Below, piece after piece: positions 1-64,000 of a stretch of DNA of 64,000 nucleotides (positions within the stretch are counted from its first letter, which is position 1; the number at the start of each line of letters is the position of its first letter). The position numbers were made by a program, and so were the translations under genes. Under the pieces are notes generated by a model that was not told the origin of the DNA, made no database searches, and saw nothing but the letters and a program-made list of their open reading frames with translations. This stretch comes from Streptomyces sp. NBC_00461. Lineage in GTDB: Bacteria; Actinomycetota; Actinomycetes; Streptomycetales; Streptomycetaceae. The stretch covers positions 3,133,001-3,197,000 of the forward strand of contig NZ_CP107902.1 in the NCBI RefSeq assembly GCF_036013935.1, read 5' to 3'.

Positions 1-1473
1 GCCTGGCACTTCGGCCGCAGTCGGCGTCCCGACGGGCTGCTGCTGTGGGACGTGGTCGACGAGGGGCCTCACATGCTGCACGGCCGCTGCGTCAACGCGC
101 CCGTCCGGGGCGTCACCGGGCCCGAGTTCCACGGTGTCGTGGAGGACTTCCGGCTTGCGCCCGACGAGTTCGACGCCATCCACTTCCACGACGACGACAT
201 CGCTGACGCCCAGTGGCCTGCGGCGTTCACCTTCGAGGTGCCCGAGGACCTGCCCAGCGGCGTCTACGCGGTGCGGCTGCGGGCCGAGGGCATCGAGCAG
301 CACGTGCCCTTCCTCGTCGGGCCGGGGCGCCGCCGCAAGGACGTCGCCGTCCTGTTCCCCACGGCGACCTACCTGGCTTACGCCAACGACCGGATCGCCT
401 TCGAGGCGGACGGCATGGAGATGCTCCTCGGGCACACGCCCATCGTCCACAAGGAAGACCTGGTACTGCAGGACCACCCCGAGTTCGGTCGCTCCCTCTA
501 CGAGATCCACAATGACGGGTCCGGCGTGGTGTTCGGCAGCGTCCGCCGTCCGCTGATCAGCCTGCAGCCGCGGTACCGCGCCTCGTTCATGAGCGAAGGC
601 CCCTGGGGTCTGCCCGCCGACCTGTCCCTCGTGCACTGGTTGGAGACCGCTGAGTGCGAGTTCGACGCCCTCACGGACGAGGACCTCGATCGGGAAGGCC
701 ACGACCTGCTGCGCGACTACCGCGTCGTGATCACCGGAAGCCACCCCGAATACGTCACGCGGCGCGAGCTCGACGCCCTTGAGGAGTTCACCGCGAACGG
801 CGGCCGGCTGATGTACCTGGGCGGCAACGGCTTCTTCGCGACCGTCTCCTACGACCCCGACGCCCCGCACCTGATGGAGCTGCGCCGGGCCGACGGCGGC
901 ACGCGCCCCCACCAGTCACCCTTCGCCGAACGCCGCCACACCACCTCGGGCGAGGCCAGCGGCCTGTGGCGCAACAAGGGCAAGGCACCGCAGCGTCTGG
1001 TAGGAGTCGGCATGGCGGCCCAGGGCTTCGACCGCTGCACCTACTACGAGCGCCTTGCGGACAGCCAGGATCCGCGGGCGGCCTTCGTCTTCGAAGGCGT
1101 CGGCGAGAACGAGCTCCTGGGAGACTTCGGTGTCCTCGGGGGCGGCGCGGCCGGCGCCGAGATCGACTGCTGGAACCCGGCGCTCGGCTCGCCGCCCGAA
1201 GCCCTGGTCCTGGCCACCTCCGGGCCTTTCTCCGACAACTACCTGCTGGTGACCGAGGAGATCTTCGAGATGCTCCCGGGGATGGGCGGAACCGAGCAGC
1301 CGGCGGTCCGCTCGGACATGGTCTACTGCGCGCTGGAGGGCGGCGGCGGATTCTTCTCGGTCGGCTCCATCGCCTGGACCGGGTCGCTGTCCCACAACGG
1401 GTACGACAACAACATCGCGAAGATCACAGGCAACGTACTGCGGCGCTTCCGCGACGAGAAGCCGCTGGAGTAG
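1..1473 (+). CDS. N,N-dimethylformamidase large (beta) subunit, C-terminal part (cut by window edge)
   Basis: Reading frame 1 is open from the first base to the TAG at 1471-1473, giving 490 residues with no start in view. The protein resembles the C-terminal two thirds of the large subunit of N,N-dimethylformamidase (DMFA2_C type), which hydrolyses dimethylformamide to dimethylamine and formate; family members are about 760 residues, so roughly 270 N-terminal residues lie upstream. Visible landmarks are the stretch around PTATYLAYANDR, the GSHPEYVT segment and the glycine-rich C-terminal block GGGGFFSVGSIAW, which suits a glutamine-amidotransferase-like fold. A GC-rich hairpin follows the stop. 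A nearly identical copy lacking the first 128 visible residues lies inverted at 18390-19477. Family recognition is from memory; the true substrate could be another formamide or amide. Confidence 0.8.
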   Translation, partial: AWHFGRSRRPDGLLLWDVVDEGPHMLHGRCVNAPVRGVTGPEFHGVVEDFRLAPDEFDAIHFHDDDIADAQWPAAFTFEVPEDLPSGVYAVRLRAEGIEQHVPFLVGPGRRRKDVAVLFPTATYLAYANDRIAFEADGMEMLLGHTPIVHKEDLVLQDHPEFGRSLYEIHNDGSGVVFGSVRRPLISLQPRYRASFMSEGPWGLPADLSLVHWLETAECEFDALTDEDLDREGHDLLRDYRVVITGSHPEYVTRRELDALEEFTANGGRLMYLGGNGFFATVSYDPDAPHLMELRRADGGTRPHQSPFAERRHTTSGEASGLWRNKGKAPQRLVGVGMAAQGFDRCTYYERLADSQDPRAAFVFEGVGENELLGDFGVLGGGAAGAEIDCWNPALGSPPEALVLATSGPFSDNYLLVTEEIFEMLPGMGGTEQPAVRSDMVYCALEGGGGFFSVGSIAWTGSLSHNGYDNNIAKITGNVLRRFRDEKPLE

Positions 1474-1494
1474 GCCACCCCTGCTGTCGAAGGC

Positions 1495-1520
1495 GTCCCG
1501 CTCCGCCGGCGGAGCGGGAC
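1495..1520 (+). terminator. Hairpin terminator after the dimethylformamidase gene
   Basis: Perfect inverted repeat GTCCCGCTCC / GGAGCGGGAC around a GCCGGC centre, 22 nt after the stop codon. The inverted gene copy at 18390-19477 has its own, different hairpin at the corresponding place. No clear T-tract follows, as is common in Streptomyces. Confidence 0.7.
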
Positions 1521-1687
1521 GGGAACGGCCCCGGTGGTGGACGTCCGTGGTGTCTGCCGCCGGCGGACCGGGGCTGCCCGTGGCCGCGTATTGGCCGACG
1601 AACCTCGCTGTGGATCGCAGCCCATGCCGCGCACCGGCTATCGGGACAACAAACGGGTTGTAGACACCGTCGGCCTGGACACGTCTG

Positions 1688-1995
1688 CGCCGTCCCGGCC
1701 CCTGTACGGCCCCTGAGTCTTGGCATCGACCCTCACGGCAGTCGCCCGGTCCGCGAGCGACACCCTCGATCATCAACTCAGCGGCAGGTCAGAAGGGTTG
1801 GAACTCCCCCGACCACCGCCGGACCCCAAACCCACGAGCAGCGGATTCAGTCCGTCCAGGCAAAGTTGACGCGCCGACACCCAAAAATGAACGTTTCCGC
1901 AGGTCAAAGGCCTACACAAGTGGGGCGGGTGGGACTCGAACCCACGGCCGACGGATTATGAGTCCCTTGGGGATCTTGGCGGCCCTTGCCGATCA
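1688..1995. repeat. att-like direct repeat, copy A (contains 3' half of the CAU tRNA)
   Basis: About 308 bp that recur almost base for base at 10174-10481 with a constant offset of 8486 bp; I see only a few mismatches, mostly in the last 30 bp. Bases 1920-1965 equal the 3' half (anticodon loop to acceptor end) of the intact CAU tRNA at 24954-25027, and 1828-1965 aligns without gaps to 24861-24998. This is the pattern left by site-specific integration into the 3' half of a tRNA gene. The tRNA 5' half is missing, so no functional tRNA is encoded. The motif ACGTTTCCGCAGGTCA lies at 1891-1906. Confidence 0.85.
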
Positions 1996-2458
1996 TTACC
2001 GATTCACGCCGTTCTTGCAGGCCAGACGTGCTGATCCGTGTCACCCCTGTGCAGTGCTTGTCGGTCTGTTGCTGTCCTTGTGGCCCCTCAATGGCCCCTG
2101 GGAGCCAATGAGTTGGACGCATACCACAGCAGCAGCCGCGTCCGCCCGGTTCAGCCAAGGGGATAGAACCCTCGCAGAGCGGAGTCCCTTACCGACGCGA
2201 TGATGCTCCTTCCCAGGTATCGGGGTGGAGCATCGTCCCTGACATCAAGAGGCGATCCTGTCCACCGGACTGCGCATGGACCTGGGTCGCAGCGTGCCGA
2301 TCGGATCAACCGAGGTCGACCAGGATCACGGCCTGGCGGAACGCAACGGTGTTGAGTTCCGGGGGCTGCGGAGATCTTGCTTTGAGCTTGGTGACGCGCT
2401 CCGTCCGCGATCTGGCGGCCTTCGGCGCACTCATCGACGCATGGACGTGCGAACCCAT
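1996..2458. other. Gene-free stretch right of att copy A
   Basis: No convincing gene. A stretch near 2058-2107 (CTGTTGCTGTCCTTG, then CCTCAATGG) resembles 10545-10590, which sits in the same place relative to att copy B. A degenerate CTTGCAGGCCAGACG at about 2014-2028 is a weak relative of the GTTTNCGCAGGTCAGA motif found near the other att copies. The rest looks like non-coding remnant DNA. Confidence 0.4.
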
Positions 2459-3208
2459 CTACGCCGGTTCGGTGAACTGGTCGAACACCATCACGGCGGC
2501 GCGGGTGGCGAGGGACCAGCGGTCCTCTCCTTCCGGGTCCTCCAGGTTGGGGTGTCCGGCGATCCAGCGCATGTGGAAACCGTCGAGCAGGGCGGCGATG
2601 GTGGTGGCAAGGTGTTCGACCTTGTAAGGCGCGCGCATGCGCAGCCCGTAGACGTCCAGCAGCGTCTGATACGCCTCGCAGGCGACCTCGGTGAACGACT
2701 CGCCGTAGTGCCCCAGGGCGTCGCGGACGCGGGGGTTGGCGGCGCTGGCGTAGAAGCCGAGCAGCACGCGGTAGATCGGGTCCACGCGATGGTTCTCGTG
2801 GTTGTCCGTCAGGACGTCGTTGAGAGCCTCCTGCCAGGTCGTGCCACTGTCGACCGCCTCCTTGAAACGACGGACGCTCTCCGGCAGCCCCGGGACCAGT
2901 TCAGCCTGTCGGCCGGTGAGGTGGAAGAGGAGATCCGCCTGGAAGTCGGCCTGCGCGGGCCAGATCTGGTAGATGGATCCGGTCGTGATCGCCGGTGCTG
3001 TGTCGTCGCCCAGTTGCTCCCGCATGATGCGGGTGGCTTCCTCGGTGACCCGCTTGACGCGGATATGAGCAAGGGCCGCGGAGACGGCCGCCTCACTCGT
3101 GTCGGAGGTGCCGGCGCAGACGAGCTTGGTGGCCGCTTCCAGCATGAGGGCCCGGGTCTCTTCGGGTGAGCGCCGAGGGAGCCTGCGTCTCACGGCGTCC
3201 GCCGTCAT
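2459..3208 (-). CDS. TetR/AcrR-family transcriptional regulator
   Basis: A 249-residue protein, slightly longer than the typical 190-220 for TetR regulators. The N-terminal 20-75 residues (RSPEETRALMLEAATKLV, then ITTGSIYQIWP) fit the TetR helix-turn-helix with an expanded spacer between its first helix and the recognition helix. The remainder is an alpha-helical ligand-binding domain. The start is an ATG preceded by a purine-rich GGGAGGGGAAGGAC. It is divergent from the ABC importer operon, whose promoter lies 50 bp upstream of this start, so it most likely controls the importer and itself. The inducer cannot be read from sequence; an amide or branched-chain compound is a reasonable guess from the neighbours. 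Confidence 0.8.
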   Translation of the reverse strand: MTADAVRRRLPRRSPEETRALMLEAATKLVCAGTSDTSEAAVSAALAHIRVKRVTEEATRIMREQLGDDTAPAITTGSIYQIWPAQADFQADLLFHLTGRQAELVPGLPESVRRFKEAVDSGTTWQEALNDVLTDNHENHRVDPIYRVLLGFYASAANPRVRDALGHYGESFTEVACEAYQTLLDVYGLRMRAPYKVEHLATTIAALLDGFHMRWIAGHPNLEDPEGEDRWSLATRAAVMVFDQFTEPA

Positions 3209-3257
3209 GTCCTTCCCCTCCCATTACATGATCGTTAATTCGGTGTGAACCGGGGCG

Positions 3258-3286
3258 TTGACAGGGCGCCAGCGTACACCTAGATT
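3258..3286 (+). promoter_or_regulatory. Consensus sigma-70-type promoter of the importer operon
   Basis: TTGACA (3258-3263), a 17-bp spacer, then TAGATT (3281-3286). The spacing is ideal and the -35 is a perfect consensus. It lies in the 265-bp gap between the divergent TetR gene and the substrate-binding-protein gene, leaving a leader of about 180 nt before the ATG at 3474. An AT-rich stretch at 3226-3245 just upstream is a possible operator, but no clean palindrome is visible. Confidence 0.75.
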
Positions 3287-3473
3287 CCCGATCCGTAAGA
3301 AAGTTACGAAACTCGGAAGCCGCCAATCACCTGGCCTTTCGAAGTTCCTCGGGCTGGTCCGAGACACCGGTCACCCCAGTGCGCCCGCCTGCCTTCCTCT
3401 GCCTTCCGTGCTCTCCCCGCATGCCGTGCCAGGCACCGCCGCCCTGCCGTTTTCCGATCCAGGAGGATCCCGC

Positions 3474-4787
3474 ATGCCCGTAACCTCACGTCCTCTGAGA
3501 CTCGGCCTCGTCTCCGCCGCCGTGGCGCCCCTGCTGGGTGTCGCCGCATGCGGCGGATCTGGCACCAACGCCCCCGCATCGACCGGCACCTCCGGGGGTG
3601 GCTCCTCCGCAAAGGCGGAGTCCCGCCAGGCGAGTGACGTCGTGACCGACTACCTCGCCTACGTCGGTGGAAAGGCGGGCAAGGCCGACGCCGGCCTCGA
3701 ACCGGTCACCCTGGGCTGGGTGAACGTCGAAGGCGGCCCCGGCGGCAACCCCGAAGCCACCCTGGGCGCCCGCGCCGCCGTGAAGTACGTCAACGACACG
3801 TTGGGCGGTATCGGCGGGCACCCGCTGAAACTGAACGTCTGCACGGTCGTGTCCGCCGAGGAGGAGGGGCAGAAATGCGGCCAGCAACTACTCGGCGACA
3901 AGGAAGTCTCTGCCATCGGCGCGGGCAACCTCTACCTCGGAGACGCCTCCTTCAACTCCGTGATCGCGGGGAAGAAGCCCGTGCTGGTCGGAGTGGCGAC
4001 CGGCCCGACCATGCCCACCGCGAAGAACACCTTCAGTACGTTCGGTGACCTGCCGCACATCTTCGGTACCTGGGGCACGTATGCCCGTGACGTGCTGAAG
4101 GCGAAGACCGCGGCGGTGATCCACACGAACACGCCCGGCGACAAGATCGCCTCCGGGGCAGCGGTGAAGGGCCTGGAAGCGGCCGGCCTGAAGGTGAAGT
4201 CCGTCGGATTCGACGCGCAGTCCACCGACCTGATCGGCCCGGTCACCGCGGCCGGGGCGAACACCGCGGATGTCGTGGTGCCCATCTCCATCGGTGGCGG
4301 ATGCGTCGGGATCGCCAAGGCACTGAAGCAGCTCAATGTCACCAAGCCGGTGGTCTCCACACCGCTGTGCATGTCCCCCGATGTCGCCCAGGGGCTCGGT
4401 GGGGACCTGCCCACCTGGACGTACGGCGTCGCCCAGACGCTGCCGATGGACCCCTCGGCCGCCGACTCCAAGGCGTTCCTGAAGGCCTCGGCAGAGGCCG
4501 GGCTGGGCAAGGACGACCAGTCCAAGGTGTTCGCGCCGCTGGGCTGGAGCACTGTCCTCACATACGCGAAGGTGCTCAACGCCATCGGCCCGGACAAGAT
4601 CACTCCCGCGTCGGTGACCGAGCAGCTCAAGAAGTTCCCCGGGCCGGTCATCATGGGCGCCGCAGAGGTCAAGTGCGGCAAGTACCCGGACGCCGCCGCT
4701 GTCTGCAACGACCAGGCGAGGTTCTACCAGTACGAGGGCAAGGGCCAGTTCAAGCCCCTGACCGACTGGATCCGCCCGCCCCAGTGA
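3474..4787 (+). CDS. HAAT-type ABC transporter substrate-binding lipoprotein
   Basis: A 437-residue extracytoplasmic binding protein of the branched-chain amino acid/amide (Peripla_BP_6, LivJ-like) family. The ATG at 3474 is chosen because AGGAGG lies just upstream and it starts a lipoprotein signal (hydrophobic stretch ending in the lipobox GVAAC, Cys about residue 24). The open frame extends upstream to 3258 but without these signals. A Ser/Gly/Thr-rich linker follows, then two lobes from about residue 75 (PVTLGWVNVEGGPGGNPEA) to the end. It is the first gene of an operon with a fused permease and two ATPases, so it delivers ligand to that importer. Ligand unknown; the nearby dimethylformamidase suggests amides, but this is inference. 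Confidence 0.88.
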   Translation: MPVTSRPLRLGLVSAAVAPLLGVAACGGSGTNAPASTGTSGGGSSAKAESRQASDVVTDYLAYVGGKAGKADAGLEPVTLGWVNVEGGPGGNPEATLGARAAVKYVNDTLGGIGGHPLKLNVCTVVSAEEEGQKCGQQLLGDKEVSAIGAGNLYLGDASFNSVIAGKKPVLVGVATGPTMPTAKNTFSTFGDLPHIFGTWGTYARDVLKAKTAAVIHTNTPGDKIASGAAVKGLEAAGLKVKSVGFDAQSTDLIGPVTAAGANTADVVVPISIGGGCVGIAKALKQLNVTKPVVSTPLCMSPDVAQGLGGDLPTWTYGVAQTLPMDPSAADSKAFLKASAEAGLGKDDQSKVFAPLGWSTVLTYAKVLNAIGPDKITPASVTEQLKKFPGPVIMGAAEVKCGKYPDAAAVCNDQARFYQYEGKGQFKPLTDWIRPPQ

Positions 4788-4872
4788 GACCCGCCCGCCC
4801 CCGCCGCCGCTGAGGCTGCACGCCCTCGCGGGACGCAGCCTCAGCAGCGCGGATTCGCGGATTCGCGGACTC

Positions 4873-6918
4873 ATGACAGGAGTCATGAAATTGGAACAGA
4901 TCCTGCTCTTCGCCGTGCTCGGCCTCGGCCAGGGGGCACTGATCGCCGGCATCGCGCTCGGCGTCGTGGTCACCTACCGGGGCTCGGGCATCATCAACCT
5001 GTCCACCGGCGCCGTCGCCATGGTCTCGGCCTATGCCTTCTGGGCCCTGACCACCGGTTTCTTCGGGTTCACGCTGCCCGTCGGGCCCGCTCTCGCCGGG
5101 GCCCTCGCGGTCGCGGTCGCCGTCGGAGTGCTCACGGAGGTGGCGGTCTTCAAGCCGCTGCGAACCGTCTCGCCCCTGGCCAAACTCGCGGCCTCCCTCG
5201 GTATCCTGCTCACCCTGCAGGCCACCGTGCTCCTGGTCTTCGGGGTTCAGCCGCAGCAGGCACCGAGCATCCTTCCGGCCGGCACCGTCACCATGCTGGG
5301 CATCACCACACCCTCCGACCGCTTCGTCCTGGCCGGACTGGTCGTCGTGATCGCCCTGGTCCTCGGGTCCTTGTACCGGTGGAGCCGCTTCGGCCTGGCC
5401 ACCCGCGCGGCCGCGGAGAACGAACAGGCCGCTCTGCTGGCAGGCCTGTCACCCAACAGCGTCTCGATGGCCAACACACTCCTGGCCGCCCTGGTCGCCG
5501 GGCTGCTCGGTGTCCTGGCCGCGCCCATCGTCCAGGTCGACTCCATGACGCTCCCCCTGCAGGTGGTCCCGGCCCTGGCCGCCGCCCTCTTCGCCGGGTT
5601 CACCTCGCTGTGGATCGCCTGCACCGCGGGCATCCTCATCGGAGTGCTCCAGTCGATCGTGTACTACCTGTCCACGCAGAGCTGGTTCCCGACCGACAGC
5701 GGCAACGCCATGCCCGGCCTCCAGCAGCTCCTCGTCTTCGCCCTGATGGTCGTCGCCCTGTACGTGCGCGGCGCCGGTCTGCCGCGCCGCGGTGAAAGCG
5801 TCGAACAGCGGCTGCCCGCGGTGCCCCTGCCCGAGCGGCTGCTGCGTCCCGCCCTGATATCCGCCGCGGTCGCCGTCGTCGCACTGATCGTGCTCCCGTT
5901 CGACTTCCGCCAGGCGCTCACGAACTCGATGATCGGCATGGTCATCGTCCTGTCGTACGTCGTCATCACCGGCTACGTCGGACAGATCTCCGTGATGCAG
6001 CTCGCGATCTCCGGAACCGCGGGCTTCGTCCTCTCCCACCTCTCGGTCGGGTGGGGGATCCCGTTCCCGTTCTCCGCCCTCGGCGCGATGGTGCTGGCCA
6101 CCCTGCTCGGAGTGGCCGCGGGCGTCTCCGCCTTGCGGGTGCGGGGTGTGAGCCTGGCCGTCGTCACCCTGGCCGCGGCCCTGGCCATGGAACAGGCGCT
6201 GTTCAACAACACCTGGTTCGGCGGGACGGCCGGAGTGTCCGTACCCCCGCCGCGCCTGTTCGGGATCGACCTCGGACCGAAGGCGGACTTCCGCGGCTTG
6301 GACGGCAACGAACCCAGCCCCATGTTCGGCTTCCTCGTCCTGGCCGTCACCGTCGCGCTCGGACTGTACGTCGCCCATCTCAGGCGCACCGGACTCGGCC
6401 GGCGGATGCTCGCCGTCCGCTCCAACGAGCGCGCCGCTGCGGCGGCCGGTGTCGACGTGCGGGCGGTGAAGATCGCCGCGTTCGCGATCAGTTCCTTCAT
6501 CGCCAGCGCCGCCGGCACCCTCTACGGCTACAACTTCGGCTCGATCAGCGCCGCCCGCTTCACCGCTCTGGCCGCCCTCGGCCTGATCGGATTCGCCTAC
6601 ATCGGCGGCATCACGATGGTGTCCGGAGCCGTGATCGCGGGGCTGATGTCCACCGAGGCGCTGCTGCCCCACGCGCTGGACAAGTGGTTCGGGATCAAGG
6701 GGACCTGGGCCCTGCTCTTCGGCGGCGTCTCCCTGATCGTGACGCTGATCGCCAACCCCGACGGCATCGCGGGCGCCGCCCACCGCCGGAGGACGGCGAA
6801 GAGGGCGAAACGTGCGGCGGCCACGACGGGACCACCGAGCGACAGCGCATCCACCGTCGGCTCCCCGGAGATCCGCCCCGGCCGTACCGCTGCCGACGCC
6901 AAGGAGGTCGCATCGTGA
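4873..6918 (+). CDS. Fused LivH-LivM branched-chain-type ABC permease
   Basis: A 681-residue membrane protein joining the two permease subunits normally encoded separately. Residues about 1-300 are LivH-like (GALIAGIALGVVVTYRGSG, several membrane segments), followed by a charged linker near 305-325 and a LivM-like half from about 330 to 640 with the typical EAA-like segment TGLGRRMLAVRSNERAAAAAG. The C-terminal 40 residues are polar and probably cytoplasmic. Two ATG codons (4873 and 4885) are possible starts; neither has an ideal ribosome-binding site, and 4873 is kept. The stop overlaps the GTG of the next gene (GTGA), indicating translational coupling. Such fusions are known in actinobacterial HAAT importers. 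Confidence 0.88.
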   Translation: MTGVMKLEQILLFAVLGLGQGALIAGIALGVVVTYRGSGIINLSTGAVAMVSAYAFWALTTGFFGFTLPVGPALAGALAVAVAVGVLTEVAVFKPLRTVSPLAKLAASLGILLTLQATVLLVFGVQPQQAPSILPAGTVTMLGITTPSDRFVLAGLVVVIALVLGSLYRWSRFGLATRAAAENEQAALLAGLSPNSVSMANTLLAALVAGLLGVLAAPIVQVDSMTLPLQVVPALAAALFAGFTSLWIACTAGILIGVLQSIVYYLSTQSWFPTDSGNAMPGLQQLLVFALMVVALYVRGAGLPRRGESVEQRLPAVPLPERLLRPALISAAVAVVALIVLPFDFRQALTNSMIGMVIVLSYVVITGYVGQISVMQLAISGTAGFVLSHLSVGWGIPFPFSALGAMVLATLLGVAAGVSALRVRGVSLAVVTLAAALAMEQALFNNTWFGGTAGVSVPPPRLFGIDLGPKADFRGLDGNEPSPMFGFLVLAVTVALGLYVAHLRRTGLGRRMLAVRSNERAAAAAGVDVRAVKIAAFAISSFIASAAGTLYGYNFGSISAARFTALAALGLIGFAYIGGITMVSGAVIAGLMSTEALLPHALDKWFGIKGTWALLFGGVSLIVTLIANPDGIAGAAHRRRTAKRAKRAAATTGPPSDSASTVGSPEIRPGRTAADAKEVAS

Positions 6919-7730
6919 ACGTGCTCTCTGTCCAGCAGTTGGGCGTCAGCTACGGCGGCGTCCACGCGCTCAGCGATGTCTCCCTGGAGGTCGGCGAGGG
7001 CCAACTCGTGGGGCTCATCGGCCCCAACGGGGCCGGCAAGACCACCTTCGTGGACGCGGTCACCGGCCTCGTCACCGCCCGGGGAAGGGTGGAACTGGAC
7101 GGCAAGGACCTGACCGGACGGCCGCCCCATGTACGGGCCCGCCGAGGGCTCGCCCGCACCTTCCAGAGCAGCGAACTCTTCGAAGACCTCACGGTCACGG
7201 AGAACCTCCAGGTCACGGCGGACCCTTCGACGTGGTGGACCGCGCTCGGCGAGACCTTCGGCCGCCGCCCGCCCTCGAACCCCGCTGTCCCGGAGGCCCT
7301 CTCCGCCCTGGGGCTGGAGGACCTGGCCGACGCCTCGGCAAGCGAGCTGTCCCAGGGCAGACGCAAACTCGTCGGTGTGGCGCGGGCGTTGGCGGCCCGG
7401 CCCCGCGTCATCTGTCTCGACGAACCCGCGGCCGGCCTGGACACGACGGAGAGCGCCGAACTCGGACACAGACTGCGCGCGGTCGCTGACGCCGGCACCG
7501 CGCTGCTCCTCATCGACCACGACATGAGCCTCGTGATGGGGATCTGCGACCACATCGTCGTCCTGGAGTTCGGCAAGGTGATCGCCTCCGGGACACCGGC
7601 ACAGGTCCGAACCGACCCAGCCGTCATCGCCGCCTACCTCGGGGCTTCCGCCGCCCAGCCCGCCAGCGCGTCCGGCACTTCGGGCAATGGCTCCGCCAAG
7701 GCCCTCACCAGCACACCGGAGACACCATGA
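6915..7730 (+). CDS. ABC importer ATP-binding protein, LivG-like
   Basis: A 271-residue ATPase. GTG at 6915 is chosen: AAGGAGG lies just upstream and the start overlaps the permease stop; the frame is open further upstream but is a shadow of the permease. Walker [10 protein letters not shown] is near residue 38, the signature ELSQGRRK near 147, Walker [13 protein letters not shown] near 167, and the switch His in LLLIDHDM near 200. The insertion with the RTFQ-type segment ([11 protein letters not shown]) is typical of the LivG branch. A low-complexity Ala/Ser/Gly tail of about 30 residues ends the protein. It overlaps the next ATPase gene by an ATGA junction. Confidence 0.88.
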
Positions 7731-8440
7731 GTACCCCAGTCCTGGAGGTGGCCGGCCTCACCGCCGGATACGACGGAGCCGCTGTCATCCGCGGGATCGA
7801 CCTCGAAGTGGGCGAGGGAGAAGTCGTCGCCCTCCTCGGGGCCAACGGAGCGGGGAAGACCACCACACTCAAGGCCGTCTCCGCCCTGTTGCGCCCTCTT
7901 GCAGGCACGATCACCTTCAACGGAACGGACCTCGGCAGGATTCCGGCAGCGACGCGCGCCCGCCTCGGCATCGCCCACGTCCCGGAAGGACGCGGCATCT
8001 TCTCCGGCCTCACGGTGGTGGAACACCTGCGCCTCAGTCACCGGGGCGAGCGCCTCGACCAGACGGCCGCCGAGCGTTACTTCCCCGCCCTGTCCCGCCT
8101 CCAGGACCGCAAGGCAGGACTGCTCTCCGGCGGCGAGCAGCAGATGCTCGCCATGGGACGAGCCCTGGCCCGCGGCCCCAAGCTGCTCCTGCTCGACGAG
8201 CTCAGCCTCGGCCTGGCACCCATCATCGTCGAGGAGTTGCTGCCCATCGTCAGGCGCTATGCCGACGACACCGGCTGCGGGGTGCTGCTCGTCGAACAGC
8301 ACGTCGGGCTCGCCCTCGACATCGCCGACCGCGGCTACGTCCTGTCCCACGGCGAGATCACCACGCATGCCACGGCCCGGGAACTCCGGGCCGACCAGTC
8401 CCGGATCGTCGCCGGCTACCTCGGCGAACAGCACGCCTGA
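7727..8440 (+). CDS. ABC importer ATP-binding protein, LivF-like
   Basis: A 237-residue ATPase, the usual LivF length. Walker [10 protein letters not shown] lies near residue 38, the signature LSGGEQQML near 136, Walker [13 protein letters not shown] near 155 and the switch His in VEQHV near 190. The LivF-typical HVPEGRGIF segment is present near residue 84. The ATG overlaps the stop of the preceding LivG-like gene (ATGA), so all four importer genes form one transcription and translation unit. It pairs with the LivG-like subunit on the cytoplasmic face of the fused permease. Confidence 0.88.
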
Positions 8441-8566
8441 CCCGGCCGGGCGGCCCCAACCGCCCGACACCACAACCCCCGTGAGCCCGAACCGCTCGGG
8501 CAGCCCACCCCCTACGACCCGGCGGGGCACTCAGGGCTGCCCCGCATACCCAGGACAAGGAGTCCG

Positions 8567-9421
8567 ATGTTCACCTTCGACAGCGAAGACGGCGTCCAGA
8601 TCCACGTGCACGTATGGAAGCCGGACACCCCACCGCGAGCCGTCGTCCAGATAGCCCACGGCATGGGAGAGCACGCCGGCCGTTACGCCCCCCTCGCGGC
8701 GGAGCTGACCGCTCAGGGATACACCGTCTATGCCAACGATCACCGCGGACACGGGCTGAGCAGGCACGCCGAGCCCGGTCATCTCGGGGACGACGGCTGG
8801 AACCGACTCGTCAGTGACATGGCCACCCAGTCGGAGACCATCCGCGAGCAGCACCCCGGCCTGCCCCTGGTGCTGCTCGGGCACAGCCTCGGTTCCTTCG
8901 CCTCGCAGCAGTACGTCCTGGACCACTCCCACCTGATCGACGCACTCGCCCTCGCCGGCACCACCGCGGTCGACGTCATGCTCGCGGCACAGGCGCGGGA
9001 CGCCGCGGAGGGAGGAGACCCGTTGCTCGCGCTCAACCAGGCGTTCCAGCCCAGCCGCACGCCGTTCGACTGGCTCAGCCGGGACGAACCGGCCGTCGAC
9101 GCCTACCTCGCCGACCCCATGTGCGGCTTCAGCCTCGACGCCCAGGGCATGGCCGACATCACCATCGCCTCGACGTCACTTGCCCAGCCCAAGGGAATCC
9201 CGGCGGATCTGCCCATCTGCGTCCTGGTCGGGGATCACGACCCGCTGAACGCCGATCTCTCACTCAGCAACCTGCTTGTCGAACGCTACGGCGAGGCCGG
9301 CCTCAACGACGTGACGTATCTCAGATACCCCGAAGCCCGCCACGAACTGTTCCACGAGACCAACAGACAGGAGATCGTCAGCGACCTGCTGGCCTGGCTG
9401 AACCGCGTCCTCGCCCGCTGA
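8567..9421 (+). CDS. Alpha/beta hydrolase, lysophospholipase/monoacylglycerol-lipase type
   Basis: A 284-residue serine hydrolase of the Hydrolase_4 (S33-like) family. The oxyanion/HG region is IAHGMGEHAGRYAPL (about residues 30-44), the nucleophile elbow GHSLGSF has Ser near 106, the acid is probably the Asp in VGDHDPLN (about residue 226), and the catalytic His is in ARHELFHE near 264. The ATG has AAGGAG upstream. It starts 126 bp after the importer operon on the same strand and may be co-transcribed. The substrate could be an ester or amide; monoacylglycerol lipase is only the nearest family name. Confidence 0.8.
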   Translation: MFTFDSEDGVQIHVHVWKPDTPPRAVVQIAHGMGEHAGRYAPLAAELTAQGYTVYANDHRGHGLSRHAEPGHLGDDGWNRLVSDMATQSETIREQHPGLPLVLLGHSLGSFASQQYVLDHSHLIDALALAGTTAVDVMLAAQARDAAEGGDPLLALNQAFQPSRTPFDWLSRDEPAVDAYLADPMCGFSLDAQGMADITIASTSLAQPKGIPADLPICVLVGDHDPLNADLSLSNLLVERYGEAGLNDVTYLRYPEARHELFHETNRQEIVSDLLAWLNRVLAR

Positions 9422-9460
9422 CCCCGGCGCTGGGGACAGCGTCCCGGGGACCGCGAACGG

Positions 9461-9660
9461 TTACGGGGCGGGCGGCTGCCAGGCAGACGGCCACGGTTGG
9501 CCCCTCGCCGTCGACGCGGTGAAGGTGTCCTCGTTGGCAGGCTTGCCGGTCACATTGCCCCGGACGACGTCGACTCGGGCCAACTTTGATATCACCGCGC
9601 CCAGCTGGGGTCGCCGGTCAGGGCCACGTTGACGGTCCGCGTGACCTTGGTGTCCTCCGA
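9461..9660 (-). pseudogene. Degenerate coding remnant
   Basis: On the minus strand, fragments such as VTRTVNVALTGDPSWA and RVDVVRGNVTGKPAN, ending PSAWQPPAP and a stop at 9461, look like the decayed C-terminal end of a secreted or phosphoesterase-like protein. Reading frames are broken and no start is visible. I cannot name the family with confidence. Confidence 0.3.
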
Positions 9661-10173
9661 CGCGCGCTCGTGTCCTTGACGTTTTCGCAGGTCAGATGCG
9701 GTTGCCCATACGGGTGCCGCCCGATTGCCTCCGCCCCGACGAACTCCAGCCCGTGTCAGCCTGTTCCTTCGAAGGGCCTGTGAAGTCGGAGATCGCCGGG
9801 ATGGCCAGGGGTCGTCAGTTGTGCCCCGGGCCCGGCCGCTGAGGGTTTCCGATCGTCACATCGTCCATGACGCCGACAGCAGCCGACCCCCTGTCGGCGC
9901 GGATGTCGACTGCTCCCTCGACGATCGGCCGGGCCAACCCCACTGACCGCCCGGCGATCTGGCCAACCGAACCATGGGGAGCCCGGCGAGAGCTCGGTGT
10001 GCCCGCTCAGGACCGTTTCCTCTTCGGGCCGTTTCCTCGCCTCGGGCCTGCGCACCAGGCGTACGGCATCCTCGCCGCCTCCACTGTCGGCGCCATGGAC
10101 GGCAGCCCATGCCGCGTGCGTAGCAAATGGGACAACGATTCAGCCCGGCGACACCCTCAGCTGGACCCACCTT
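9661..10173. other. Gene-free stretch left of att copy B
   Basis: No supported gene. It contains an ACGTTTTCGCAGGTCAGA motif at 9679-9696, identical to the one at 10495-10512 on the other side of att copy B, and a CCCGTGTCAGCCTGTTCC stretch near 9750-9767 resembling sequence after 10540. Otherwise non-coding remnant. Confidence 0.4.
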
Positions 10174-10481
10174 CGCCGTCCCGGCCCCTGTACGGCCCCT
10201 GAGTCTTGGCATCGACCCTCACGGCAGTCGCCCGGTCCGCGAGCGACACCCTCGATCATCAACTCAGCGGCAGGTCAGAAGGGTTGGAACTCCCCCGACC
10301 ACCGCCGGACTCCAAACCCACGAGCAGCGGATTCAGTCCGTCCAGGCAAAGTTGACGCGCCGACACCCAAAAATGAACGTTTCCGCAGGTCAAAGGCCTA
10401 CACAAGTGGGGCGGGTGGGACTCGAACCCACGGCCGACGGATTATGAGTCCTTTGAGGATCTTGGCGGTCCTTGCCGATCA
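10174..10481. repeat. att-like direct repeat, copy B (contains 3' half of the CAU tRNA)
   Basis: Near-identical to 1688-1995 (offset 8486 bp). Bases 10406-10451 are the tRNA 3' half from acceptor end to anticodon loop. With copy A it brackets the importer/hydrolase segment; with copy C at the intact tRNA it brackets the IS-rich segment. The much higher A-to-B than A-to-C similarity suggests that A and B arose by a more recent duplication or integration. Confidence 0.85.
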
Positions 10482-10544
10482 ACGCTCATCTTTGACGTTT
10501 TCGCAGGTCAGATGTGGTAATCCGTGTTGAGGCTAGTCAGCCCT

Positions 10545-10740
10545 TGTCAGTCTGTTCCTGTCCTTGCGGCCTCAACTCGGCCTCAATGAGGCCCGACAGG
10601 AACGCGCTGAAGACACAGGAGACGATCGCGCCAGCTCAAGGACGGGGATCGAACCCGCGCGCAGCGGATTCTCCTTCCAACACGGAGAGGCTCCGCCCTC
10701 TGCTCGGGGCAGAGCCTCTGTGGCTGTTTTCATAGGCCAG
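10545..10740. repeat. Degenerate repeat module with tRNA-like remnant
   Basis: GGGGATCGAACCCGCGCGCA near 10647-10666 followed by GCGGATTCTCCTTCC resembles the reverse complement of a tRNA T-arm plus flank. Comparable modules lie at about 16062-16180 and 16490-16560, and the left flanks of att copies A, B and C share the AGCAGCGGATTC block. It reads as a family of decayed att or tRNA remnants rather than a gene. Confidence 0.5.
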
Positions 10741-10800
10741 ACGTCGCCTCGTGAGCTTATCCGGCTCAGTTGCCTTCTTCCAGAGCGGGTTGATGGGAAC

Positions 10801-11058
10801 GGGCAGGCTGCGGCTGACTGGTACAACGTCGCCCACCGGCACTCCGGAATAGCCATGCATACCCCCTTCGACGTGCACTTCGGCCTCGCCGACCAGCTCC
10901 GCGAGATGCGCGCCGACGTCCTCACGAGCGTCTACCGCCAGCACCCCGAACGATTCGTCCGCGGGGCACCCGAACCACCGAAACTCCCCGGGGCCGCCTG
11001 GATCAACAAGCCCCCCGACCTCCGACACAACGGTCAAACGATCCCGGCACAGAGATAG
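10801..11058 (+). pseudogene. IS3-family transposase, C-terminal fragment
   Basis: About 85 residues including DWYNVAHRHSGIAMHTPFDV and HPERFVR...PKLPGAAWINKP match the C-terminal end of the rve-type catalytic region of IS3-family OrfB transposases. The upstream part is missing: the frame runs into the repeat module at 10545-10740. No terminal inverted repeat was identified. It is a dead remnant. Confidence 0.7.
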
Positions 11059-11095
11059 AACGATCTACCTGCCTTGATCGCGCTGACAGCGGCAC

Positions 11096-11249
11096 CCCCC
11101 TTTTGCGGGGCCGCGGCGGGTGATGTCTGGCGTGCGCCCGCGGCGTGCTGGTGGGCACGGACCGCGGTGGAGTCCACGGACACATCCCAGTCGATTCGGC
11201 CGGCGGCGTCCTCGGCGGCCTGCACCTTCGACAGGAGCATCTGCCGTTC
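11096..11249 (-). pseudogene. IS5-family transposase fragment
   Basis: Minus-strand translation contains AAGRIDWDVSVDSTAVRAHQ and then HAAGAR, the typical segment around the first catalytic Asp of IS5-family (IS427-like) transposases. The flanking sequence is not in register with the family, so only about 50 residues survive. It is one of several transposase fragments between 10.8 and 16.5 kb. Confidence 0.65.
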
Positions 11250-11395
11250 GGCACCCGGTGCAGCCCCGGCGGATCTCAGCAGCGAAGAATGGCGCATCCT
11301 CAACGCGTTCGAGGGCGAGCGGTACGAACTGCTGGAAATCGCCTTGTCCACAGGCGAATTGGGATGGGTGCGGCTCGTCTTGAGTGGGGTGCTGG

Positions 11396-11537
11396 TCAGG
11401 CACTGGGGGTGTATTCGCTCTGGCCAGCTGGTTGGTAGAGGCGTTCAAGTTCGCGAGTGAGGTGGTATCGCAAGTGGGTGTCGAAGTCGCCGTTGTTGCG
11501 CATGGCGCGGACGTTAAGGACGGCTTGACAGGTCAGC
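11396..11537 (-). pseudogene. C-terminal fragment of another transposase (possibly ISKra4-like)
   Basis: The minus strand encodes QAVLNVRAMRNNGDFDTHLR followed by YHLTRELERLYQP and a stop at 11396-11398. The 'L.vRA.r..gdFd.y..hl..E..R.y' pattern is typical of the C-terminal tail of some transposases, ISKra4 being my best guess. Only about 45 residues remain, so the family assignment is tentative. Confidence 0.4.
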
Positions 11538-11553
11538 AGATCAGCAGGTCACT

Positions 11554-12715
11554 TCAGGCGAGCCACACCCGTTGGGGAATGCTGTGGCAGCCGTCGGTCC
11601 ACCGCTGGTGCAGGTAGGGCTTGTACTCGTCGAGGAGGGTGGCGCGGTTGGTGGCTTTGACCAGGAGTTCGTCGAGGCTGCGGGCGCGGGCGAAGCGGCG
11701 CACGGTGGAGTGGCCTAGCCGCAGTTCACTGCGGATCACGGCCAGGGTCTTGCCCTCGGCCAGCCGCTCCTGCACCGCCTCGTAGCGTTCGGTGGTGCGG
11801 GCCACCAGGCGCCGCGGGCGGCCCGCGAAGTCGAGCGTCCCGTCCGGCGGAACGAACGGGATGCTCTCCGCGGTGGACGGCTCCTCGGTGACCAGGTCCC
11901 CGGCGGCGTCCACCTTGGTGACCAGGGGGGGTCGCGAATGCGGCCCGGATGCAGCTGTGGTGGGCGCCGACCGTCCTCTCCAGGGCCTCGGCAAGGTTCC
12001 GCCACAGATGCCACCCGTCCGCGATCTGCGTCGCCTGCGGGGCGCCGGTACGGGCGCCCTTGGCGTAGGCGCCGGCCCGGTCCCGGCAGATGATCTCCAC
12101 CTCGGGGTGACCGCGCAGCCAGTCGGCCAGCGGTGCGGCGTCCCGGCCGGGCAGCACATCGAGCGGCCGGCGGGCCTCCAGGTCGATGAGGATGGTGGCG
12201 TACGAATCGCCCTTGCGTAAAGCGAAATCGTCCACGCCCAGCACTCTGACCTGGGCCGGAGGCGACTTGAGGACAGCGCGAAGGAGATGCAGGAGGGTGT
12301 CCTTCGCAACGCGGATGCTCAACGCGCCGGCAAGACGTGCCCCGGGACGGCCCGCCAGCGTCAGGGCGATCGAGGTGAGCACCGTTCGAAGCAGTGGGGT
12401 GTAGCGGGCGTGCGGGCTGGTCAGCCCTTGAATCTGCACGACGAATGTCACCGCCGGGCAACGGGAGTTGACGCACTTGAAGCGCCGCACCGAGAACTCG
12501 ATCACAACGGGGGCCGCACCGATGGGTGCGTCAACGAGGCGGCGCCGGTATCGCCCGTGCACCCGCCAGGAAGGCATCGCACAGGACGTACATCTCGCTG
12601 GGAGCGTCCGGCATGATGTACGAAACGTGACCGCCCCGGCCACCCGCTCGACGGACTCCACGACCACACCAGCTAAATGCGGCAGCAACCGCCCCAAAAC
12701 CCCTGAACCGCACAC
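11554..12715 (-). pseudogene. ISL3-family transposase, frameshifted and C-terminally truncated
   Basis: The N-terminal zinc-ribbon-like region and DDE-type domain ([20 protein letters not shown], then [15 protein letters not shown] and [16 protein letters not shown]) are read from 12715 down to about 11930. The frame then changes at a run of seven G (11925-11931) and continues as [20 protein letters not shown] through a second region with a helix-turn-helix ([20 protein letters not shown]) to 11554. The end, CHSIPQRVWLA, departs from the family after CHSIPQ, so roughly the last 100 or more residues are missing. No intact inverted repeats were found. The single-base frameshift could be a real mutation or a homopolymer sequencing error. 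Confidence 0.85.
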
Positions 12716-12782
12716 CCAGTAGATGCCCAGCTCAGCCGGACAGCATCACAAGATCGTCGACAGAGCCGAATTGCGCGACCGC

Positions 12783-13330
12783 TCACAGTTCCTGCTGCCC
12801 CGCGCCGAACAGCAGGCCGGCGATGTGCGCGTTCGCCACCTGGTCCATGTGCGCGAAGAGCCAGTCCACCTTGTCGTCCTGGTAGTGGATGAGGGTGTTG
12901 TTCTGCGCCATGTTGCCCACAGGGATCTGCCACAGGACCACCGGCTTGCCACGGACTCGGCCATCGTCTTCCAGACCCCTAGCTCGGCGGCGGCCTTCTG
13001 GTCCGTCCAGAACATGTCGCGGCTCCCGTGCGCCGGCTCGGCGTACCAGCCCGCGTCGCGGTCCGACACGTCGGCGACCAGGAAGTCGGCGTTCTGCGCC
13101 CCGAGGATCGCGTAATCCTTGGCGCACGCCTGCGTGTTGCCCTGCCAGTCCCAGCAGGTGAGGTGCATACCGACGGCCGCGTGAGGAGCGTACTTGCGGG
13201 TCATTGCGATCAGGCAGTGGGCCAGACCCGCCACACTGTTCGCCTGATTTGCGCAGTCGTTCGGGGCCGCAGCAGTCACCTGCGCCGGGACCTTGTTCAC
13301 ATTGCCCACGGTCGAGTAGCCGGGGCACAG
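12783..13330 (-). pseudogene. Broken copy of the extracellular domain of the adjacent sigma-factor fusion
   Basis: Starting with NVNKVPAQVTAAAPN near 13310 this matches residues about 548-718 of the 748-residue protein at 13477-15723: CLIAMTRKYAPHAAVGMHLT versus CLISMTRKYAPNATVGLHLT in the intact gene. The frame shifts near 12955-12965, after WKTMAE, and continues as GKPVVLWQIPVGNMAQNNTL to DKVDWLFAHMDQVANAHIAG and a stop at 12783. Divergence from the intact copy is moderate, suggesting an old tandem duplicate that lost its N-terminal part. The 146 bp between the two copies hold no recognisable gene. Confidence 0.75.
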
Positions 13331-13476
13331 CAATGTGCTCCGGCTACCCGACATCATCGACGGCAGCAGCTCGCGGACGTCACCGACGTCCCGCGGGCGG
13401 CCAGGATCACGCCGCGCAGGACCGGGCCGATCGTGCTGAACGACGTGCCGACCGCGAAGGCAGCAGCCTTCTCACG

Positions 13477-15723
13477 CTATTTGAGCGGCGTGCCACCCGA
13501 GTTTCGGTAGGCGATCGTCTTCCGGAACAGGTTGCCGCCGTCGGTTTCAATCGTGGTCGACTTGTCCGATCCTTGGCCGAACATCAGAGCCGCGACATGG
13601 GCGCTCGCGACCCGGTCCATGTGCGAGAACAGCCAGTCCACCTTGTCGTCCTTATAGTGGTACGGGGTGTTGTTCTGTCGCATGTTGCCGACCGGGATCT
13701 GCCAGACCACGATCGGTTTGCCGGACGCGTCCGCCATCGTCTTCCAATACGCGAGCTGCGCGGTCCACTTCTTTTCGCTCCAGAATGAGTTGTGTCCGCC
13801 ATTCTCCGGCAGGGCAGTGAGACCGGCGTCCGCGGCTTCAACCTCCCCGACCAGGAAGTCCGCATTTTTTGCCCCGAGGGCCACGTAATCCCTGGCGCAT
13901 TTCTTCTCGTTGCCCGGCCAGTCCCAGCAGGTGAGGTGCAGGCCGACGGTCGCGTTAGGAGCGTACTTGCGGGTCATTGAGATCAGGCAGCGGGCCAGAC
14001 CCGCCACAGTGTTCGCCTGATTTCCGCATTCGTTCGGAGCCGCCGCAGTCACCTGCGCCGGGACCTTGTTCACATCGCCCGTCCCTCGGGCGAATCCCCA
14101 AAAGTCAGCTTCGAGATCGATCATGTCGTGCGAGGTGCCGATCTTCTGGACGAAGAAACGGTAGTCGTTCAGGTACCTGGTGAGGAGGTCGACCCGGTTG
14201 ACCGCCTTCACCTCGTCCTGCCACGTCGCATTGGGGGTGAGGTGGGGGAGTTCAAACCACGACCACATCATCGTCTGCGGATGCGGTTGACCCTTATAGG
14301 TAGCCTGCGCAGCGCGGGCTTCCATATGGGGGACGAGCCCCCCGCGTCCACCCCACACGCATCCCCACCAGTTCGTCCCATTCGGGCAGGACTTCGCCGT
14401 GTACACGCTGCTCGACGGTGCAGGCGGACTGACGACGTATTGGTACTGAGCGTCGAATGGTGCGGCAACCGAAGGTTTATCGTTCGATATTCTTCCGATC
14501 ATCACCGTGTTCTTGCCCATGAAACGTATCGTCGAGCTGGCGCCACCGGCCGCAGGAGACGACGCCGACGACGCTGCTGCCTTGGCGCTCGCCGACGCCG
14601 ACGCCGACGCGCTCGCCGAGGCTGAGGCCGAACCGCTCGCCACGGCCGCCGCGACACCCGCAGCGCCCCGCGCCCCCGCCGTGGCGGAAGGGGAACCCTG
14701 TGGCTGGTGGCTGGTGGCCGCGTAGACGACGCCCGCGCCGACGGCTACGGCGGCAGCTACCGCGGCCGCGACGAGTTTCGCGGACACGTGCGCGGCCAGC
14801 CCGCCCGATCTGCTGCCGTGGCCGCCGTGGCGCAACCGCTTCGCGGCCTTGCCTTTCCCCGCGACCCCTTTCGCCGCGGCGGCCTGCGCGCTCGGCGCGG
14901 ACGGGGGCAGGGCGTGCCGCAGCCATGTGGCCGCGAGCAGTGCGGGTACCGGTACCAGGGCCGAGCCCGCCAGCAGCCGCTCGGCGGGCACCAGGTCCTG
15001 CCAGGACGCGACGCAGGCTACGCATTCGCGTACGTGCCGCGCGAACTGCTTGCGCCACGACGGGGCCGCCCACCCGTCCCACCGGGTCGCTATCTGGGAG
15101 AGCTCAGCGCACCGGGGCGCGGCGTCCAGCGCCCGCACCACCGTGCGGGCGGCGTCCAGCCTGGCCTTGAGCCGCTGCACCCGCACCGCCGCGTGTCCCG
15201 GCTCGATGCCCAGCGCCCCGGCCAGCTCCGCCCGGTCCAGCTCGCCCGCCGCCTCCAGCCACCACAGCGCCAGCAGTTCGCGGTCACCCTCCTCCAGCCA
15301 GCGCGTCGCCAGAGCCGTCTCGCGCCTCTGGCCCGACAGCTCCAGTTGAAGGATCGTCAGGTCCACGAAGTCCGCGCCGGGATCGGCCGCGTCCGGCGCG
15401 AGCTCGAAGCCCCAGCCGTGCGCCGCCGAGGGCTGCGTCTGGTGGCGCCGCCACCGGTCGCGCACCTGGCGCACCGCGATCGCCACCACCCAGGCTCGGA
15501 ACGCCGTAGGGTCGCGCAAATCCCCGATCCGGTCCACCGCGCGCATCAGCGTCTCCTGGACCACGTCGTCCACATCGACGTGTCCGTCCAGCGCCCGCCC
15601 GACGATGTTGTAGACCAGCGGCAGATACGCGGCCATCAACTCGTCCAGGGCTTGGCGGTCCCCGCCCTGCGCCGCCACCACCAAGTCCTGATCTGCACGC
15701 CCGTCCCGCTCTGCAACCCGCAT
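13477..15723 (-). CDS. ECF sigma factor fused to a transmembrane helix and an extracellular enzyme-like domain
   Basis: A 748-residue protein. The ATG at 15723 is chosen because AAGGAG lies 5 nt upstream; a GTG at 15741 is also in frame. Residues about 14-95 are sigma region 2 (YLPLVYNIVGRALDG, DDVVQETLMRAVDRIGDLRD) and about 135-195 region 4 (ELAGALGIEPGHAAVRVQRL). A HVRECVAC motif at 230-237 looks like a zinc-type anti-sigma (ZAS) domain. A basic stretch near 290-310 precedes one membrane helix at about 316-336, then an Ala/Ser-repeat linker (363-380). The remaining 350 residues should be extracellular, with WWGCVWGGRGGLVPH, DMIDLEADFWGFARG, HLTCWDWPGN and VVWQIPVGN, suggestive of a TIM-barrel glycosidase fold. 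The layout implies a one-protein signalling device, perhaps releasing the sigma part by proteolysis. No partner anti-sigma gene is adjacent. Confidence 0.8.
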   Translation of the reverse strand: MRVAERDGRADQDLVVAAQGGDRQALDELMAAYLPLVYNIVGRALDGHVDVDDVVQETLMRAVDRIGDLRDPTAFRAWVVAIAVRQVRDRWRRHQTQPSAAHGWGFELAPDAADPGADFVDLTILQLELSGQRRETALATRWLEEGDRELLALWWLEAAGELDRAELAGALGIEPGHAAVRVQRLKARLDAARTVVRALDAAPRCAELSQIATRWDGWAAPSWRKQFARHVRECVACVASWQDLVPAERLLAGSALVPVPALLAATWLRHALPPSAPSAQAAAAKGVAGKGKAAKRLRHGGHGSRSGGLAAHVSAKLVAAAVAAAVAVGAGVVYAATSHQPQGSPSATAGARGAAGVAAAVASGSASASASASASASASAKAAASSASSPAAGGASSTIRFMGKNTVMIGRISNDKPSVAAPFDAQYQYVVSPPAPSSSVYTAKSCPNGTNWWGCVWGGRGGLVPHMEARAAQATYKGQPHPQTMMWSWFELPHLTPNATWQDEVKAVNRVDLLTRYLNDYRFFVQKIGTSHDMIDLEADFWGFARGTGDVNKVPAQVTAAAPNECGNQANTVAGLARCLISMTRKYAPNATVGLHLTCWDWPGNEKKCARDYVALGAKNADFLVGEVEAADAGLTALPENGGHNSFWSEKKWTAQLAYWKTMADASGKPIVVWQIPVGNMRQNNTPYHYKDDKVDWLFSHMDRVASAHVAALMFGQGSDKSTTIETDGGNLFRKTIAYRNSGGTPLK

Positions 15724-16290
15724 CCGCACTCCTTCGCTCACCGGCCGGGCGCCCGCGCGCGCCCGGTCCGCCTCGATGTATAGGTGACGGCTGCGCGGCG
15801 GCCGGGTAACACTTCCGGCCGCATTGTTTTGCCGGACCGCGCACTACCCGCGGGCGGCGGCGACCCAACACCAAGCAAACCAACCAGTAGACGAAACACC
15901 ATGCGTCAGCTAGCTGCCCGGCAGAACCACCGAATGGAGAAACGCACAGGTCATCGATCAGCAGCGCGGTTCACCACAACGCTCTCAGTCTTTCCGATCC
16001 TTGTGTCCAACCTGCGTCCAGAACGCGTCCTGGAGGACAGCCCAACCGGATTCCGAGACGATCGCCCCAGCTCAGAAGTGCGCCTCGAACTCGCCCGCAG
16101 CGGATTCCCCTTCCAACGCACAGAGACTCCACCCCAGGGCGCCAGGGCGGAGCCTCTGGGAGCACTTTCACCGAGCAACGCGTATACACAGAGCCCGAGC
16201 TACAGGACCGGAATCAGTCCGCGTCCAGCTCGGCCGCTTCGACGGGGTGCCGCTGCAGCCAAGCGTATGCGTTTCGCCTGTTGCTACCAA
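15724..16290. other. Gene-free stretch with degenerate repeat module
   Basis: It holds the upstream region of the sigma-fusion gene (about 15724-15900). At about 16062-16180 there is a module resembling 10615-10740 (GAGACGATCGCCCCAGCTCA, then CGCAGCGGATTCCCCTTCC). The plus-strand frame open from 15784 has no ribosome-binding site or coding signature except for the IS1380 piece at its end, so I do not call a gene. Confidence 0.45.
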
Positions 16291-16434
16291 CATCCCCGGG
16301 GCGATGCCGGCCTCAAACTGAGCCACCGTCAGCGCGCCCGCTGCGAGGACCGCATCCGCAACGCCCGTGCCACCGGCCTGCGCAACCTCCCCCGGCACGA
16401 CTTCTCCCCGAACCAGATCTGGCTGGAGATCGGT
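16291..16434 (+). pseudogene. IS1380-family transposase fragment
   Basis: Plus-strand translation gives SHRQRARCEDRIRNARATGL then RNLPRHDFSPNQIWLEI, which matches the conserved 'RCEDRIR..k.tGl.nLP......N..W' block of IS1380-family transposases. Only about 48 residues remain and neither end is preserved. Confidence 0.7.
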
Positions 16435-16613
16435 CTGCTTCTATCCTTGCGTCCCGAACGCGTCCAGGATGGACGAGGAGAACCCGACTCCCCGGATACT
16501 GCTCCAGTTCAGAGGGGTTCTCAAACTCCTCCGCAGCGGATCCCTTCCTCACTTCGGGCGGATGTCGGGGCCCCTGCGGGGCGATCCCACTGGCACTGGC
16601 GTCGGCGCGAGCG
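16435..16613. other. Gene-free stretch with third repeat-module copy
   Basis: At about 16500-16555 the sequence TCAAACTCCTCCGCAGCGGA followed by TCCCTTCC is a further degenerate copy of the module at 10545-10740 and 16062-16180. Nothing else is recognisable. Confidence 0.35.
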
Positions 16614-18053
16614 TCACGCGTCCAGTGACGTCATGACGTGCTTGATACGGGTGTAGTCCTCGAAGCCGTACGCGGACAGATCCTTGCCGTAGCCGGATTG
16701 TTTGAAGCCGCCGTGGGGCATCTCGGCGACCAGTGGGATGTGGGTGTTGATCCACACGCAGCCGAAGTCCAGCTTCTTGGACATGCGCATCGCGCGTGCG
16801 TGGTCCTTGGTCCACACCGACGAGGCCAGGGCGTAGTCCACGCCGTTGGCCCACTCCACGGCCTGCTTCTCGTCCGTGAAGGACTGGACGGTGATGACCG
16901 GGCCGAACACCTCGTTCTGGATGATCTCGTCGTCCTGCTTGAGGCCGGAGACGACGGTGGGGGCGTAGAAGTAGCCCTTGTCGCCGACGCGGTGGCCGCC
17001 TGCCTCGATCTTGGCGTGGGCGGGCAGCCGCTCGATGAAGCCGGAGACCTGCGTGAGCTGGTTGGCATTATTGAGCGGTCCATACAGCACATCCGGATCG
17101 TCGGGCCGACCGGTCTTCGTGCCTGTGGCGGCCCTCGCCAGCGCCGTCACGAACTCGTCGTGGACCGACTCCTGTACGAGGACGCGGGTCGCGGCCGTGC
17201 AGTCCTGGCCGGCGTTGAAGAAACCGGCCACCGAGATGCCCTCGACGGCCTGGGTTATGTCAGCGTCGGCGACGACGACGACGGGGGCCTTGCCGCCCAA
17301 CTCCAGGTGGACGCGCTTGACGTCTTTGGCCGCGGACCCGGCGACTTGCTTGCCAGCCCGTACGGAGCCGGTGATGGAGGCCATCGCCGGAGTGGGGTGT
17401 TCGACCATCAGGCGCCCGGTGTCGCGGTCACCGCAGATGACGTTGAAAACGCCCTTGGGAAGGATGGACCCAATGATCGCGGCCATCAGCAGGGTGGAGG
17501 CCGGGGTGGTGTCCGACGGCTTCAGGACCACGGTGTTGCCCGCGGCCAGCGCCGGGGCGAACTTCCAGACCGCCATCAGCATCGGGTAGTTCCACGGTGC
17601 GACCTGCGCGCAGACCCCGACGGGCTCACGCCTGACGATGGAGGTCATGCCGTCCATGTACTCACCGGCCGATCGGCCCTCGAGCAGGCGCGCGGCGCCG
17701 GCGAAAAAGCGGATCTGGTCCACCATCGGTGGCACCTCTTCGCTCGCCGTCAGCTCCAGGGGCTTGCCGGTGTTCTCGGACTCGACGGCGACGAGTTCCC
17801 CGGTCCTCGCCTCGAAAGCGTCCGCGATCTTCAGTAGCAGGCGCTGTCGCTCGGCCGGGGTGGTGTCGCGCCACGCCGGGAACGCGGCCGCGGCGGCGCC
17901 CATGGCGGCGTCGACGTCCTCCCGGCCGGACAGCGGCGAGGTCGCGTAGGACTCGCCGGTCACCGGGTTGACGATCTCGATGGTCTGCCCGTCGGCGGCG
18001 TCCAGGGACTCGCCGCCGATGTAGTTTCGCAGCGTGCGCAGAACGGTGGTCAC
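16614..18053 (-). CDS. NAD(P)-dependent aldehyde dehydrogenase, gamma-aminobutyraldehyde/betaine-aldehyde type
   Basis: A 479-residue enzyme, normal length for the family, that would oxidise an (amino)aldehyde to the acid. The GTG at 18053 is preferred: CTGGAG lies about 8 nt upstream and the protein then begins at the expected RTLRNYIGGE; the frame is open to 18242 but that part is not family-like. Landmarks are the cofactor region APWNYPMLMAVWKFAPAL, the general base Glu in LELGGKAP (about residue 251), the nucleophile Cys in GQDCTA (about residue 285) and EVFGPVI near 380. The closest family name is gamma-aminobutyraldehyde dehydrogenase of the putrescine pathway. No other putrescine gene is adjacent. 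Confidence 0.88.
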   Translation of the reverse strand: MTTVLRTLRNYIGGESLDAADGQTIEIVNPVTGESYATSPLSGREDVDAAMGAAAAAFPAWRDTTPAERQRLLLKIADAFEARTGELVAVESENTGKPLELTASEEVPPMVDQIRFFAGAARLLEGRSAGEYMDGMTSIVRREPVGVCAQVAPWNYPMLMAVWKFAPALAAGNTVVLKPSDTTPASTLLMAAIIGSILPKGVFNVICGDRDTGRLMVEHPTPAMASITGSVRAGKQVAGSAAKDVKRVHLELGGKAPVVVVADADITQAVEGISVAGFFNAGQDCTAATRVLVQESVHDEFVTALARAATGTKTGRPDDPDVLYGPLNNANQLTQVSGFIERLPAHAKIEAGGHRVGDKGYFYAPTVVSGLKQDDEIIQNEVFGPVITVQSFTDEKQAVEWANGVDYALASSVWTKDHARAMRMSKKLDFGCVWINTHIPLVAEMPHGGFKQSGYGKDLSAYGFEDYTRIKHVMTSLDA

Positions 18054-18336
18054 TGGGTCTCCAGTTGGCACATAGGTGGTTCCTCGCGTGTTATTTCGGG
18101 TCCGGTTGTCGAGGGTGATGTCGGACGGCAGCCGCTGGGCCACGTGGACAGGGATGAGGACAGCAGCAGCACCAGCACGGTGCCGACATGGACCAGGTGC
18201 CAGTGCCGTGAATTCCCACGTGCCCCGACTCCGATCGGGCACCGACTCGGTGCCGGGTACCGGGGTGCGCGGAAGCCGCCGCAGAGCGGGGACTACGCCC
18301 CTGGGCCAAGTGCCGGTCTGCGCAGCCGGATGGCGT

Positions 18337-18372
18337 AAGGCGAGCTGCTCCGCCGGCAGAGCTGCTCGCCTT
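18337..18372 (-). terminator. Hairpin after the truncated dimethylformamidase copy
   Basis: Arms AAGGCGAGCTGCTC and GAGCTGCTCGCCTT (13 of 14 pairs) around an 8-nt loop, 17 nt past the stop on the minus strand. It holds the same position as the hairpin at 1495-1520 and shares the loop CGCCGGC, but the stem sequence differs, so the two have diverged while staying self-complementary. Confidence 0.65.
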
Positions 18373-18389
18373 GGGCAACAGGGGGTGGC

Positions 18390-19477
18390 CTAGTCCAGCG
18401 GCTTCTCGTCGCGGAAGCGCCGCAGCACGTTGCCGGTGATCTTCGCGATGTTGTTGTCGTACCCGTTGTGGGACAGCGACCCGGTCCAGGCGATGGAGCC
18501 GACCGAGAAGAATCCGCCGCCGCCCTCCAGCGCGCAGTAGACCATGTCCGAGCGGACCGCCGGCTGCTCGGTTCCGCCCATCCCCGGGAGCATCTCGAAG
18601 ATCTCCTCGGTCACCAGCAGGTAGTTGTCGGAGAAGGGCCCGGAGGTGGCCAGGACCAGGGTTCCGGGCGGCGATCCGAGCGCCGGGTTCCAGCAGTCGA
18701 TCTCGGCGCCGGCCGCGCCGCCCCCGATGACACCGAAGTCGCCCAGGAGCTCGTTCTCGCCGACGCCTTCGAAGACGAAGGCCGCCCGCGGATCCTTGCT
18801 GTCCGCAAGGCGCTCGTAGTAGGTGCAGCGGTCGAAGCCCTGGGCCGCCATGCCGACTCCTACCAGACGCTGCGGTGCCTTGCCCTTGTTGCGCCACAGG
18901 CCGCTGGCCTCGCCCGAGGTGGTGTGGCGGCGTTCGGCGAAGGGTGACTGGTGGGGGCGCGTGCCCCCGTCGGCCCGGCGCAGCTCCATCAGGTGCGGGG
19001 CGTCGGGGTCGTAGGAGACGGTCGCGAAGAAGCCGTTGCCGCCCAGGTACATCAGCCGGCCGCCGTTCGCGGTGAACTCCTCGAGGGCGTCGAGCTCGCG
19101 CCGCGTGACGTATTCGGGGTGGCTTCCGGTGATCACGACGCGGTAGTCGCGCAGCAGGTCGTGGCCTTCCCGATCGAGGTCCTCGTCCGTGAGGGCGTCG
19201 AACTCGCACTCAGCGGTCTCCAACCAGTGCACGAGGGACAGGTCGGCGGGCAGACCCCAGGGGCCTTCGCTCATGAACGAGGCGCGGTACCGCGGCTGCA
19301 GGCTGATCAGCGGACGGCGGACGCTGCCGAACACCACGCCGGACCCGTCGTTGTGGATTTCGTACAGGGAGCGGCCGAACTCGGGGTGGTCCTGCAGTAC
19401 CAGGTCTTCCTTGTGGACGATGGGCGTGTGCCCGAGGAGCATCTCCATGCCGTCCGCCTCGAACGCGATCCGGTCGT
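18390..19477 (-). pseudogene. Truncated inverted copy of the dimethylformamidase large-subunit gene
   Basis: From 19477 down to 18390 the sequence matches 386-1473 in inverted orientation without gaps (coordinates sum to 19863 throughout). The proteins differ at only a few positions (for example LADSQDPRA versus LADSKDPRA, and GVLGGG versus GVIGGG). The homology stops abruptly at 19477, upstream of FEADGMEMLLG, so about 128 of the residues visible in the left copy and everything before them are missing. The frame stays open and an internal ATG at 19448 could start a 352-residue polypeptide, but without the N-terminal half it is unlikely to be active. Confidence 0.85.
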
Positions 19478-19513
19478 CCGCGGCTCCAACCTCACGCTCC
19501 CGGCCAGGACAGC

Positions 19514-20032
19514 TCAGGCGTGCCAGTCGTGGTCCATCCGCAGGAAGTACGGGAAGAGGGTGCGCTCCTCGAAGTCGAGATGGGCCTGGAGGTGGTCGGC
19601 AAGCGCGACGATCTGTTCCAGCACCACGTGGACGGAGCGTTCGTCCTTGGGGTTCAGCTGCCGCGCGTCGGCGCGGATGCTCACGATCATCTGTTTGACC
19701 TCCTCATGCTCGCGCCGGAGCCGCCCGATCTGATCGGTGAGCTCGGGGAACCGGTGCTGTATGACCGGCAGCATCCGAGCGTCCTCGATCGTGTGGTGGG
19801 CGTCCAGGTGGGCGCAGAAATGCTGGCAGCCCACCTTGAGCTGCCAGGTGAGGTCCGCGACAGTCAGACCGCCGAGCAGCTCCTCGATGTCCTCTGCGCG
19901 TGTGGTCGCCGCATCGAGCACCTCAAGCCCCTTGCGCAGGGCGGCGACGTCGCTGCGCAGCGGCGCATGCGCCATCAGCAGCTGCTGCATCATCTGGCGG
20001 CCGGCGACAGTTCCCGCCTGCGGCTGTGTCAT
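19514..20032 (-). CDS. Hemerythrin-like (HHE) domain protein
   Basis: A 172-residue protein with the carboxylate-bridged di-iron ligand pattern of hemerythrins: CAHLDAHHTIEDARMLP (His/His/Glu), LRREHEEVK (His/Glu) and ALADHLQAHLDFEERTLFP (His/His/Glu). It is probably cytoplasmic and may bind O2, NO or help manage iron or redox stress. Its ATG overlaps the stop of an upstream fragment of a luciferase-type flavin enzyme (ATGA), which suggests that it was once translationally coupled to a complete gene. The ribosome-binding site AAGGAG lies inside that fragment. Confidence 0.85.
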   Translation of the reverse strand: MTQPQAGTVAGRQMMQQLLMAHAPLRSDVAALRKGLEVLDAATTRAEDIEELLGGLTVADLTWQLKVGCQHFCAHLDAHHTIEDARMLPVIQHRFPELTDQIGRLRREHEEVKQMIVSIRADARQLNPKDERSVHVVLEQIVALADHLQAHLDFEERTLFPYFLRMDHDWHA

Positions 20033-20340
20033 CGTCGATGCTCCTTTGCGACTGCCTCGCGCACGGCGGGTGCGACCTTCTCGATGATGGGGCGCAGCGC
20101 GGACTCGTTGACCGGGCCGCTGAAGATGTAGCCGTTCATGCGGTGCTCGACCGGCCAGCTCGTCAGCAGGTCGACCCGCTGCGTAGTCGAACGGTCACCG
20201 ACCAGGTTGTAGACCCGGTTGGTCCGGCTCGGGTCCCGCCCGGCAGCGCCGGCCGCCTCGTCGATTCGCCGGTTCGCGTCGTCCAGCTCCTCCGGGGCGA
20301 GAAATTCCTTCGAGGGCAGCCAGCCGCCTGTCCCCGCTGG
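20029..20340 (-). pseudogene. C-terminal fragment of an LLM-class (luciferase-like) oxidoreductase
   Basis: The minus strand reads GGWLPSKEFLAPEELDDANR, then RIDEAAGAAGRDP and a C-terminal segment IIEKVAPAVREAVAKEHRR, typical of the last 100 residues of F420- or FMN-dependent luciferase-like monooxygenases. There is no start; the fragment begins beside the hairpin at 20350-20383. The stop overlaps the hemerythrin start. Roughly two thirds of the expected protein is missing. Confidence 0.65.
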
Positions 20341-20349
20341 AGTTCGCCC

Positions 20350-20383
20350 ACGGCGGCCGTGAAGCGTGCTTCACGGCCGCCGT
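20350..20383. terminator. Strong hairpin terminator downstream of the azoreductase gene
   Basis: Perfect 15-bp stem (ACGGCGGCCGTGAAG and its complement) with a CGTG loop, 17 bp past the azoreductase stop on the minus strand. It also marks the junction where the LLM-oxidoreductase fragment begins. Confidence 0.8.
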
Positions 20384-20399
20384 CCGGAGGGCGCTGTTT

Positions 20400-21053
20400 C
20401 TAGGCGGCGATGCGGTGGGCTATCGCCTTGGCCGTGGAGGCTGCGTCGTCCAGTGCCTGCTGGCGGGAGGCTTCGAAGAGGGGGATCAGCTGGGACATCG
20501 CCGGGTTGTGTACGGCCATCGTGAGTTCCGGGACGATGAAGTTCACGTCCAGGGCGAGCGCGTCGGCCAGAACGGCCGTGAGGTAGTTCTGCACGTATTC
20601 GTAGCCCTCGCGGGGCGTGCCCGGGGCGTAGGAGCCGCCGCGGCTGGCGACGACGGTGACGGGGGTGCCCTTGAGCCTGGAGCTTTCCACGCCGGCGGTG
20701 CGGCCGACGAGGACGATGTTGTCGAGCCACGCCTTGAGGGTCGAAGGAATCGAGTAGTTGTACATCGGAGCGCCGATCAGTATGGCGTCGGCGTTCTCCA
20801 GCTCGTCGATCAGCGTCAGCCGGTGGGCGAGGGCGGCGGCCTGGGCGGGGGTGTGCGTGGCCGGGTCGGTCTGGCCGGCGGTGTGGGCGTCGGCGGTGAG
20901 GTGCGGTACGGGGTTCGTGGCGAGGTCACGGTAGATGACCGTGCCCTCGGGGTGGTGCTCCTGCCAGGTCCGGCGGAAGGCGGCGGTCACGGCGCGGGAG
21001 GAGGAGGCGTCGCCGGAAAACAGCGAGGAATCGAGATGCAGAAGAGTGGCCAT
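20400..21053 (-). CDS. azoR: FMN-dependent NADH-azoreductase
   Basis: A 217-residue flavodoxin-fold enzyme of the AzoR family, reducing quinones or azo compounds with NAD(P)H. The start ATG at 21053 has GAGGA upstream and gives the canonical N-terminus ATLLHLDSSLFSGDASSSRA (beta1 and phosphate loop). The FMN-contact segment DAILIGAPMYNYSIPSTLKA (about residues 85-105) and the SRGGSY segment near 140 are typical. It lies in the same direction as the DoxX and NAD(P)-binding genes upstream, and the MarR regulator at 22622 is the likely controller of the cluster. Quinone detoxification is the most probable role. Confidence 0.87.
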   Translation of the reverse strand: MATLLHLDSSLFSGDASSSRAVTAAFRRTWQEHHPEGTVIYRDLATNPVPHLTADAHTAGQTDPATHTPAQAAALAHRLTLIDELENADAILIGAPMYNYSIPSTLKAWLDNIVLVGRTAGVESSRLKGTPVTVVASRGGSYAPGTPREGYEYVQNYLTAVLADALALDVNFIVPELTMAVHNPAMSQLIPLFEASRQQALDDAASTAKAIAHRIAA

Positions 21054-21189
21054 GGGATGTTCCTCAGGTGTAGCAGTGGTCGGGAATGCGGATGATCGGT
21101 GACGGTCCGCGTGGCGAGGGCGTCTCGCGATCACCCGGCGGGTTTGCCGGGCGGAAGGTGAGCTGTGGCGCCTCGGATTCAGGCGCTGG

Positions 21190-21561
21190 TCAGGAGGCGA
21201 GGACGAGCGTGGCGGCGGCAGCGATCGCGATGACGGTGAGGATGATGGGTGCCATCGCGTTGCCGCGGGTCTCGGGGTTGGCGTAGTCGCCGGACTTGGC
21301 GTGGAAGCCGACGGCTCCGACGAGCAGGACTGCGAATCCCAGGGCGGCGGCAACGCCGATGGGCTGCCAGAAGAGACCGGCGATGAGCCCTGCGGCTGCG
21401 GCCAGCTCGGCCAGCCCGATGAACCGGACCAGCGGGGCGCTGAAGCCTCCGGGAGACTGCAACTGGGCTGGAATGCTGCCCTTGAGCAGGGCTTTCGGTA
21501 GTCCGGCGGCCAGCCCGACAACGGCGAGCAGAACGCTCAGTACGGCGGCGAAGACAAACAC
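21190..21561 (-). CDS. DoxX-family membrane protein
   Basis: A 123-residue protein with four hydrophobic segments (about 2-20, 43-62, 68-88, 105-122), matching the DoxX/DoxD-like family of small membrane oxidoreductase-associated proteins. GTG at 21561 is used; AAAGG lies 8 nt upstream. It sits 136 bp upstream of the azoreductase gene on the same strand, a pairing often seen in quinone or redox-stress clusters. The role of DoxX is poorly defined; it may be a quinone-linked partner. Confidence 0.8.
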   Translation of the reverse strand: MFVFAAVLSVLLAVVGLAAGLPKALLKGSIPAQLQSPGGFSAPLVRFIGLAELAAAAGLIAGLFWQPIGVAAALGFAVLLVGAVGFHAKSGDYANPETRGNAMAPIILTVIAIAAAATLVLAS

Positions 21562-21650
21562 GGGTCATGCCTTTCTGGGGAGTGATTCGGACCGCCCGAG
21601 CTGTGAGGGACCGGCATCCGTGGAGGATGGGTGTGCCGGCGGGTTTTGCT

Positions 21651-21664
21651 GCTCACGCGTGAGC
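21651..21664. promoter_or_regulatory. Perfect 14-bp palindrome upstream of doxX-azoR
   Basis: GCTCACGCGTGAGC, fully self-complementary, 90 bp upstream of the doxX start. It could be an operator for a dimeric regulator. It is unlike the TTGGTT...AACCAA sites beside marR, so it may indicate a second controller. Confidence 0.4.
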
Positions 21665-21825
21665 GTTGCTGAAGTGCGGTCTCATCGATGGAGAGCGCTG
21701 CTGCGCGGCAACCCGGCCGCGGGCCGGGCGCCGGCCGCCGCGGTGCGGCCGGTGACGGCAGACGCTGAGGCAGGACGGCTCGTCGGCGCCGGCCGCACCG
21801 CCTGTGGAAGGCGGAACGCGGCCGA

Positions 21826-22437
21826 TCAGGTGAGGGGCTGTTCGGTGAAGTTCCTGAGCACCAGTGCGCCGGGAACCTCGATGAGGCGTCCGCCTTCGTC
21901 GATCCTGCCGAGTTCCACCGGCGACAGGCCGAGCGTGCGGGCGAGCTCGGCGATCTGGGAGCTAGCCTCCCCGGAGTCGCTGGAGACGAAGACCACGCGC
22001 TTGCCCTGGCCGGAGGGCACTTCGGCGGCGAGCGTCTGGGCGGGAAGGTGGTTGAAGCCCTTCACGATCTGGGCGCCGGGCAGGACCTCGGCCGCGTACT
22101 GCGAGGAGAGCCGACCCTTGAGGATGTCGCCCGCGTTGGGCGCGTAGTGCGCGTTGGTGGTGTCGACGACGATCTTCCCGTTCCAGTCGGGCAGGGCGTT
22201 GCCGAACGTCTCGACTGCGCCGAACGGGATGGCCATGAAGATGACGTCGCTCGCCAGTGCCTCGGTGAGCGTCACGGCCCGGACCGTGGAACCCCAGGAG
22301 GCGGCGAGTTCGCTGATCGAGCCCGGTCCGCGGGTGTTGGCGATGCTGACCTCGACTCCGGCCCGGGCGAAGAGACGCGCCAGCGCCGAACCGATGTTTC
22401 CGGTGCCCACGATGGCGTAGCGGGTGTCTGCAGACAT
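21826..22437 (-). CDS. NAD(P)-binding oxidoreductase, NADPH:F420-reductase-like
   Basis: A 203-residue Rossmann protein resembling the F420-dependent NADP reductase family (coenzyme F420:NADP oxidoreductase, NADP_Rossmann/YqeC branch). The nucleotide motif is GTGNIGSALARLFARAG near residue 11, followed by ANTRGPGS (phosphate contact, about 33) and VIFMAIPFGAVE near 65. The ATG has GGGAG upstream. It is divergent from the MarR gene, and the 184-bp gap between them holds two TTGGTT-type inverted repeats, so this is the most likely direct target. Members without clear F420 residues act as general dinucleotide-binding reductases, so cofactor use is uncertain. Confidence 0.8.
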   Translation of the reverse strand: MSADTRYAIVGTGNIGSALARLFARAGVEVSIANTRGPGSISELAASWGSTVRAVTLTEALASDVIFMAIPFGAVETFGNALPDWNGKIVVDTTNAHYAPNAGDILKGRLSSQYAAEVLPGAQIVKGFNHLPAQTLAAEVPSGQGKRVVFVSSDSGEASSQIAELARTLGLSPVELGRIDEGGRLIEVPGALVLRNFTEQPLT

Positions 22438-22550
22438 GAGTGCTCCCTGTTCCAGTAATTGCTGAAGGCTGTCGAGGCGGCAGAGCAGCTTCGCCGCCCG
22501 GCCTGTCGTCGCCGCGTTTCTGTAGGCGGCTCCGACCTCCGCAAGTCCAT

Positions 22551-22602
22551 TTGGTTGAGGTGTTAACCAAACCGTACGACGAACTGGTTAACATGTCAAC
22601 CA
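22551..22602. promoter_or_regulatory. Two MarR-type operators between the divergent genes
   Basis: TTGGTT-N8-AACCAA at 22551-22570 (perfect 6+6) and TGGTT-N8-AACCA at 22585-22602 (perfect 5+5). Their centres are 33 bp apart, about three helical turns, so two dimers would bind the same face of the DNA. The second ends 20 bp before the marR ATG. Sequence and spacing are typical of MarR-family autoregulatory sites. Confidence 0.8.
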
Positions 22603-22621
22603 AAGCGGTAGGATGGGCTTC

Positions 22622-23095
22622 ATGGACGAACCGCGATGGCTGGACGAGCGTGAACAGCGGGCTTGGCGCAGCCTCATGAAGATGCAGGCCGGCCTGTCCG
22701 AATACATCGAGCGGCAGCTGCGCACCCACAGCGGGCTGTCCACCGCCGACTACCAGGTGCTGGCGCACCTGTCTGAGGCGCCCGAGGGACGCCTGCGGTC
22801 GTTCGCACTCGGAGATGCGCTGCAATGGGAGAAGAGCCGTCTGTCGCAGCATCTGACCCGCATGCAGAACCGCAACCTCATCCGCCGCGAGCGATGCGCG
22901 ACCGACCAGCGAGGGGCCGTCGTGGTCATCACCGAACAGGGCCGCACCCTCGTCGAGGCAGCTGCCCCGCTCCACCTGGCTGACGTGCGCAATGTGCTGA
23001 TCGACCACGTGACCCCTGCGCAGATGGACCTGCTGATCGAATTGGGAGACCAGGTGGAGGCGCAACTCGCCGAGATCGATCAGAAACCGGGATGA
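22622..23095 (+). CDS. MarR-family transcriptional regulator
   Basis: A 157-residue winged-helix regulator. ATG at 22622 is preferred over 22613 because an AGGA sits about 8 nt upstream. The DNA-binding core is STADYQVLAHLSEAP (about residues 40-55), LGDALQWEKSRLSQHLTRMQ (recognition helix near 65-85) and the wing RERCATDQRGAVVVIT (about 90-107). It is divergent from the reductase at 21826-22437 with two inverted repeats between them, which implies autoregulation and control of the reductase/DoxX/azoreductase group. Its only cysteine (RERCATD) lies in the wing and could be a redox sensor, but that is speculation. Confidence 0.85.
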   Translation: MDEPRWLDEREQRAWRSLMKMQAGLSEYIERQLRTHSGLSTADYQVLAHLSEAPEGRLRSFALGDALQWEKSRLSQHLTRMQNRNLIRRERCATDQRGAVVVITEQGRTLVEAAAPLHLADVRNVLIDHVTPAQMDLLIELGDQVEAQLAEIDQKPG

Positions 23096-23239
23096 CCCCT
23101 TGCGTCCCCGCCGGGCTGCCGCCGACCGTGCCGTCAGAGTCTCGCCCGGGGTGCTGATGAGGGCCCGGCATCGCACCAACCGCCCTTACTGCGACACTCC
23201 CATCCAACAAAGAAGACGATGCGGGTCGACGAGCCTCGC

Positions 23240-23360
23240 CTTCAAAAAACGAACGTTTTCTGAAGATCACCGTGCGGGGGTCCGCACACCCCGCAGCCTC
23301 TTCAAAAAACCCTTCAAAAACCTGGGTCATTCAAGAACCCTCGACCACCGTTTTCTGACA
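23240..23360. promoter_or_regulatory. res-like recombination site upstream of the serine recombinase
   Basis: An AT-rich island in a GC-rich setting. 23240-23265 is an imperfect inverted repeat, CTTCAAAAAACG / CGTTTTCTGAAG (11 of 12 pairs, 2-bp centre). CTTCAAAAAAC recurs at 23300 and 23312 (one A shorter), and CGTTTTCTGACA at 23349-23360, 13 bp before the recombinase ATG. Repeated half-sites in front of a resolvase gene are the layout of a res or crossover site. Confidence 0.6.
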
Positions 23361-23372
23361 TGATCCGGGGTC

Positions 23373-24044
23373 ATGAGTGACACTCCGGAGCCGTCCGGCC
23401 ACCCCGAACTCCTCGTTGCCGAACCGCTTGTCTGCACCGAGATCAAGATCGGGTACGCGCGGGTGTCCAGCGGCGGACAGAAGCTCGACCGGCAGATCGA
23501 CGCCCTCACCACCGCCGGATGCCGGAAGATCTTCTCGGACAAGAAGTCCGGAAAGAACGCCCTCCGCCCGGAATTGAAGGCGTGCCACGCCTTTCTCGAC
23601 GCTGGCGACACCCTCGTCGTCCCGTCGCTCGACCGCTACGGCCGCAGCCTCCAGGACCTCATCAACATGGTCGCCGAACTCCGGACGCGCGGGATCGGCT
23701 TCACCTCGCTGCACGAGAACCTCGACACCACCACCCCCGGCGGCCGACTCGTCTTCCACGTCTTCGCCGCTCTGGCGGAGTTCATCCGCGAACTCATCGT
23801 CCAGGGCACTCGCGAGGGCCTGGCCGCTGCCCGCGCCCGCGGCCGGGTCGGAGGGCGCCCCACCGTCGCTACCGAGGAAGTCATCCGCGCCGCCCGCGAC
23901 CTGCTGCCCGACCCCGGCCGCTCCATCACCTCGATCGCCAAAATGCTGGGCATCTCCCCGGGCACCCTCTACAACCACATCCCCGACCTCCAAGACCTGC
24001 GCGCCTCCGCCGTCCCCCACCAGCTCGACGCTGCGGAACGGTGA
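23373..24044 (+). CDS. Serine recombinase, resolvase/invertase family
   Basis: A 223-residue small serine recombinase. The catalytic Ser is in GYARVSSGGQ (about residue 32) and the conserved Arg cluster is in SLDRYGRSLQDL (about 85-96). The long E-helix region ALAEFIRELIVQGTREGLAA leads to an RGRVGGRP hinge at about 155, and the C-terminal helix-turn-helix is ITSIAKMLGISPGTLYNHI (about 190-208). It has about 24 extra N-terminal residues before the usual IGYARVS start, and an in-frame later start is possible. An AT-rich array of inverted half-sites lies directly upstream. It could resolve a lost Tn3-like transposon; no TnpA is visible. Confidence 0.88.
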   Translation: MSDTPEPSGHPELLVAEPLVCTEIKIGYARVSSGGQKLDRQIDALTTAGCRKIFSDKKSGKNALRPELKACHAFLDAGDTLVVPSLDRYGRSLQDLINMVAELRTRGIGFTSLHENLDTTTPGGRLVFHVFAALAEFIRELIVQGTREGLAAARARGRVGGRPTVATEEVIRAARDLLPDPGRSITSIAKMLGISPGTLYNHIPDLQDLRASAVPHQLDAAER

Positions 24045-24057
24045 CCCCACGTGCCGA

Positions 24058-24392
24058 TCCGTCCCTAGGACCGCGAGCGTTGTCCCGCCGACTGGCCGGA
24101 CATCTCCAACGCCATCAACGAACGCGCGGGCTGGCGGTGCGAGTGTGAAGGCGAGTGCGGACGCGGCAGTCACCCCGGCCGGTGTCCCAACCGGCCCGGA
24201 CAGCCCGTGTACGGCACCGGTTCGCGGGTCATCCTGACGACGAGAGCGCGCACCTCGACTACACGCCGGAGAACTGTCACCCGGCCAACCTCAAAGCCAT
24301 GCCAGGGCTGCCACCTGCACTACGACTGTAACCACCACGCCCGCATCCGGGCCCAGACCCGGCATACCGCGCTCGAAACGGCGGGCAGCTGA
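24058..24392 (+). pseudogene. HNH-type nuclease-like gene, frameshifted
   Basis: The reading frames INERAGWRCECEGECGRGSH, then (after a shift near 24237) SAHLDYTPENCHPANLKAM, then (shift back near 24300) CQGCHLHYDCNHHARIRAQT resemble the small zinc-binding HNH proteins found on actinobacterial mobile elements. Two frameshifts and the lack of a start mark it as dead. It follows the serine recombinase in the same direction. Confidence 0.65.
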
Positions 24393-24860
24393 CGTTTGAG
24401 TTGTAGGCGAACGTAGCAAGATCAACCCGGCGGACAGCATCACCCCACCGGAGCAGTGGAACCCGGCGCCCCCCGACGCGACAGCCGGGCCATCAACCTG
24501 CCCACGACCAACCGACAACAGAGAAACGGCCCGCCGGAGAAACCGACGGACCGTCATGCAAGATCGAGGCTAAGGCCGCTACACCTGCGTTCCGGGCCGT
24601 TTCCTGTTGGGGCAGTTTCCTTGGACCCTCGCCAGACCTACTGCCCGGAAGCCGCAGGCCCCGGCCGTCACACAAAACGCCCTGAGTCACCCGCAGACGA
24701 CTTGTCGGACAACGCATCCGGCGCACTTCACGGGCACCTCCGGCCTCAGGAGGGCCTCAATACATGCTTTGCCGCAGCAGAGCCGAGCAGAACCCGTCTC
24801 AGCGATTGCACGTCCATGCAGGTCAGAGAGTCATCAGCCGAAGCAGACCAACGTGGCATC
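24393..24860. other. Gene-free stretch left of att copy C
   Basis: No supported gene. A 12-bp imperfect hairpin (ACGGCCCGCCGG / CCGACGGACCGT) lies near 24525-24553 and could be a terminator. The rest appears to be non-coding remnant of the element. Confidence 0.4.
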
Positions 24861-24998
24861 AAACTCACGAGCAGCGGATTCAGTCCGTTCAGGGAAAGTT
24901 GACACCCCGACAGGACAAAATGAACGTTTCCGCAGGTCAGAAACCTGCGCAGGTGGGGCGGGTGGGACTCGAACCCACGGCCGACGGATTATGAGTCC
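24861..24998. repeat. att-like direct repeat, copy C (overlaps the intact CAU tRNA)
   Basis: Aligns without gaps to 1828-1965 (offset 23033); I count about 15 mismatches in 138 bp, all outside the last 46 bp, which are identical. Those 46 bp are the 3' half of the tRNA at 24954-25027. The left 90 bp hold ACGTTTCCGCAGGTCAGA at 24924-24941 and a 12-bp palindrome ACCTGCGCAGGT at 24943-24954. The intact tRNA on this side and the bare 3' halves at the other copies fit attR/attL of tRNA-integrating elements. Confidence 0.85.
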
Positions 24999-25027
24999 GC
25001 TGCTCTAACCGGCTGAGCTACCGCCCC
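24954..25027 (-). tRNA. tRNA with anticodon CAU (Met or Ile2)
   Basis: On the minus strand the 74-nt sequence folds as acceptor GGGGCGG/CCGCCCC, D-arm GCTC/GAGC, anticodon stem GCGGA/TCCGT with loop CTCATAA, and T-arm GTGGG-TTCGAGT-CCCAC. No complete CCA is encoded (ACCT follows). CAU may be elongator tRNA-Met or the tRNA-Ile2 in which C34 is modified to lysidine; I cannot separate them by eye. Its 3' half is the repeated core of the three att-like copies. Confidence 0.92.
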
Positions 25028-25176
25028 ATAGCGGCGTGTCGCGCACATTTGTGCGCGCCGTCTGCCGCAGCATAGCCGCTCATACGATCTCCTGCTTCGT
25101 ATGGTCGACTTCGCATGCCCTTGAGGACTCCGCCGTGACCTGCACGGTTCCCGAGGAACAGGGCCAGACATGAAAA

Positions 25177-25195
25177 AGGACCCCTTCGGGGTCCT
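25177..25195 (-). terminator. Rho-independent terminator of the tRNA-Asn pair
   Basis: Stem AGGACCCC/GGGGTCCT with a 3-nt loop, followed on the minus strand by a T-tract (AAAAA on the plus strand just left of the stem). It lies 12 bp past the 3' end of the first tRNA-Asn. It is one of the few textbook terminators with a T-run in this window. Confidence 0.85.
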
Positions 25196-25206
25196 CGTTC
25201 AGCATG

Positions 25207-25279
25207 CTCCCCCGACTGGACTCGAACCAGTAACCTGCCGGTTAACAGCCGGCTGCTCTGCCAATTGAGCTACGGAGGA
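25207..25279 (-). tRNA. tRNA-Asn (anticodon GUU), copy 1
   Basis: 73 nt on the minus strand, starting TCCTCCGTAGCTCAATTGGC, with anticodon loop CTGTTAA (GUU) and T-loop TTCGAGT. It is identical over its visible length to the neighbouring copy 5 bp upstream. Confidence 0.93.
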
Positions 25280-25284
25280 CCGAG

Positions 25285-25357
25285 CTCCCCCGACTGGACT
25301 CGAACCAGTAACCTGCCGGTTAACAGCCGGCTGCTCTGCCAATTGAGCTACGGAGGA
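25285..25357 (-). tRNA. tRNA-Asn (anticodon GUU), copy 2
   Basis: Second 73-nt tRNA-Asn on the minus strand, identical to the copy at 25207-25279 and separated from it by 5 bp. The two must be co-transcribed and share the terminator at 25177-25195. Confidence 0.93.
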
Positions 25358-25500
25358 ATGCCTCGTTGCATCGAACGCACCTACCTGGGTATTCGCCAGG
25401 GGGCGGGCGGTCGCTGCGACACATACATTAGCGCAAGCAGGGGGGTGCTCCGCCAATCGGTTCCCCCGGCACCGACCGACACGAGGGAAGGATGGCCTCC

Positions 25501-25806
25501 ATGCGCTACAAGCTCACGTTCGTCGTCGGGCTGGCTCTGGGTTACGTGCTGGGCACGCGTGCCGGGCGCGAGCGCTACGAGCAGTTGAAGAAGTCCGCAC
25601 GCCAGGTCTCTCAGAACCCGGCCGTCCGCAACACCGCAGAGACGGCCGCCCAGCAGGGCCGCCAGTTCGCCGGCAAGGCGTATCACGCGGTGAGCGAGAA
25701 GGTCGGCGACCACGTCCCCGACTCGGTGACCCAGCGGGTCCGGTCCCTGCGGGACCGCAACACCAACGGCACCGCAGAGGACGACTGGGGCACCACCAAT
25801 ACGTAG
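25501..25806 (+). CDS. Small YtxH-like membrane-anchored protein
   Basis: A 101-residue protein with one N-terminal membrane segment (KLTFVVGLALGYVLGTRAG) followed by a basic, amphipathic helical region (ERYEQLKKSARQVSQNPAVR) and a polar tail. This is the YtxH-type pattern of small actinobacterial membrane proteins, function unknown. ATG 25501 is preferred to 25492 because GAAGG then sits at proper distance. It stands alone between the tRNA cluster and the kinase gene. Confidence 0.75.
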   Translation: MRYKLTFVVGLALGYVLGTRAGRERYEQLKKSARQVSQNPAVRNTAETAAQQGRQFAGKAYHAVSEKVGDHVPDSVTQRVRSLRDRNTNGTAEDDWGTTNT

Positions 25807-25890
25807 GTCCACGGCGCTGCGGGCCCCGTCGGACCGGTACCCGCCGGTCGGCAGACGCCCCCGCGGCGCTCGACCCATAGAATTTTCGCC

Positions 25891-27333
25891 ATGGGGATAG
25901 TCGCCGGGTTGGACAGTGCGCCCGATTTCACTCGCATCGTCGTCTGCGACACGGACACAGGTGCCGTGCTCAGGCAGGGGTATGCCCCGCATCCGGTGGA
26001 CGGTGATCGCCCTGCCGACGTCGACCCGCAGGCCTGGCTGCTTTCACTCGGTGAAGCGGCCGGCGGCGGACTCCTCGAAGGTGTGCAGGCCATCGGCGTG
26101 TCGGCGCAGCAGAACGCGGTCGTGCCGCTCGACTCCCAGGGCGGCACCGTACGTCCCGCGATGGTCGGCGGTGACAAGCGTGCCCAGGTGGCCGCGGCTG
26201 ATCTGATCGACGCGCTCGGCGGGCGCGAGGCGTGGGCGCAGGCGGTGGGGTGCGTGCCGCAGGCCGCGCAGCCGGTGACCAAGTTGCGCTGGCTGGCGAA
26301 GAGCGAACCGGATGCCGCGCTGCGCACGGCGATGCTCATGCAGGCCCACGACTGGCTCGTGTGGCAGTTGCTGGGGAGACCGGTCAGAAGGACCACCGAC
26401 CGGGGCGGGGCCTCCGGCACCGGTTACTGGTCGGCGGCCACCGGCAACTACCGGTCCGATCTCGTCGAGCTGGCGCTCGGTCACCAGGCCATGCTGCCCG
26501 AGGTGATCGGCCCTTCCGACGCGGCCGGTACGACCCCGGAGGGGCTGCTGATCTCCGCCGGGACCGGTGAGACCATGGCCGCCGCGTTCGGTCTGGGGAT
26601 CGGGCTCGGGGATGCCGTGGTGTCCCTGGGGGCGTCCGGTTCCGTGATGGCCGTGCACCGCGAGGCCCTGGTCGACAACACCGGGATGATCACCTCCCTG
26701 GCCGACGCGACCGGCATGCACCTGCCGGTCGTGACCACGCTGAACGCCGTGCGGACCCTGCGCGGGACCGCCGAACTGCTCGGGCTGCCCGATCTGGAGA
26801 GCCTGTCCGAGCTGGCGATGAAGTCGACGCCGGGCGCGCACGGGCTCGTCATGCTGCCGTATCTGGAGGGTGAGCGGACGCCGAACCTGCCGCACACCGC
26901 GGGCTCGATCGCGGGGCTGCGGCGGGAGTCGATGAAGGCCGAGCACCTGGCCCGAGCGGCGTTCGAGGGCATGCTGTGCGGGCTCGCGGACGCGCTGGAC
27001 GTGCTGCGCGGCCGGGGTGTCGAGGTGCGGCGGGTCTTCCTGCTGGGGGCGGCCGCCGAACTGACCGCGGTGCAGGCGGCGGCGCCCATGCTGTTCGGCG
27101 CGCAGATCGTCGTACCGCAGCCCGCGGACTACGCGGCGATCGGTGCCGCCCGGCAGGCCGCCTGGGCGCTCGGCGTGTCGCAGGGCACTCTCGACCCGCG
27201 CACACCGCCGGCCTGGCAGGGCGCGTCCGCCCAGATGCTGGAGCCCGGCGACGAACTGGCGGTCGGACAGGCGGTGCGGCAGCAGTTCGTTTCCGTGAGG
27301 GAACAGACACACCCCGGCGCGTTCCGCCCGTAG
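25891..27333 (+). CDS. FGGY-family carbohydrate kinase, xylulokinase-like
   Basis: A 480-residue sugar kinase with the N-terminal phosphate motif GIVAGLDSAPDFTRIVV, a substrate-binding QQNAVVPLD segment near residue 72, DWLVWQLLGR near 152 and an ATP-binding ASGSVMAVHRE region near 250; the C-terminal GAAAELTAVQAAAPMLFG segment fits the FGGY adenosine motif. It would phosphorylate a pentulose or related polyol with ATP. No sugar transporter or isomerase is adjacent, so the substrate cannot be inferred; it is followed on the same strand by the ABC exporter pair after a 115-bp gap. Confidence 0.82.
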   Translation: MGIVAGLDSAPDFTRIVVCDTDTGAVLRQGYAPHPVDGDRPADVDPQAWLLSLGEAAGGGLLEGVQAIGVSAQQNAVVPLDSQGGTVRPAMVGGDKRAQVAAADLIDALGGREAWAQAVGCVPQAAQPVTKLRWLAKSEPDAALRTAMLMQAHDWLVWQLLGRPVRRTTDRGGASGTGYWSAATGNYRSDLVELALGHQAMLPEVIGPSDAAGTTPEGLLISAGTGETMAAAFGLGIGLGDAVVSLGASGSVMAVHREALVDNTGMITSLADATGMHLPVVTTLNAVRTLRGTAELLGLPDLESLSELAMKSTPGAHGLVMLPYLEGERTPNLPHTAGSIAGLRRESMKAEHLARAAFEGMLCGLADALDVLRGRGVEVRRVFLLGAAAELTAVQAAAPMLFGAQIVVPQPADYAAIGAARQAAWALGVSQGTLDPRTPPAWQGASAQMLEPGDELAVGQAVRQQFVSVREQTHPGAFRP

Positions 27334-27448
27334 GACGACAAAGCGCACTGCTGTCGGCTTAATCGGTTGAGGTAACACGGGTGGAGTGTCCGACGATAGG
27401 AGCCTGGGGCATCAAGCCCGCCCCACCGCCGACTCCGAGAGACGTAGC

Positions 27449-29182
27449 GTGCTCATACGACTTCTGCGGACCTACCTCAGGCCCTACAAGAAACCCATCG
27501 CCCTGCTGGTGCTGCTGCAGCTCCTGCAGACCTGCGCCACCCTCTATCTGCCCACTCTGAACGCCCACATCATCGACCAAGGCGTCGTGAAGGGTGACAC
27601 CGGCTACATCCTCTCCTTCGGCGCCCTGATGATCGGCATCTCACTGGTCCAGGTCGTGTGCAACATCGGTGCCGTGTACTACGGCGCCCGCACCGCCTCC
27701 GCACTCGGCCGGGACCTGCGCGCGTCCGTGTTCGACCGGGTGCAGTCCTTCTCGGCGCGGGAGGTCGGTCACTTCGGCGCGCCCTCGCTGATCACCCGTA
27801 CGACCAATGACGTGCAGCAGGTCCAGATGCTGGCCCTGATGACGTTCACGCTGATGGTGTCGGCGCCGATCATGTGCGTGGGCGGCATCGTGCTGGCGCT
27901 CGGCCTGGACGTGCCGCTGTCCGGTGTGCTGATCGCCGTGGTCCCGACGCTGGGCATCTGCGTCACGCTGATCGTGCGGAAGCTGCGACCGCTGTTCCGG
28001 GCCATGCAGGTACGCCTGGACACGGTCAACCGGGTCCTGCGCGAGCAGATCACCGGCAACCGTGTGATCAGGGCCTTCGTGCGGGAGGAGTACGAGAAGG
28101 ACCGGTTCCGCAAGTCCAACGCCGACCTCACCGAGATGCAGCTGAAGACCGGCAACCTGCTCGCGCTGATGTTCCCGGTGGTCATGACCACGGTGAACCT
28201 GTCGTCGATCGCGGTGGTGTGGTTCGGCGCCCACCGGATCGACAGCGGCGGGATGCAGATCGGCGACCTGACCGCGTTTCTCGCCTACCTCATGCAGATC
28301 GTCATGTCCGTGATGATGGCCACCTTCATGTTCATGATGGTGCCGCGCGCGGAGGTGTGTGCCGAGCGGATCGAGGAGGTGCTCGGGACCTCCTCCAGCG
28401 TGGTGCCGCCGGCGGCTCCGGTCACCGAGCTGCGCCGGCACGGTCACCTGGAGATCCGGGGTGCCGGGTTCCGCTATCCCGGCGCCGAGGAGCCCGTGCT
28501 CAAGGCGGTCGACCTGGTCGCGCGGCCCGGCGAGGTGACCGCCGTCATCGGCTCGACGGGCAGTGGCAAGTCGACGCTGCTGGGGCTCGTCCCGCGCCTG
28601 TTCGACGCCACCGACGGCCAGGTGCTCGTCGACGGCACGGACGTGGCGTCCCTCGAACCGGCGCTGCTGGCGAAGACGGTCGGGCTGGTGCCGCAGAAGC
28701 CGTACCTGTTCGCCGGGACGGTCGCGACCAACCTGCGCTACGGCAATCCGGACGCCACCGACGAGGAGCTGTGGCACGCGCTGGAGGTGGCGCAGGCCAA
28801 GGACTTCGTGCAGAAACTCGAAGCCGGGCTCAACGCCCCGATCTCGCAGGGCGGCACGAACGTCTCCGGCGGTCAGCGGCAGCGACTCGCCATCGCCCGG
28901 ACGCTGGTGCAGCGCCCGGAGATCTACCTCTTCGACGACTCCTTCTCCGCGCTCGACTACGCCACCGACGCGGCGCTGCGTGCGGCGCTCGCCCAGGAGA
29001 CCGCGGAAGCGACCGTCGTGATCGTCGCCCAGCGGGTGGCGACCATCCGCGAAGCGGACCGGATCGTCGTCCTCGACGAGGGGCTTGTCGTCGGGACCGG
29101 CCGCCATCACGAGCTGATGGCGGGCAACGAGACCTATCGGGAGATCGTGCTCTCCCAGCTGACGGAAGCGGAGGCTGCCTGA
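27449..29182 (+). CDS. Heterodimeric ABC exporter, subunit 1 (degenerate Walker B)
   Basis: A 577-residue type IV ABC exporter half: six membrane helices (about 1-310) and a C-terminal ATPase. GTG at 27449 gives the expected LIRLLRTYLRPYKKPIALLV start with GAGAGA upstream; the frame opens earlier at 27386. Walker A GSTGSGKST is near 368, the signature NVSGGQRQR near 470, and Walker B IYLFDDSFSALD near 490 carries Asp in place of the catalytic Glu. Its partner has the opposite defects (intact Glu, altered signature), the pattern of asymmetric exporters such as TM287/288. The stop overlaps the next start (TGATG). Substrate unknown; probable drug or lipid export. Confidence 0.88.
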   Translation: MLIRLLRTYLRPYKKPIALLVLLQLLQTCATLYLPTLNAHIIDQGVVKGDTGYILSFGALMIGISLVQVVCNIGAVYYGARTASALGRDLRASVFDRVQSFSAREVGHFGAPSLITRTTNDVQQVQMLALMTFTLMVSAPIMCVGGIVLALGLDVPLSGVLIAVVPTLGICVTLIVRKLRPLFRAMQVRLDTVNRVLREQITGNRVIRAFVREEYEKDRFRKSNADLTEMQLKTGNLLALMFPVVMTTVNLSSIAVVWFGAHRIDSGGMQIGDLTAFLAYLMQIVMSVMMATFMFMMVPRAEVCAERIEEVLGTSSSVVPPAAPVTELRRHGHLEIRGAGFRYPGAEEPVLKAVDLVARPGEVTAVIGSTGSGKSTLLGLVPRLFDATDGQVLVDGTDVASLEPALLAKTVGLVPQKPYLFAGTVATNLRYGNPDATDEELWHALEVAQAKDFVQKLEAGLNAPISQGGTNVSGGQRQRLAIARTLVQRPEIYLFDDSFSALDYATDAALRAALAQETAEATVVIVAQRVATIREADRIVVLDEGLVVGTGRHHELMAGNETYREIVLSQLTEAEAA

Positions 29183-31113
29183 TGGCCGGGCCGATGGCAC
29201 GGATGATGGGCCAGGGCGGCGGCCCCGACAGCCGTTCGTTGGACTTCAAGGTGTCGGGCAAGCGCCTGATCGCCCGGTTCAAACCAGAACGTCTCACGAT
29301 CTACGCGCTGCTGGTCTGCGTGGTCGTGAGCGTCGGCCTGAACGTGATCGGGCCGAAGATCCTCGGCAAGGCCACCGACCTCGTCTTCGCCGGCATCATC
29401 GGGCGTCAGATGCCGGCCGGGGCCACCAAGGAACAGGTTCTCGCGTCGATGCGGGAGCGGGGGCAGGGCCAGGTCGCCGACATGCTCCGCAGCACCGACT
29501 TCACGCCCGGCAAGGGCATCGACTTCGGCGCCGTGGGCAACGTACTGCTGATCGCGGTGTGTACGTTCCTCGCCGCCGGTCTGCTGATGGCGGTGGCGAC
29601 GCGGCTGGTGAACCGGGCCGTCAACCGGACCATGTACCGGATGCGTGAGGACGTGCAGGCGAAGCTGTCGCGGCTGCCGTTGTCGTACTTCGACAAACGA
29701 CAGCGCGGTGAGGTGCTGTCCCGGGCGACGAACGACATCGACAACATCGGCCAGACGCTGCAGCAGTCGATGGGCCAGCTCATCAACTCGGTGCTGACCA
29801 TCATCGGCGTGCTCGCGGTGATGTTCTGGGTGTCCTGGCTGCTGGCGCTGGTCGCGCTGGTGACGGTGCCGCTGTCGTTCGTCGTCGCCACGCGCGTCGG
29901 CAAGCGCTCGCAGCCGCACTTCGTGCAGCAGTGGCGCTCCACCGGCAAGCTGAACGCCCACGTCGAGGAGATGTACACCGGCCACACGCTGGTGAAGGTG
30001 TTCGGGCGGCAGCAGGAGTCGGCGCAGCAGTTCGCCGAGCAGAACGACGCGCTGTACGAGGCCGGGTTCAAGGCGCAGTTCAACAGCGGGGTCATGCAGC
30101 CGCTGATGATGTTCGTGTCGAACCTCAACTACGTGCTGGTGGCGGTCGTCGGTGGTCTGCGGGTCGCGTCCGGCGCGCTGTCGATCGGCGACGTACAGGC
30201 CTTCATCCAGTACTCGCGGCAGTTCTCGATGCCGCTGACACAGGTCGCCTCGATGGCGAACCTGGTGCAGTCGGGCGTCGCCTCGGCCGAGCGGATCTTC
30301 GAACTCCTGGACGCGGAGGAGCAGGAGGCGGATCCGGTGCGCGGCGAGCGGCCCGCGGAGCTGCGGGGGCTGGTGGAGCTGGACAACATCTCCTTCAGCT
30401 ACGACCCCGACAAGCCGCTGATCGAGCACCTGTCCCTGAAGGCGGAACCCGGGCACACCGTCGCGATCGTCGGCCCGACGGGAGCCGGCAAGACCACGCT
30501 GGTCAATCTGCTCATGCGGTTCTACGACGTGTCCGGCGGGCGTATCACTCTCGACGGCGTCGACATCGCGAGCATGTCCCGGGACGAACTGCGGGCCGGG
30601 ATCGGCATGGTGCTGCAGGACACCTGGCTGTTCGGCGGCACGATCGCGGAGAACATCGCGTACGGCGCCTCGCGGGAGGTCACCCGGGGCGAGATCGAGG
30701 AGGCGGCGCGGGCCGCGCACGCCGACCGGTTCGTGCGCACGCTTCCCGACGGCTACGACACCGTGATCGACGACGAGGGCTCGGGCGTCAGCGCCGGTGA
30801 GAAGCAGCTCATCACCATCGCGCGGGCGTTCCTTTCGGACCCGACGATCCTGGTGCTCGACGAGGCGACGAGTTCGGTGGACACCCGCACCGAGGTGCTG
30901 ATCCAGAAGGCGATGGCGAAGCTGGCGCACGGCAGGACGTCGTTCGTGATCGCGCACCGGCTGTCGACCATCCGGGACGCGGACACGATCCTCGTCATGG
31001 AGAACGGGTCGATCGTGGAACAGGGCACCCACGCGGACCTGTTGGCGGCCGACGGGGCGTACGGGCGGCTGTACAAGGCGCAGTTCGCCCAGGCGGTGGC
31101 CGAGGTCGACTAG
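29182..31113 (+). CDS. Heterodimeric ABC exporter, subunit 2 (degenerate signature)
   Basis: A 643-residue partner with a longer N-terminus (about 60 residues, Met/Gly-rich start) and an extra segment between the first two membrane helices. Walker A GPTGAGKTT is near residue 430, the Q-loop region VLQDTWLFGG near 475, the signature is GVSAGEKQL near 533 instead of LSGGQ, and Walker B ILVLDEATSSVD near 555 retains the catalytic Glu. Together with subunit 1 it forms one consensus and one degenerate ATP site. It starts inside the stop of subunit 1. A strong bidirectional hairpin follows. Confidence 0.88.
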   Translation: MAGPMARMMGQGGGPDSRSLDFKVSGKRLIARFKPERLTIYALLVCVVVSVGLNVIGPKILGKATDLVFAGIIGRQMPAGATKEQVLASMRERGQGQVADMLRSTDFTPGKGIDFGAVGNVLLIAVCTFLAAGLLMAVATRLVNRAVNRTMYRMREDVQAKLSRLPLSYFDKRQRGEVLSRATNDIDNIGQTLQQSMGQLINSVLTIIGVLAVMFWVSWLLALVALVTVPLSFVVATRVGKRSQPHFVQQWRSTGKLNAHVEEMYTGHTLVKVFGRQQESAQQFAEQNDALYEAGFKAQFNSGVMQPLMMFVSNLNYVLVAVVGGLRVASGALSIGDVQAFIQYSRQFSMPLTQVASMANLVQSGVASAERIFELLDAEEQEADPVRGERPAELRGLVELDNISFSYDPDKPLIEHLSLKAEPGHTVAIVGPTGAGKTTLVNLLMRFYDVSGGRITLDGVDIASMSRDELRAGIGMVLQDTWLFGGTIAENIAYGASREVTRGEIEEAARAAHADRFVRTLPDGYDTVIDDEGSGVSAGEKQLITIARAFLSDPTILVLDEATSSVDTRTEVLIQKAMAKLAHGRTSFVIAHRLSTIRDADTILVMENGSIVEQGTHADLLAADGAYGRLYKAQFAQAVAEVD

Positions 31114-31135
31114 TCGCCGGGACAGCTGATCCCAG

Positions 31136-31164
31136 GGGGCCGCTCACCGCGTGTGAGCGGCCCC
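31136..31164. terminator. Bidirectional terminator between the exporter and hrdA
   Basis: Perfect 12-bp stem GGGGCCGCTCAC/GTGAGCGGCCCC with a 5-nt loop, between the convergent exporter (stop 31113) and hrdA (stop 31168), so it serves both. Confidence 0.85.
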
Positions 31165-31167
31165 TTC

Positions 31168-32307
31168 TCAGTCCAGGTATCCCCTCAGCTGGTCCGCGAA
31201 GGCGTGATCGCGCAGCTTGTTGAGCGTCTTGGACTCGATCTGCCGTATCCGTTCCCGCGTGACGCCGAAGATGCGGCCGATCTCCTCCAGCGTGCGCGGG
31301 CGGCCGTCGACGAGCCCGTACCGCAGCTGTACGACCTTCCGCTCCCGCTCCCCCAGCGTCGACAGCACCGCCTCCAGGTGCTCACGAAGGAGCATGAAGG
31401 CCGCCGACTCGACGGGGGAGGTGGCGTCGCCGTCCTCGATCAGGTCGCCGAGGGCCACGTCGTCCTCCTCGCCCACCGGGGCGTGCAGGGAGACGGGTTC
31501 CTGGGCCAGGCGGAGGACCTCGCTGACGCGCTCCGGCGGCAGTTCGAGGTGGTCGGCGACTTCTTCCGGCGTCGGCTCGTAGCCGCGTTCCTGCAGCATG
31601 CGGCGCTGGACGCGGACGACCCGGTTGATCAACTCGACGACGTGGACCGGGACTCGGATGGTCCGGGCCTGGTCGGCGAGGGCCCGGGACATGGCCTGGC
31701 GGATCCACCAGGTGGCGTAGGTGGAGAACTTGTAGCCGCGGGCGTAGTCGAACTTCTCGACGGCGCGGATCAGGCCCAGGTTTCCTTCCTGGACGAGGTC
31801 GAGCATGGTCAGCCCGCGGCCGACGTACCGCTTGGCCACGGACACCACGAGCCGCAGATTCGCCTCGATGAGGCGGCGCTTGGCCATGCGGCCCATGACG
31901 ACGAGCCGGTCCAGGTCGAGCGCGAGCTGGCTGTCCAGGTCGGGTGCCGTGCCGAGCCTCTCCTCGGCGAACAGGCCGGCCTCGACGCGGCGCGCGAGGT
32001 CGACCTCCTCGGCCGCGGTCAGCAGGGGGATGCGGCCGATCTCGCGCAGGTACTGGCGGAACAGGTCCGAGGACGGTCCCGCGGTGTCGGCCGCGCGGGC
32101 CCGCGGCGGTGCCACCGGCTCGGGGTCCTCGGCGGTCTCCAGCGCCTCTGCGGGCGGTTCGGCCGGCTCGGGCGGGCTCTCGGGCTCCGCCTCGGGGTGG
32201 TGCGCGACACGGGTCTGCGGGGGTACCGCGACGAGAGGATCGGTCTCGGCGTCCGGCTCCGTGCCGTCCGTACTGTTGTCGGTCTCGGTGAGGGTCTGGG
32301 TCTGCAC
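31168..32307 (-). CDS. hrdA: Sigma-70 family group 2 sigma factor HrdA
   Basis: A 379-residue non-essential relative of the principal sigma factor. It has region 1.2 ([20 protein letters not shown]), region 2 ([52 protein letters not shown]), region 3 ([18 protein letters not shown]) and region 4 ending [23 protein letters not shown] at 32307 is chosen because TGGAGG lies 8 nt upstream; an ATG at 32505 would add 66 poorly conserved residues. The N-terminal 90 residues are acidic and Pro/Glu-rich. HrdA rather than HrdC/D is proposed because it lies next to dnaG, as I recall for S. coelicolor SCO2465-2467. Confidence 0.88.
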
Positions 32308-32739
32308 GGGGGCGACCTCCAGGATGATCGCTGCTGAGGTGTGCGGCAGCGCTGCTTCGGGAGCGGAGTCGACGGCCTCGCCGCTGTCCGTCCCGTACGC
32401 GATGAGCGCAGCCGCGGGGTTGTGGGACCCGTGTGGGACGGATCGGCCGCGCTCCGAGGACTCAGGCACCGGAACCCAGTGTGGAGTACGACACATCGCC
32501 GCCACGAGGGGCGTGCGGTGACTTTTTGCAATCGGGCTGTGACCGGGTGGTTACCGTCACAAAAAACCCGGATGTCCGCGCACCGCCTGATCTGGCACGA
32601 TCGCCGCACTCGTTGCGCCGGTGGGCGGCGGTGGGCGGCGGTGGGCGGCGGTGCGCCATCAGCCTTTGCTCACCCTGTCGGGTTCCCCGGCCCGCGCGGT
32701 CGAATCGGCTCCGGCCCGCGAGGCGGCGGCATGACGTCC
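32308..32739. repeat. hrdA upstream region with three perfect 10-bp tandem repeats
   Basis: No gene. 32621-32650 is three exact copies of GTGGGCGGCG followed by a partial fourth. An imperfect inverted repeat with GTGAC and GTCAC arms lies at about 32537-32558 in the likely hrdA promoter region. Confidence 0.5.
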
Positions 32740-32973
32740 CTAGGCCCTGTCGTCAAATTCCCGTCGCCCGGAGGGCGGCCTCGCGGCGTCAGGTGCGTGC
32801 TGTGGGGGTCCCCCCGGCCGGAGGCTGGGGGAGTGCCGGGCGTGGACCCTCGTACTGGACGTACTCGGGTCTGCGCCCGGTGCGGCGAGTGGGGGCACCT
32901 CCCACGCCCTTAAGGCAGTGGGGGAGCGTGCATGGCGTCGCGAGGCAGACGGGAATGTGACGACAGGGCCTAG
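32740..32973. mobile_element. MITE-like element inserted at the dnaG stop codon
   Basis: About 230 bp bounded by terminal inverted repeats: CTAGGCCCTGTCGTCAAATT at the left end and its complement, with one mismatch, at the right end (pairing extends to about 26 bp including CTAG). CTAG on both sides fits either a 4-bp duplication as in IS5-type elements or a TA duplication. There is no transposase gene inside. The right-hand CTAG supplies the TAG stop codon of dnaG (32970-32972). Confidence 0.75.
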
Positions 32974-34868
32974 AGGGCGGCGGCCCCGTGCGCCCGTAGC
33001 GCCTGGTCGTACTGCTGGAGCACCCACAACTCGTTCTGTACGGCGGCCAGTTGGGCCGGGTCGCTTTGGGTGCCGAGGCGGGTGAAGGTGCTCTGGACGT
33101 CGCGGACGCGGCGCTCCACGGCGCGGCGGCGGACGGTGACGAGCTGCTCGCCCGCGTAGTTGTCGTCGACCGTGCGGCGCATGATCGCCTCGACGGCCAG
33201 CTCCGTGACCATCGCGCGCACCGCGTCGTCCGGTGCCGCCTCGCGGACGCGGACCAGGTAGTCCTGCGCGTCCTGGACGCCGTACTCCACACCGCCCGCC
33301 TCCATGATCGCCTCGCGTACGGCGGCGTAGGGCGCGGCGGTGAACTCGTCCGCGCCGTACGCGTCGAAGGCGGGGGAGACCAACTCGGGGCGCTGGAGGG
33401 CGAGTTTGAGGAGTTCGCGTTCGGTGGCGTAGACGGGGTTGCGGAGGTTGAGGGCCGGGCCGGAGGTCAGGGGGCGGGGGGCGGCGTCGTACGACTGCGG
33501 GCCCCGGGCCGGCGCCGGTCCCCTGCCGCCGCGGTCGCGGGCCCAACGGGCCAGCTGGGCCACGCGCTTGACGACGAACTGGGTGTCGAGGATGCCGAGC
33601 ATGCCGGCGAGCTGGACGGCGACCTCGTGCTGGGCGCCGCTGTTCTTGATACGGGCGACGATCGGGGCCGCCTCGTCCAGGGCCGCCGCCCGGCCGGCGG
33701 GGGTGTCGAGGTCGTAGCGGACGACGATCTGGCGGAGCGCGAACTCGAAGAGCGGCGTGCGGGGTTCGGTCAGGTCCGCGACCGCCTCGTCGCCCTTCGC
33801 CAGGCGCAGCTCGCAGGGGTCCATACCGTCGGGGGCGATCGCGATGTACGTCTCGGCGGCGAACTTCTGGTCGTCCTCGAAGGCGCGCAGGGCCGCCTTC
33901 TGGCCGGCCGCGTCGCCGTCGAAGGTGAAGATCACCCGGGCCGAGCCGTTGTCCATCAGCAGCCGGCGGAGGATCTTGATGTGGTCGCCGCCGAAGGCCG
34001 TGCCGCAGGTCGCGATGGCGGTCGTGACGCCGGCCAGGTGGCAGGCCATGACATCGGTGTAGCCCTCGACCACGACCGCGCGGCTGGCCTTGGCGATGTC
34101 CTTCTTCGCAAGGTCGATGCCGTACAGGACCTGGGACTTCTTGTAGATCGCCGTGTCGGGCGTGTTGAGGTACTTGGGGCCGTTGTCCGCCTCGTACAGC
34201 TTGCGGGCACCGAAGCCGACGACCTCGCCGCCGATGTCGCGGATCGGCCACATCAGACGGCCGCGGAAGCGGTCGATGGGGCCGCGGCGGCCCTCCTGGG
34301 AGAGGCCGGAGAGGAGGAGTTCCTTGTCGGTGAAGCCCTTGCCGCGCAGGTAGCGGGTGAGGTGGTCCCAGCCCTGGGGGCTGTAGCCGACGGAGAAGTG
34401 CTCGGCGGCGGACTGGTCGAAGCCGCGCTCGGCGAGGAACTTGCGGCCGGTGTCGGCCTCGGGGCTGGTCGCGAGCTGTTCGACGTACCACTGGGCGGCG
34501 ATCTTGTGGGCCTCGACCAGGCGGATGCGCTCGCCGCGCTGGTGAGCGGGGTTGTAGCCGCCCTCCTCATAGCGGAGGGTGATGCCGGCCTGCGCGGCCA
34601 GGCGCTCGACCGACTCCGAGAAGGTGAGGTGGTCGACCTTCATCACGAACGTGATGGTGTCGCCACCCTCCTGGCAGCCGAAGCAGTGGAAGAGTCCCTT
34701 GCTCGGGCTGACCTGGAAGGACGGCGACTTCTCGTCGTGGAAGGGGCACAGGCCCTTGAGGTTGCCACCGCCCGCGTTGCGCAGCTGGAGGTACTCGGAC
34801 ACCACGGCGTCGATCGGGACCGCGTCCCGTACCGCCTTCACGTCCTCGTCGTTGATCCGTCCTGCCAC
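32970..34868 (-). CDS. dnaG: DNA primase
   Basis: A 632-residue primase that makes RNA primers for replication. The N-terminal CHC2 zinc domain has CPFHDEKSPSF (Cys41, His44) and HCFGC (Cys62, Cys65). The TOPRIM core includes VVVEGYTDVMACHLAG near residue 262 and the acidic FTFDGDAAGQKAA near 315, followed by the C-terminal DnaB-binding region. GTG at 34868 is the start. The gene ends LRAHGAAAL, and its TAG is shared with the inserted MITE-like element, so the original 3' flank has been displaced by about 230 bp. Confidence 0.95.
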   Translation of the reverse strand: MAGRINDEDVKAVRDAVPIDAVVSEYLQLRNAGGGNLKGLCPFHDEKSPSFQVSPSKGLFHCFGCQEGGDTITFVMKVDHLTFSESVERLAAQAGITLRYEEGGYNPAHQRGERIRLVEAHKIAAQWYVEQLATSPEADTGRKFLAERGFDQSAAEHFSVGYSPQGWDHLTRYLRGKGFTDKELLLSGLSQEGRRGPIDRFRGRLMWPIRDIGGEVVGFGARKLYEADNGPKYLNTPDTAIYKKSQVLYGIDLAKKDIAKASRAVVVEGYTDVMACHLAGVTTAIATCGTAFGGDHIKILRRLLMDNGSARVIFTFDGDAAGQKAALRAFEDDQKFAAETYIAIAPDGMDPCELRLAKGDEAVADLTEPRTPLFEFALRQIVVRYDLDTPAGRAAALDEAAPIVARIKNSGAQHEVAVQLAGMLGILDTQFVVKRVAQLARWARDRGGRGPAPARGPQSYDAAPRPLTSGPALNLRNPVYATERELLKLALQRPELVSPAFDAYGADEFTAAPYAAVREAIMEAGGVEYGVQDAQDYLVRVREAAPDDAVRAMVTELAVEAIMRRTVDDNYAGEQLVTVRRRAVERRVRDVQSTFTRLGTQSDPAQLAAVQNELWVLQQYDQALRAHGAAAL

Positions 34869-34897
34869 GCGTGAATTCTACGGTGATGGTCCGACAT

Positions 34898-36163
34898 CTA
34901 AGGGACGAGGTTTTCGAGCGGAACGTGCGGGTCCGCCAGTGCCTCCGTGTCCACCTGTGTCCTTGAGCGAATCAGCCGCTGGATGGGTTCTGTGACGTCC
35001 CACACGTTCACGTTCATCCCGGCCAGCACTCGGCCCTCCTTGACCCAGAAGGCGATGAACTCACGCTTCCCGGCGTCCCCCCGGATCACCACTTCGTCGT
35101 AGGAGCCCGGGGGCGCCCAGCCGGAGTACTCCATCCCGAGGTCGTACTGGTCGGAGAAGAAATAGGGCACGCGGTCGTAGGTGACGTCCTGGCCGAGCAT
35201 CGCGCGCGCCGCCGCCGGTCCGCCGTTCAGCGCGTTGGCCCAGTGCTCGACGCGCAGCCGGGTGTCGAAGAGGGCGTGCGGGAAGGACACGACGTCACCG
35301 GCCGCGTAGATGTCGGGGTCGGAGGTGCGCAGCCGCTCGTCGACCACCACGCCGCCGCCGTACCGCCGGTCGGCGATCTCCAGGCCCGCCGCCTCCGCGA
35401 GGCCGATGCGGGGGGCCGCGCCGATCGCCGCGAGGACGTCGTGGGCGGGGTGTTCCTCGCCGTCGTCGGTGCGGGCGGCGAGGACCATGCCGTCCTGGCC
35501 GACGATCTCCGTCAGCCGCGCGCCGAAGTGGAAGCGGACGCCGTGCTCGCGGTGCAGCTCGGCGAAGAGGTTGCCGAGCTCGGGGCCGAGGACCGCGTGC
35601 AGCGGCGTCGCCAGGGGCTCGACGACGGTGACCTCGGCGCCGTACTCGCGGGCCGCCGCCGCGACCTCCAGGCCGATCCAGCCGGCCCCGGCGATCACGA
35701 TGTGGCCGTTGTCCCGGCCGAGGGCGGCCAGTACGCCCTTGAGCCGCTCGGCGTGGGCGAGGCGGCGCAGGTGGTGGACGCCCGCGAGGTCGGTCCCGGG
35801 GATGTCGAGGCGGCGGGGCTCGGCACCGGTCGCGAGCAGCAGCTTGTCGTAGCGGACGAGCGTGCCGTCCCCGCCGAAGCGGACGGTCTTCGCCTCGCGG
35901 TCGATGGCCTCCACGGTCTCGCCGAGGTGCAGCTCGATGTCGTTGCGCGCGTACCAGGCCGGTTCGTGGACGAAGACGCTGTCGCGCTCCTCCTTGCCCA
36001 GCAGATAGCCCTTGGACAGCGGCGGGCGCTCGTACGGGTGGTCGCGTTCGTCGCAGATCAGTATCACGCGGCCGCTGAAGCCCTCCGCTCGGAGCGCCTC
36101 GGCCGCCTTAGCGCCGGCGAGGCCGCCTCCGACGATGATGAATGTCTGATCCGCGTCGACCAC
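34898..36163 (-). CDS. FAD-dependent NAD(P) oxidoreductase, ferredoxin/rubredoxin-reductase type
   Basis: A 421-residue enzyme with an FAD GxGxxG motif (IIVGGGLAGAKAAEALRAEG), the ERPPLSKGYL segment typical of ferredoxin reductases of oxygenase systems, LLLATGAEPRRL near 110, an NAD-binding VIAGAGWIGLEVAAAAREYG near 153 and the FAD-binding IYAAGDVVSFP near 280. A C-terminal reductase domain follows. GTG at 36163 has GAGGAGG upstream. It would pass electrons from NAD(P)H to a ferredoxin. No ferredoxin or P450 is adjacent, so the partner is unknown. Confidence 0.88.
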   Translation of the reverse strand: MVDADQTFIIVGGGLAGAKAAEALRAEGFSGRVILICDERDHPYERPPLSKGYLLGKEERDSVFVHEPAWYARNDIELHLGETVEAIDREAKTVRFGGDGTLVRYDKLLLATGAEPRRLDIPGTDLAGVHHLRRLAHAERLKGVLAALGRDNGHIVIAGAGWIGLEVAAAAREYGAEVTVVEPLATPLHAVLGPELGNLFAELHREHGVRFHFGARLTEIVGQDGMVLAARTDDGEEHPAHDVLAAIGAAPRIGLAEAAGLEIADRRYGGGVVVDERLRTSDPDIYAAGDVVSFPHALFDTRLRVEHWANALNGGPAAARAMLGQDVTYDRVPYFFSDQYDLGMEYSGWAPPGSYDEVVIRGDAGKREFIAFWVKEGRVLAGMNVNVWDVTEPIQRLIRSRTQVDTEALADPHVPLENLVP

Positions 36164-36298
36164 TTGATGCCTCCTCGTAATGATGCCGCCACATGCGAGC
36201 GTCCCGCACGGAGCGTGATGGGGGAAGAGGTAGTGGCCCGATCAGGCCACGGAGGGTCACATTCGGGCTCGTTTGGCGTCACCCGCCTCCCGTCAGTC

Positions 36299-37558
36299 TC
36301 ACAGATGCCCCGTCAGACGCGCGTGAAGCGAGCGGGCCGAGGCGTCGGTGAGGGAGGCGATCTGGTCGACGATCACGCGCTTGCGGGCGCGGTCGTCGGG
36401 GGCCTGGTCGAACAGGGCGCGGAACTGGGGGTCGAGGCCGTCCGGGGCACGGACGGTGAGTGCCTCGGCCAGCTCGGCGACCACGATCCGCTGGTCGGCC
36501 CGCAGCCGCTCCTGCTCGGCGCGCTGCATGACGTACCGGTCGGCGACCGCCTTGAGGACCGCGCACTCCAGCCGGGTCTCGTGCGGTACGACGAGTTCGG
36601 CGCCGTATCGGGTGAGCCGGCCGGTGCCGTACGCCGCGCGTGTGGCGGTCTCGGCGGCGAGGCAGAAGCGGCCGATGAGCTGGCTGGTGGCGTCCTTGAG
36701 GCGGGCCTGGGCGGCCGCGGAACCGTCGTAGCCGTGCGGCCACCAGTCCTCGTCCTGGAGGCGGTCCAGGGCGGCGGCGAGTTCGGCGGGGTCGGTGTCC
36801 GCGGGGACGTAGCGGCCGACGGCGACCTCGAAGACCGCCTGCCGTTCGGGTTCGGCGTGCAGGCAGTTGGGGTCGATGTGGCCGGCGTGCAGGCCGTCCT
36901 CGACGTCGTGCACCGAGTACGCCACGTCGTCCGACCAGTCCATGACCTGGGCCTCGAAGGTGGTGCGGGTGTCGGGGGCCTCCTTGCGGACCCAGTCGAA
37001 GACCGGGCGGTCGTCCTCGTAGACGCCGAACTTCCGGGAGCCGGGGTCGGTGGGGTGGGCGCCCCGGGACCAGGGGTACTTGGTGGCGGCGTCGAGGGCG
37101 GCGCGGGTGAGGTTGAGGCCGACGGGGCGGGAGCCGTGGTCGGTGAAGCGTTTGGGCTCGATGCGGGTGAGGAGTCTCAGGGACTGGGCGTTGCCCTCGA
37201 AGCCGCCGCAGTCCTCCGCGAATTCGTTGAGCGCCTGTTCGCCGTTGTGGCCGAAGGGGGGATGGCCGAGGTCGTGGGAGAGGCAGGCGGCTTCCACGAG
37301 GTCGGGGTCGCAGCCGAGGGCCGCGCCCAGCTCCCGGCCGACCTGGGCGCACTCCAGGGAGTGGGTGAGGCGGGTGCGGGGGCTGGCGTCCCACACCTGG
37401 CTGCGGGTGCCTGGGGTGACGACCTGGGTCTTGCCTGCGAGCCTTCTCAGCGCCGAGGAGTGCAGGATGCGCGCCCGGTCCCGCTGGAAGGCGGTGCGGC
37501 CGGGGCGTTTGTCAGGCTCTGGGGCCCAGCGTTCGGTTGAGGACGGGTCGTACGGCAT
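36299..37558 (-). CDS. dgt: Deoxyguanosinetriphosphate triphosphohydrolase-like HD protein
   Basis: An HD-domain phosphohydrolase, 419 residues from the ATG at 37558; an in-frame ATG at 37600 would give 433 and the choice is uncertain. The start motif [20 protein letters not shown] and the HD residues [13 protein letters not shown] and [16 protein letters not shown] (metal-binding His/His-Asp) are clear, and [16 protein letters not shown] carries the last Asp ligand. It would cleave dGTP or other dNTPs to nucleoside and triphosphate, moderating dNTP pools. Position next to dnaG is conserved in Streptomyces from memory. Confidence 0.88.
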
Positions 37559-37618
37559 GACTCGACAGTAAGGGCACGGACTGACAATCCACCCATGCAT
37601 CTGCCGAGCGCTGTGCTG

Positions 37619-38548
37619 TCATCCGGCGAGTGCGGGTTGTGTGGGGCTGGTCGCGCCCCTGAGGTTGGTGATCGGCGCCTGCGTCGACAATGCCTGGTCG
37701 TAGCGGTGGAGGACCAGCTCGGCCATCGCGGGATGCGTGCCCAGGGGGGCCGAGGCGATCCACGGGGCCGCCTGGGCGCACTCCGTGGCGAACCGGCCGG
37801 GGGCCGTGAAGTACGAGGCGACGGCCACCCGGTGGCGGCCGCTCGCGGTCAGGGCGCGGATCGCGTCCGGGACCCGCGGGGCGGCTGTGGTGGCGTAGGC
37901 GGGGACCACCGGGACGCCCAGGCATTGGGACAGCAGGTGGGCCGTGCGGTTGGTGTCGACCTTGGACTCCGGGTCCCGGGAGCCGGCCGCGGCGAGGACC
38001 ACGGCGCTCACCCGGCGGGTCCTGTCGTCCATACGGGTGCGCCAGCCGGCCTCGACCAGACGCTCGGCCAGGGTCTCCACGAGGAGGGGGTGCGGACCGA
38101 GCGGGGCGGCCACGCGCGTGCGTGCCTCGGCCGCGGCCGCCATCTCCGGGATGTCCTGCTTGACGTGGTAGCCGCGGCCGAGGAGCAGGGGGACGAGGAC
38201 CGCCTCGCCGGTGCCCAGGCCGGCGAGCGTGTCGGGCAGCAGGGGTTCGTTCAGCTCGATGTGGCCCAGGTGGACCGGAAGGCCGGGGCGCTGCTCGCGG
38301 ACGCGGTCCAGGAGCGTGCGGACGGTGCTCAGGGCGCGCGGGTCGCGGCTGCCGTGCGCCACGACGACGAGCGCGGGAGGGCCGGGGCGCCGCCTGCCGT
38401 TGAGGGAGACGAGGCTGAGCTGGCTGGCGAGCTGGCTGCTGATCCGGTTCATGAGGTGCGCCGTACTGTCGAGGTGGGCCGCCGGGAGTGGCTGGGCCGC
38501 ATCGGGCTTGGACACGGACTCGTCGCGAGGAGGGTTCGACGGCGTCAT
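37619..38548 (-). CDS. Sirohydrochlorin chelatase (CbiX/SirB-type), two-domain
   Basis: About 309 residues with two tandem chelatase half-domains. The first starts ALVVVAHGSRDPRALSTVRT with the metal-ligand His, and the second at VVLAAAGSRDPESKVDTNRT has Ala where His is usual. ATG 38548 is used; a GTG at 38578 is also in frame and neither has a strong ribosome-binding site. It would insert iron or cobalt into sirohydrochlorin. Siroheme is required by the nitrite reductase NirB at 50256-52850, so the placement close to nitrogen-assimilation genes makes sense. Confidence 0.85.
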   Translation of the reverse strand: MTPSNPPRDESVSKPDAAQPLPAAHLDSTAHLMNRISSQLASQLSLVSLNGRRRPGPPALVVVAHGSRDPRALSTVRTLLDRVREQRPGLPVHLGHIELNEPLLPDTLAGLGTGEAVLVPLLLGRGYHVKQDIPEMAAAAEARTRVAAPLGPHPLLVETLAERLVEAGWRTRMDDRTRRVSAVVLAAAGSRDPESKVDTNRTAHLLSQCLGVPVVPAYATTAAPRVPDAIRALTASGRHRVAVASYFTAPGRFATECAQAAPWIASAPLGTHPAMAELVLHRYDQALSTQAPITNLRGATSPTQPALAG

Positions 38549-38774
38549 GGACCGATGGTGGCGGCGCGAGGTTGCCACGCCGTTGCACGAGAATGACGGG
38601 CGTTTTCCGGCAGTTCACCGCGGGGTGTGTGGGGTGTGTGAGGCGACGTGACCTGCAGTTTCCCATCTCGGAGTGAACCTGGTCACGTATCACGTGCCGA
38701 ACCGTCCGGCCTGACAGGGCGTCTCAGACTGTCGAAAGGGCCCGCCGGGGGGCCGACCGGGAGGGGACCGTCCG

Positions 38775-39461
38775 ATGCGTCGACCCAAGCTGCGCAGACC
38801 GCGCCTGCCCCGCACGCGCGCCGGGCGGCGGAGGCTGGTGCAGGCCGTGATGGCCGGGTGCGTGCTCGCGCTGCTGCCGTCGACCTGGATGTACGTCGTC
38901 ACGGGTGACCGGCTGCGTACGACGGCCGACGCGCCCCGCACCGAGGTCGCCGTCGTCTTCGGCGCCGGCCTCTGGGAAGGCGAACCCTCCCCCTATCTGG
39001 CGCACCGTCTCGACGCGGCGGCCAAGCTGTATCGCGAGGACCGGGTCGAGGTCGTCCTCGTCACCGGCGACAACAGCCGCCACGACTACGACGAACCCGA
39101 CGCCATGCGCCTGTACCTGACGAAGCACGGCGTCCCCGACTCCCGGATCGTCAGCGACTACGCCGGCTTCGACACCTGGGACTCCTGCGTCCGGGCCCGG
39201 AAGATCTTCGGTGTCGACAGGGCCGTACTGATCAGCCAGGGCTTCCACATCCGGCGGGCGGTCGCACTGTGTCAGGCGGCGGGCATCGAGTCGTACGGCG
39301 TCGGGGTCGATGCCAAGCACGACAGGACCTGGTACTACGGCGGCACCCGCGAGATCTTCGCGGCGGGCAAGGCGGCCCTGGACGCGGTCTTCCACCCGGA
39401 CCCCCGGTTCCTCGGGCCGAAGGAGTCAGGGGTGACGAAGGCGCTCGCCGACGCCCGCTGA
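38775..39461 (+). CDS. SanA/YdcF-family (DUF218) membrane-anchored protein
   Basis: A 228-residue protein with a basic N-terminus, one membrane helix (VQAVMAGCVLALLPSTWMYV) and a DUF218 domain with AVVFGAGLWEGEPSPYLAHR, VVLVTGDNSRHDYDEPDAM and TWDSCVRARKIFGVDRAVLI, characteristic of SanA. E. coli SanA affects envelope permeability and vancomycin resistance at high temperature; the biochemical activity is unknown. It is likely to be anchored outside the membrane. No operon partner; it precedes the nitrate reductase gene by 114 bp. Confidence 0.83.
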   Translation: MRRPKLRRPRLPRTRAGRRRLVQAVMAGCVLALLPSTWMYVVTGDRLRTTADAPRTEVAVVFGAGLWEGEPSPYLAHRLDAAAKLYREDRVEVVLVTGDNSRHDYDEPDAMRLYLTKHGVPDSRIVSDYAGFDTWDSCVRARKIFGVDRAVLISQGFHIRRAVALCQAAGIESYGVGVDAKHDRTWYYGGTREIFAAGKAALDAVFHPDPRFLGPKESGVTKALADAR

Positions 39462-39525
39462 CGGCCGGAGCAGCGCGTGCCTCACTCCGTCGGGGCCCGC
39501 GCGGGGAGGCCGCCGTCTTGCCCGC

Positions 39526-39563
39526 GTAACAAGCTGCCCTCCCGGACGTAACACGGCCGAAGC
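39526..39563 (+). promoter_or_regulatory. Candidate GlnR box upstream of the nitrate reductase gene
   Basis: GTAAC-n6-CCCTC-n6-GTAAC-n6-GAAGC, with 11-bp periodicity, compared with the Streptomyces GlnR consensus gTnAc-n6-GaAAc-n6-GtnAC-n6-GAAAc. Both a-sites are perfect, the last b-site is 4/5, and the middle b-site is poor. It ends 12 bp before the ATG. Confidence 0.65.
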
Positions 39564-39575
39564 ACGCTGAAGGGC

Positions 39576-41858
39576 ATGCAGACCTCCGCGACGCCCACCC
39601 ACTGCCCGTACTGCGCCCTGCAGTGCGGAATGAACCTGACGCCCGCGCCGGAGGGCACGGTCGAGGTGAGCGAGCGCGCGGACTTCCCGGTGAACCGGGG
39701 TGCGCTGTGCGGCAAGGGCCGCACCGCGCCGGCCCTGCTCTCGTCCCGGGTGCGCCTGACCTCCCCGTTGGTGCGCTCCGAGGGCACGCTGACGCCCGCC
39801 ACCTGGGACGAGGCGCTGGACCGGATCGCCGCGGGACTGCACGGCACTCGTACGGAACACGGCCCGGACGCGGTCGGTGTCTTCGGCGGGGGCGGCCTCA
39901 CGAACGAGAAGGCGTACACGCTCGGCAAGTTCGCGCGGGTGGTGCTCGGCACCTCGCAGATCGACTACAACGGCCGCTTCTGCATGTCGTCGGCGGCGGC
40001 CGCGGGGACGAAGGCGTTCGGGCTCGACCGCGGGCTGCCCTTCCCGCTGGAGGACATCCCGAAGACGGGCTGTGTGATCCTGGTGGGCTCCAATCTCGCC
40101 GAGACCATGCCGCCGGCCTTGCGCTTCTTCAGCGAACTGCGGGAGAACGGCGGCACGTTGATCGTCGTGGACCCGCGCCGGACGAAGACCGCCGAGCAGG
40201 CCGACCTGCACCTGGCACCGCGGCCCGGCACTGATCTCGCGCTGGCGCTCGGCCTGCTGCACCTGGTCGTCGCCGAGGGCCGGGTGGACGAGGAGTACGT
40301 CCAGGAGCGTACGGCCGGCTGGGAGGACGCGCGGGCCGCGGCGATGGCGCACTGGCCGGAGTACGTGGAACGGATCACGGGGGTGTCCGTTCCGCAACTC
40401 CGGGAAGCCGTACGGCTGTTCTGTGAGCCGGAGGCCGCGATGGTGCTGACCGCGCGGGGACCCGAGCAGCAGTCCAAGGGCACGGACACGGTCGGCGCAT
40501 GGATCAACCTGTGCCTGGCGACCGGCCGCGCGGGACGCCCGTTGAGCGGCTACGGCTGTCTGACCGGGCAGGGCAACGGGCAGGGCGGACGCGAACACGG
40601 CCAGAAGGCCGACCAGTTGCCCGGCTACCGCAAGCTGGACGATCCCGCGGCACGGCGGCATGTGGCCGAGGTGTGGGGCGTGGACCCGGACAGCCTGCCG
40701 GGACCGGGCCGCAGTGCGTACGAGTTGCTGGACGCCATGGGGACGGACATCAAGTCCCTGCTGCTGATGGGGTCGAACCCGGTGGTGTCGGCACCGCACG
40801 CGGCTCACATCGAGGAGCGCTTCAGGTCGCTCGACTTCCTGGTGGTGTGTGACGTCGTCCTGTCGGAGACCGCCGCCCTCGCGGACGTCGTCCTCCCGGT
40901 CACGCAGTGGGCCGAGGAGTCCGGCACGACGACCAGCCTGGAGGGCAGGGTGCTGCTGCGCCGGCGTGCGCTCTCCCCGCCCGAAGGCATCCGGAGCGAC
41001 CTGGAGGTCATGCACGAGCTGGCCGGCCGGCTCGGTGTGGAGAAGGGCTTCCCGACCGACCCGGAGGAGGTCTTCGAGGAGCTGCGACGGGCCAGCGCGG
41101 GCGGCCCGGCCGACTACTCCGGGATCACCTACCGCAGACTCGCCGAGGAGAACGGGGTGTTCTGGCCTTGCCCGGCGGGCGAGGCGGGGACGGGCGCGCC
41201 GGTGACGGGCGCGCCGCCCGAGGCTGGGACGGGCGCCTCCGGGACGGGCCCGTCCGAGGGCGGGGCGGCCGCAACCGGGTCGGGCACGCCCGAGGCCCGC
41301 ACAGACACAGCCGAAGCCCGGACAGGCACACCCGCGACAGACACGCCCGAAGCCGGAACAGGCCGGTTCGAGACCGGCGTCTCCGAGGGCCCCCACCCCG
41401 GCACTCCCCGCCTCTTCCTCGACCGTTTCGCCACCCCGGACGGCCGGGCCCGGTTCGTCGCCGTCACGCACCGGCCGTCCGCCGAGGAGCCGGACGACGA
41501 GTACCCGGTGCTGCTGACGACCGGCCGGGTCGTCGCCCAGTACCAGTCCGGCGCCCAGACCCGCCGCGTGGCCGAGCTGAACGCCGCCGCGCCGGGCCCG
41601 TTCGTGGAACTGCACCCGCGGCTGGCGGCGCGCCTCGGGGCGGCGGAGGGCGATCCGGTGGCGGTGGTGTCCCGTCGGGGCCGGGCCGTCGCACCCGCCC
41701 GGATCACCACCGCGATCCGCCCGGACACCGTCTTCATGCCATTCCACTGGCCCGGCGAGGGCCGCGCCAACACCCTGACCAACCCGGCCCTCGACCCGAC
41801 CTCGCGCATGCCGGAGTTCAAGTCGTGCGCGGTGCGCCTGGAGACCGTGCGCGCCTAG
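39576..41858 (+). CDS. nasA: Assimilatory nitrate reductase, molybdopterin catalytic subunit, with a low-complexity insertion
   Basis: A 760-residue bis-MGD oxidoreductase. An N-terminal 4Fe-4S site has CPYCALQCGMN and ...ALCGKG; the molybdopterin domains follow with RFCMSSAAAAGTKAFGLDRG, and the Cys there is the likely Mo ligand. The C-terminal dinucleotide-binding domain ends TSRMPEFKSCAVRL. Residues about 535-607 are a Gly/Thr/Glu/Ala/Pro-rich stretch (such as GAPPEAGTGASGTGPSE) separating the catalytic part from the C-terminal domain, absent in typical relatives. It would reduce nitrate to nitrite for the NirBD enzyme encoded at 49-53 kb. ATG 39576 has GAAGG upstream. Confidence 0.9.
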   Translation: MQTSATPTHCPYCALQCGMNLTPAPEGTVEVSERADFPVNRGALCGKGRTAPALLSSRVRLTSPLVRSEGTLTPATWDEALDRIAAGLHGTRTEHGPDAVGVFGGGGLTNEKAYTLGKFARVVLGTSQIDYNGRFCMSSAAAAGTKAFGLDRGLPFPLEDIPKTGCVILVGSNLAETMPPALRFFSELRENGGTLIVVDPRRTKTAEQADLHLAPRPGTDLALALGLLHLVVAEGRVDEEYVQERTAGWEDARAAAMAHWPEYVERITGVSVPQLREAVRLFCEPEAAMVLTARGPEQQSKGTDTVGAWINLCLATGRAGRPLSGYGCLTGQGNGQGGREHGQKADQLPGYRKLDDPAARRHVAEVWGVDPDSLPGPGRSAYELLDAMGTDIKSLLLMGSNPVVSAPHAAHIEERFRSLDFLVVCDVVLSETAALADVVLPVTQWAEESGTTTSLEGRVLLRRRALSPPEGIRSDLEVMHELAGRLGVEKGFPTDPEEVFEELRRASAGGPADYSGITYRRLAEENGVFWPCPAGEAGTGAPVTGAPPEAGTGASGTGPSEGGAAATGSGTPEARTDTAEARTGTPATDTPEAGTGRFETGVSEGPHPGTPRLFLDRFATPDGRARFVAVTHRPSAEEPDDEYPVLLTTGRVVAQYQSGAQTRRVAELNAAAPGPFVELHPRLAARLGAAEGDPVAVVSRRGRAVAPARITTAIRPDTVFMPFHWPGEGRANTLTNPALDPTSRMPEFKSCAVRLETVRA

Positions 41859-41888
41859 CCGGTCCGGCGCACGGCGCACCGCGCACGC

Positions 41889-42299
41889 CTACCTGACCCG
41901 CCAGTCCCCGCTCTCGATCAGCTTTCCGCGGGCGCGCAGCCGTGCGGCGACGGCGGGTGCGGCCACGTACACCCACGCGCGTACGGGCGGGCCCGCGGCG
42001 TCGCGGATCACCTCGCGCTCGACGCGCTCGTAGAGGCTGCGCGGGTCCGCGGCGGCGTACTCCTCCAGCCGGTCGAGGGCGACGAGCAGCTCCTCGTACT
42101 CCCCGGGCAGCGCGGTCACGAGCCCGCCGTACACGGTCCCGCCCCGCTCCTCGACGGCGTACGGATAGCCGGGCCCGTCGTACAGCACCGCGCCGTGCAG
42201 CCGCCCCGGCTCCTCGGACCGGGTGCGGCCGCGCAGGAACAGGTCGTGGTTGACCTCGCCGGGGAGGAGGGTGCCGTAGACGAAGAACGGGAGAGTCAC
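41889..42299 (-). CDS. Gamma-glutamylcyclotransferase-like (AIG2/GGCT) protein
   Basis: A 136-residue AIG2-fold protein beginning FFVYGTLLPGEVNHDLFLRG, the family's YGTL substrate loop, with the likely catalytic Glu in LVALDRLEEY near 78. GTG 42299 is chosen because GGAGAG lies about 10 nt upstream; the frame runs on to 42323. Family members cyclise gamma-glutamyl peptides or amines, but small bacterial ones are mostly uncharacterised. It is convergent with the nitrate reductase gene. Confidence 0.8.
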   Translation of the reverse strand: MTLPFFVYGTLLPGEVNHDLFLRGRTRSEEPGRLHGAVLYDGPGYPYAVEERGGTVYGGLVTALPGEYEELLVALDRLEEYAAADPRSLYERVEREVIRDAAGPPVRAWVYVAAPAVAARLRARGKLIESGDWRVR

Positions 42300-42450
42300 A
42301 AAAACGATTCTCTCTCCACACATACCTCCTCGTCCGCGCTATGGACCTCGCTCTGTCATGACCCCTTAAATCTTGGTCAACACCCGCGATTCCTGGTCGA
42401 CACCAGCGTCGTGCCCCCATGCGCCCGCGGGCGCCTTTTCGAGGAGATCG

Positions 42451-44103
42451 ATGAGTCGGATACGTATCGACGTCCGGGGCTCCCGTCGCCTCGCCGCCGC
42501 CGGTGTGGCCGCAACAGCCGCCACCCTGCTGGCCGCCACCCTCTCCCCCACCGCCGTCGCGGCCGACGAACCGACAAGGGCGGGCGCGATCGAGAACGCG
42601 GCGTCGGCACTCCTGAAGCACGCCGCGAGCCTCCAGCTCACCACCGACGAGGGCACGAAGGTGCGGGACGTCGTCGTCGACCGGGACGGCACCCAGCATG
42701 TGCGATACGACCGGACGTACCGTCAACTTCCGGTTCTGGGCGGCGACTTCGTCGTCCATCTGAAGCCGGACGGGGCGTTCCACAGCGCGAACCGGGCGAC
42801 GCGGAGCAAGATATCCCTCGCCTCGATCGTCCCCTCCATATCCGCGCCGAAGGCCGCCGACCTCGCGGCGAACGCCCTGCGCGCGGTCAATCTCGGCGAG
42901 ACGCTGAAGAAGCTGACGGCCAAGCCACAGCTGGTCGTCGACGCCCTGCACGGGGCGCCCAAGCTGGCCTGGCGGACGAGCGTCGTGGCGCGGGACTCCC
43001 TCGGCAACCCGGTCTCCCGCACCGTCATCACCAACGCCCGCACCGGCGCGCAGATCGACGCCTGGGACGACATCGAGACGGCGACGGGTGACGGCAAGTC
43101 GCTGTACAGCGGCACGGTGCCGCTGCGGACGACGCTGTCGGGATCGACGTACCAGCTCAAGGACCCGACCCGCGGGAACACCTACACGGGCGACGCGGCC
43201 AACCAGTCCGACCTGTGCCTGCTGACCACCATCTGCGTCAGCCGCGCCCCGTCGACGGTGTTCACCGACGCGGACAACCACTGGGGCACCGGGACGAGTT
43301 CCGACCGTGCGTCCGCCGCCGTGGACGCGCAGTACGGCACCGACGTGACCTGGGACTTCTACAAGAACGAGTTCGGCCGCAACGGCATCGCGGACGACGG
43401 CAAGGGTTCGTACAACCGCGTCCACTACGGCAACAAGTACAACAACGCCTTCTGGGACGACAGCTGCTTCTGCATGACGTACGGGGACGGTGACGGTACG
43501 ACGCTCGGACCGCTGGTGGGTCTGGACGTGGCCGGCCACGAGATGACGCACGGCGTCACCTCCAAGACCGCGGCGCTGACCTACTCCGGGGAGTCCGGCG
43601 GCCTGAACGAGGCGACGTCCGACATCCTCGGCACGCTGGTGGAGTGGTACGCGAACAACTCCTCCGACCCCGGCGACTACCTGATCGGCGAGAAGGTCGT
43701 CCGCTCCGGCTTCGGCGCCGAGGCCCTGCGGTTCATGGACAAGCCGTCCAAGGACGGGGTGTCGGCGGACTACTGGAGCAGCTCGGTCGGCAAGCTGGAC
43801 GTCCACTACTCGTCGGGCGTCGCGAACCACTTCGCGTACCTCCTGGCCGAGGGCAGCGGCGCGAAGACCATCAACGGCGTCAGCTACAACTCCCCCACGT
43901 CCAACGGCAAGACGGTGACGGGGATCGGACGGGAGAAGCTGGGCCGGATCTGGTACCGGGCGCTGACCGTCTACATGACGTCGTCCACGGACTACGCGGG
44001 TGCGCGCACGGCGACGCTCAACGCGGCGAAGGATCTGTACGGGGCCGGGAGTCCGGAGTACGACGCGGTGGGGGCGGCCTGGAGTGCGGTCAATGTGAAC
44101 TGA
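42451..44103 (+). CDS. Secreted M4-family (thermolysin-like) neutral metalloprotease
   Basis: A 550-residue prepropeptidase. The start ATG has GAGGAG upstream. The signal peptide (to about residue 39, RLAAAGVAATAATLLAATLS) is followed by an FTP-type propeptide to about residue 200. The zinc site is HEMTH (about 362-366) with the third ligand Glu in GLNEATSD about 20 residues later, and the catalytic His is in DVHYSSGVANH near 455. No C-terminal PPC or other extension is present. It would be secreted and autoprocessed, degrading extracellular protein. Confidence 0.93.
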   Translation: MSRIRIDVRGSRRLAAAGVAATAATLLAATLSPTAVAADEPTRAGAIENAASALLKHAASLQLTTDEGTKVRDVVVDRDGTQHVRYDRTYRQLPVLGGDFVVHLKPDGAFHSANRATRSKISLASIVPSISAPKAADLAANALRAVNLGETLKKLTAKPQLVVDALHGAPKLAWRTSVVARDSLGNPVSRTVITNARTGAQIDAWDDIETATGDGKSLYSGTVPLRTTLSGSTYQLKDPTRGNTYTGDAANQSDLCLLTTICVSRAPSTVFTDADNHWGTGTSSDRASAAVDAQYGTDVTWDFYKNEFGRNGIADDGKGSYNRVHYGNKYNNAFWDDSCFCMTYGDGDGTTLGPLVGLDVAGHEMTHGVTSKTAALTYSGESGGLNEATSDILGTLVEWYANNSSDPGDYLIGEKVVRSGFGAEALRFMDKPSKDGVSADYWSSSVGKLDVHYSSGVANHFAYLLAEGSGAKTINGVSYNSPTSNGKTVTGIGREKLGRIWYRALTVYMTSSTDYAGARTATLNAAKDLYGAGSPEYDAVGAAWSAVNVN

Positions 44104-44204
44104 CCGACCGTGCACGGCCATCGGGGTGCGGAAATACGGTGGCAGCGGCGTCCTGGGCCTGGCTAGGCTCCGCTGCCCCTGTCCGTCCGCACCCCGGGAG
44201 CCGT

Positions 44205-45104
44205 ATGCCGTCCACCGCGAAGATTCACGCCGACGAGCTCGACATCGACGCGGCGCTGGTCTCCCGGCTGGTCACGAAGCAGTTTCCGCGGTGGGCCGGG
44301 TTGCCGGTCACGCAGGTGCTGTCCTCCGGAACCGACAACGCCATGTACCGCCTCGGCGACGACATGGTCGTACGGCTGCCGCGGCGGTCCCGCGGGGGCC
44401 GGCAGATCGACGACGGGCATCACTGGGTGCCGCGGCTGGCCCCGCACCTTCCGCTCGCCGTCCCGACACCGCTCGCGAAGGGCGCACCCGGCGCCGGGTA
44501 CGCGTCGTCGTGGGGCGTGTACCGCTGGTTGGACGGCGACAACGCGTACGACGCTCCGATCGCCGAACCGGCCGTCGCCGCACGGGAGTTGGGCTGGTTC
44601 GTGGCTGCGCTGCGACAGCTGGACGCCACGGGCGGGCCGCCGTCCTTCCGGGGCGGCCCGGTCGCCCGCCACGACGACGCCGTCCGCACCGCCATCCGAG
44701 ACCTCGGCACGGACGGCACCCTTGACACGGCCCGCGCCACGGCGGCCTGGGGCGAGACCCTCGGCCTCCCCCAGTGGGACGGCGCCCCGGTCTGGCTGCA
44801 CGGCGACCTGCTCCCCGGCAACCTGCTGACGGCGCACGGCCGCCTCACCGCCGTCATCGACTTCGGCAGCCTCGGCGTCGGCGACCCCGCATGCGACACG
44901 ATGGCCGCGTGGACCGTCTTCGACTCCGCCACCCGCGACCTGTTCCGCGAGACGTGCGACGTCGACGACGCGACCTGGGCACGCGGGCGAGGCTGGGCCC
45001 TGTGCTTCGGGCTCATGGCGGATCACTACTACCGCGGCGGAAGGCACCCGGCACTGGCGGCGGTGGCCCGGCGCACGGTGTCCGAGGTACTTCGGGGGTA
45101 CTGA
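44205..45104 (+). CDS. Aminoglycoside phosphotransferase-family kinase
   Basis: A 299-residue kinase-fold protein. It contains the glycine-rich start SSGTDNAMYRLGDDMVVRLP, the catalytic loop VWLHGDLLPGNLLTAHGRLT (Brenner's motif HGDxxxxN) near residue 195 and the metal-binding IDFGSLGVGDPACD near 218. ATG 44205 is preceded by GGGAG. APH-family proteins phosphorylate aminoglycosides, macrolides or metabolites; without a resistance context I would not call it a resistance gene. Confidence 0.85.
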   Translation: MPSTAKIHADELDIDAALVSRLVTKQFPRWAGLPVTQVLSSGTDNAMYRLGDDMVVRLPRRSRGGRQIDDGHHWVPRLAPHLPLAVPTPLAKGAPGAGYASSWGVYRWLDGDNAYDAPIAEPAVAARELGWFVAALRQLDATGGPPSFRGGPVARHDDAVRTAIRDLGTDGTLDTARATAAWGETLGLPQWDGAPVWLHGDLLPGNLLTAHGRLTAVIDFGSLGVGDPACDTMAAWTVFDSATRDLFRETCDVDDATWARGRGWALCFGLMADHYYRGGRHPALAAVARRTVSEVLRGY

Positions 45105-45144
45105 CGCAGCACGCGGCACGCCACCGCCGGCCGGGGACACGGGC

Positions 45145-45774
45145 CTAGCCGCTGTACGGCCGCCTCTCCCGCGCCTCCCTCAACCCCCGCCCCCACCACA
45201 CCAGTTGGTCCAGCATCGCCTTCGCCGCGGCGTCCGGGGCGGACGGGTCGTCGAGGTGGCCGTCGGTGAAGGACGAGCCGGCGTTGTGGAACGACACCGT
45301 GTCCCGGATCGTCACCGCGTGGAGTTCGGCGAAGACCTGGCGGAGGTGTTCCACGGCACGCAGACCGCCCGCGAGGCCGCCGTAGGAGACGAGGGCGACG
45401 GGCTTGGCGCGCCATTCGGTGAAGTGCCAGTCGATGAGGTTCTTGAGGCCGGCCGGGTAGGAGTGGTTGTACTCGGGGGTGAGGACCACGTACGCGTCCG
45501 CTGCCGCGAGCTTCGGCGTGACGGAGGCGAGGGCCGTGCTCGCCTCGGGGGACGGGGCGAATGTCGTGGGGAGGTCCGCCTCGGCGACGTCCACGACCTC
45601 GACGGCAAGGTCGTCGTGGTCGCGCAGGTGGTGCAGGAGCCAGTCGGCGACGACGGGGCCGAACCGTCCGTGGCGGTTGCTGCCGATGACGAGGGTGACT
45701 GCGAGGGGTGTGTCGCTGAGAGGTGCGTCGCCGAGGGGTGCGTGGGCGGTGTGGGGTGCGTCTGTGGTCTGCAT
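45145..45774 (-). CDS. NADPH-dependent FMN reductase (SoxR-regulated flavodoxin-fold reductase)
   Basis: A 209-residue flavodoxin-fold reductase with the FMN phosphate loop LVIGSNRHGRFGPVVADWLL at about residue 30, the isoalloxazine contact VVLTPEYNHSYPAGLKNLID near 95 and KPVALVSYGGLAGGLRAVEH near 125. A perfect SoxR box lies 17 bp upstream of the start. This fits, from memory, the S. coelicolor SoxR target SCO2478. It would reduce flavins or quinones and respond to redox-active compounds such as actinorhodin-like quinones. Confidence 0.88.
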   Translation of the reverse strand: MQTTDAPHTAHAPLGDAPLSDTPLAVTLVIGSNRHGRFGPVVADWLLHHLRDHDDLAVEVVDVAEADLPTTFAPSPEASTALASVTPKLAAADAYVVLTPEYNHSYPAGLKNLIDWHFTEWRAKPVALVSYGGLAGGLRAVEHLRQVFAELHAVTIRDTVSFHNAGSSFTDGHLDDPSAPDAAAKAMLDQLVWWGRGLREARERRPYSG

Positions 45775-45790
45775 GCGCCCCAGCCTCGTA

Positions 45791-45808
45791 CCTCAACCTT
45801 TCTTGAGG
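45791..45808 (-). promoter_or_regulatory. SoxR box
   Basis: CCTCAA-N6-TTGAGG (7+7 when extended to ACCTCAA/TTGAGGT), the well-known SoxR operator shape, 17 bp upstream of the flavin reductase ATG. The minus strand reads TTGACC as a likely -35 with GAGGCT 19 bp further on, the long spacer typical of MerR-family activated promoters. Confidence 0.85.
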
Positions 45809-46053
45809 TCAAGTCCGGGGCGTGATCGCCGGGTCACCCGTTCACACGCGCGCACTGCGCCCTTCGGGTTCTCTTCCGCGCAGCCCCCGTCCCACGCCGA
45901 TGACCTGCGGGAAGTCCGTCCGAGCACCCCTACCGCGCGCTGATCTGACACCCATTCACCACATTTCTGACACTCCTTCAGGAAGCGCGTTCGCGCCGCT
46001 GCCACTTACCTCGGAAGGGCAGAGGACACCGAAGAGAGCTCGAAGGAGCACCG

Positions 46054-46596
46054 ATGCGACGTACCGCCCGTCTGCTGACCGGGACCGCGCTCGCCGTCGC
46101 GGCCGCGGGCTTCGTGGCCGCGCCCGCGTACGCGGACGACGGCGGCAGCGGGAGCGGCGGCAGCAGCAGCGGCTCCCTGGAGGTCCTTCCGTCGTCGGTC
46201 GTGCCGGGCGGCGAGGTCACGGTGACCACCGGGGACTGCGAGAACGGCACGGCGGCGGGCGACGCCGGCGCGGTGGGGGCCGGTGCCTTCACGCTGGCGC
46301 CGAGCACGCACGAGGGCGAGGCGATCGGGCAGTTCCGGGTGCCGCCGAGCGCGCAGCCGGGGACGTACGAGATCGTCGCCAACTGCGCCGAGGGCGACCG
46401 GCAGCTCAAGGGCGACCTGGTGGTGACACTGACCGCGGCACGCGGGCAGGAGCCCCGGGGAAGTGTGAAGACGGGGGTCGGCGGCGCTCTGGGCCCCGAT
46501 CCCGTGCAGACCGCGGCCGGCGTGGCGGCTCTCGCCGTCGCCGCCGCGGGCGGTACCTGGCTCCTGCATCGCCGGGCGAGAGGCGACGGGATCTGA
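46054..46596 (+). CDS. Secreted protein with C-terminal membrane anchor, possible sortase substrate
   Basis: A 180-residue protein of unknown function with an N-terminal signal peptide (cleavage after APAYA near residue 27), a Gly/Ser linker and one beta-rich domain (about 41-128) with two cysteines (Cys62 and Cys111) that may form a disulphide. The C-terminus has PRGSVKTGVGG (134-144), a hydrophobic helix (151-171) and a basic tail HRRARGDGI, the layout of a sorted protein although the motif is not LPXTG. AAGGAG precedes the ATG. The class F sortase gene follows 135 bp downstream on the same strand. Confidence 0.75.
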   Translation: MRRTARLLTGTALAVAAAGFVAAPAYADDGGSGSGGSSSGSLEVLPSSVVPGGEVTVTTGDCENGTAAGDAGAVGAGAFTLAPSTHEGEAIGQFRVPPSAQPGTYEIVANCAEGDRQLKGDLVVTLTAARGQEPRGSVKTGVGGALGPDPVQTAAGVAALAVAAAGGTWLLHRRARGDGI

Positions 46597-46618
46597 CGGA
46601 CACCCTCCGCTGTCCGTC
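46595..46618 (+). terminator. Hairpin at the end of the membrane-anchored protein gene
   Basis: GACGGACA and TGTCCGTC (8 bp) around an 8-nt loop, beginning inside the stop codon. It may attenuate transcription into the downstream sortase gene rather than stop it. Confidence 0.55.
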
Positions 46619-46731
46619 GGCCGGTACCGCATGTCCCGCCCCCTCCGGGTCCGACGCCCCTCGCGGCCCGGAGGGGGAACGGGCCCACCCGCTCCACCAG
46701 GGTCCACCCGCTCCCCAGGCAAGAGGCTCGC

Positions 46732-47355
46732 GTGCGCAGAATCAGCAATGCCGCGATAGGCACCGTCACGGTCGTGGCCCTGTGCTCGGGCGCCTGGCTG
46801 CTCGGCGGTGGCGCGGGGACGAACGCCCCGCCGCAGCCGTCCGCCGCGCAGGCGGCCCGTACCGGCCAGGGCGGCGAACCTCTCGTCGCGCCCGCGCTGC
46901 CGCCGTCCCCGCCCGACCGGATCCGCATCCCGTCGATCCGGGTGAACGCACCCCTCATGGGCCTCGCCCTCACCAGGGCCGGCAGTCTCGACGTGCCGCC
47001 CGCCGCGAAGAAGAACCTCGCCGGCTGGTACGAGGCCGGCACCACCCCCGGCGAGCAGGGCACCGCGATCGTCGCCGGCCATGTCGACAACGCCGACGGC
47101 CCCGCCGTCTTCTACGACCTCGGCGCCCTGAAGAAGGGCAGCCGCATCGAGGTGGACCGGCGCGACGGGAGCGCGGCGCTGTTCTCGGTGGACGCGGTCG
47201 AGGTGTACGACGCCGAGCACTTCCCCGACGAGAAGGTGTACGGCGCCGCGGACCGGCCCGAGCTGCGGGTGATCACCTGCGGCGGGGGGTACTCACGGTC
47301 GACCGGCTACGAGGGGAACGTGGTCGTCTTCGCTCACCTCACGGGGAGCCGCTGA
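46732..47355 (+). CDS. Class F sortase
   Basis: A 207-residue sortase with an N-terminal membrane helix (about 7-25), a Pro/Ala-rich linker and the catalytic domain from about residue 62 (RIRIPSIRVNAPL). The catalytic triad is visible: His117 in IVAGHVDN, Cys183 in VITCGGGYS and Arg189 in SRSTGYEGN. The GTG at 46732 has AGAGG upstream. Class F sortases are common in actinobacteria and their substrates are mostly unknown; the neighbouring membrane-anchored protein is a plausible one. Confidence 0.9.
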   Translation: MRRISNAAIGTVTVVALCSGAWLLGGGAGTNAPPQPSAAQAARTGQGGEPLVAPALPPSPPDRIRIPSIRVNAPLMGLALTRAGSLDVPPAAKKNLAGWYEAGTTPGEQGTAIVAGHVDNADGPAVFYDLGALKKGSRIEVDRRDGSAALFSVDAVEVYDAEHFPDEKVYGAADRPELRVITCGGGYSRSTGYEGNVVVFAHLTGSR

Positions 47356-47505
47356 GACCGGGCCGGGCCGGACCGGACCGACCGGACCGGACCGGCTCCG
47401 CCCGCCACTCAGACCGACACGAACCCAACCCCGGCCGGCCACCCGCGCCGCAGGAGCCTGACGCCTCACCGGCTGCCAGGGCACCACGGTCACGTTCGCG
47501 GTACC

Positions 47506-48039
47506 TCACCGGGAGCCGTTGAGCACGGCCTGCGTGATGGTCCGTGCGCATTCCAGCGACTCCGCGCGCGCGGTGTCCACCTCCACGTCGTACAGGACGC
47601 CCCGGTGGACCAGCTCCGCCTGCCGCTCGGCCATTCCGCGCACCCGGTCGCCGCGGGCGATCTCACGGCCGGCGGCGACCGCCGCCTCGCACCGGACAGC
47701 GACCCAGAGCACGTCCAGGCCGTCCAGGACCTTGCGCCAGCGCTCCTGGGTCGCCGCTCCGCCGAGGAAGACGTCGTCGATGATCACCCGGGCGCCGGCC
47801 CGGACCATCGCGGCGATCCCGGTCGCCCACGCCGATTCCAGGGCCATGTACTCGGGGCCGACGCTCACCCCGCCGTCCGGGGCGAACTCGATGCCCGTGT
47901 CCTCCCCCGGCATCGCCTCGATCAGCGAGTCGACCCCGAAGGCCAGCCACGGCTCGGGCAGAACGGCCTGCAGGCACCGCACGATCCCGGTCTTGCCGGA
48001 ACTGGAGCCGCCGTTGACCACGATCACCTGAGTCGCCAT
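47506..48039 (-). CDS. Chloramphenicol phosphotransferase-like P-loop kinase
   Basis: A 177-residue P-loop protein of the CPT family, with Walker [10 protein letters not shown] at about residues 10-18, the [11 protein letters not shown] segment with the putative catalytic Asp near 37, [10 protein letters not shown] (Walker B-like) near 86 and a lid region with [16 protein letters not shown] near 125. Family members include the chloramphenicol 3-O-phosphotransferase of S. venezuelae, but many act on unknown substrates. Its stop is near the region of CCGGA repeats at 47359-47400. Confidence 0.83.
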
Positions 48040-48054
48040 CGGGTCACCGTAACG

Positions 48055-48837
48055 TCAGGCGACCCACTGCTCGTACGCAATATTCGCCACCAGCGCGAAC
48101 ACCACCGTCAGCAGCACGACCCGCACGAAGCCGCTGCCCTTCTTCAGCGCCGTGTGTGCACCGAGGGTGCCGCCCACCAGGTTGAACACGGCCATGAGGG
48201 CCGCGAGCCGCCACAGCACCGTGCCCTGCCAGGCGAACATCGCGAGGGCGCCCGCGTTGGTGCAGCAGTTGACGATCTTGGCGGTGGCGGAGGCGGTCAC
48301 CAGGTCGAGGTGGAGGACCGCGGTGAGGGCCAGCACGAGGAACGTGCCGGTGCCGGGCCCGATGAAACCGTCGTAGAAGCCGATGCCGAGGCCCGCGAGG
48401 GCGATCGCGCAGAGGATCCGGCGGCGGGTGGCGGGGCCGGTCGCGGGGGCCGTGCCGAAGGCGGGGCGCAGGATCACGAACGCGGCGACCACGAGCAGCA
48501 CCACCATGATCACGGGCTTGAGCACGTCCGTGCTCATACCGGCCGCGAAGAAGGCGCCGGCGGAGGAACCGGCGAGGGCCGCCAGGCCGATGCGTACGGC
48601 CAGGCGGACGTCCACGGGGGTCTTGCGGGCGTAGGTCACCGCCGCGCCCGACGTGCCGACGATGGCGACCGCCTTGTTGGTGCCGAGTGCACTGGCGGCG
48701 GGAGTGCCGGCGGGCAGGCCGAGGAGGAGGACCGGCAGGAGCAGCAGTCCCCCGCCGCCGACCACCGCGTCGATCCAGCCGGCCGCCAGGGCGGTCAGGC
48801 ACAGTACGGCGAGCATGGTCAGCGATATCTCGGGCAT
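48055..48837 (-). CDS. TauE/SafE (TSUP)-family membrane transporter
   Basis: A 260-residue membrane protein with about eight hydrophobic segments and the two family repeats: AAGWIDAVVGGGGLLLLPVL near residue 18 and IGFYDGFIGPGTGTFLVLAL near 155. ATG 48837 is used. TSUP proteins move sulfite, sulfonates or other small anions. It is divergent from the nitrite reductase operon; a role in sulfite or nitrite transport is possible but not shown by sequence. Confidence 0.87.
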   Translation of the reverse strand: MPEISLTMLAVLCLTALAAGWIDAVVGGGGLLLLPVLLLGLPAGTPAASALGTNKAVAIVGTSGAAVTYARKTPVDVRLAVRIGLAALAGSSAGAFFAAGMSTDVLKPVIMVVLLVVAAFVILRPAFGTAPATGPATRRRILCAIALAGLGIGFYDGFIGPGTGTFLVLALTAVLHLDLVTASATAKIVNCCTNAGALAMFAWQGTVLWRLAALMAVFNLVGGTLGAHTALKKGSGFVRVVLLTVVFALVANIAYEQWVA

Positions 48838-48980
48838 GATCGCGACCCTATGGACGGGATACCTGCACTGTCCATGCAGGTGGGTACGGCCCCGGTGGGC
48901 CGCCCTCGTCCACCTCACACCCCGCCCCCGGCATGACCGCGGAACCCTCACACCCGCCGCGGACTCCGGAAGAGGGCAGC

Positions 48981-49018
48981 GTTCCTCGCGGGAAACAGAG
49001 GTGATGCTGCCGGGTAAC
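48981..49018 (+). promoter_or_regulatory. Candidate GlnR box upstream of the nitrite reductase operon
   Basis: GTTCC-n6-GAAAC-n6-GATGC-n6-GTAAC with 11-bp periodicity, against the consensus gTnAc-n6-GaAAc-n6-GtnAC-n6-GAAAc. The first b-site is perfect and its partner a-site lacks only the A. It ends 23 bp before the ATG of the operon's first gene. Confidence 0.7.
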
Positions 49019-49041
49019 ACCCGCACCGCACGCTCCTGGAC

Positions 49042-50256
49042 ATGACCTCGAATACGCGTGTGGTGGTGATCGGCGCCGGCCTCGCGGGCGTCCGTCTCGC
49101 CCGGCGGCTCGGTGAGCTCGGCACGCCCGTGACGCTCGTCGGCGAGGAGGAGCACCGCCCGTACAACCGGGTGCTCCTCGCCGAGGTGCTGGCCGGGCGA
49201 TACAGCCCCGAGGTGATCGCGCTGCCGTCCCCGGCGGAACTGACGCGCGGCCGGGTCACGGGCATCGACCGCGAGGTGCGAGCCGTACACCTCGCGGACG
49301 GCTCGAAGATCGCATACGACACGCTGGTTCTGGCCACCGGCTCGAACCCGGTACTCCCGCCCCTGCGCGGCCTGTTCACCGCGGACCACGCGCTGCCCGA
49401 GGGTGTGCACGCGTTCCGCACGATGGACGACTGCCTCGGCCTGTCCAAGGCCGTGCGGCCGGGCGTGAAGGCCGTCGTCATCGGCGGCGGGCTCCTCGGC
49501 GTGTCCGCGGCCCGCGCGCTCGCCCAGCGCGGCGCGCAGGTCGTCCTCGCCCAGCAGGGCGAGCGACTCATGGAGCGTCAGCTCGACCCGAGCGCCTCGA
49601 AGCTGGTGAAGCGGCACCTGGGGGACCTCGGCGTCGAGGTCCACACCGAGACCCGCGTCCGTGACGTGCGCTGCGTCGGCGGTGTGGTCCGCTCGGTCGA
49701 GATGCACGACGGATACGCGCTCGACGCCGACCTCGTGGTCCTGGCCTGCGGTGTCCACCCGAGGCTGGGTCTCGCGCAGACCGCGGGCCTTGAGGTGCGC
49801 AAGGGGATCGTCGTCGACGACGAACTGCGCACCTCCGACCCGCACATCCGGGCGATCGGCGACTGCGTGCAGCACGACGGCACCGTGTACGGGCTCGCCA
49901 CTCCGGCGCTCGAACAAGCCGAGATCCTCGCCGAGTTGATCGCCGGGCGCTCGAACGCCCGGTACACCGGCACCCGTTCGCTGACCCGGCTCACGCTCGC
50001 CGGACCGAACTCACCCTTCGACCTCGCCGCGTTCGGCGAGACGGAGCCGCGTCCCGGGGACGACGTCGTCCAGTTGACGGACGCCACCCGCGGCACCTAC
50101 CGCAAGGTCGTCGTCCGCGACGACCGCCTGGTCGGCGGAGTCCTCGTCGGCGAACTCGGCACCGTCGGCGCGCTCGCCCGCGCCTGGGAGGGAGCAGAGC
50201 CGCTCCCCGACGACGGTCCACTGCTCCACCTGCTCACCAACGATGGAGGCTCCTGA
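49042..50256 (+). CDS. FAD-dependent NAD(P)/nitrite-reductase-associated oxidoreductase
   Basis: A 404-residue pyridine-nucleotide disulphide-type oxidoreductase: FAD motif VVIGAGLAGVRLARRLGELG at the N-terminus, LVLATGSNPVLPPL near residue 93, NAD motif VIGGGLLGVSAARALAQRG near 147 and IRAIGDCVQHDG near 272. It resembles the N-terminal FAD/NAD part of NirB and is encoded immediately before nirB with overlapping stop and start (TGATG). It probably supplies or modulates electrons for nitrite reduction; an independent rubredoxin-reductase role is possible. Confidence 0.87.
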   Translation: MTSNTRVVVIGAGLAGVRLARRLGELGTPVTLVGEEEHRPYNRVLLAEVLAGRYSPEVIALPSPAELTRGRVTGIDREVRAVHLADGSKIAYDTLVLATGSNPVLPPLRGLFTADHALPEGVHAFRTMDDCLGLSKAVRPGVKAVVIGGGLLGVSAARALAQRGAQVVLAQQGERLMERQLDPSASKLVKRHLGDLGVEVHTETRVRDVRCVGGVVRSVEMHDGYALDADLVVLACGVHPRLGLAQTAGLEVRKGIVVDDELRTSDPHIRAIGDCVQHDGTVYGLATPALEQAEILAELIAGRSNARYTGTRSLTRLTLAGPNSPFDLAAFGETEPRPGDDVVQLTDATRGTYRKVVVRDDRLVGGVLVGELGTVGALARAWEGAEPLPDDGPLLHLLTNDGGS

Positions 50257-52850
50257 TGACCGCCACCCTGGGGGCCACCCCCACAATCGTGCTCGTCGGC
50301 CACGGCATGGTCGGCCAGCGCTTCCTCGAAGCGCTCGCCGAACGCGGCCTGACCGCCACGCACCGCGTGGTCGTCCTGTGCGAGGAGCCGCGTCCCGCCT
50401 ACGACCGCGTCGCCCTCACCTCGTACTTCTCGGGCAGGTCACCCGAGGAACTCTCCATGACCGACATGGAGTTCATCAACGACCACGGCATCGAGCTGTA
50501 CGTCGGCGACCCGGCCGAGACGGTCGACCGCGAGGCGAAGAAGGTCACCGCCAGGTCCGGCCAGGTCTTCGAGTACGACACCCTCGTCCTCGCCACCGGC
50601 TCGTACCCCTTCGTACCGCCCGTCCCGAACAAGGACGCCGAGGGCTGCTTCGTCTACCGCACCATCGAGGACCTGCTCGCCATCGAGGAGTACGCCAAGA
50701 CCCGCACCACCGGTGCCGTGGTCGGCGGCGGTCTGCTCGGTCTGGAGGCGGCCGGTGCGCTGAAGGGGCTCGGACTCACCTCCCACATCGTGGAGTTCGC
50801 GCCGCGCCTGATGCCCGTGCAGGTCGACGAGGGCGGCGGCGCCGCTCTTCTGCGCACCATCGAGGACATGGGCCTGTCCGTCCACACCGGTGTGGGCACG
50901 CAGGAGATCGTGGTCGACGAGGCCGGTGCCGTCACCGGTATGAAGCTCTCCGACGGTTCCGAACTCGCCACCGACCTGGTGGTGTTCAGCGCCGGTGTCC
51001 GCCCCCGCGACCAGCTGGCCCGCGACTGCGGCCTGACGGTCGGCGAGCGCGGCGGCATCACGGTCGACGAGCAGTGCCGTACGGTCGCCGACCCGCACGT
51101 CTTCGCGATCGGCGAGTGCGCGCTGGCCTCCGACGGCCGGGTGTACGGCCTGGTGGCGCCCGGTTACGAGCAGGCGGAGACGGTGGCGGCGACCATCGCC
51201 TCCGACGAAGCCGCCTTCGTGGGCGCCGACCTGTCGACCAAGCTGAAGCTGCTCGGCGTTGACGTGGCGTCCTTCGGCGACGCACACGGCACCACCGAGG
51301 ACTGTCTGGACGTCGTCTACTCCGACTCCCGCGCGGGCCTGTACAAGAAGCTGGTCATCGGCCGCGACGGGACGCTGCTCGGCGGCATCCTGGTCGGCGA
51401 CGCGGACGCCTACGGCACGCTGAGGGCGTTCACCGGCTCCGTTCCGCCGGTCTCGCCCGAGTCGCTGGTGCTGCCCGCCGGCGCCGGCGAGTCCGTCCAG
51501 CTCGGCCCGTCCGCGCTGCCGGACGAGGCGATCATCTGCTCCTGCCACAACGTCAGCAAGGGCACCATCCGCGGCGCGGTGACGGAGCACTCCTGCACCA
51601 CGGTGCCCGAGGTGAAGAAGTGCACCAAGGCCGGTACGGGCTGCGGCAGTTGCGTCAAGGTCCTCGGCCAGCTGGTCACCGCCGAGCTGGAGGCGAGCGG
51701 CGTCGAGGTCGACAAGGGCCTGTGCGGCTGCTTCGCGCAGACCCGCGAGGAGCTCTACGAGGTCGTCCTCGCCCTGCGCATCAACACCTTCCAGGACCTG
51801 CTGGACCGCTACGGCCGCGACGACGCCAAGGGCGGTGACGGCTGCGAGGTCTGCAAGCCCGCGGTCGGCTCGATCATCGCCTCCCTCGCCCCGACGATCG
51901 GCGCGAGCGGCTATGTCCTGGACGGCGAACAGGCGGCCCTCCAGGACAGCAACGACCACTTCCTGGCGAACCTGCAGAAGAACGGCTCGTACTCGGTCGT
52001 GCCGCGCATCCCCGGCGGTGAGATCACCCCCGAGGGCCTGATCGTGATCGGCGAGATCGCCCGCGACTTCGGCCTCTACACGAAGATCACCGGCGGCCAA
52101 CGGATCGACATGTTCGGCGCACGGGTGGAGCAACTCCCGTTGATCTGGATGCGGTTGGTGGACGCCGGCTTCGAGTCCGGCCACGCCTACGGCAAGGCGC
52201 TGCGCACGGTGAAGTCCTGCGTGGGACAGACCTGGTGCCGCTACGGCGTCCAGGACTCCGTGCGCATGGCGATCGACCTGGAGCTGCGCTACCGGGGCCT
52301 GCGCTCCCCGCACAAGCTCAAGTCGGCGGTCTCCGGCTGCGCCCGCGAGTGCGCCGAGGCCCAGTCGAAGGACTTCGGCGTCATCGCCACCGTAGGCGGC
52401 TGGAACCTGTACGTCGGCGGCAACGGCGGCGCGACCCCCCGCCACGCGGACCTGCTCGCGCAGGACCTCACCGACGCCGAACTGGTCCGCCTCATCGACC
52501 GGTTCCTGATGTTCTACATCCGCACCGCCGACCGTCTGGAGCGCACCTCGACCTGGCTGGAGCGCACCCCCGGCGGCCTGGACCACGTGCGTGACGTGGT
52601 GGTGGAGGACTCCCTCGGCATCTGCGAGGAGCTGGAGTCCCTGATGGCGGACCACGTGGCGAACTACGCCGACGAGTGGGCCACCACCATCAACAACCCC
52701 GAGAAGCTCGCCCGGTTCGTGTCCTTCGTGAACGCGCCCGACACCCCCGACCCGGTCGTCGGCTTCGTCCCGGAGCGCGACCAGATCAAGCCCGACCTGC
52801 CGCTGCTCACCATCGGCCACCGTCCCCTGGAAGGAAGCGCCCAGCGATGA
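50256..52850 (+). CDS. nirB: Assimilatory nitrite reductase [NAD(P)H] large subunit
   Basis: An 864-residue enzyme reducing nitrite to ammonium. Residues about 1-300 bind FAD and NAD (VLVGHGMVGQRFLEALAERG, AVVGGGLLGLEAAGALKGLG). A BFD-type 2Fe-2S module (CSCHNVSKGTIRGAV and CTKAGTGCGSC) lies at about 428-470, with a second Cys cluster (GDGCEVCKP) near 530. The C-terminal siroheme/4Fe-4S domain has KSCVGQTWCRYG near 650 and SGCARECAEAQ near 693. It overlaps the preceding gene's stop and the nirD start (ATGA). Siroheme could come from the CbiX-type chelatase at 37.6 kb. Confidence 0.95.
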   Translation: MTATLGATPTIVLVGHGMVGQRFLEALAERGLTATHRVVVLCEEPRPAYDRVALTSYFSGRSPEELSMTDMEFINDHGIELYVGDPAETVDREAKKVTARSGQVFEYDTLVLATGSYPFVPPVPNKDAEGCFVYRTIEDLLAIEEYAKTRTTGAVVGGGLLGLEAAGALKGLGLTSHIVEFAPRLMPVQVDEGGGAALLRTIEDMGLSVHTGVGTQEIVVDEAGAVTGMKLSDGSELATDLVVFSAGVRPRDQLARDCGLTVGERGGITVDEQCRTVADPHVFAIGECALASDGRVYGLVAPGYEQAETVAATIASDEAAFVGADLSTKLKLLGVDVASFGDAHGTTEDCLDVVYSDSRAGLYKKLVIGRDGTLLGGILVGDADAYGTLRAFTGSVPPVSPESLVLPAGAGESVQLGPSALPDEAIICSCHNVSKGTIRGAVTEHSCTTVPEVKKCTKAGTGCGSCVKVLGQLVTAELEASGVEVDKGLCGCFAQTREELYEVVLALRINTFQDLLDRYGRDDAKGGDGCEVCKPAVGSIIASLAPTIGASGYVLDGEQAALQDSNDHFLANLQKNGSYSVVPRIPGGEITPEGLIVIGEIARDFGLYTKITGGQRIDMFGARVEQLPLIWMRLVDAGFESGHAYGKALRTVKSCVGQTWCRYGVQDSVRMAIDLELRYRGLRSPHKLKSAVSGCARECAEAQSKDFGVIATVGGWNLYVGGNGGATPRHADLLAQDLTDAELVRLIDRFLMFYIRTADRLERTSTWLERTPGGLDHVRDVVVEDSLGICEELESLMADHVANYADEWATTINNPEKLARFVSFVNAPDTPDPVVGFVPERDQIKPDLPLLTIGHRPLEGSAQR

Positions 52851-53197
52851 CCCTGGCACCCGAGACGACCGAACTCAAGATCCAACTCCAGCTGGAGGAG
52901 GGCTGGTTGACGGTCTGCGACCTCACCCAGCTGAACCCCGGCCGAGGCGTGGCCGCGCTTCTGCCCGACGGCCGCCAGGCCGCCCTCTTCCGCGACCGCG
53001 GCGGCAAGGTCTACGCCATCGACAACCGCGACCCCTTCGGTGGCGCGGCGGTCCTCTCCCGCGGCCTGACCGGCACCCACCAGGGCCGCCCCTTCGTCGC
53101 CTCGCCTCTGCTCAAGCAGCGGTTCGACCTGGCTTCCGGAGAGTGCCTGGACGACGAGTCGGTACGGGTGGCGACGTACGAGGTACGAACCAGCTGA
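52847..53197 (+). CDS. nirD: Nitrite reductase small subunit
   Basis: A 116-residue Rieske-like subunit of NirBD. The fold is recognisable from WLTVCDLTQLNPGRGVAALL, AALFRDRGGKVYAIDNRDPF and SPLLKQRFDLASGECLDDES, where the Cys/His ligands of true Rieske proteins are absent as usual in NirD. The ATG overlaps the nirB stop. It completes the three-gene operon. Confidence 0.92.
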   Translation: MTLAPETTELKIQLQLEEGWLTVCDLTQLNPGRGVAALLPDGRQAALFRDRGGKVYAIDNRDPFGGAAVLSRGLTGTHQGRPFVASPLLKQRFDLASGECLDDESVRVATYEVRTS

Positions 53198-53240
53198 CCC
53201 TCTCGTCCTGGCCATGCATGTCGCGGCCTGCCCATTTCTT

Positions 53241-53252
53241 GACCGATCGTTC
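53241..53252. promoter_or_regulatory. TetR-type operator inside the promoter of the TetR gene
   Basis: GACCGATCGTTC is close to the palindrome GACCGATCGGTC (5 of 6 pairs). It overlaps TTGACC (53239-53244), the -35 of a promoter whose -10 is TAGGCT 18 bp downstream, so binding would block transcription of the TetR gene. Confidence 0.6.
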
Positions 53253-53275
53253 TCATTGAATCTAGGCTGCAGCCC

Positions 53276-53860
53276 GTGGCCAGGACCAAGGAGTTCGATC
53301 CGGATGCCGCGCTGCAGGCAGCCCTGGAGCTGTTCTGGCAGCGCGGCTACGAGGCGACGTCGATGTCCGACCTGGTGAACCACCTCGGCATCGGACGCGC
53401 CAGCATCTACGCGACCTTCGGCAGCAAACACGAGCTGTACCTCAGGGCGCTGGAGCGCTACGACCGGGCAGGGCTCCCGCCGATCGTGCGGGAACTGTCC
53501 CAGCCTGGCCCCGCCCTGCCCGCCGTACGAGCGGTCGTACGGCGCTACGCCGCCGAGGCGGCCGACGAGCAACTGCGCCTGAACGGCTGCCTGGTGACGA
53601 ACACCGCGAGCGAACTGGCTCCGCACGACCCGGTGGCCAAGCGGAGCGTGGAGCGCAACTGGGACCAACTGGAGACCGTGCTGCACTCGGCACTGGTGCG
53701 CGCACAGGCACAGGACGAGCTGCCGGCCGACCGCGACCCGCTGACCCTCGCCCGCATGCTGCTGGTGCTGATGCAGGGCCTGCGGGTGGTCGGCAAGGCC
53801 TCCGCCGATCCGGCCCGGGTCCGGGACGCGGCGGAACAGGCGCTGGCACTGCTGAACTGA
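53276..53860 (+). CDS. TetR-family regulator
   Basis: A 194-residue TetR protein. The DNA-binding domain is KEFDPDAALQAALELFWQRG to the recognition helix GIGRASIYATFGSKHELYLR (about residues 38-58), followed by an all-helical domain of AcrR/TetR_C type. GTG at 53276 is only about 8 nt downstream of the promoter's -10, so the transcript is likely leaderless or nearly so. A matching operator lies before the SDR gene that follows, implying joint control. Confidence 0.85.
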   Translation: MARTKEFDPDAALQAALELFWQRGYEATSMSDLVNHLGIGRASIYATFGSKHELYLRALERYDRAGLPPIVRELSQPGPALPAVRAVVRRYAAEAADEQLRLNGCLVTNTASELAPHDPVAKRSVERNWDQLETVLHSALVRAQAQDELPADRDPLTLARMLLVLMQGLRVVGKASADPARVRDAAEQALALLN

Positions 53861-53902
53861 GCCCAAAGGACGGGCGGCGCCTTTTCGCATGTCGCCATTC
53901 TG

Positions 53903-53914
53903 AACCGATCAGTC
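53903..53914. promoter_or_regulatory. TetR-type operator upstream of the SDR gene
   Basis: AACCGATCAGTC shares ACCGATC with the site at 53241-53252 and is 4 of 6 pairs palindromic around GATC. It lies 16 bp before the SDR ATG at 53930. The shared motif suggests that the TetR protein represses this gene. Confidence 0.55.
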
Positions 53915-53929
53915 AAAATAGGGGGGACC

Positions 53930-54730
53930 ATGACCAGGCCGATGACCAGGACCACGACGGGTATCAGGACCAGTCGTTTCACCGACCGGACCGTGCTCGT
54001 CACCGGTGCCGGCTCCGGCATCGGACGGGCGGTCGCGCTCGCGTTCGCGGCGGAGGGAGCACAGGTCGTCGTGGCCGGACGCCGCCGGGAACCGCTCGAC
54101 GAGACGGTCCGGCTGATCGAGGAGCAGGGAGGCAAGGCCCTCGCGGTCACCGCCGACGTGTCCGAGGCCGCCGGAACCGAAGCCCTGGTGCGGGCCGCGG
54201 TGGACCGCTTCGGCTCCCTCGACGTGGCCGTCAACAACGCGGGCGTGTTCCGGGGCGGCGGCCCGCTGGCCGACCTCCCCGAGGCCGACTGGCACACCCA
54301 GCTCGACACCAACCTCACCGGCGTCTTCCTGGCTCTCCGCGCCCAGATCCACCAGATGCGCACCCAGCCGTCGGGCGGCGCGATCGTGAACATCGCGTCC
54401 AACCTCGGCGCGCACACGCGCGTCCCGGGCGCCGCCGCCTACGCCGCGACCAAGGCCGCCGTATCAGCCCTGACCAGGGGCGCCGCCCTCGACCACATCC
54501 GCGAGGGCGTCCGGATCAACGCGGTCAGCCCCGGCGCCACCGCCACCCCCATGTCGCTGCGCGCCGGGGAGACGGAGGCCGAGCGCGCGGAGCGGGCCGC
54601 GGCCACGCTGCCCCTCGGCCGCGTCTCGGCCACCCAGGAGGTGGCCGCCGCCGTCCTCTACCTGGCCTCGGACGACGCGGCGTCGGTGGTCGGCACGGAC
54701 CTGGTGGTGGACAGCGGCGCCACGGCCTGA
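53930..54730 (+). CDS. Short-chain dehydrogenase/reductase (classical SDR)
   Basis: A 266-residue oxidoreductase with the cofactor motif TVLVTGAGSGIGRAVALAF near residue 22, NNAG near 101 (VAVNNAGVFRGGG), the catalytic Ser/Tyr/Lys (IVNIASN, then AYAATKAAV near 170) and INAVSPGATATPM near 200. ATG 53930 has AGGGGGG upstream. It is the probable target of the upstream TetR regulator. Substrate unknown. Confidence 0.88.
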   Translation: MTRPMTRTTTGIRTSRFTDRTVLVTGAGSGIGRAVALAFAAEGAQVVVAGRRREPLDETVRLIEEQGGKALAVTADVSEAAGTEALVRAAVDRFGSLDVAVNNAGVFRGGGPLADLPEADWHTQLDTNLTGVFLALRAQIHQMRTQPSGGAIVNIASNLGAHTRVPGAAAYAATKAAVSALTRGAALDHIREGVRINAVSPGATATPMSLRAGETEAERAERAAATLPLGRVSATQEVAAAVLYLASDDAASVVGTDLVVDSGATA

Positions 54731-54740
54731 CCGCTCACGC

Positions 54741-55667
54741 TCACACCTTGAGGCCGGCGTATGTCACGCCCGTCAGCTGCTCGGACGCGGCCCAAAGCAG
54801 CTCCCCCGCACGGTCGTCGAGCGTCCACGGCGCCCGCCACGAGGGCCCCGGCGCGCCGCGCCACATCATGAACGACGGTCCGGTGAAGGAGTCGGGCCGT
54901 ACGCCGGGGGCCGTTGCCGCGTACAGCGTGCTCAGCGCGCCGGCCTCCGCCGACTGTGCGAGAACTCGGTTGCCGATCTCCATCACCCACCCGGCGAGCC
55001 TGCGCCCCTCCATCCGGGGTGCGGTGCCCTGCAGATTGGTGGCCGCGTACCCGGGGTGGGCCGCGGCCGCCACCACGTCCGCCCCGTGTGCCGCCAGCCT
55101 GCGCGCCAGCTCGTGCGTGAAGAGAAGGTTGGCCGTCTTGGAGCGGGCGTAGGCGATCCAACGCCGGTAGCGGCGCTCGCTGTTGAGGTCGTCGAGGTCG
55201 ATGTTGGCCATGGCGTGCGCCTCGCTGGAGACGGTCACGACACGCGCTCCGGGCGTGCCGAGCAGCACGGGCAACAGCAGCCCGGTCAGGGCGAAGTGCC
55301 CCAGGTGGTTGACCCCGAACTGCGTCTCGAACCCGTCCGCGGTCGTACCGTACGGCAACGCCATCACCCCGGCGTTGTTGACGAGCAGATCGAGCCACTC
55401 GTAACCGAACCGGCTCGCGAACTCCCGTACGGACCCCAGGTCCCCGAGATCGAGCCGGGCGAACTCCGCGATCGCGCCCGGCACTTCGCGCACGATCCGA
55501 TCGGCCGCCGCACTCCCCCGCACCTCGCTGCGACACGCGAGCACGACCCGCGCCCCCTTGCGCGCCAGCTCCCGCGCGACCACGTACCCGAGCCCGCTGT
55601 TGGCCCCGGTGACGACGGCGACCCGGCCGCTCAGGTCGGGCACGCCCTTCTCGCTCCAGCCGGACAT
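54741..55667 (-). CDS. Short-chain dehydrogenase/reductase, retinol-dehydrogenase-like
   Basis: A 308-residue SDR. It contains VAVVTGANSGLGYVVARELA near residue 15, LLVNNAGVMALPYG near 92, the active-site Tyr/Lys in RRWIAYARSKTANLLF near 166 and HPGYAATNLQ near 200, the pattern of the retinol-dehydrogenase/WWOX-like branch. The ATG at 55667 has GGAGGGAG upstream; the frame runs on to 55754 without signals. It is convergent with the TetR-regulated SDR (10-bp gap). Confidence 0.87.
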   Translation of the reverse strand: MSGWSEKGVPDLSGRVAVVTGANSGLGYVVARELARKGARVVLACRSEVRGSAAADRIVREVPGAIAEFARLDLGDLGSVREFASRFGYEWLDLLVNNAGVMALPYGTTADGFETQFGVNHLGHFALTGLLLPVLLGTPGARVVTVSSEAHAMANIDLDDLNSERRYRRWIAYARSKTANLLFTHELARRLAAHGADVVAAAAHPGYAATNLQGTAPRMEGRRLAGWVMEIGNRVLAQSAEAGALSTLYAATAPGVRPDSFTGPSFMMWRGAPGPSWRAPWTLDDRAGELLWAASEQLTGVTYAGLKV

Positions 55668-55735
55668 GGCGACTCCCTCCACGAGCGGGCGAACACCCAG
55701 CGTACGAGACGAGCCCCGCCGACCGGAGGACACAA

Positions 55736-55767
55736 GAGGGCGGCACCCCCGCACGGGTGCCGCCCTC
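55736..55767. terminator. Hairpin terminator downstream of ppdK
   Basis: Perfect 13-bp stem GAGGGCGGCACCC/GGGTGCCGCCCTC with a 6-nt loop, between the end of ppdK (55848) and the start of the SDR gene (55667) on the minus strand. Confidence 0.8.
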
Positions 55768-55847
55768 TCCTGGTGATCCGGAACCGCCGCCCATCGGTGT
55801 TGAGGGTCGGGGACGGGCGGCGGCTCCGGGGTTCAGTGGCCGTCGGG

Positions 55848-58568
55848 TCAGCGGTGGTCGCTGCCCGTCGACTGTGTGGCCGCGCGGCCCGCCTCCAGGC
55901 GCGCCACCGGGATCCGGAACGGCGAGCAGGAGACGTAGTCCAGACCCACCTCGTGGAAGAAGTGGACCGACTCCGGGTCACCGCCGTGCTCGCCGCAGAC
56001 ACCGAGCTTCAGGTCGGGACGGGTCTCGCGGCCCGCCTGCACGGCGGACTTGACCAGCGAACCCACGCCGTCCCTGTCGATGGTCTCGAACGGGCTGACG
56101 CCGAAGATGCCCTTCTCCAGGTAGGCCGTGAAGAACGAGGCCTCCACGTCGTCCCGGCTGAAGCCCCACACCGTCTGGGTGAGGTCGTTCGTGCCGAAGG
56201 AGAAGAACTCCGCCGCCTCCGCGATCTGGCCGGCCGTGAGCGCGGCCCGCGGCAGCTCGATCATCGTGCCGATGGCGAGCTTGAGCTGCGTACCGGTCGC
56301 GGCCTCGACCTCGGCGATGACCTGGTCGGCCTCCTCGCGGACGATCTCCAGCTCCTGGACCGTGCCGACGAGCGGGATCATGATCTCGGCGCGCGGGTCA
56401 CCCTTGGCGTTCTTGCGCTCGGCCGCGGCCTCGGCGATCGCCCGGACCTGCATCGTGAACAGGCCGGGGATGACAAGTCCCAGACGTACGCCGCGCAGGC
56501 CCAGCATCGGGTTCTGCTCGTGCAGCCGGTGCACGGCCTGGAGCAGGCGCAGCTCGTTCTCGTGCGGGTCCTTGCGGGACTCGGCAAGGGCGACCCGCAC
56601 CGACAGTTCGGTGATGTCCGGCAGGAACTCGTGCAGCGGCGGGTCCAGCAGCCGGACGGTGACGGGCAGGCCGTCCATCGCCGAGAACAGGTCCACGAAG
56701 TCCTGCTTCTGCAGCGGAAGGAGCTGCTTGAGGGACTCCTCGCGCTCGTCGTCCGTGTCGGCCAGGATGAGACGCTCGACCAGCTCACGGCGGTCACCGA
56801 GGAACATGTGCTCCGTACGGCACAGGCCGATGCCCTGCGCCCCGAAGCGGCGCGCACGCAGCGCGTCCTCGGCGTTGTCCGCGTTGGCGCGCACCCGCAG
56901 GCGGCGCTTGCGGTCGGCGAACGCCATGATCCGGTGCACGGCCTCGACCAGCTCGTCGGCGTCGTTGGCGCCCGCGTGCATCCGGCCCTCGAAGTACTCC
57001 ACGACCGGGGAGGGGACGACGGGCACCTCACCGAGGTACACCTTGCCGCTCGAACCGTCGATGGAGATGAGGTCGCCCTCCTCCACCACGTGCCCGCCGG
57101 GCACGGTCATCCGCCGGCGCTTGGTGTCGACCTCCAGCTCCTCGGCACCGCAGACACAGGTCTTGCCCATGCCGCGCGCGACGACGGCCGCGTGGGAGGT
57201 CTTGCCGCCGCGCGAGGTCAGGATGCCCTCGGCCGCGATCATGCCGTCGAGGTCGTCGGGGTTGGTCTCCCGGCGGACCAGGATGACCTTCTCGCCCGAG
57301 CGCGACCACTTCACGGCGGTGTACGAGTCGAAGACCGCCTTGCCGACCGCCGCGCCCGGCGAGGCCGCGATGCCCCGGCCGACCTTCTCGACCTTCGCGT
57401 CCTCGTCGAAGCGCGGGAACATCAGCTGGGCGAGCTGGGCGCCGGTGACCCGCTGCAGCGCCTCGGTCTCGTCGATGAGTCCCTGGTCCACGAGCTGCGT
57501 GGCGATGCGGAAGGCGGCACCGGCCGTCCGCTTGCCGACGCGCGTCTGCAGCATCCACAGCTGCCCGCGCTCGATGGTGAACTCGATGTCGCAGAGATCC
57601 TTGTAGTGGTTCTCCAGGGTCTCCATGATCTGCATCAGCTGATCGTACGACTTCTTGTCGATCTGCTCCAGCTCCGCGAGCGGGACGGTGTTGCGGATGC
57701 CCGCCACCACGTCCTCGCCCTGCGCGTTCTGCAGGTAGTCGCCGTAGACGCCCTGGTGGCCGGAGGCCGGGTCGCGGGTGAACGCGACGCCCGTGCCGGA
57801 GTCCGGGCCGAGGTTGCCGAACACCATCGAGCAGACGTTGACGGCCGTACCGAGGTCGTGCGGGATGCGCTCCTGGCGGCGGTAGAGCTTGGCGCGCTCG
57901 GTGTTCCAGGAGTCGAAGACCGCGTGGATGGCGAGGTCCATCTGCTCACGCGGGTCCTGCGGGAAGTCGCGGCCGGCCTCGGTCTTGACGATCTTCTTGA
58001 ACTTGGTGACGAGCTTCTTGAGGTCGGCGGCCTCCAGCTCGGTGTCGACGGTGACCTTCTTGGCCGCCTTCGCCGCCTCCAGCGCGTCCTCGAAGAGCTC
58101 GCCGTCGACGCCGAGGACCGTCTTGCCGAACATCTGGATGAGGCGGCGGTACGAGTCCCAGGCGAACCGCTCGTCGCCGGCCTGCTCGGCGAGGCCCTTC
58201 ACGGACTTGTCGGAGAGCCCGATGTTCAGGACCGTGTCCATCATTCCGGGCATCGAGAACTTCGCGCCGGAGCGGACCGAGACGAGCAGAGGGTTGTCGG
58301 CCTGACCGAGCTTCTTGCCCATGCGGGCCTCAAGAGCGTCGAGGTGCGCACTCACCTCGTCACGCAGTGCCGCCGGCTCCTCGCCACTGTCGAGGTAGAC
58401 CTTGCAGGCTTCCGTCGTGATGGTGAAGCCAGGGGGAACGGGGAGTCCCAGGTTGGTCATCTCCGCGAGGTTCGCGCCCTTGCCACCCAGGAGGTCCTTG
58501 AGGTCTTTGTTTCCCTCGGTGAAGTCGTAAACGAACTTCGCTACGTGGGGTTCTTTGTTTTCCGACAC
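55848..58568 (-). CDS. ppdK: Pyruvate, phosphate dikinase
   Basis: A 906-residue enzyme interconverting pyruvate, ATP and phosphate with PEP, AMP and pyrophosphate. The N-terminal ATP-grasp region starts VYDFTEGNKDLKDLLGGKGA; the phosphorylated His is in GGKTSHAAVVARG (about residue 457), and the C-terminal PEP/pyruvate barrel contains LGVCGEHGGDPESVHFFHEV and the conserved Cys in DYVSCSPFRIP. Length and order of domains are normal. Upstream there is a leader with inverted repeats at 58618-58642 and palindromes further up, so expression is probably controlled. Confidence 0.95.
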   Translation of the reverse strand: MSENKEPHVAKFVYDFTEGNKDLKDLLGGKGANLAEMTNLGLPVPPGFTITTEACKVYLDSGEEPAALRDEVSAHLDALEARMGKKLGQADNPLLVSVRSGAKFSMPGMMDTVLNIGLSDKSVKGLAEQAGDERFAWDSYRRLIQMFGKTVLGVDGELFEDALEAAKAAKKVTVDTELEAADLKKLVTKFKKIVKTEAGRDFPQDPREQMDLAIHAVFDSWNTERAKLYRRQERIPHDLGTAVNVCSMVFGNLGPDSGTGVAFTRDPASGHQGVYGDYLQNAQGEDVVAGIRNTVPLAELEQIDKKSYDQLMQIMETLENHYKDLCDIEFTIERGQLWMLQTRVGKRTAGAAFRIATQLVDQGLIDETEALQRVTGAQLAQLMFPRFDEDAKVEKVGRGIAASPGAAVGKAVFDSYTAVKWSRSGEKVILVRRETNPDDLDGMIAAEGILTSRGGKTSHAAVVARGMGKTCVCGAEELEVDTKRRRMTVPGGHVVEEGDLISIDGSSGKVYLGEVPVVPSPVVEYFEGRMHAGANDADELVEAVHRIMAFADRKRRLRVRANADNAEDALRARRFGAQGIGLCRTEHMFLGDRRELVERLILADTDDEREESLKQLLPLQKQDFVDLFSAMDGLPVTVRLLDPPLHEFLPDITELSVRVALAESRKDPHENELRLLQAVHRLHEQNPMLGLRGVRLGLVIPGLFTMQVRAIAEAAAERKNAKGDPRAEIMIPLVGTVQELEIVREEADQVIAEVEAATGTQLKLAIGTMIELPRAALTAGQIAEAAEFFSFGTNDLTQTVWGFSRDDVEASFFTAYLEKGIFGVSPFETIDRDGVGSLVKSAVQAGRETRPDLKLGVCGEHGGDPESVHFFHEVGLDYVSCSPFRIPVARLEAGRAATQSTGSDHR

Positions 58569-58617
58569 GGTCTCGACTCCCTCGAGGACGCGGTGGCTGC
58601 CCTGACGGCGAGGAACA

Positions 58618-58642
58618 TACCCAGATCGAAGGCTTCTGGGTA
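58618..58642. promoter_or_regulatory. Inverted repeat in the ppdK leader
   Basis: TACCCAGA-N9-TCTGGGTA, a perfect 8+8 inverted repeat, 50 bp upstream of the ppdK start. It may be an operator for a dimeric regulator or a leader hairpin. Confidence 0.5.
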
Positions 58643-58770
58643 CGTCTACTCACGTGTCATGCGCCCGTAACCACTCGTCCGCCAGTGGATCGAAAGTCAA
58701 AGCTTGGCAAGCGATGACGGGCGGATGTTTTCACTTCTTGAACACAGCCCCCCTCACTCACCCGAGAAAT

Positions 58771-58886
58771 CCGCTCATGTGAGCGGCTCTCGGCACGTCT
58801 GATTTCGATCGATGAACGATCAAGGGGTGGCACTGCGTGCCACCCCTTGGAGAAGTGCAGTCGCTCATGATCCGCTCATCTGAGCG
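58771..58886. promoter_or_regulatory. Pair of CGCTCA-N2-TGAGCG palindromes between ppdK and the ROK gene
   Basis: CCGCTCA-TG-TGAGCGG at 58771-58786 and CGCTCA-TC-TGAGCG at 58873-58886, plus a half-site CGCTCA near 58862. They flank the hairpin at 58821-58849. No gene lies in 58569-58974; these and the repeat at 58618 are all that stands out. Confidence 0.5.
58821..58849. terminator. Strong hairpin downstream of the ROK gene
   Basis: Perfect 13-bp stem CAAGGGGTGGCAC/GTGCCACCCCTTG with a TGC loop. It is 126 bp past the ROK gene's stop on the minus strand and upstream of ppdK, insulating the two. Confidence 0.75.
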
Positions 58887-58974
58887 CAGCCCTTATCAAG
58901 GGTGGCAAGAATCACGCTGTCACAGGCGGCCAGATTTCACCATGCGGACGCGACCTGGGACGGAAACGCGGCCG

Positions 58975-60177
58975 TCACACGCCCATCGCGAGCAGCCGCT
59001 CCTCCACCCGCTCCGGCGCGTACAGGTGCTCCACGACCAGCGCCCCGGCCCCCACCAGCCCGGCCCGCTCCCCGAGCCGGGCGGTCACGACGTCCAGATG
59101 GGCCGTGGAGCGGGGCAGCGCCCGCTGGTACAGCAACTCCCGGACCCCCGTGAGGAAGGGAGTTCCGGCCAAATCCCCGGCGATCATCAGCACGCCGGGG
59201 TTCAGCAGCGTGACGACGGTCGCCAGGACGTCCCCCACCAGCCGCCCGGCCTCGCGGGCGAGCCCGACCGCCTCGGGATGCCCGGCCGCGAGCAGATCCC
59301 GCACATCCGAGCCGGAGGCCGTCGGCAACCCGGCCTCCGCGAGCCGCCGGGCGACGGCACCACCGCTCGCGACGGCGGCGAGACAGCCGTACGCACCGCA
59401 CCGGCACAGCGCCTCCGTGCCCACCCGGATGTGCCCGATGTCGCCGGCGCCCCCGTCGATGCCCCGGTAGATCGACCCGTCGACCACGACCCCCGCGCCG
59501 ATACCGGTCGACACCTTGACCAGCACGAACGCCGAACAGTCGTCGTACCCCGTGCGCTGTTCGCCGTACGCCATCAGATTCGCGTCATTGTCCACGAGCA
59601 CCGGCACCACCCCCGCCCCCTCGCCCGCGCACTCGGCGAAGGCTCCGGCAAGGCGGCCTCTTATGTCGTGGCCGTCCCAGCCCGGCATGATCGGCGGCTG
59701 TACGACCCGGCCGGTGTCGCTGTCGACGGGCCCCGGCACCGCGAGCCCGATCCCGCAGACCGTCCGAGCCGGCTGCCCGGCCTTCTCCAGCAACTCGGCG
59801 AACCAGCGGCCGAGTTCACCGAGTACGACGTCCGGGCCGTCCTCGATGACGAGCGTGCCGGAGTGCTCGGCGAGGATCTCGCCGGCCAGCGAGAGGACGG
59901 CCGCGCGGGCGTGGCGGGTGTCGAGGTCGGCGGCCAGGACCACCGCGTGCTCGTCGTCGAACTCCAGGGTGATGGAGGGGCGTCCGCCGAGGGGCGAGTC
60001 GACCGGGCCGCCGGCGCCCTCGCGCAGCCAGCCCGCGCGGAAGAGCCGGTCGAGGCGCTGGCCGACGGTGGCGCGGGAGAGCCCGGTGGCCTGCTGGAGC
60101 GCGCCGCGCGTGGTGGCCCGCCCGCTTCGTACCAGTTCGAGCAGATCGCCGGCGCGAGCCTGGCCGCGTCCAGTCAT
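58975..60177 (-). CDS. ROK-family transcriptional regulator
   Basis: A 400-residue repressor-type ROK protein: an N-terminal winged helix (GALQQATGLSRATVGQRLDR, about residues 25-45), then the sugar-kinase-like domain with VVLAADLDTRHARAAVLSLA, ILVDNDANLMAYGEQ and the zinc-binding CRCGAYGCLAAV signature near 265. ATG 60177 is preferred because AAGGGGG precedes it; a GTG at 60183 is also possible. It is divergent from two glycoside-hydrolase-like genes, which it probably regulates in response to a sugar. Confidence 0.87.
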   Translation of the reverse strand: MTGRGQARAGDLLELVRSGRATTRGALQQATGLSRATVGQRLDRLFRAGWLREGAGGPVDSPLGGRPSITLEFDDEHAVVLAADLDTRHARAAVLSLAGEILAEHSGTLVIEDGPDVVLGELGRWFAELLEKAGQPARTVCGIGLAVPGPVDSDTGRVVQPPIMPGWDGHDIRGRLAGAFAECAGEGAGVVPVLVDNDANLMAYGEQRTGYDDCSAFVLVKVSTGIGAGVVVDGSIYRGIDGGAGDIGHIRVGTEALCRCGAYGCLAAVASGGAVARRLAEAGLPTASGSDVRDLLAAGHPEAVGLAREAGRLVGDVLATVVTLLNPGVLMIAGDLAGTPFLTGVRELLYQRALPRSTAHLDVVTARLGERAGLVGAGALVVEHLYAPERVEERLLAMGV

Positions 60178-60297
60178 GCGCACCCCCTTGTGTTTCTCAA
60201 GCCTGCATTACATATTGAGTTTTGCGTGTTAAATAGACGTAACTCTACGGTAGCCACGACCGAACCGGTCGTCCGCACGTCCTTCGGGGAGCCCTGA

Positions 60298-61737
60298 GTG
60301 GATCGCACTGTCCAACTCGCCAGCCGTGCCGCACAGCACCCCATTGCATACGATCCACCGCCCGAGCCGGATGAGCTGCACCTCGGAGCCGTGCGCGTAC
60401 TGGAGGACAACTGGACGGGAGCCTCCACCGTCCCCTCGCGCAGCCTGTATCCGCACCAGTGGTCCTGGGACTCCGCGTTCATCGCGATCGGCCTCAGACA
60501 TCTGTCGCCGTTACGGGCGCAGCGGGAGCTGGAGACGCTGCTGGACGCCCAGTGGGAGGACGGGCGGATCCCGCACATCGTCTTCAACCCCTCCGTCCCG
60601 CTCGACGCGTACTTCCCGAGCCCCGACTTCTGGCGCTCCTCGACCGCGGGGCGCGCCGCGGGCGCCCCGCGCACCGTACAGACCTCAGGCATCGTGCAGC
60701 CACCGGTGCACGCGCTCGCCGCCTGGCTGGTGCACTGCGCCGACCCGGGCCTGTCCCGCGCCCGCGGCTTCCTCACCCGGGTGTATCCCCGCCTGGCCGC
60801 CTGGCACCGCTATCTGCTGCACCGCCGTGACCTCGGCGGAGGCGGCCTGGTGTCCGTCGTCCACCCCTGGGAGCAGGGCATGGACAACAGCCCCTGCTGG
60901 GATGCCCCGCTGGCCCGCGTCACCCCCGCCCCGGCCCGCTCCTTCCGCCGCGCCGACCTCGACCACGGGGCCGCCGAGGACCGGCCGACGGACCTGGACT
61001 ACGGGCGGTACGTGCGGCTGGCGACGGACTACCGGGATCGCGAATACGCCGACGGAGCATCCGAGTTCGCCGTCGAGGACCCCTCCTTCAATGCCCTGCT
61101 CATCGCCTCCGAGCACGCCCTGTCCCGGGTGGCGGACGAGCTGGGCGCGACGGGCGCGGCCCGCCGCGCGCGGGCGGAGCGGCTGACGACCGCAATGCTC
61201 GACCGCCTGTGGGACCCCACCGAGCAGATGTTCTTCTGCCGGGACGTCCGCAGCGACGAGCTGATCCCGGAGCGAAGCGTCTCGGGCCTGCTCCCCCTCC
61301 TGCTGCCCACGCTGCCGCGCGGGACGGCCGACGCCCTCGTGCGCACGACCCGCGGACCGCACTTCGGACTCGGCAGCTCGACCCGCCTCCCCCCGTCCTA
61401 CGACCTCCTCGGCGAGGCCTTCGACCCGCACCGCTACTGGCGCGGCCCGGCCTGGTTCAACACGAGCTGGCTGCTGGAGCGGGGGCTGCGCACCCACGGC
61501 GAGCAGGCGATGGCCGACGCGCTGCGGGAGGCCGTCCTGGACATCGCCGGCACCTCCGGGTTCGCGGAGTACGTGGACCCGCACACCGGCGAGGCGTGCG
61601 GTGCGACCGGGTTCGGCTGGACCGCCGCGCTCGCGCTGGATCTGCTCCACATGCGCCCCGGACACGGCGTGTCCCTCATGGGCGACGGCACGTTCGACAG
61701 CAGTGACAAGGGAGTCAGGGGAGGGGACCGGGCATGA
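60298..61737 (+). CDS. MGH1/GH63-like glycoside hydrolase (trehalase-like alpha/alpha-barrel)
   Basis: A 479-residue (alpha/alpha)6-barrel enzyme of the mannosylglycerate-hydrolase-like/GH63 group. Landmarks are QWSWDSAFIAIGLRHLSP near residue 55, EDGRIPHIVFNPSVPLDAYF near 85, WEQGMDNSPCWDAPL near 197, and ALLIASEHALSRVADELGAT near 265. The acid/base Asp is probably that in GMDNSP. GTG 60298 lies 114 bp from the divergent ROK gene. It overlaps the next gene by ATGA. Possible substrates are glucosyl- or mannosylglycerate, or trehalose-like sugars. Confidence 0.82.
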   Translation: MDRTVQLASRAAQHPIAYDPPPEPDELHLGAVRVLEDNWTGASTVPSRSLYPHQWSWDSAFIAIGLRHLSPLRAQRELETLLDAQWEDGRIPHIVFNPSVPLDAYFPSPDFWRSSTAGRAAGAPRTVQTSGIVQPPVHALAAWLVHCADPGLSRARGFLTRVYPRLAAWHRYLLHRRDLGGGGLVSVVHPWEQGMDNSPCWDAPLARVTPAPARSFRRADLDHGAAEDRPTDLDYGRYVRLATDYRDREYADGASEFAVEDPSFNALLIASEHALSRVADELGATGAARRARAERLTTAMLDRLWDPTEQMFFCRDVRSDELIPERSVSGLLPLLLPTLPRGTADALVRTTRGPHFGLGSSTRLPPSYDLLGEAFDPHRYWRGPAWFNTSWLLERGLRTHGEQAMADALREAVLDIAGTSGFAEYVDPHTGEACGATGFGWTAALALDLLHMRPGHGVSLMGDGTFDSSDKGVRGGDRA

Positions 61738-63671
61738 CGGAGCGGCATCATCTGCTCGTGCACGGCGGGACGTTCGCGGCCATGGGCGACGGCGGGGACA
61801 TCAGCGGTGTCCGGGGATCGGGCTCCCCGGACGGGTTGTTCGTGCGTGACGCCCGGCACCTGAGCCGTTGGCAACTGACGGTCGACGGCGCCGTACCCGA
61901 GGCGCTCACGCCGGTCGCGGACGGGGACACGGCGCGCTGTGTCCTCGTCCCGCGCGGCGGACGCCAGGAGCCGCCCGCGTACACGATCTTCCGCGAACAG
62001 GCCGTCGGGGACAGCGCGTTCGTCGAGTCCCTGCGGGTGACCAGCAACCGCCCGGTGCCGACGACGGTCCGCCTCGCGGTCACCGCGGACGCCGACTTCA
62101 CCGACCAGTTCGAACTGCGCTCCGACCACCGCACCTACACCAAGATCGGTGCCGTCCGCTCCCGCCAGGCCCTCGACGACGGCATGGAGTTCGGCTACCA
62201 GCGCGGCGACTGGCGTTCCCGTACGACGGTGCGGACCACCCCCGCCCCGGACGCCGTCGAGGAGACGGGCACGGGCGCCCGCCGCCTCGTATGGACCCTG
62301 GACCTCCAGCCGCACGGCACGGCGGAACTGACGCTTCGGGTGGCGGCCCACCCCCACGGAGCCGCCGGCTCCGCGCAGGTCCCGACGTCCCCGACCGCCG
62401 CAAAGACCCAACTCCGCACTCTGGAAAGTGAGTTCGTGGAGGGTGTGTCCTTCCCGACCGGCTGGCCCGAGCTGGCGGCGGCCTGCGCACGCGGCCTCGC
62501 CGACCTGGCCGCACTCCAGGTCACGGCGACGGGCCCGGACGGCGAGGACCTTCGCGTGCCGGCTGCGGGCGCCCCCTGGTTCCTGACCCTGCTGGGCCGG
62601 GACGCCCTGCTCACCTCGCTCTTCGCCCTTCCCTACCGCCCCCAGCTCGCCGCGGCCACGCTCCCGGCCCTCGCCGCGGCCCAGGCGACCGAGACCGGAG
62701 CGGACGCGGTGTCCCAGCCCGGCAAGATCGTGCACGAGGTGCGGCACGGGGAGCTGGCGCACTTCGGCCAGGTGCCGTACGGCCGCTACTACGGCTCCGT
62801 GGACGCGACCCCCCTCTTCCTCGTCCTCCTGGGCGCCTACGTCGAGCAGACCGGGGACGCGGCTCTCGCGCGCCGGCTGGAGCCCCACGCCCGAGCGGCG
62901 GTCGGCTGGATGCTCGACCACGGCGGGCTCACCTCCCGCGGCTACCTCGTCTACCGCGCCGACCAGGGCGGCCTCGCCAACCAGAACTGGAAGGACTCCC
63001 CCGGCGCGATCTGCTCCGCCGACGGGACACGGGCGAGCGGGGCGGTGATGGCGGCGGGCGCGCAGGGATACGCGTACGACGCACTGCGCCGCACGGCGTG
63101 GATCGCCCGCACGGTATGGGAGGACGGAACTTACGCGGCGTTACTCGAACAGGCCGCCGGCGACCTCCGCGACCGCTTCCAGCGGGACTTCTGGATGCGG
63201 GAGTGTTCCTTCCCCGCACTCGCCCTCGACGGCGACGGCAAGCAGGTCGACGCCCTGGCCTCGGACGCGGGGCATCTGCTCTGGTCGGGGCTGCTGGACA
63301 AGGAGTACGGGGAGGTCGTGGGCCGGCGGCTGCTGGAGCCCGACTTCTTCTCGGGCTGGGGTGTGCGGACGCTGGCCGCGGGCCAGGCGGCCTACCACCC
63401 CCTCTCGTACCACCGCGGTTCGGTGTGGCCGCACGACAACGCACTGATCACCCTCGGACTGGCCCGCTACGGGCTGCATGACGAGGCCCGGGTCGTCGCC
63501 CATGCCCTGGTGGACGCGGCGACGACCTCCGGTCATCGGCTGCCGGAGGTTCTCGCGGGGTACGGCCGGGACACGCACACGGAGCCGGTGCCGTATCCGC
63601 ATGCGTGCGTGCGGGAATCTCGTTCGGCGGCGGCGCCTCTCGCTCTGCTGACGGCGGTTGGGGGCGCGTAA
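61734..63671 (+). CDS. Glycogen-debranching-enzyme-like (amylo-alpha-1,6-glucosidase) protein
   Basis: A 645-residue protein with an N-terminal GDE_N-type beta domain (GTFAAMGDGGDISGVRGSGS, DGLFVRDARHLSRWQLTVDG) and a C-terminal (alpha/alpha)6 barrel (PWFLTLLGRDALLTSLFALP near 280, then NQNWKDSPGAI near 420 and SYHRGSVWPHDNALITLGLA near 560). Length fits the bacterial GDE-like family. It is translationally coupled to the upstream GH63-like gene (ATGA). Its exact activity is unclear; it may trim alpha-glucosides with its neighbour. Confidence 0.83.
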   Translation: MTERHHLLVHGGTFAAMGDGGDISGVRGSGSPDGLFVRDARHLSRWQLTVDGAVPEALTPVADGDTARCVLVPRGGRQEPPAYTIFREQAVGDSAFVESLRVTSNRPVPTTVRLAVTADADFTDQFELRSDHRTYTKIGAVRSRQALDDGMEFGYQRGDWRSRTTVRTTPAPDAVEETGTGARRLVWTLDLQPHGTAELTLRVAAHPHGAAGSAQVPTSPTAAKTQLRTLESEFVEGVSFPTGWPELAAACARGLADLAALQVTATGPDGEDLRVPAAGAPWFLTLLGRDALLTSLFALPYRPQLAAATLPALAAAQATETGADAVSQPGKIVHEVRHGELAHFGQVPYGRYYGSVDATPLFLVLLGAYVEQTGDAALARRLEPHARAAVGWMLDHGGLTSRGYLVYRADQGGLANQNWKDSPGAICSADGTRASGAVMAAGAQGYAYDALRRTAWIARTVWEDGTYAALLEQAAGDLRDRFQRDFWMRECSFPALALDGDGKQVDALASDAGHLLWSGLLDKEYGEVVGRRLLEPDFFSGWGVRTLAAGQAAYHPLSYHRGSVWPHDNALITLGLARYGLHDEARVVAHALVDAATTSGHRLPEVLAGYGRDTHTEPVPYPHACVRESRSAAAPLALLTAVGGA

Positions 63672-63702
63672 GAACTCGGGGCGGGGGGTTGTGTTGCGGC
63701 TG

Positions 63703-63880
63703 CGGGCTCGTTGTGGCCGGTCGCGCAGTTCCCCGCAACGTCCCCCCAAAGACCGGCCGTGAGCGACAGCGGGCTCGCCGTGGCCGATCGTGCCGTTCCC
63801 CGCAACTTCCCCCCAAAGACCGGCCATGGGCGGCAGCGGGCTCGTCGTAGCCGATCGCGCCGTTCCCTGCACGCCTGGAG
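63703..63880. repeat. Tandem 67-bp repeat downstream of the GDE-like gene
   Basis: Two full copies (63703-63769, 63770-63836) and a partial third, each starting CGGGCTCG and containing GTTCCCCGCAAC and CCCCCCAAAGACCGGCC. The copies differ at several positions. No gene is supported from 63672 to the window end; ACCCG/CGGGT at 63903-63917 is a minor hairpin. Similar GCAGTTCCCCGC repeats recur in Streptomyces intergenic DNA, from memory. Confidence 0.75.
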
Positions 63881-64000
63881 GGCGCTGGCGGCAGCGTTGG
63901 TTACCCGTTTGCCGGGTGTTTGCCCTTGGCCTCTGAACGTGGGCGCAGGGTGGGCCGTACGGAATTGTGGCGGGTCCCAGCCTCCCCAGCGTGGCCCGCC

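Follow-up and report, generated by a model that had tools for sequence, protein, structure and literature searches.

Architecture of the fused gene

The window, by which we mean the whole 64,000-nt stretch of Streptomyces sp. NBC_00461 DNA that was analysed, contains a gene that is a single open frame on the minus strand, 754 amino acids long when read from a GTG codon, from which all residue numbers are counted. An ATG at 15723, preceded by GAAGGAG, would give 748 amino acids and is the likelier start. The parts of the gene are as follows.

13477..15741, minus strand: whole fused gene from the GTG start, 754 amino acids (ORF translation)
15721..15723, minus strand: ATG, the likelier start, with GAAGGAG just upstream (sequence)
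15439..15639, minus strand: sigma region 2, residues 35-101 (Pfam PF04542)
15121..15381, minus strand: sigma region 4 and the helices after it, residues 121-207 (TIGR02937 span, AlphaFold2 helices)
15013..15036, minus strand: HVRECVAC, the Hx3Cx2C anti-sigma motif, residues 236-243 (sequence)
14713..14784, minus strand: predicted membrane helix, residues 320-343 (hydropathy; AlphaFold2, of low confidence there)
14527..14706, minus strand: Ala/Ser-rich linker, residues 346-405 (sequence)
13480..14523, minus strand: predicted outer TIM-barrel domain, residues 407-754 (predicted structure)

The initial annotation had placed sigma regions 2 and 4, the HVRECVAC motif, one membrane helix, an Ala/Ser linker and an outer part of about 350 residues in one frame, and Pfam and NCBIfam, hydropathy and AlphaFold2 (AF2) confirm this order. 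Residues 35-101 match Sigma70_r2 (PF04542, Pfam E 5.3e-14) and residues 31-195 match the sigma70-ECF model TIGR02937 (NCBIfam, E 8e-17), with no separate match to region 4 in the Pfam profile search of the fused protein. With regions 2 and 4 combined in a single short domain, the protein is of the ECF sigma type, and its sigma fold resembles CnrH (4cxf) and SigW (5wuq) in structure comparison. Hx3Cx2C follows the sigma domain, as in a zinc anti-sigma (ZAS) domain, with zinc binding as a prediction only; the Pfam zinc-finger models gave no match to the fused protein. A hydropathy peak at residues 323-341 (2.27) coincides with the one long helix, 320-343, in the AF2 model of residues 1-350, which is a poor model (pLDDT 59.5, 5 sequences) and of low confidence in that part. 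The single open frame supports the earlier proposal that sensor, membrane helix and sigma factor are joined in one chain. Furthermore, the same fusion is present in an independent genome, that of Streptomyces sp. MNU76 (locus L034; 99% identity in sigma and 95% in the barrel), and is therefore not an assembly accident.

The outer barrel and its free relatives

The outer domain, which contains DLEADFWG, CWDW and VVWQIPVGN, was modelled by structure prediction as a glycosidase-type TIM barrel, in support of the fold first suggested for it. Neither Pfam nor NCBIfam matches it, no PDB sequence does so convincingly, and none of 30 barrel rows matched a glycosidase profile of Pfam at E 0.1. Members of clan GH-A are TIM barrels with catalytic glutamates at the ends of strands 4 and 7. 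Judged from its sequence motifs and the predicted structure, the barrel has a glutamate at strand 4 and none in its strand-7 motif VVWQIP, and the GH-A pair is not evident. Six cysteines are conserved in the barrel.

A search for homologues of the same domain order, as the initial annotation had proposed, found the gene of MNU76; the other barrel rows, 72 of 74, are separate exported proteins without sigma. This set was obtained by dropping L001, L003, L004, most of L006-L033 and partial loci; rows L027 and L032 reach a locus edge, L027 being whole as L061. A first count gave a sigma part in 2 of 100 ORFs, these 100 including redundant loci as well as L003 and L004, truncated copies of the window gene that were scored as lacking sigma since the locus ends. 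The free relatives are exported RICIN-barrel and CBM-barrel proteins of actinobacteria whose barrel is homologous (55-95% identity among close kin, 23-26% in the CBM_4_9 group) and which, unlike the fused gene, have no sigma part. Three distant exported barrels with an N-terminal CBM_4_9 (L214, L215, L216) suggest that this family of unclassified glycosidase-like proteins extends further.

At 131 columns invariant in the other 70 homologues, the clade of the barrel differs at 27, some of them after strand 6 (D236, D239, R240, W244 and Y245 in barrel numbering), and barrel function may have shifted in this clade. Of its members, L005 and L035 are free proteins and show 25 such differences each, and the residue change therefore predates, or is unrelated to, the fusion.

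A common chassis with exchangeable outer modules

The sigma-ZAS part, together with its membrane helix hereafter the chassis, is common, with matches in 287 of 391 genomes of the order (E 1e-30). We took 112 chassis ORFs, comprising the best matches and two neighbours of free barrel genes (L070, L100 and L104-L213), and module frequencies are biased because these ORFs were picked by best E-value. In this best-match sample clustering and Pfam place one of seven outer modules on 110 of the 112: CAP (82), AbfB (10), an unclassified module (9), a propeller-like module (4), a lysozyme-like module (2), Glyco_hydro_cc (2) and the barrel (1). The two ORFs with no assigned module are cut by a contig end (L171) or frameshifted after the sigma part (L206). 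Homologues with sigma and outer parts always in separate genes had been named as evidence against a sensor; this is true of the barrel, which is nearly always its own gene, but not of the sigma part, which almost always comes with an outer module fused to it, and separate barrels therefore do not refute the sensor reading.

Modules cluster by clade on the sigma tree, with 8 changes against a minimum of 6 and a shuffled mean of 30.2, and so few changes argue for a stable chassis whose outer modules were replaced a few times. The sigmas of the window and MNU76 are nearest to those bearing the propeller module, at weak support (80). The NBC_00461 genome has two further chassis genes, one with the unclassified module of about 200 residues (L220) and one with an AbfB-like module (L221).

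By eye, the unclassified module (L109, L112, L115, L123, L135, L159, L160, L175, L213, L220) carries the pattern YGxxVDxxDSxPP ... PVPQYLTR, and the member tested alone (L109) has no Pfam match. The large outer module of L105, L106, L107 and L134, on the sigmas nearest to that of the window, is propeller-like by eye, and L105 and L106, each searched on its own, gave no significant Pfam match. The lysozyme-like module, also recognised by eye, sits on chassis sigmas of Hamadaea (L070:3322-5229) and Catelliglobosispora (L100:7396-9147), in each case next to a free barrel gene whose promoter variant matches.

Origin of the fusion and its island

The two halves of the gene differ in composition, with GC 0.611 and GC3 0.79 in the barrel half and GC 0.728 and GC3 0.895 in the sigma half. 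The nearest barrel outside the fusion, from Promicromonospora, is about 94% identical in nucleotides over 1107 bases, in a match that starts at the barrel and extends 58 bases past the stop. The barrel gene of Promicromonospora soli (L035:5689-7053) has a GC3 of 0.78 against mostly 0.9 or more around it, and is likely itself a distant transfer. We propose that the fused gene arose when a barrel joined a widespread chassis that varies in its outer module from species to species.

The surroundings of the gene contain the following features.

10312..10451, unstranded: far repeat, which carries the 46-base 3′ end of tRNA-Met(CAT) and marks one end of the island (repeat comparison)
12746..13357, minus strand: second barrel copy, 5′-truncated and frameshifted (sequence comparison)
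12748..16135, unstranded: block 97.6% identical to Streptomyces sp. MNU76 (nucleotide comparison, 3411 bases)
24952..25027, minus strand: tRNA-Met(CAT), the other island end (tRNA and repeat comparison)

Both genomes with the fusion carry the truncated second barrel copy immediately downstream of the fused gene. Between window and MNU76, 200 sigma codons hold three changes in all, 1 non-synonymous and 2 synonymous. Synonymous differences number 2 at about 252 sites in sigma and ZAS against 14 at about 243 in the barrel (Fisher p 0.0017), a contrast suggesting that the barrel either recombined once the copies had separated or evolves at another rate; the dN/dS of the barrel is 0.35.

In both genomes tRNA-Met(CAT) lies to one side of the shared block and a repeat of the tRNA 3′ end to the other. 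The MNU76 tRNA is at L264:465-540 and its repeat at L265:4977-5109; in the window the identical core is 46 bases and a third repeat copy lies at 1826-1965. Around the far repeat, 822 bases are 96.5% identical between window and MNU76, the repeat itself being 82% identical and the part inside it, by subtraction, about 99%, which is what arrival of that part with the island would produce. The two islands have no other matches above 150 bases, and the layout, judged from the sequence, is that of related integrative islands with different cargo. Beyond the tRNA cluster the chromosome is collinear with MNU76 for about 16 kb at 77-90% identity, and the far higher identity of the block points to a likely recent movement of the fused gene between species, probably on the tRNA-Met island. 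No integrase was identified in the island; an ORF at 23373-24044 is serine-recombinase-like by eye.

The identical 140-base repeats at 1826-1965 and 10312-10451 both carry the tRNA-Met(CAT) 3′ end, with the third core copy, at 24953-24998, within the tRNA, and there are possibly two islands in a row, one at about 2.0-10.3 kb with ABC transporter genes and one at 10.5-24.9 kb. At the left edge of the shared 3.4-kb block, minus-strand frames at 11554-12715 resemble by eye a broken transposase.

A promoter-like motif and its predicted regulon

15783..15811, minus strand: promoter-like motif TGTTACC-N16-GTCACC, 41 bases before the GTG (motif search)

Chassis upstream regions share TGTTATC-N15-17-GTCTCC, with scores of at least 11/13 in 91 of 112 against 1 of 1008 shuffles. 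The motif precedes 78 of 82 CAP ORFs, 4/4 propeller-like, 4/9 unclassified and 2/2 Glyco_hydro_cc ORFs, the window gene (1/1) and also the cut and the frameshifted ORF; AbfB (0/10) and lysozyme-like (0/2) ORFs lack it. Since it was derived before sigma genes, matches there are partly expected. Against this strict consensus the window upstream scores 11/13, reached by 6 of 2000 shuffles of the same upstream, and the Y and W positions were opened to include it, giving TGTTAYC-N15-17-GTCWCC.

In the 10.4-Mb genome the opened pattern occurs exactly five times and its reversed control never. Two of these sites lie before chassis sigmas, namely the fused gene and one with the unclassified module; two more lie before proteins that match Alginate_lyase (PF05426, E 5.1e-11 and 1.3e-13) and have twin-arginine-like leaders, and the fifth lies before a repeat protein that looks exported. 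A scan of 41 genomes of the genus yielded 51 matches and the control 4; the 51 include the five above and, with 3 in MNU76, bring the total to 54. The 37 that were read, drawn from the NBC_00461 genome, MNU76 and further genomes, lie before chassis sigmas (20), alginate-lyase-like proteins (7), the repeat protein (4) and six others. Judged by eye, these six comprise two free CAP proteins, a chitinase-like protein, a lipoprotein-like one, an S-adenosylhomocysteine-hydrolase-like one and a frame that is probably antisense. Free membrane-anchored CAP-like proteins (L279 and L302, by eye) lie behind the same motif as the CAP-type chassis sigmas.

Its presence before chassis sigmas and exported-protein genes alike leaves autoregulation and a small regulon of exported proteins well supported as a predicted family trait, and some sensors, by sequence, resemble regulon products. 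In Catelliglobosispora a chassis sigma has a free barrel gene on one side and a ricin gene on the other, both preceded by the same -35 combined with an ATCTCC -10; the distance to the start of the barrel is 78 to 280 bases, depending on which start is the true one. In Hamadaea the variant TGCCAT-N17-ATCTCC precedes the chassis sigma and a divergent barrel gene, the barrel copy being read by eye. Against this, the motif is absent from the Streptomyces ricin-barrel genes. Both hosts of the fusion also encode a further chassis sigma preceded by the motif, and the regulon may therefore belong to this paralogue; we infer that the fused sigma, rather than the paralogue, drives the motif-bearing genes.

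A model for the fused protein

We propose that the gene encodes a self-regulated one-piece transmembrane sigma receptor, a reading that we consider probable and that adds topology, sensing, inhibition, proteolysis and promoter use to the computed domain order, barrel fold, motif and island. In the cytoplasm the ECF sigma would be held inactive in cis by its own C-terminal ZAS domain, with one helix crossing the membrane and the barrel placed outside. The barrel, a relative of exported glycan-enzyme-like proteins, would sense a polysaccharide or wall ligand, and this signal would lead to cleavage at or near the membrane that frees the sigma part, a step we suggest because of the IutY precedent and the predictions for ECF48, ECF52 and ECF53 (PMC8999054, in excerpt). 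From TGTTAYC-N15-17-GTCWCC promoters the freed sigma may then transcribe the gene that encodes it, along with a small set of genes for exported proteins.

The same receptor might instead be activated without membrane cleavage, either because the ZAS domain changes conformation or because the zinc cysteines respond to redox in the cytoplasm, which we regard as rather unlikely. Some zinc anti-sigma factors respond to redox. Such responses (PMC4960319, in excerpt) and the presence of Hx3Cx2C in 112 of 112 chassis ORFs would suit this route, but one helix with an outer domain, together with the proteolysis of IutY (PMC8999054, in excerpt), favours cleavage. We find it improbable that the protein is a membrane-anchored ectoenzyme, its barrel active on the cell surface with no gating and its sigma constitutive or responsive to another cue: the free homologues do resemble exported enzymes and most invariant barrel residues are retained, but an outer module that persists on nearly every chassis ORF while its kind changes suits a sensor slot, and the strand-7 glutamate expected for clan GH-A is not evident. 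That the fusion is decaying and its sigma part has lost function, as the adjoining broken barrel copy and the presence of the fusion in only two genomes might suggest, is very improbable given that 72 of 76 near-invariant sigma/ZAS positions are retained, that the sigma codons have hardly changed between the copies and that both copies keep the promoter motif. Finally, a second, weaker hydrophobic stretch at residues 252-275 (up to 1.8 at 256-274) could span the membrane alongside 320-343 and turn the topology round, leaving the barrel cytoplasmic, but its prolines, the lack of a confident AF2 helix there, the exported type of CAP, AbfB and barrel domains and the six conserved barrel cysteines make this very improbable as well.

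As a tentative extension of the one-piece receptor, which we put forward as somewhat less probable than its converse, the gene may be a plug-in receptor, that is, a mobile, self-regulating sigma switch in a single gene that links a foreign glycan-sensing barrel to the existing regulon of the host (the alginate-lyase-like and repeat proteins), in a family whose sensors have repeatedly been drawn from the proteins that its sigmas control. This last idea comes from the free CAP proteins that share the motif of CAP sigmas and from the two Micromonosporaceae in which a free barrel adjoins a chassis sigma with a matching promoter variant. If true, a large and little-studied group of one-piece sigma receptors gains a testable promoter and a short list of target genes, and exchange of the outer module explains how such receptors acquire new inputs. 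Furthermore, a complete signal receptor would move between species as one gene and use the regulon of the recipient, and laboratory streptomycetes would have a ready chassis for engineered extracellular sensing.

Comparison with known systems

ECF48, ECF52 and ECF53 have a C-terminally fused ZAS, one or two membrane helices and an extension (PMC8999054 and PMC10766802, in excerpt), and some ECF52/53 carry predicted glycosyl hydrolase and carbohydrate-binding domains (PMC10766802, in excerpt). The fused protein has this layout of fused zinc-finger domain, helix and extension. The kinship with ECF52/53 named in the initial annotation thus holds in kind, but does not extend to ECF52 itself, membership of which we reject, as the protein has no NPCBM match and NPCBM-bearing sigmas are only about 21-25% identical. 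A sigma-like alignment to the fused sigma was found at 7 of 30 NPCBM loci (21-25% identity, E 0.007 or worse), of which three were confirmed as sigma plus NPCBM, and a pairwise comparison with one such confirmed protein gave no significant match; ECF52-like NPCBM and sigma proteins do occur in the NBC_00461 genome and its kin. The characterised ECF52, SCO4117 of Streptomyces coelicolor, likewise joins sigma, zinc-finger domain, membrane helix, low-complexity linker and an outer carbohydrate-related domain in one chain (PMC5826349, in excerpt). It has an NPCBM-type carbohydrate-binding module and a proline-rich linker where the fused protein has a barrel and an Ala/Ser linker. ECF53 and ECF48, compared by description only, share the C-terminally fused ZAS and membrane-helix layout (PMC8999054 and PMC10766802, in excerpt). 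They differ in that the barrel of the fused protein belongs to no Pfam family.

In the SigI/RsgI systems anti-sigma and sigma are separate proteins, whereas here a single ECF polypeptide serves. In Clostridium thermocellum the outer substrate-sensing parts of SigI/RsgI likewise control a sigma factor, with cleavage in the membrane by RseP (PMC12203970, in excerpt). IutY of Pseudomonas putida (ECF243) also has its anti-sigma fused to the sigma C-terminus and is activated by intramembrane proteolysis, but acts in iron-starvation surface signalling for a siderophore and has no barrel module (PMC8999054, in excerpt).

The excerpts of PMC11256431 contain nothing on a fused barrel-sigma family, and the open-access literature searched gave no report of the barrel module, CAP-type chassis sigmas, the promoter or the island. 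Sigmas with a fused zinc finger, membrane segment and extension are known, and what is new within that literature is the barrel module, its mobility and the predicted regulon, which belong to a gene whose evolutionary story is both unusual and testable.
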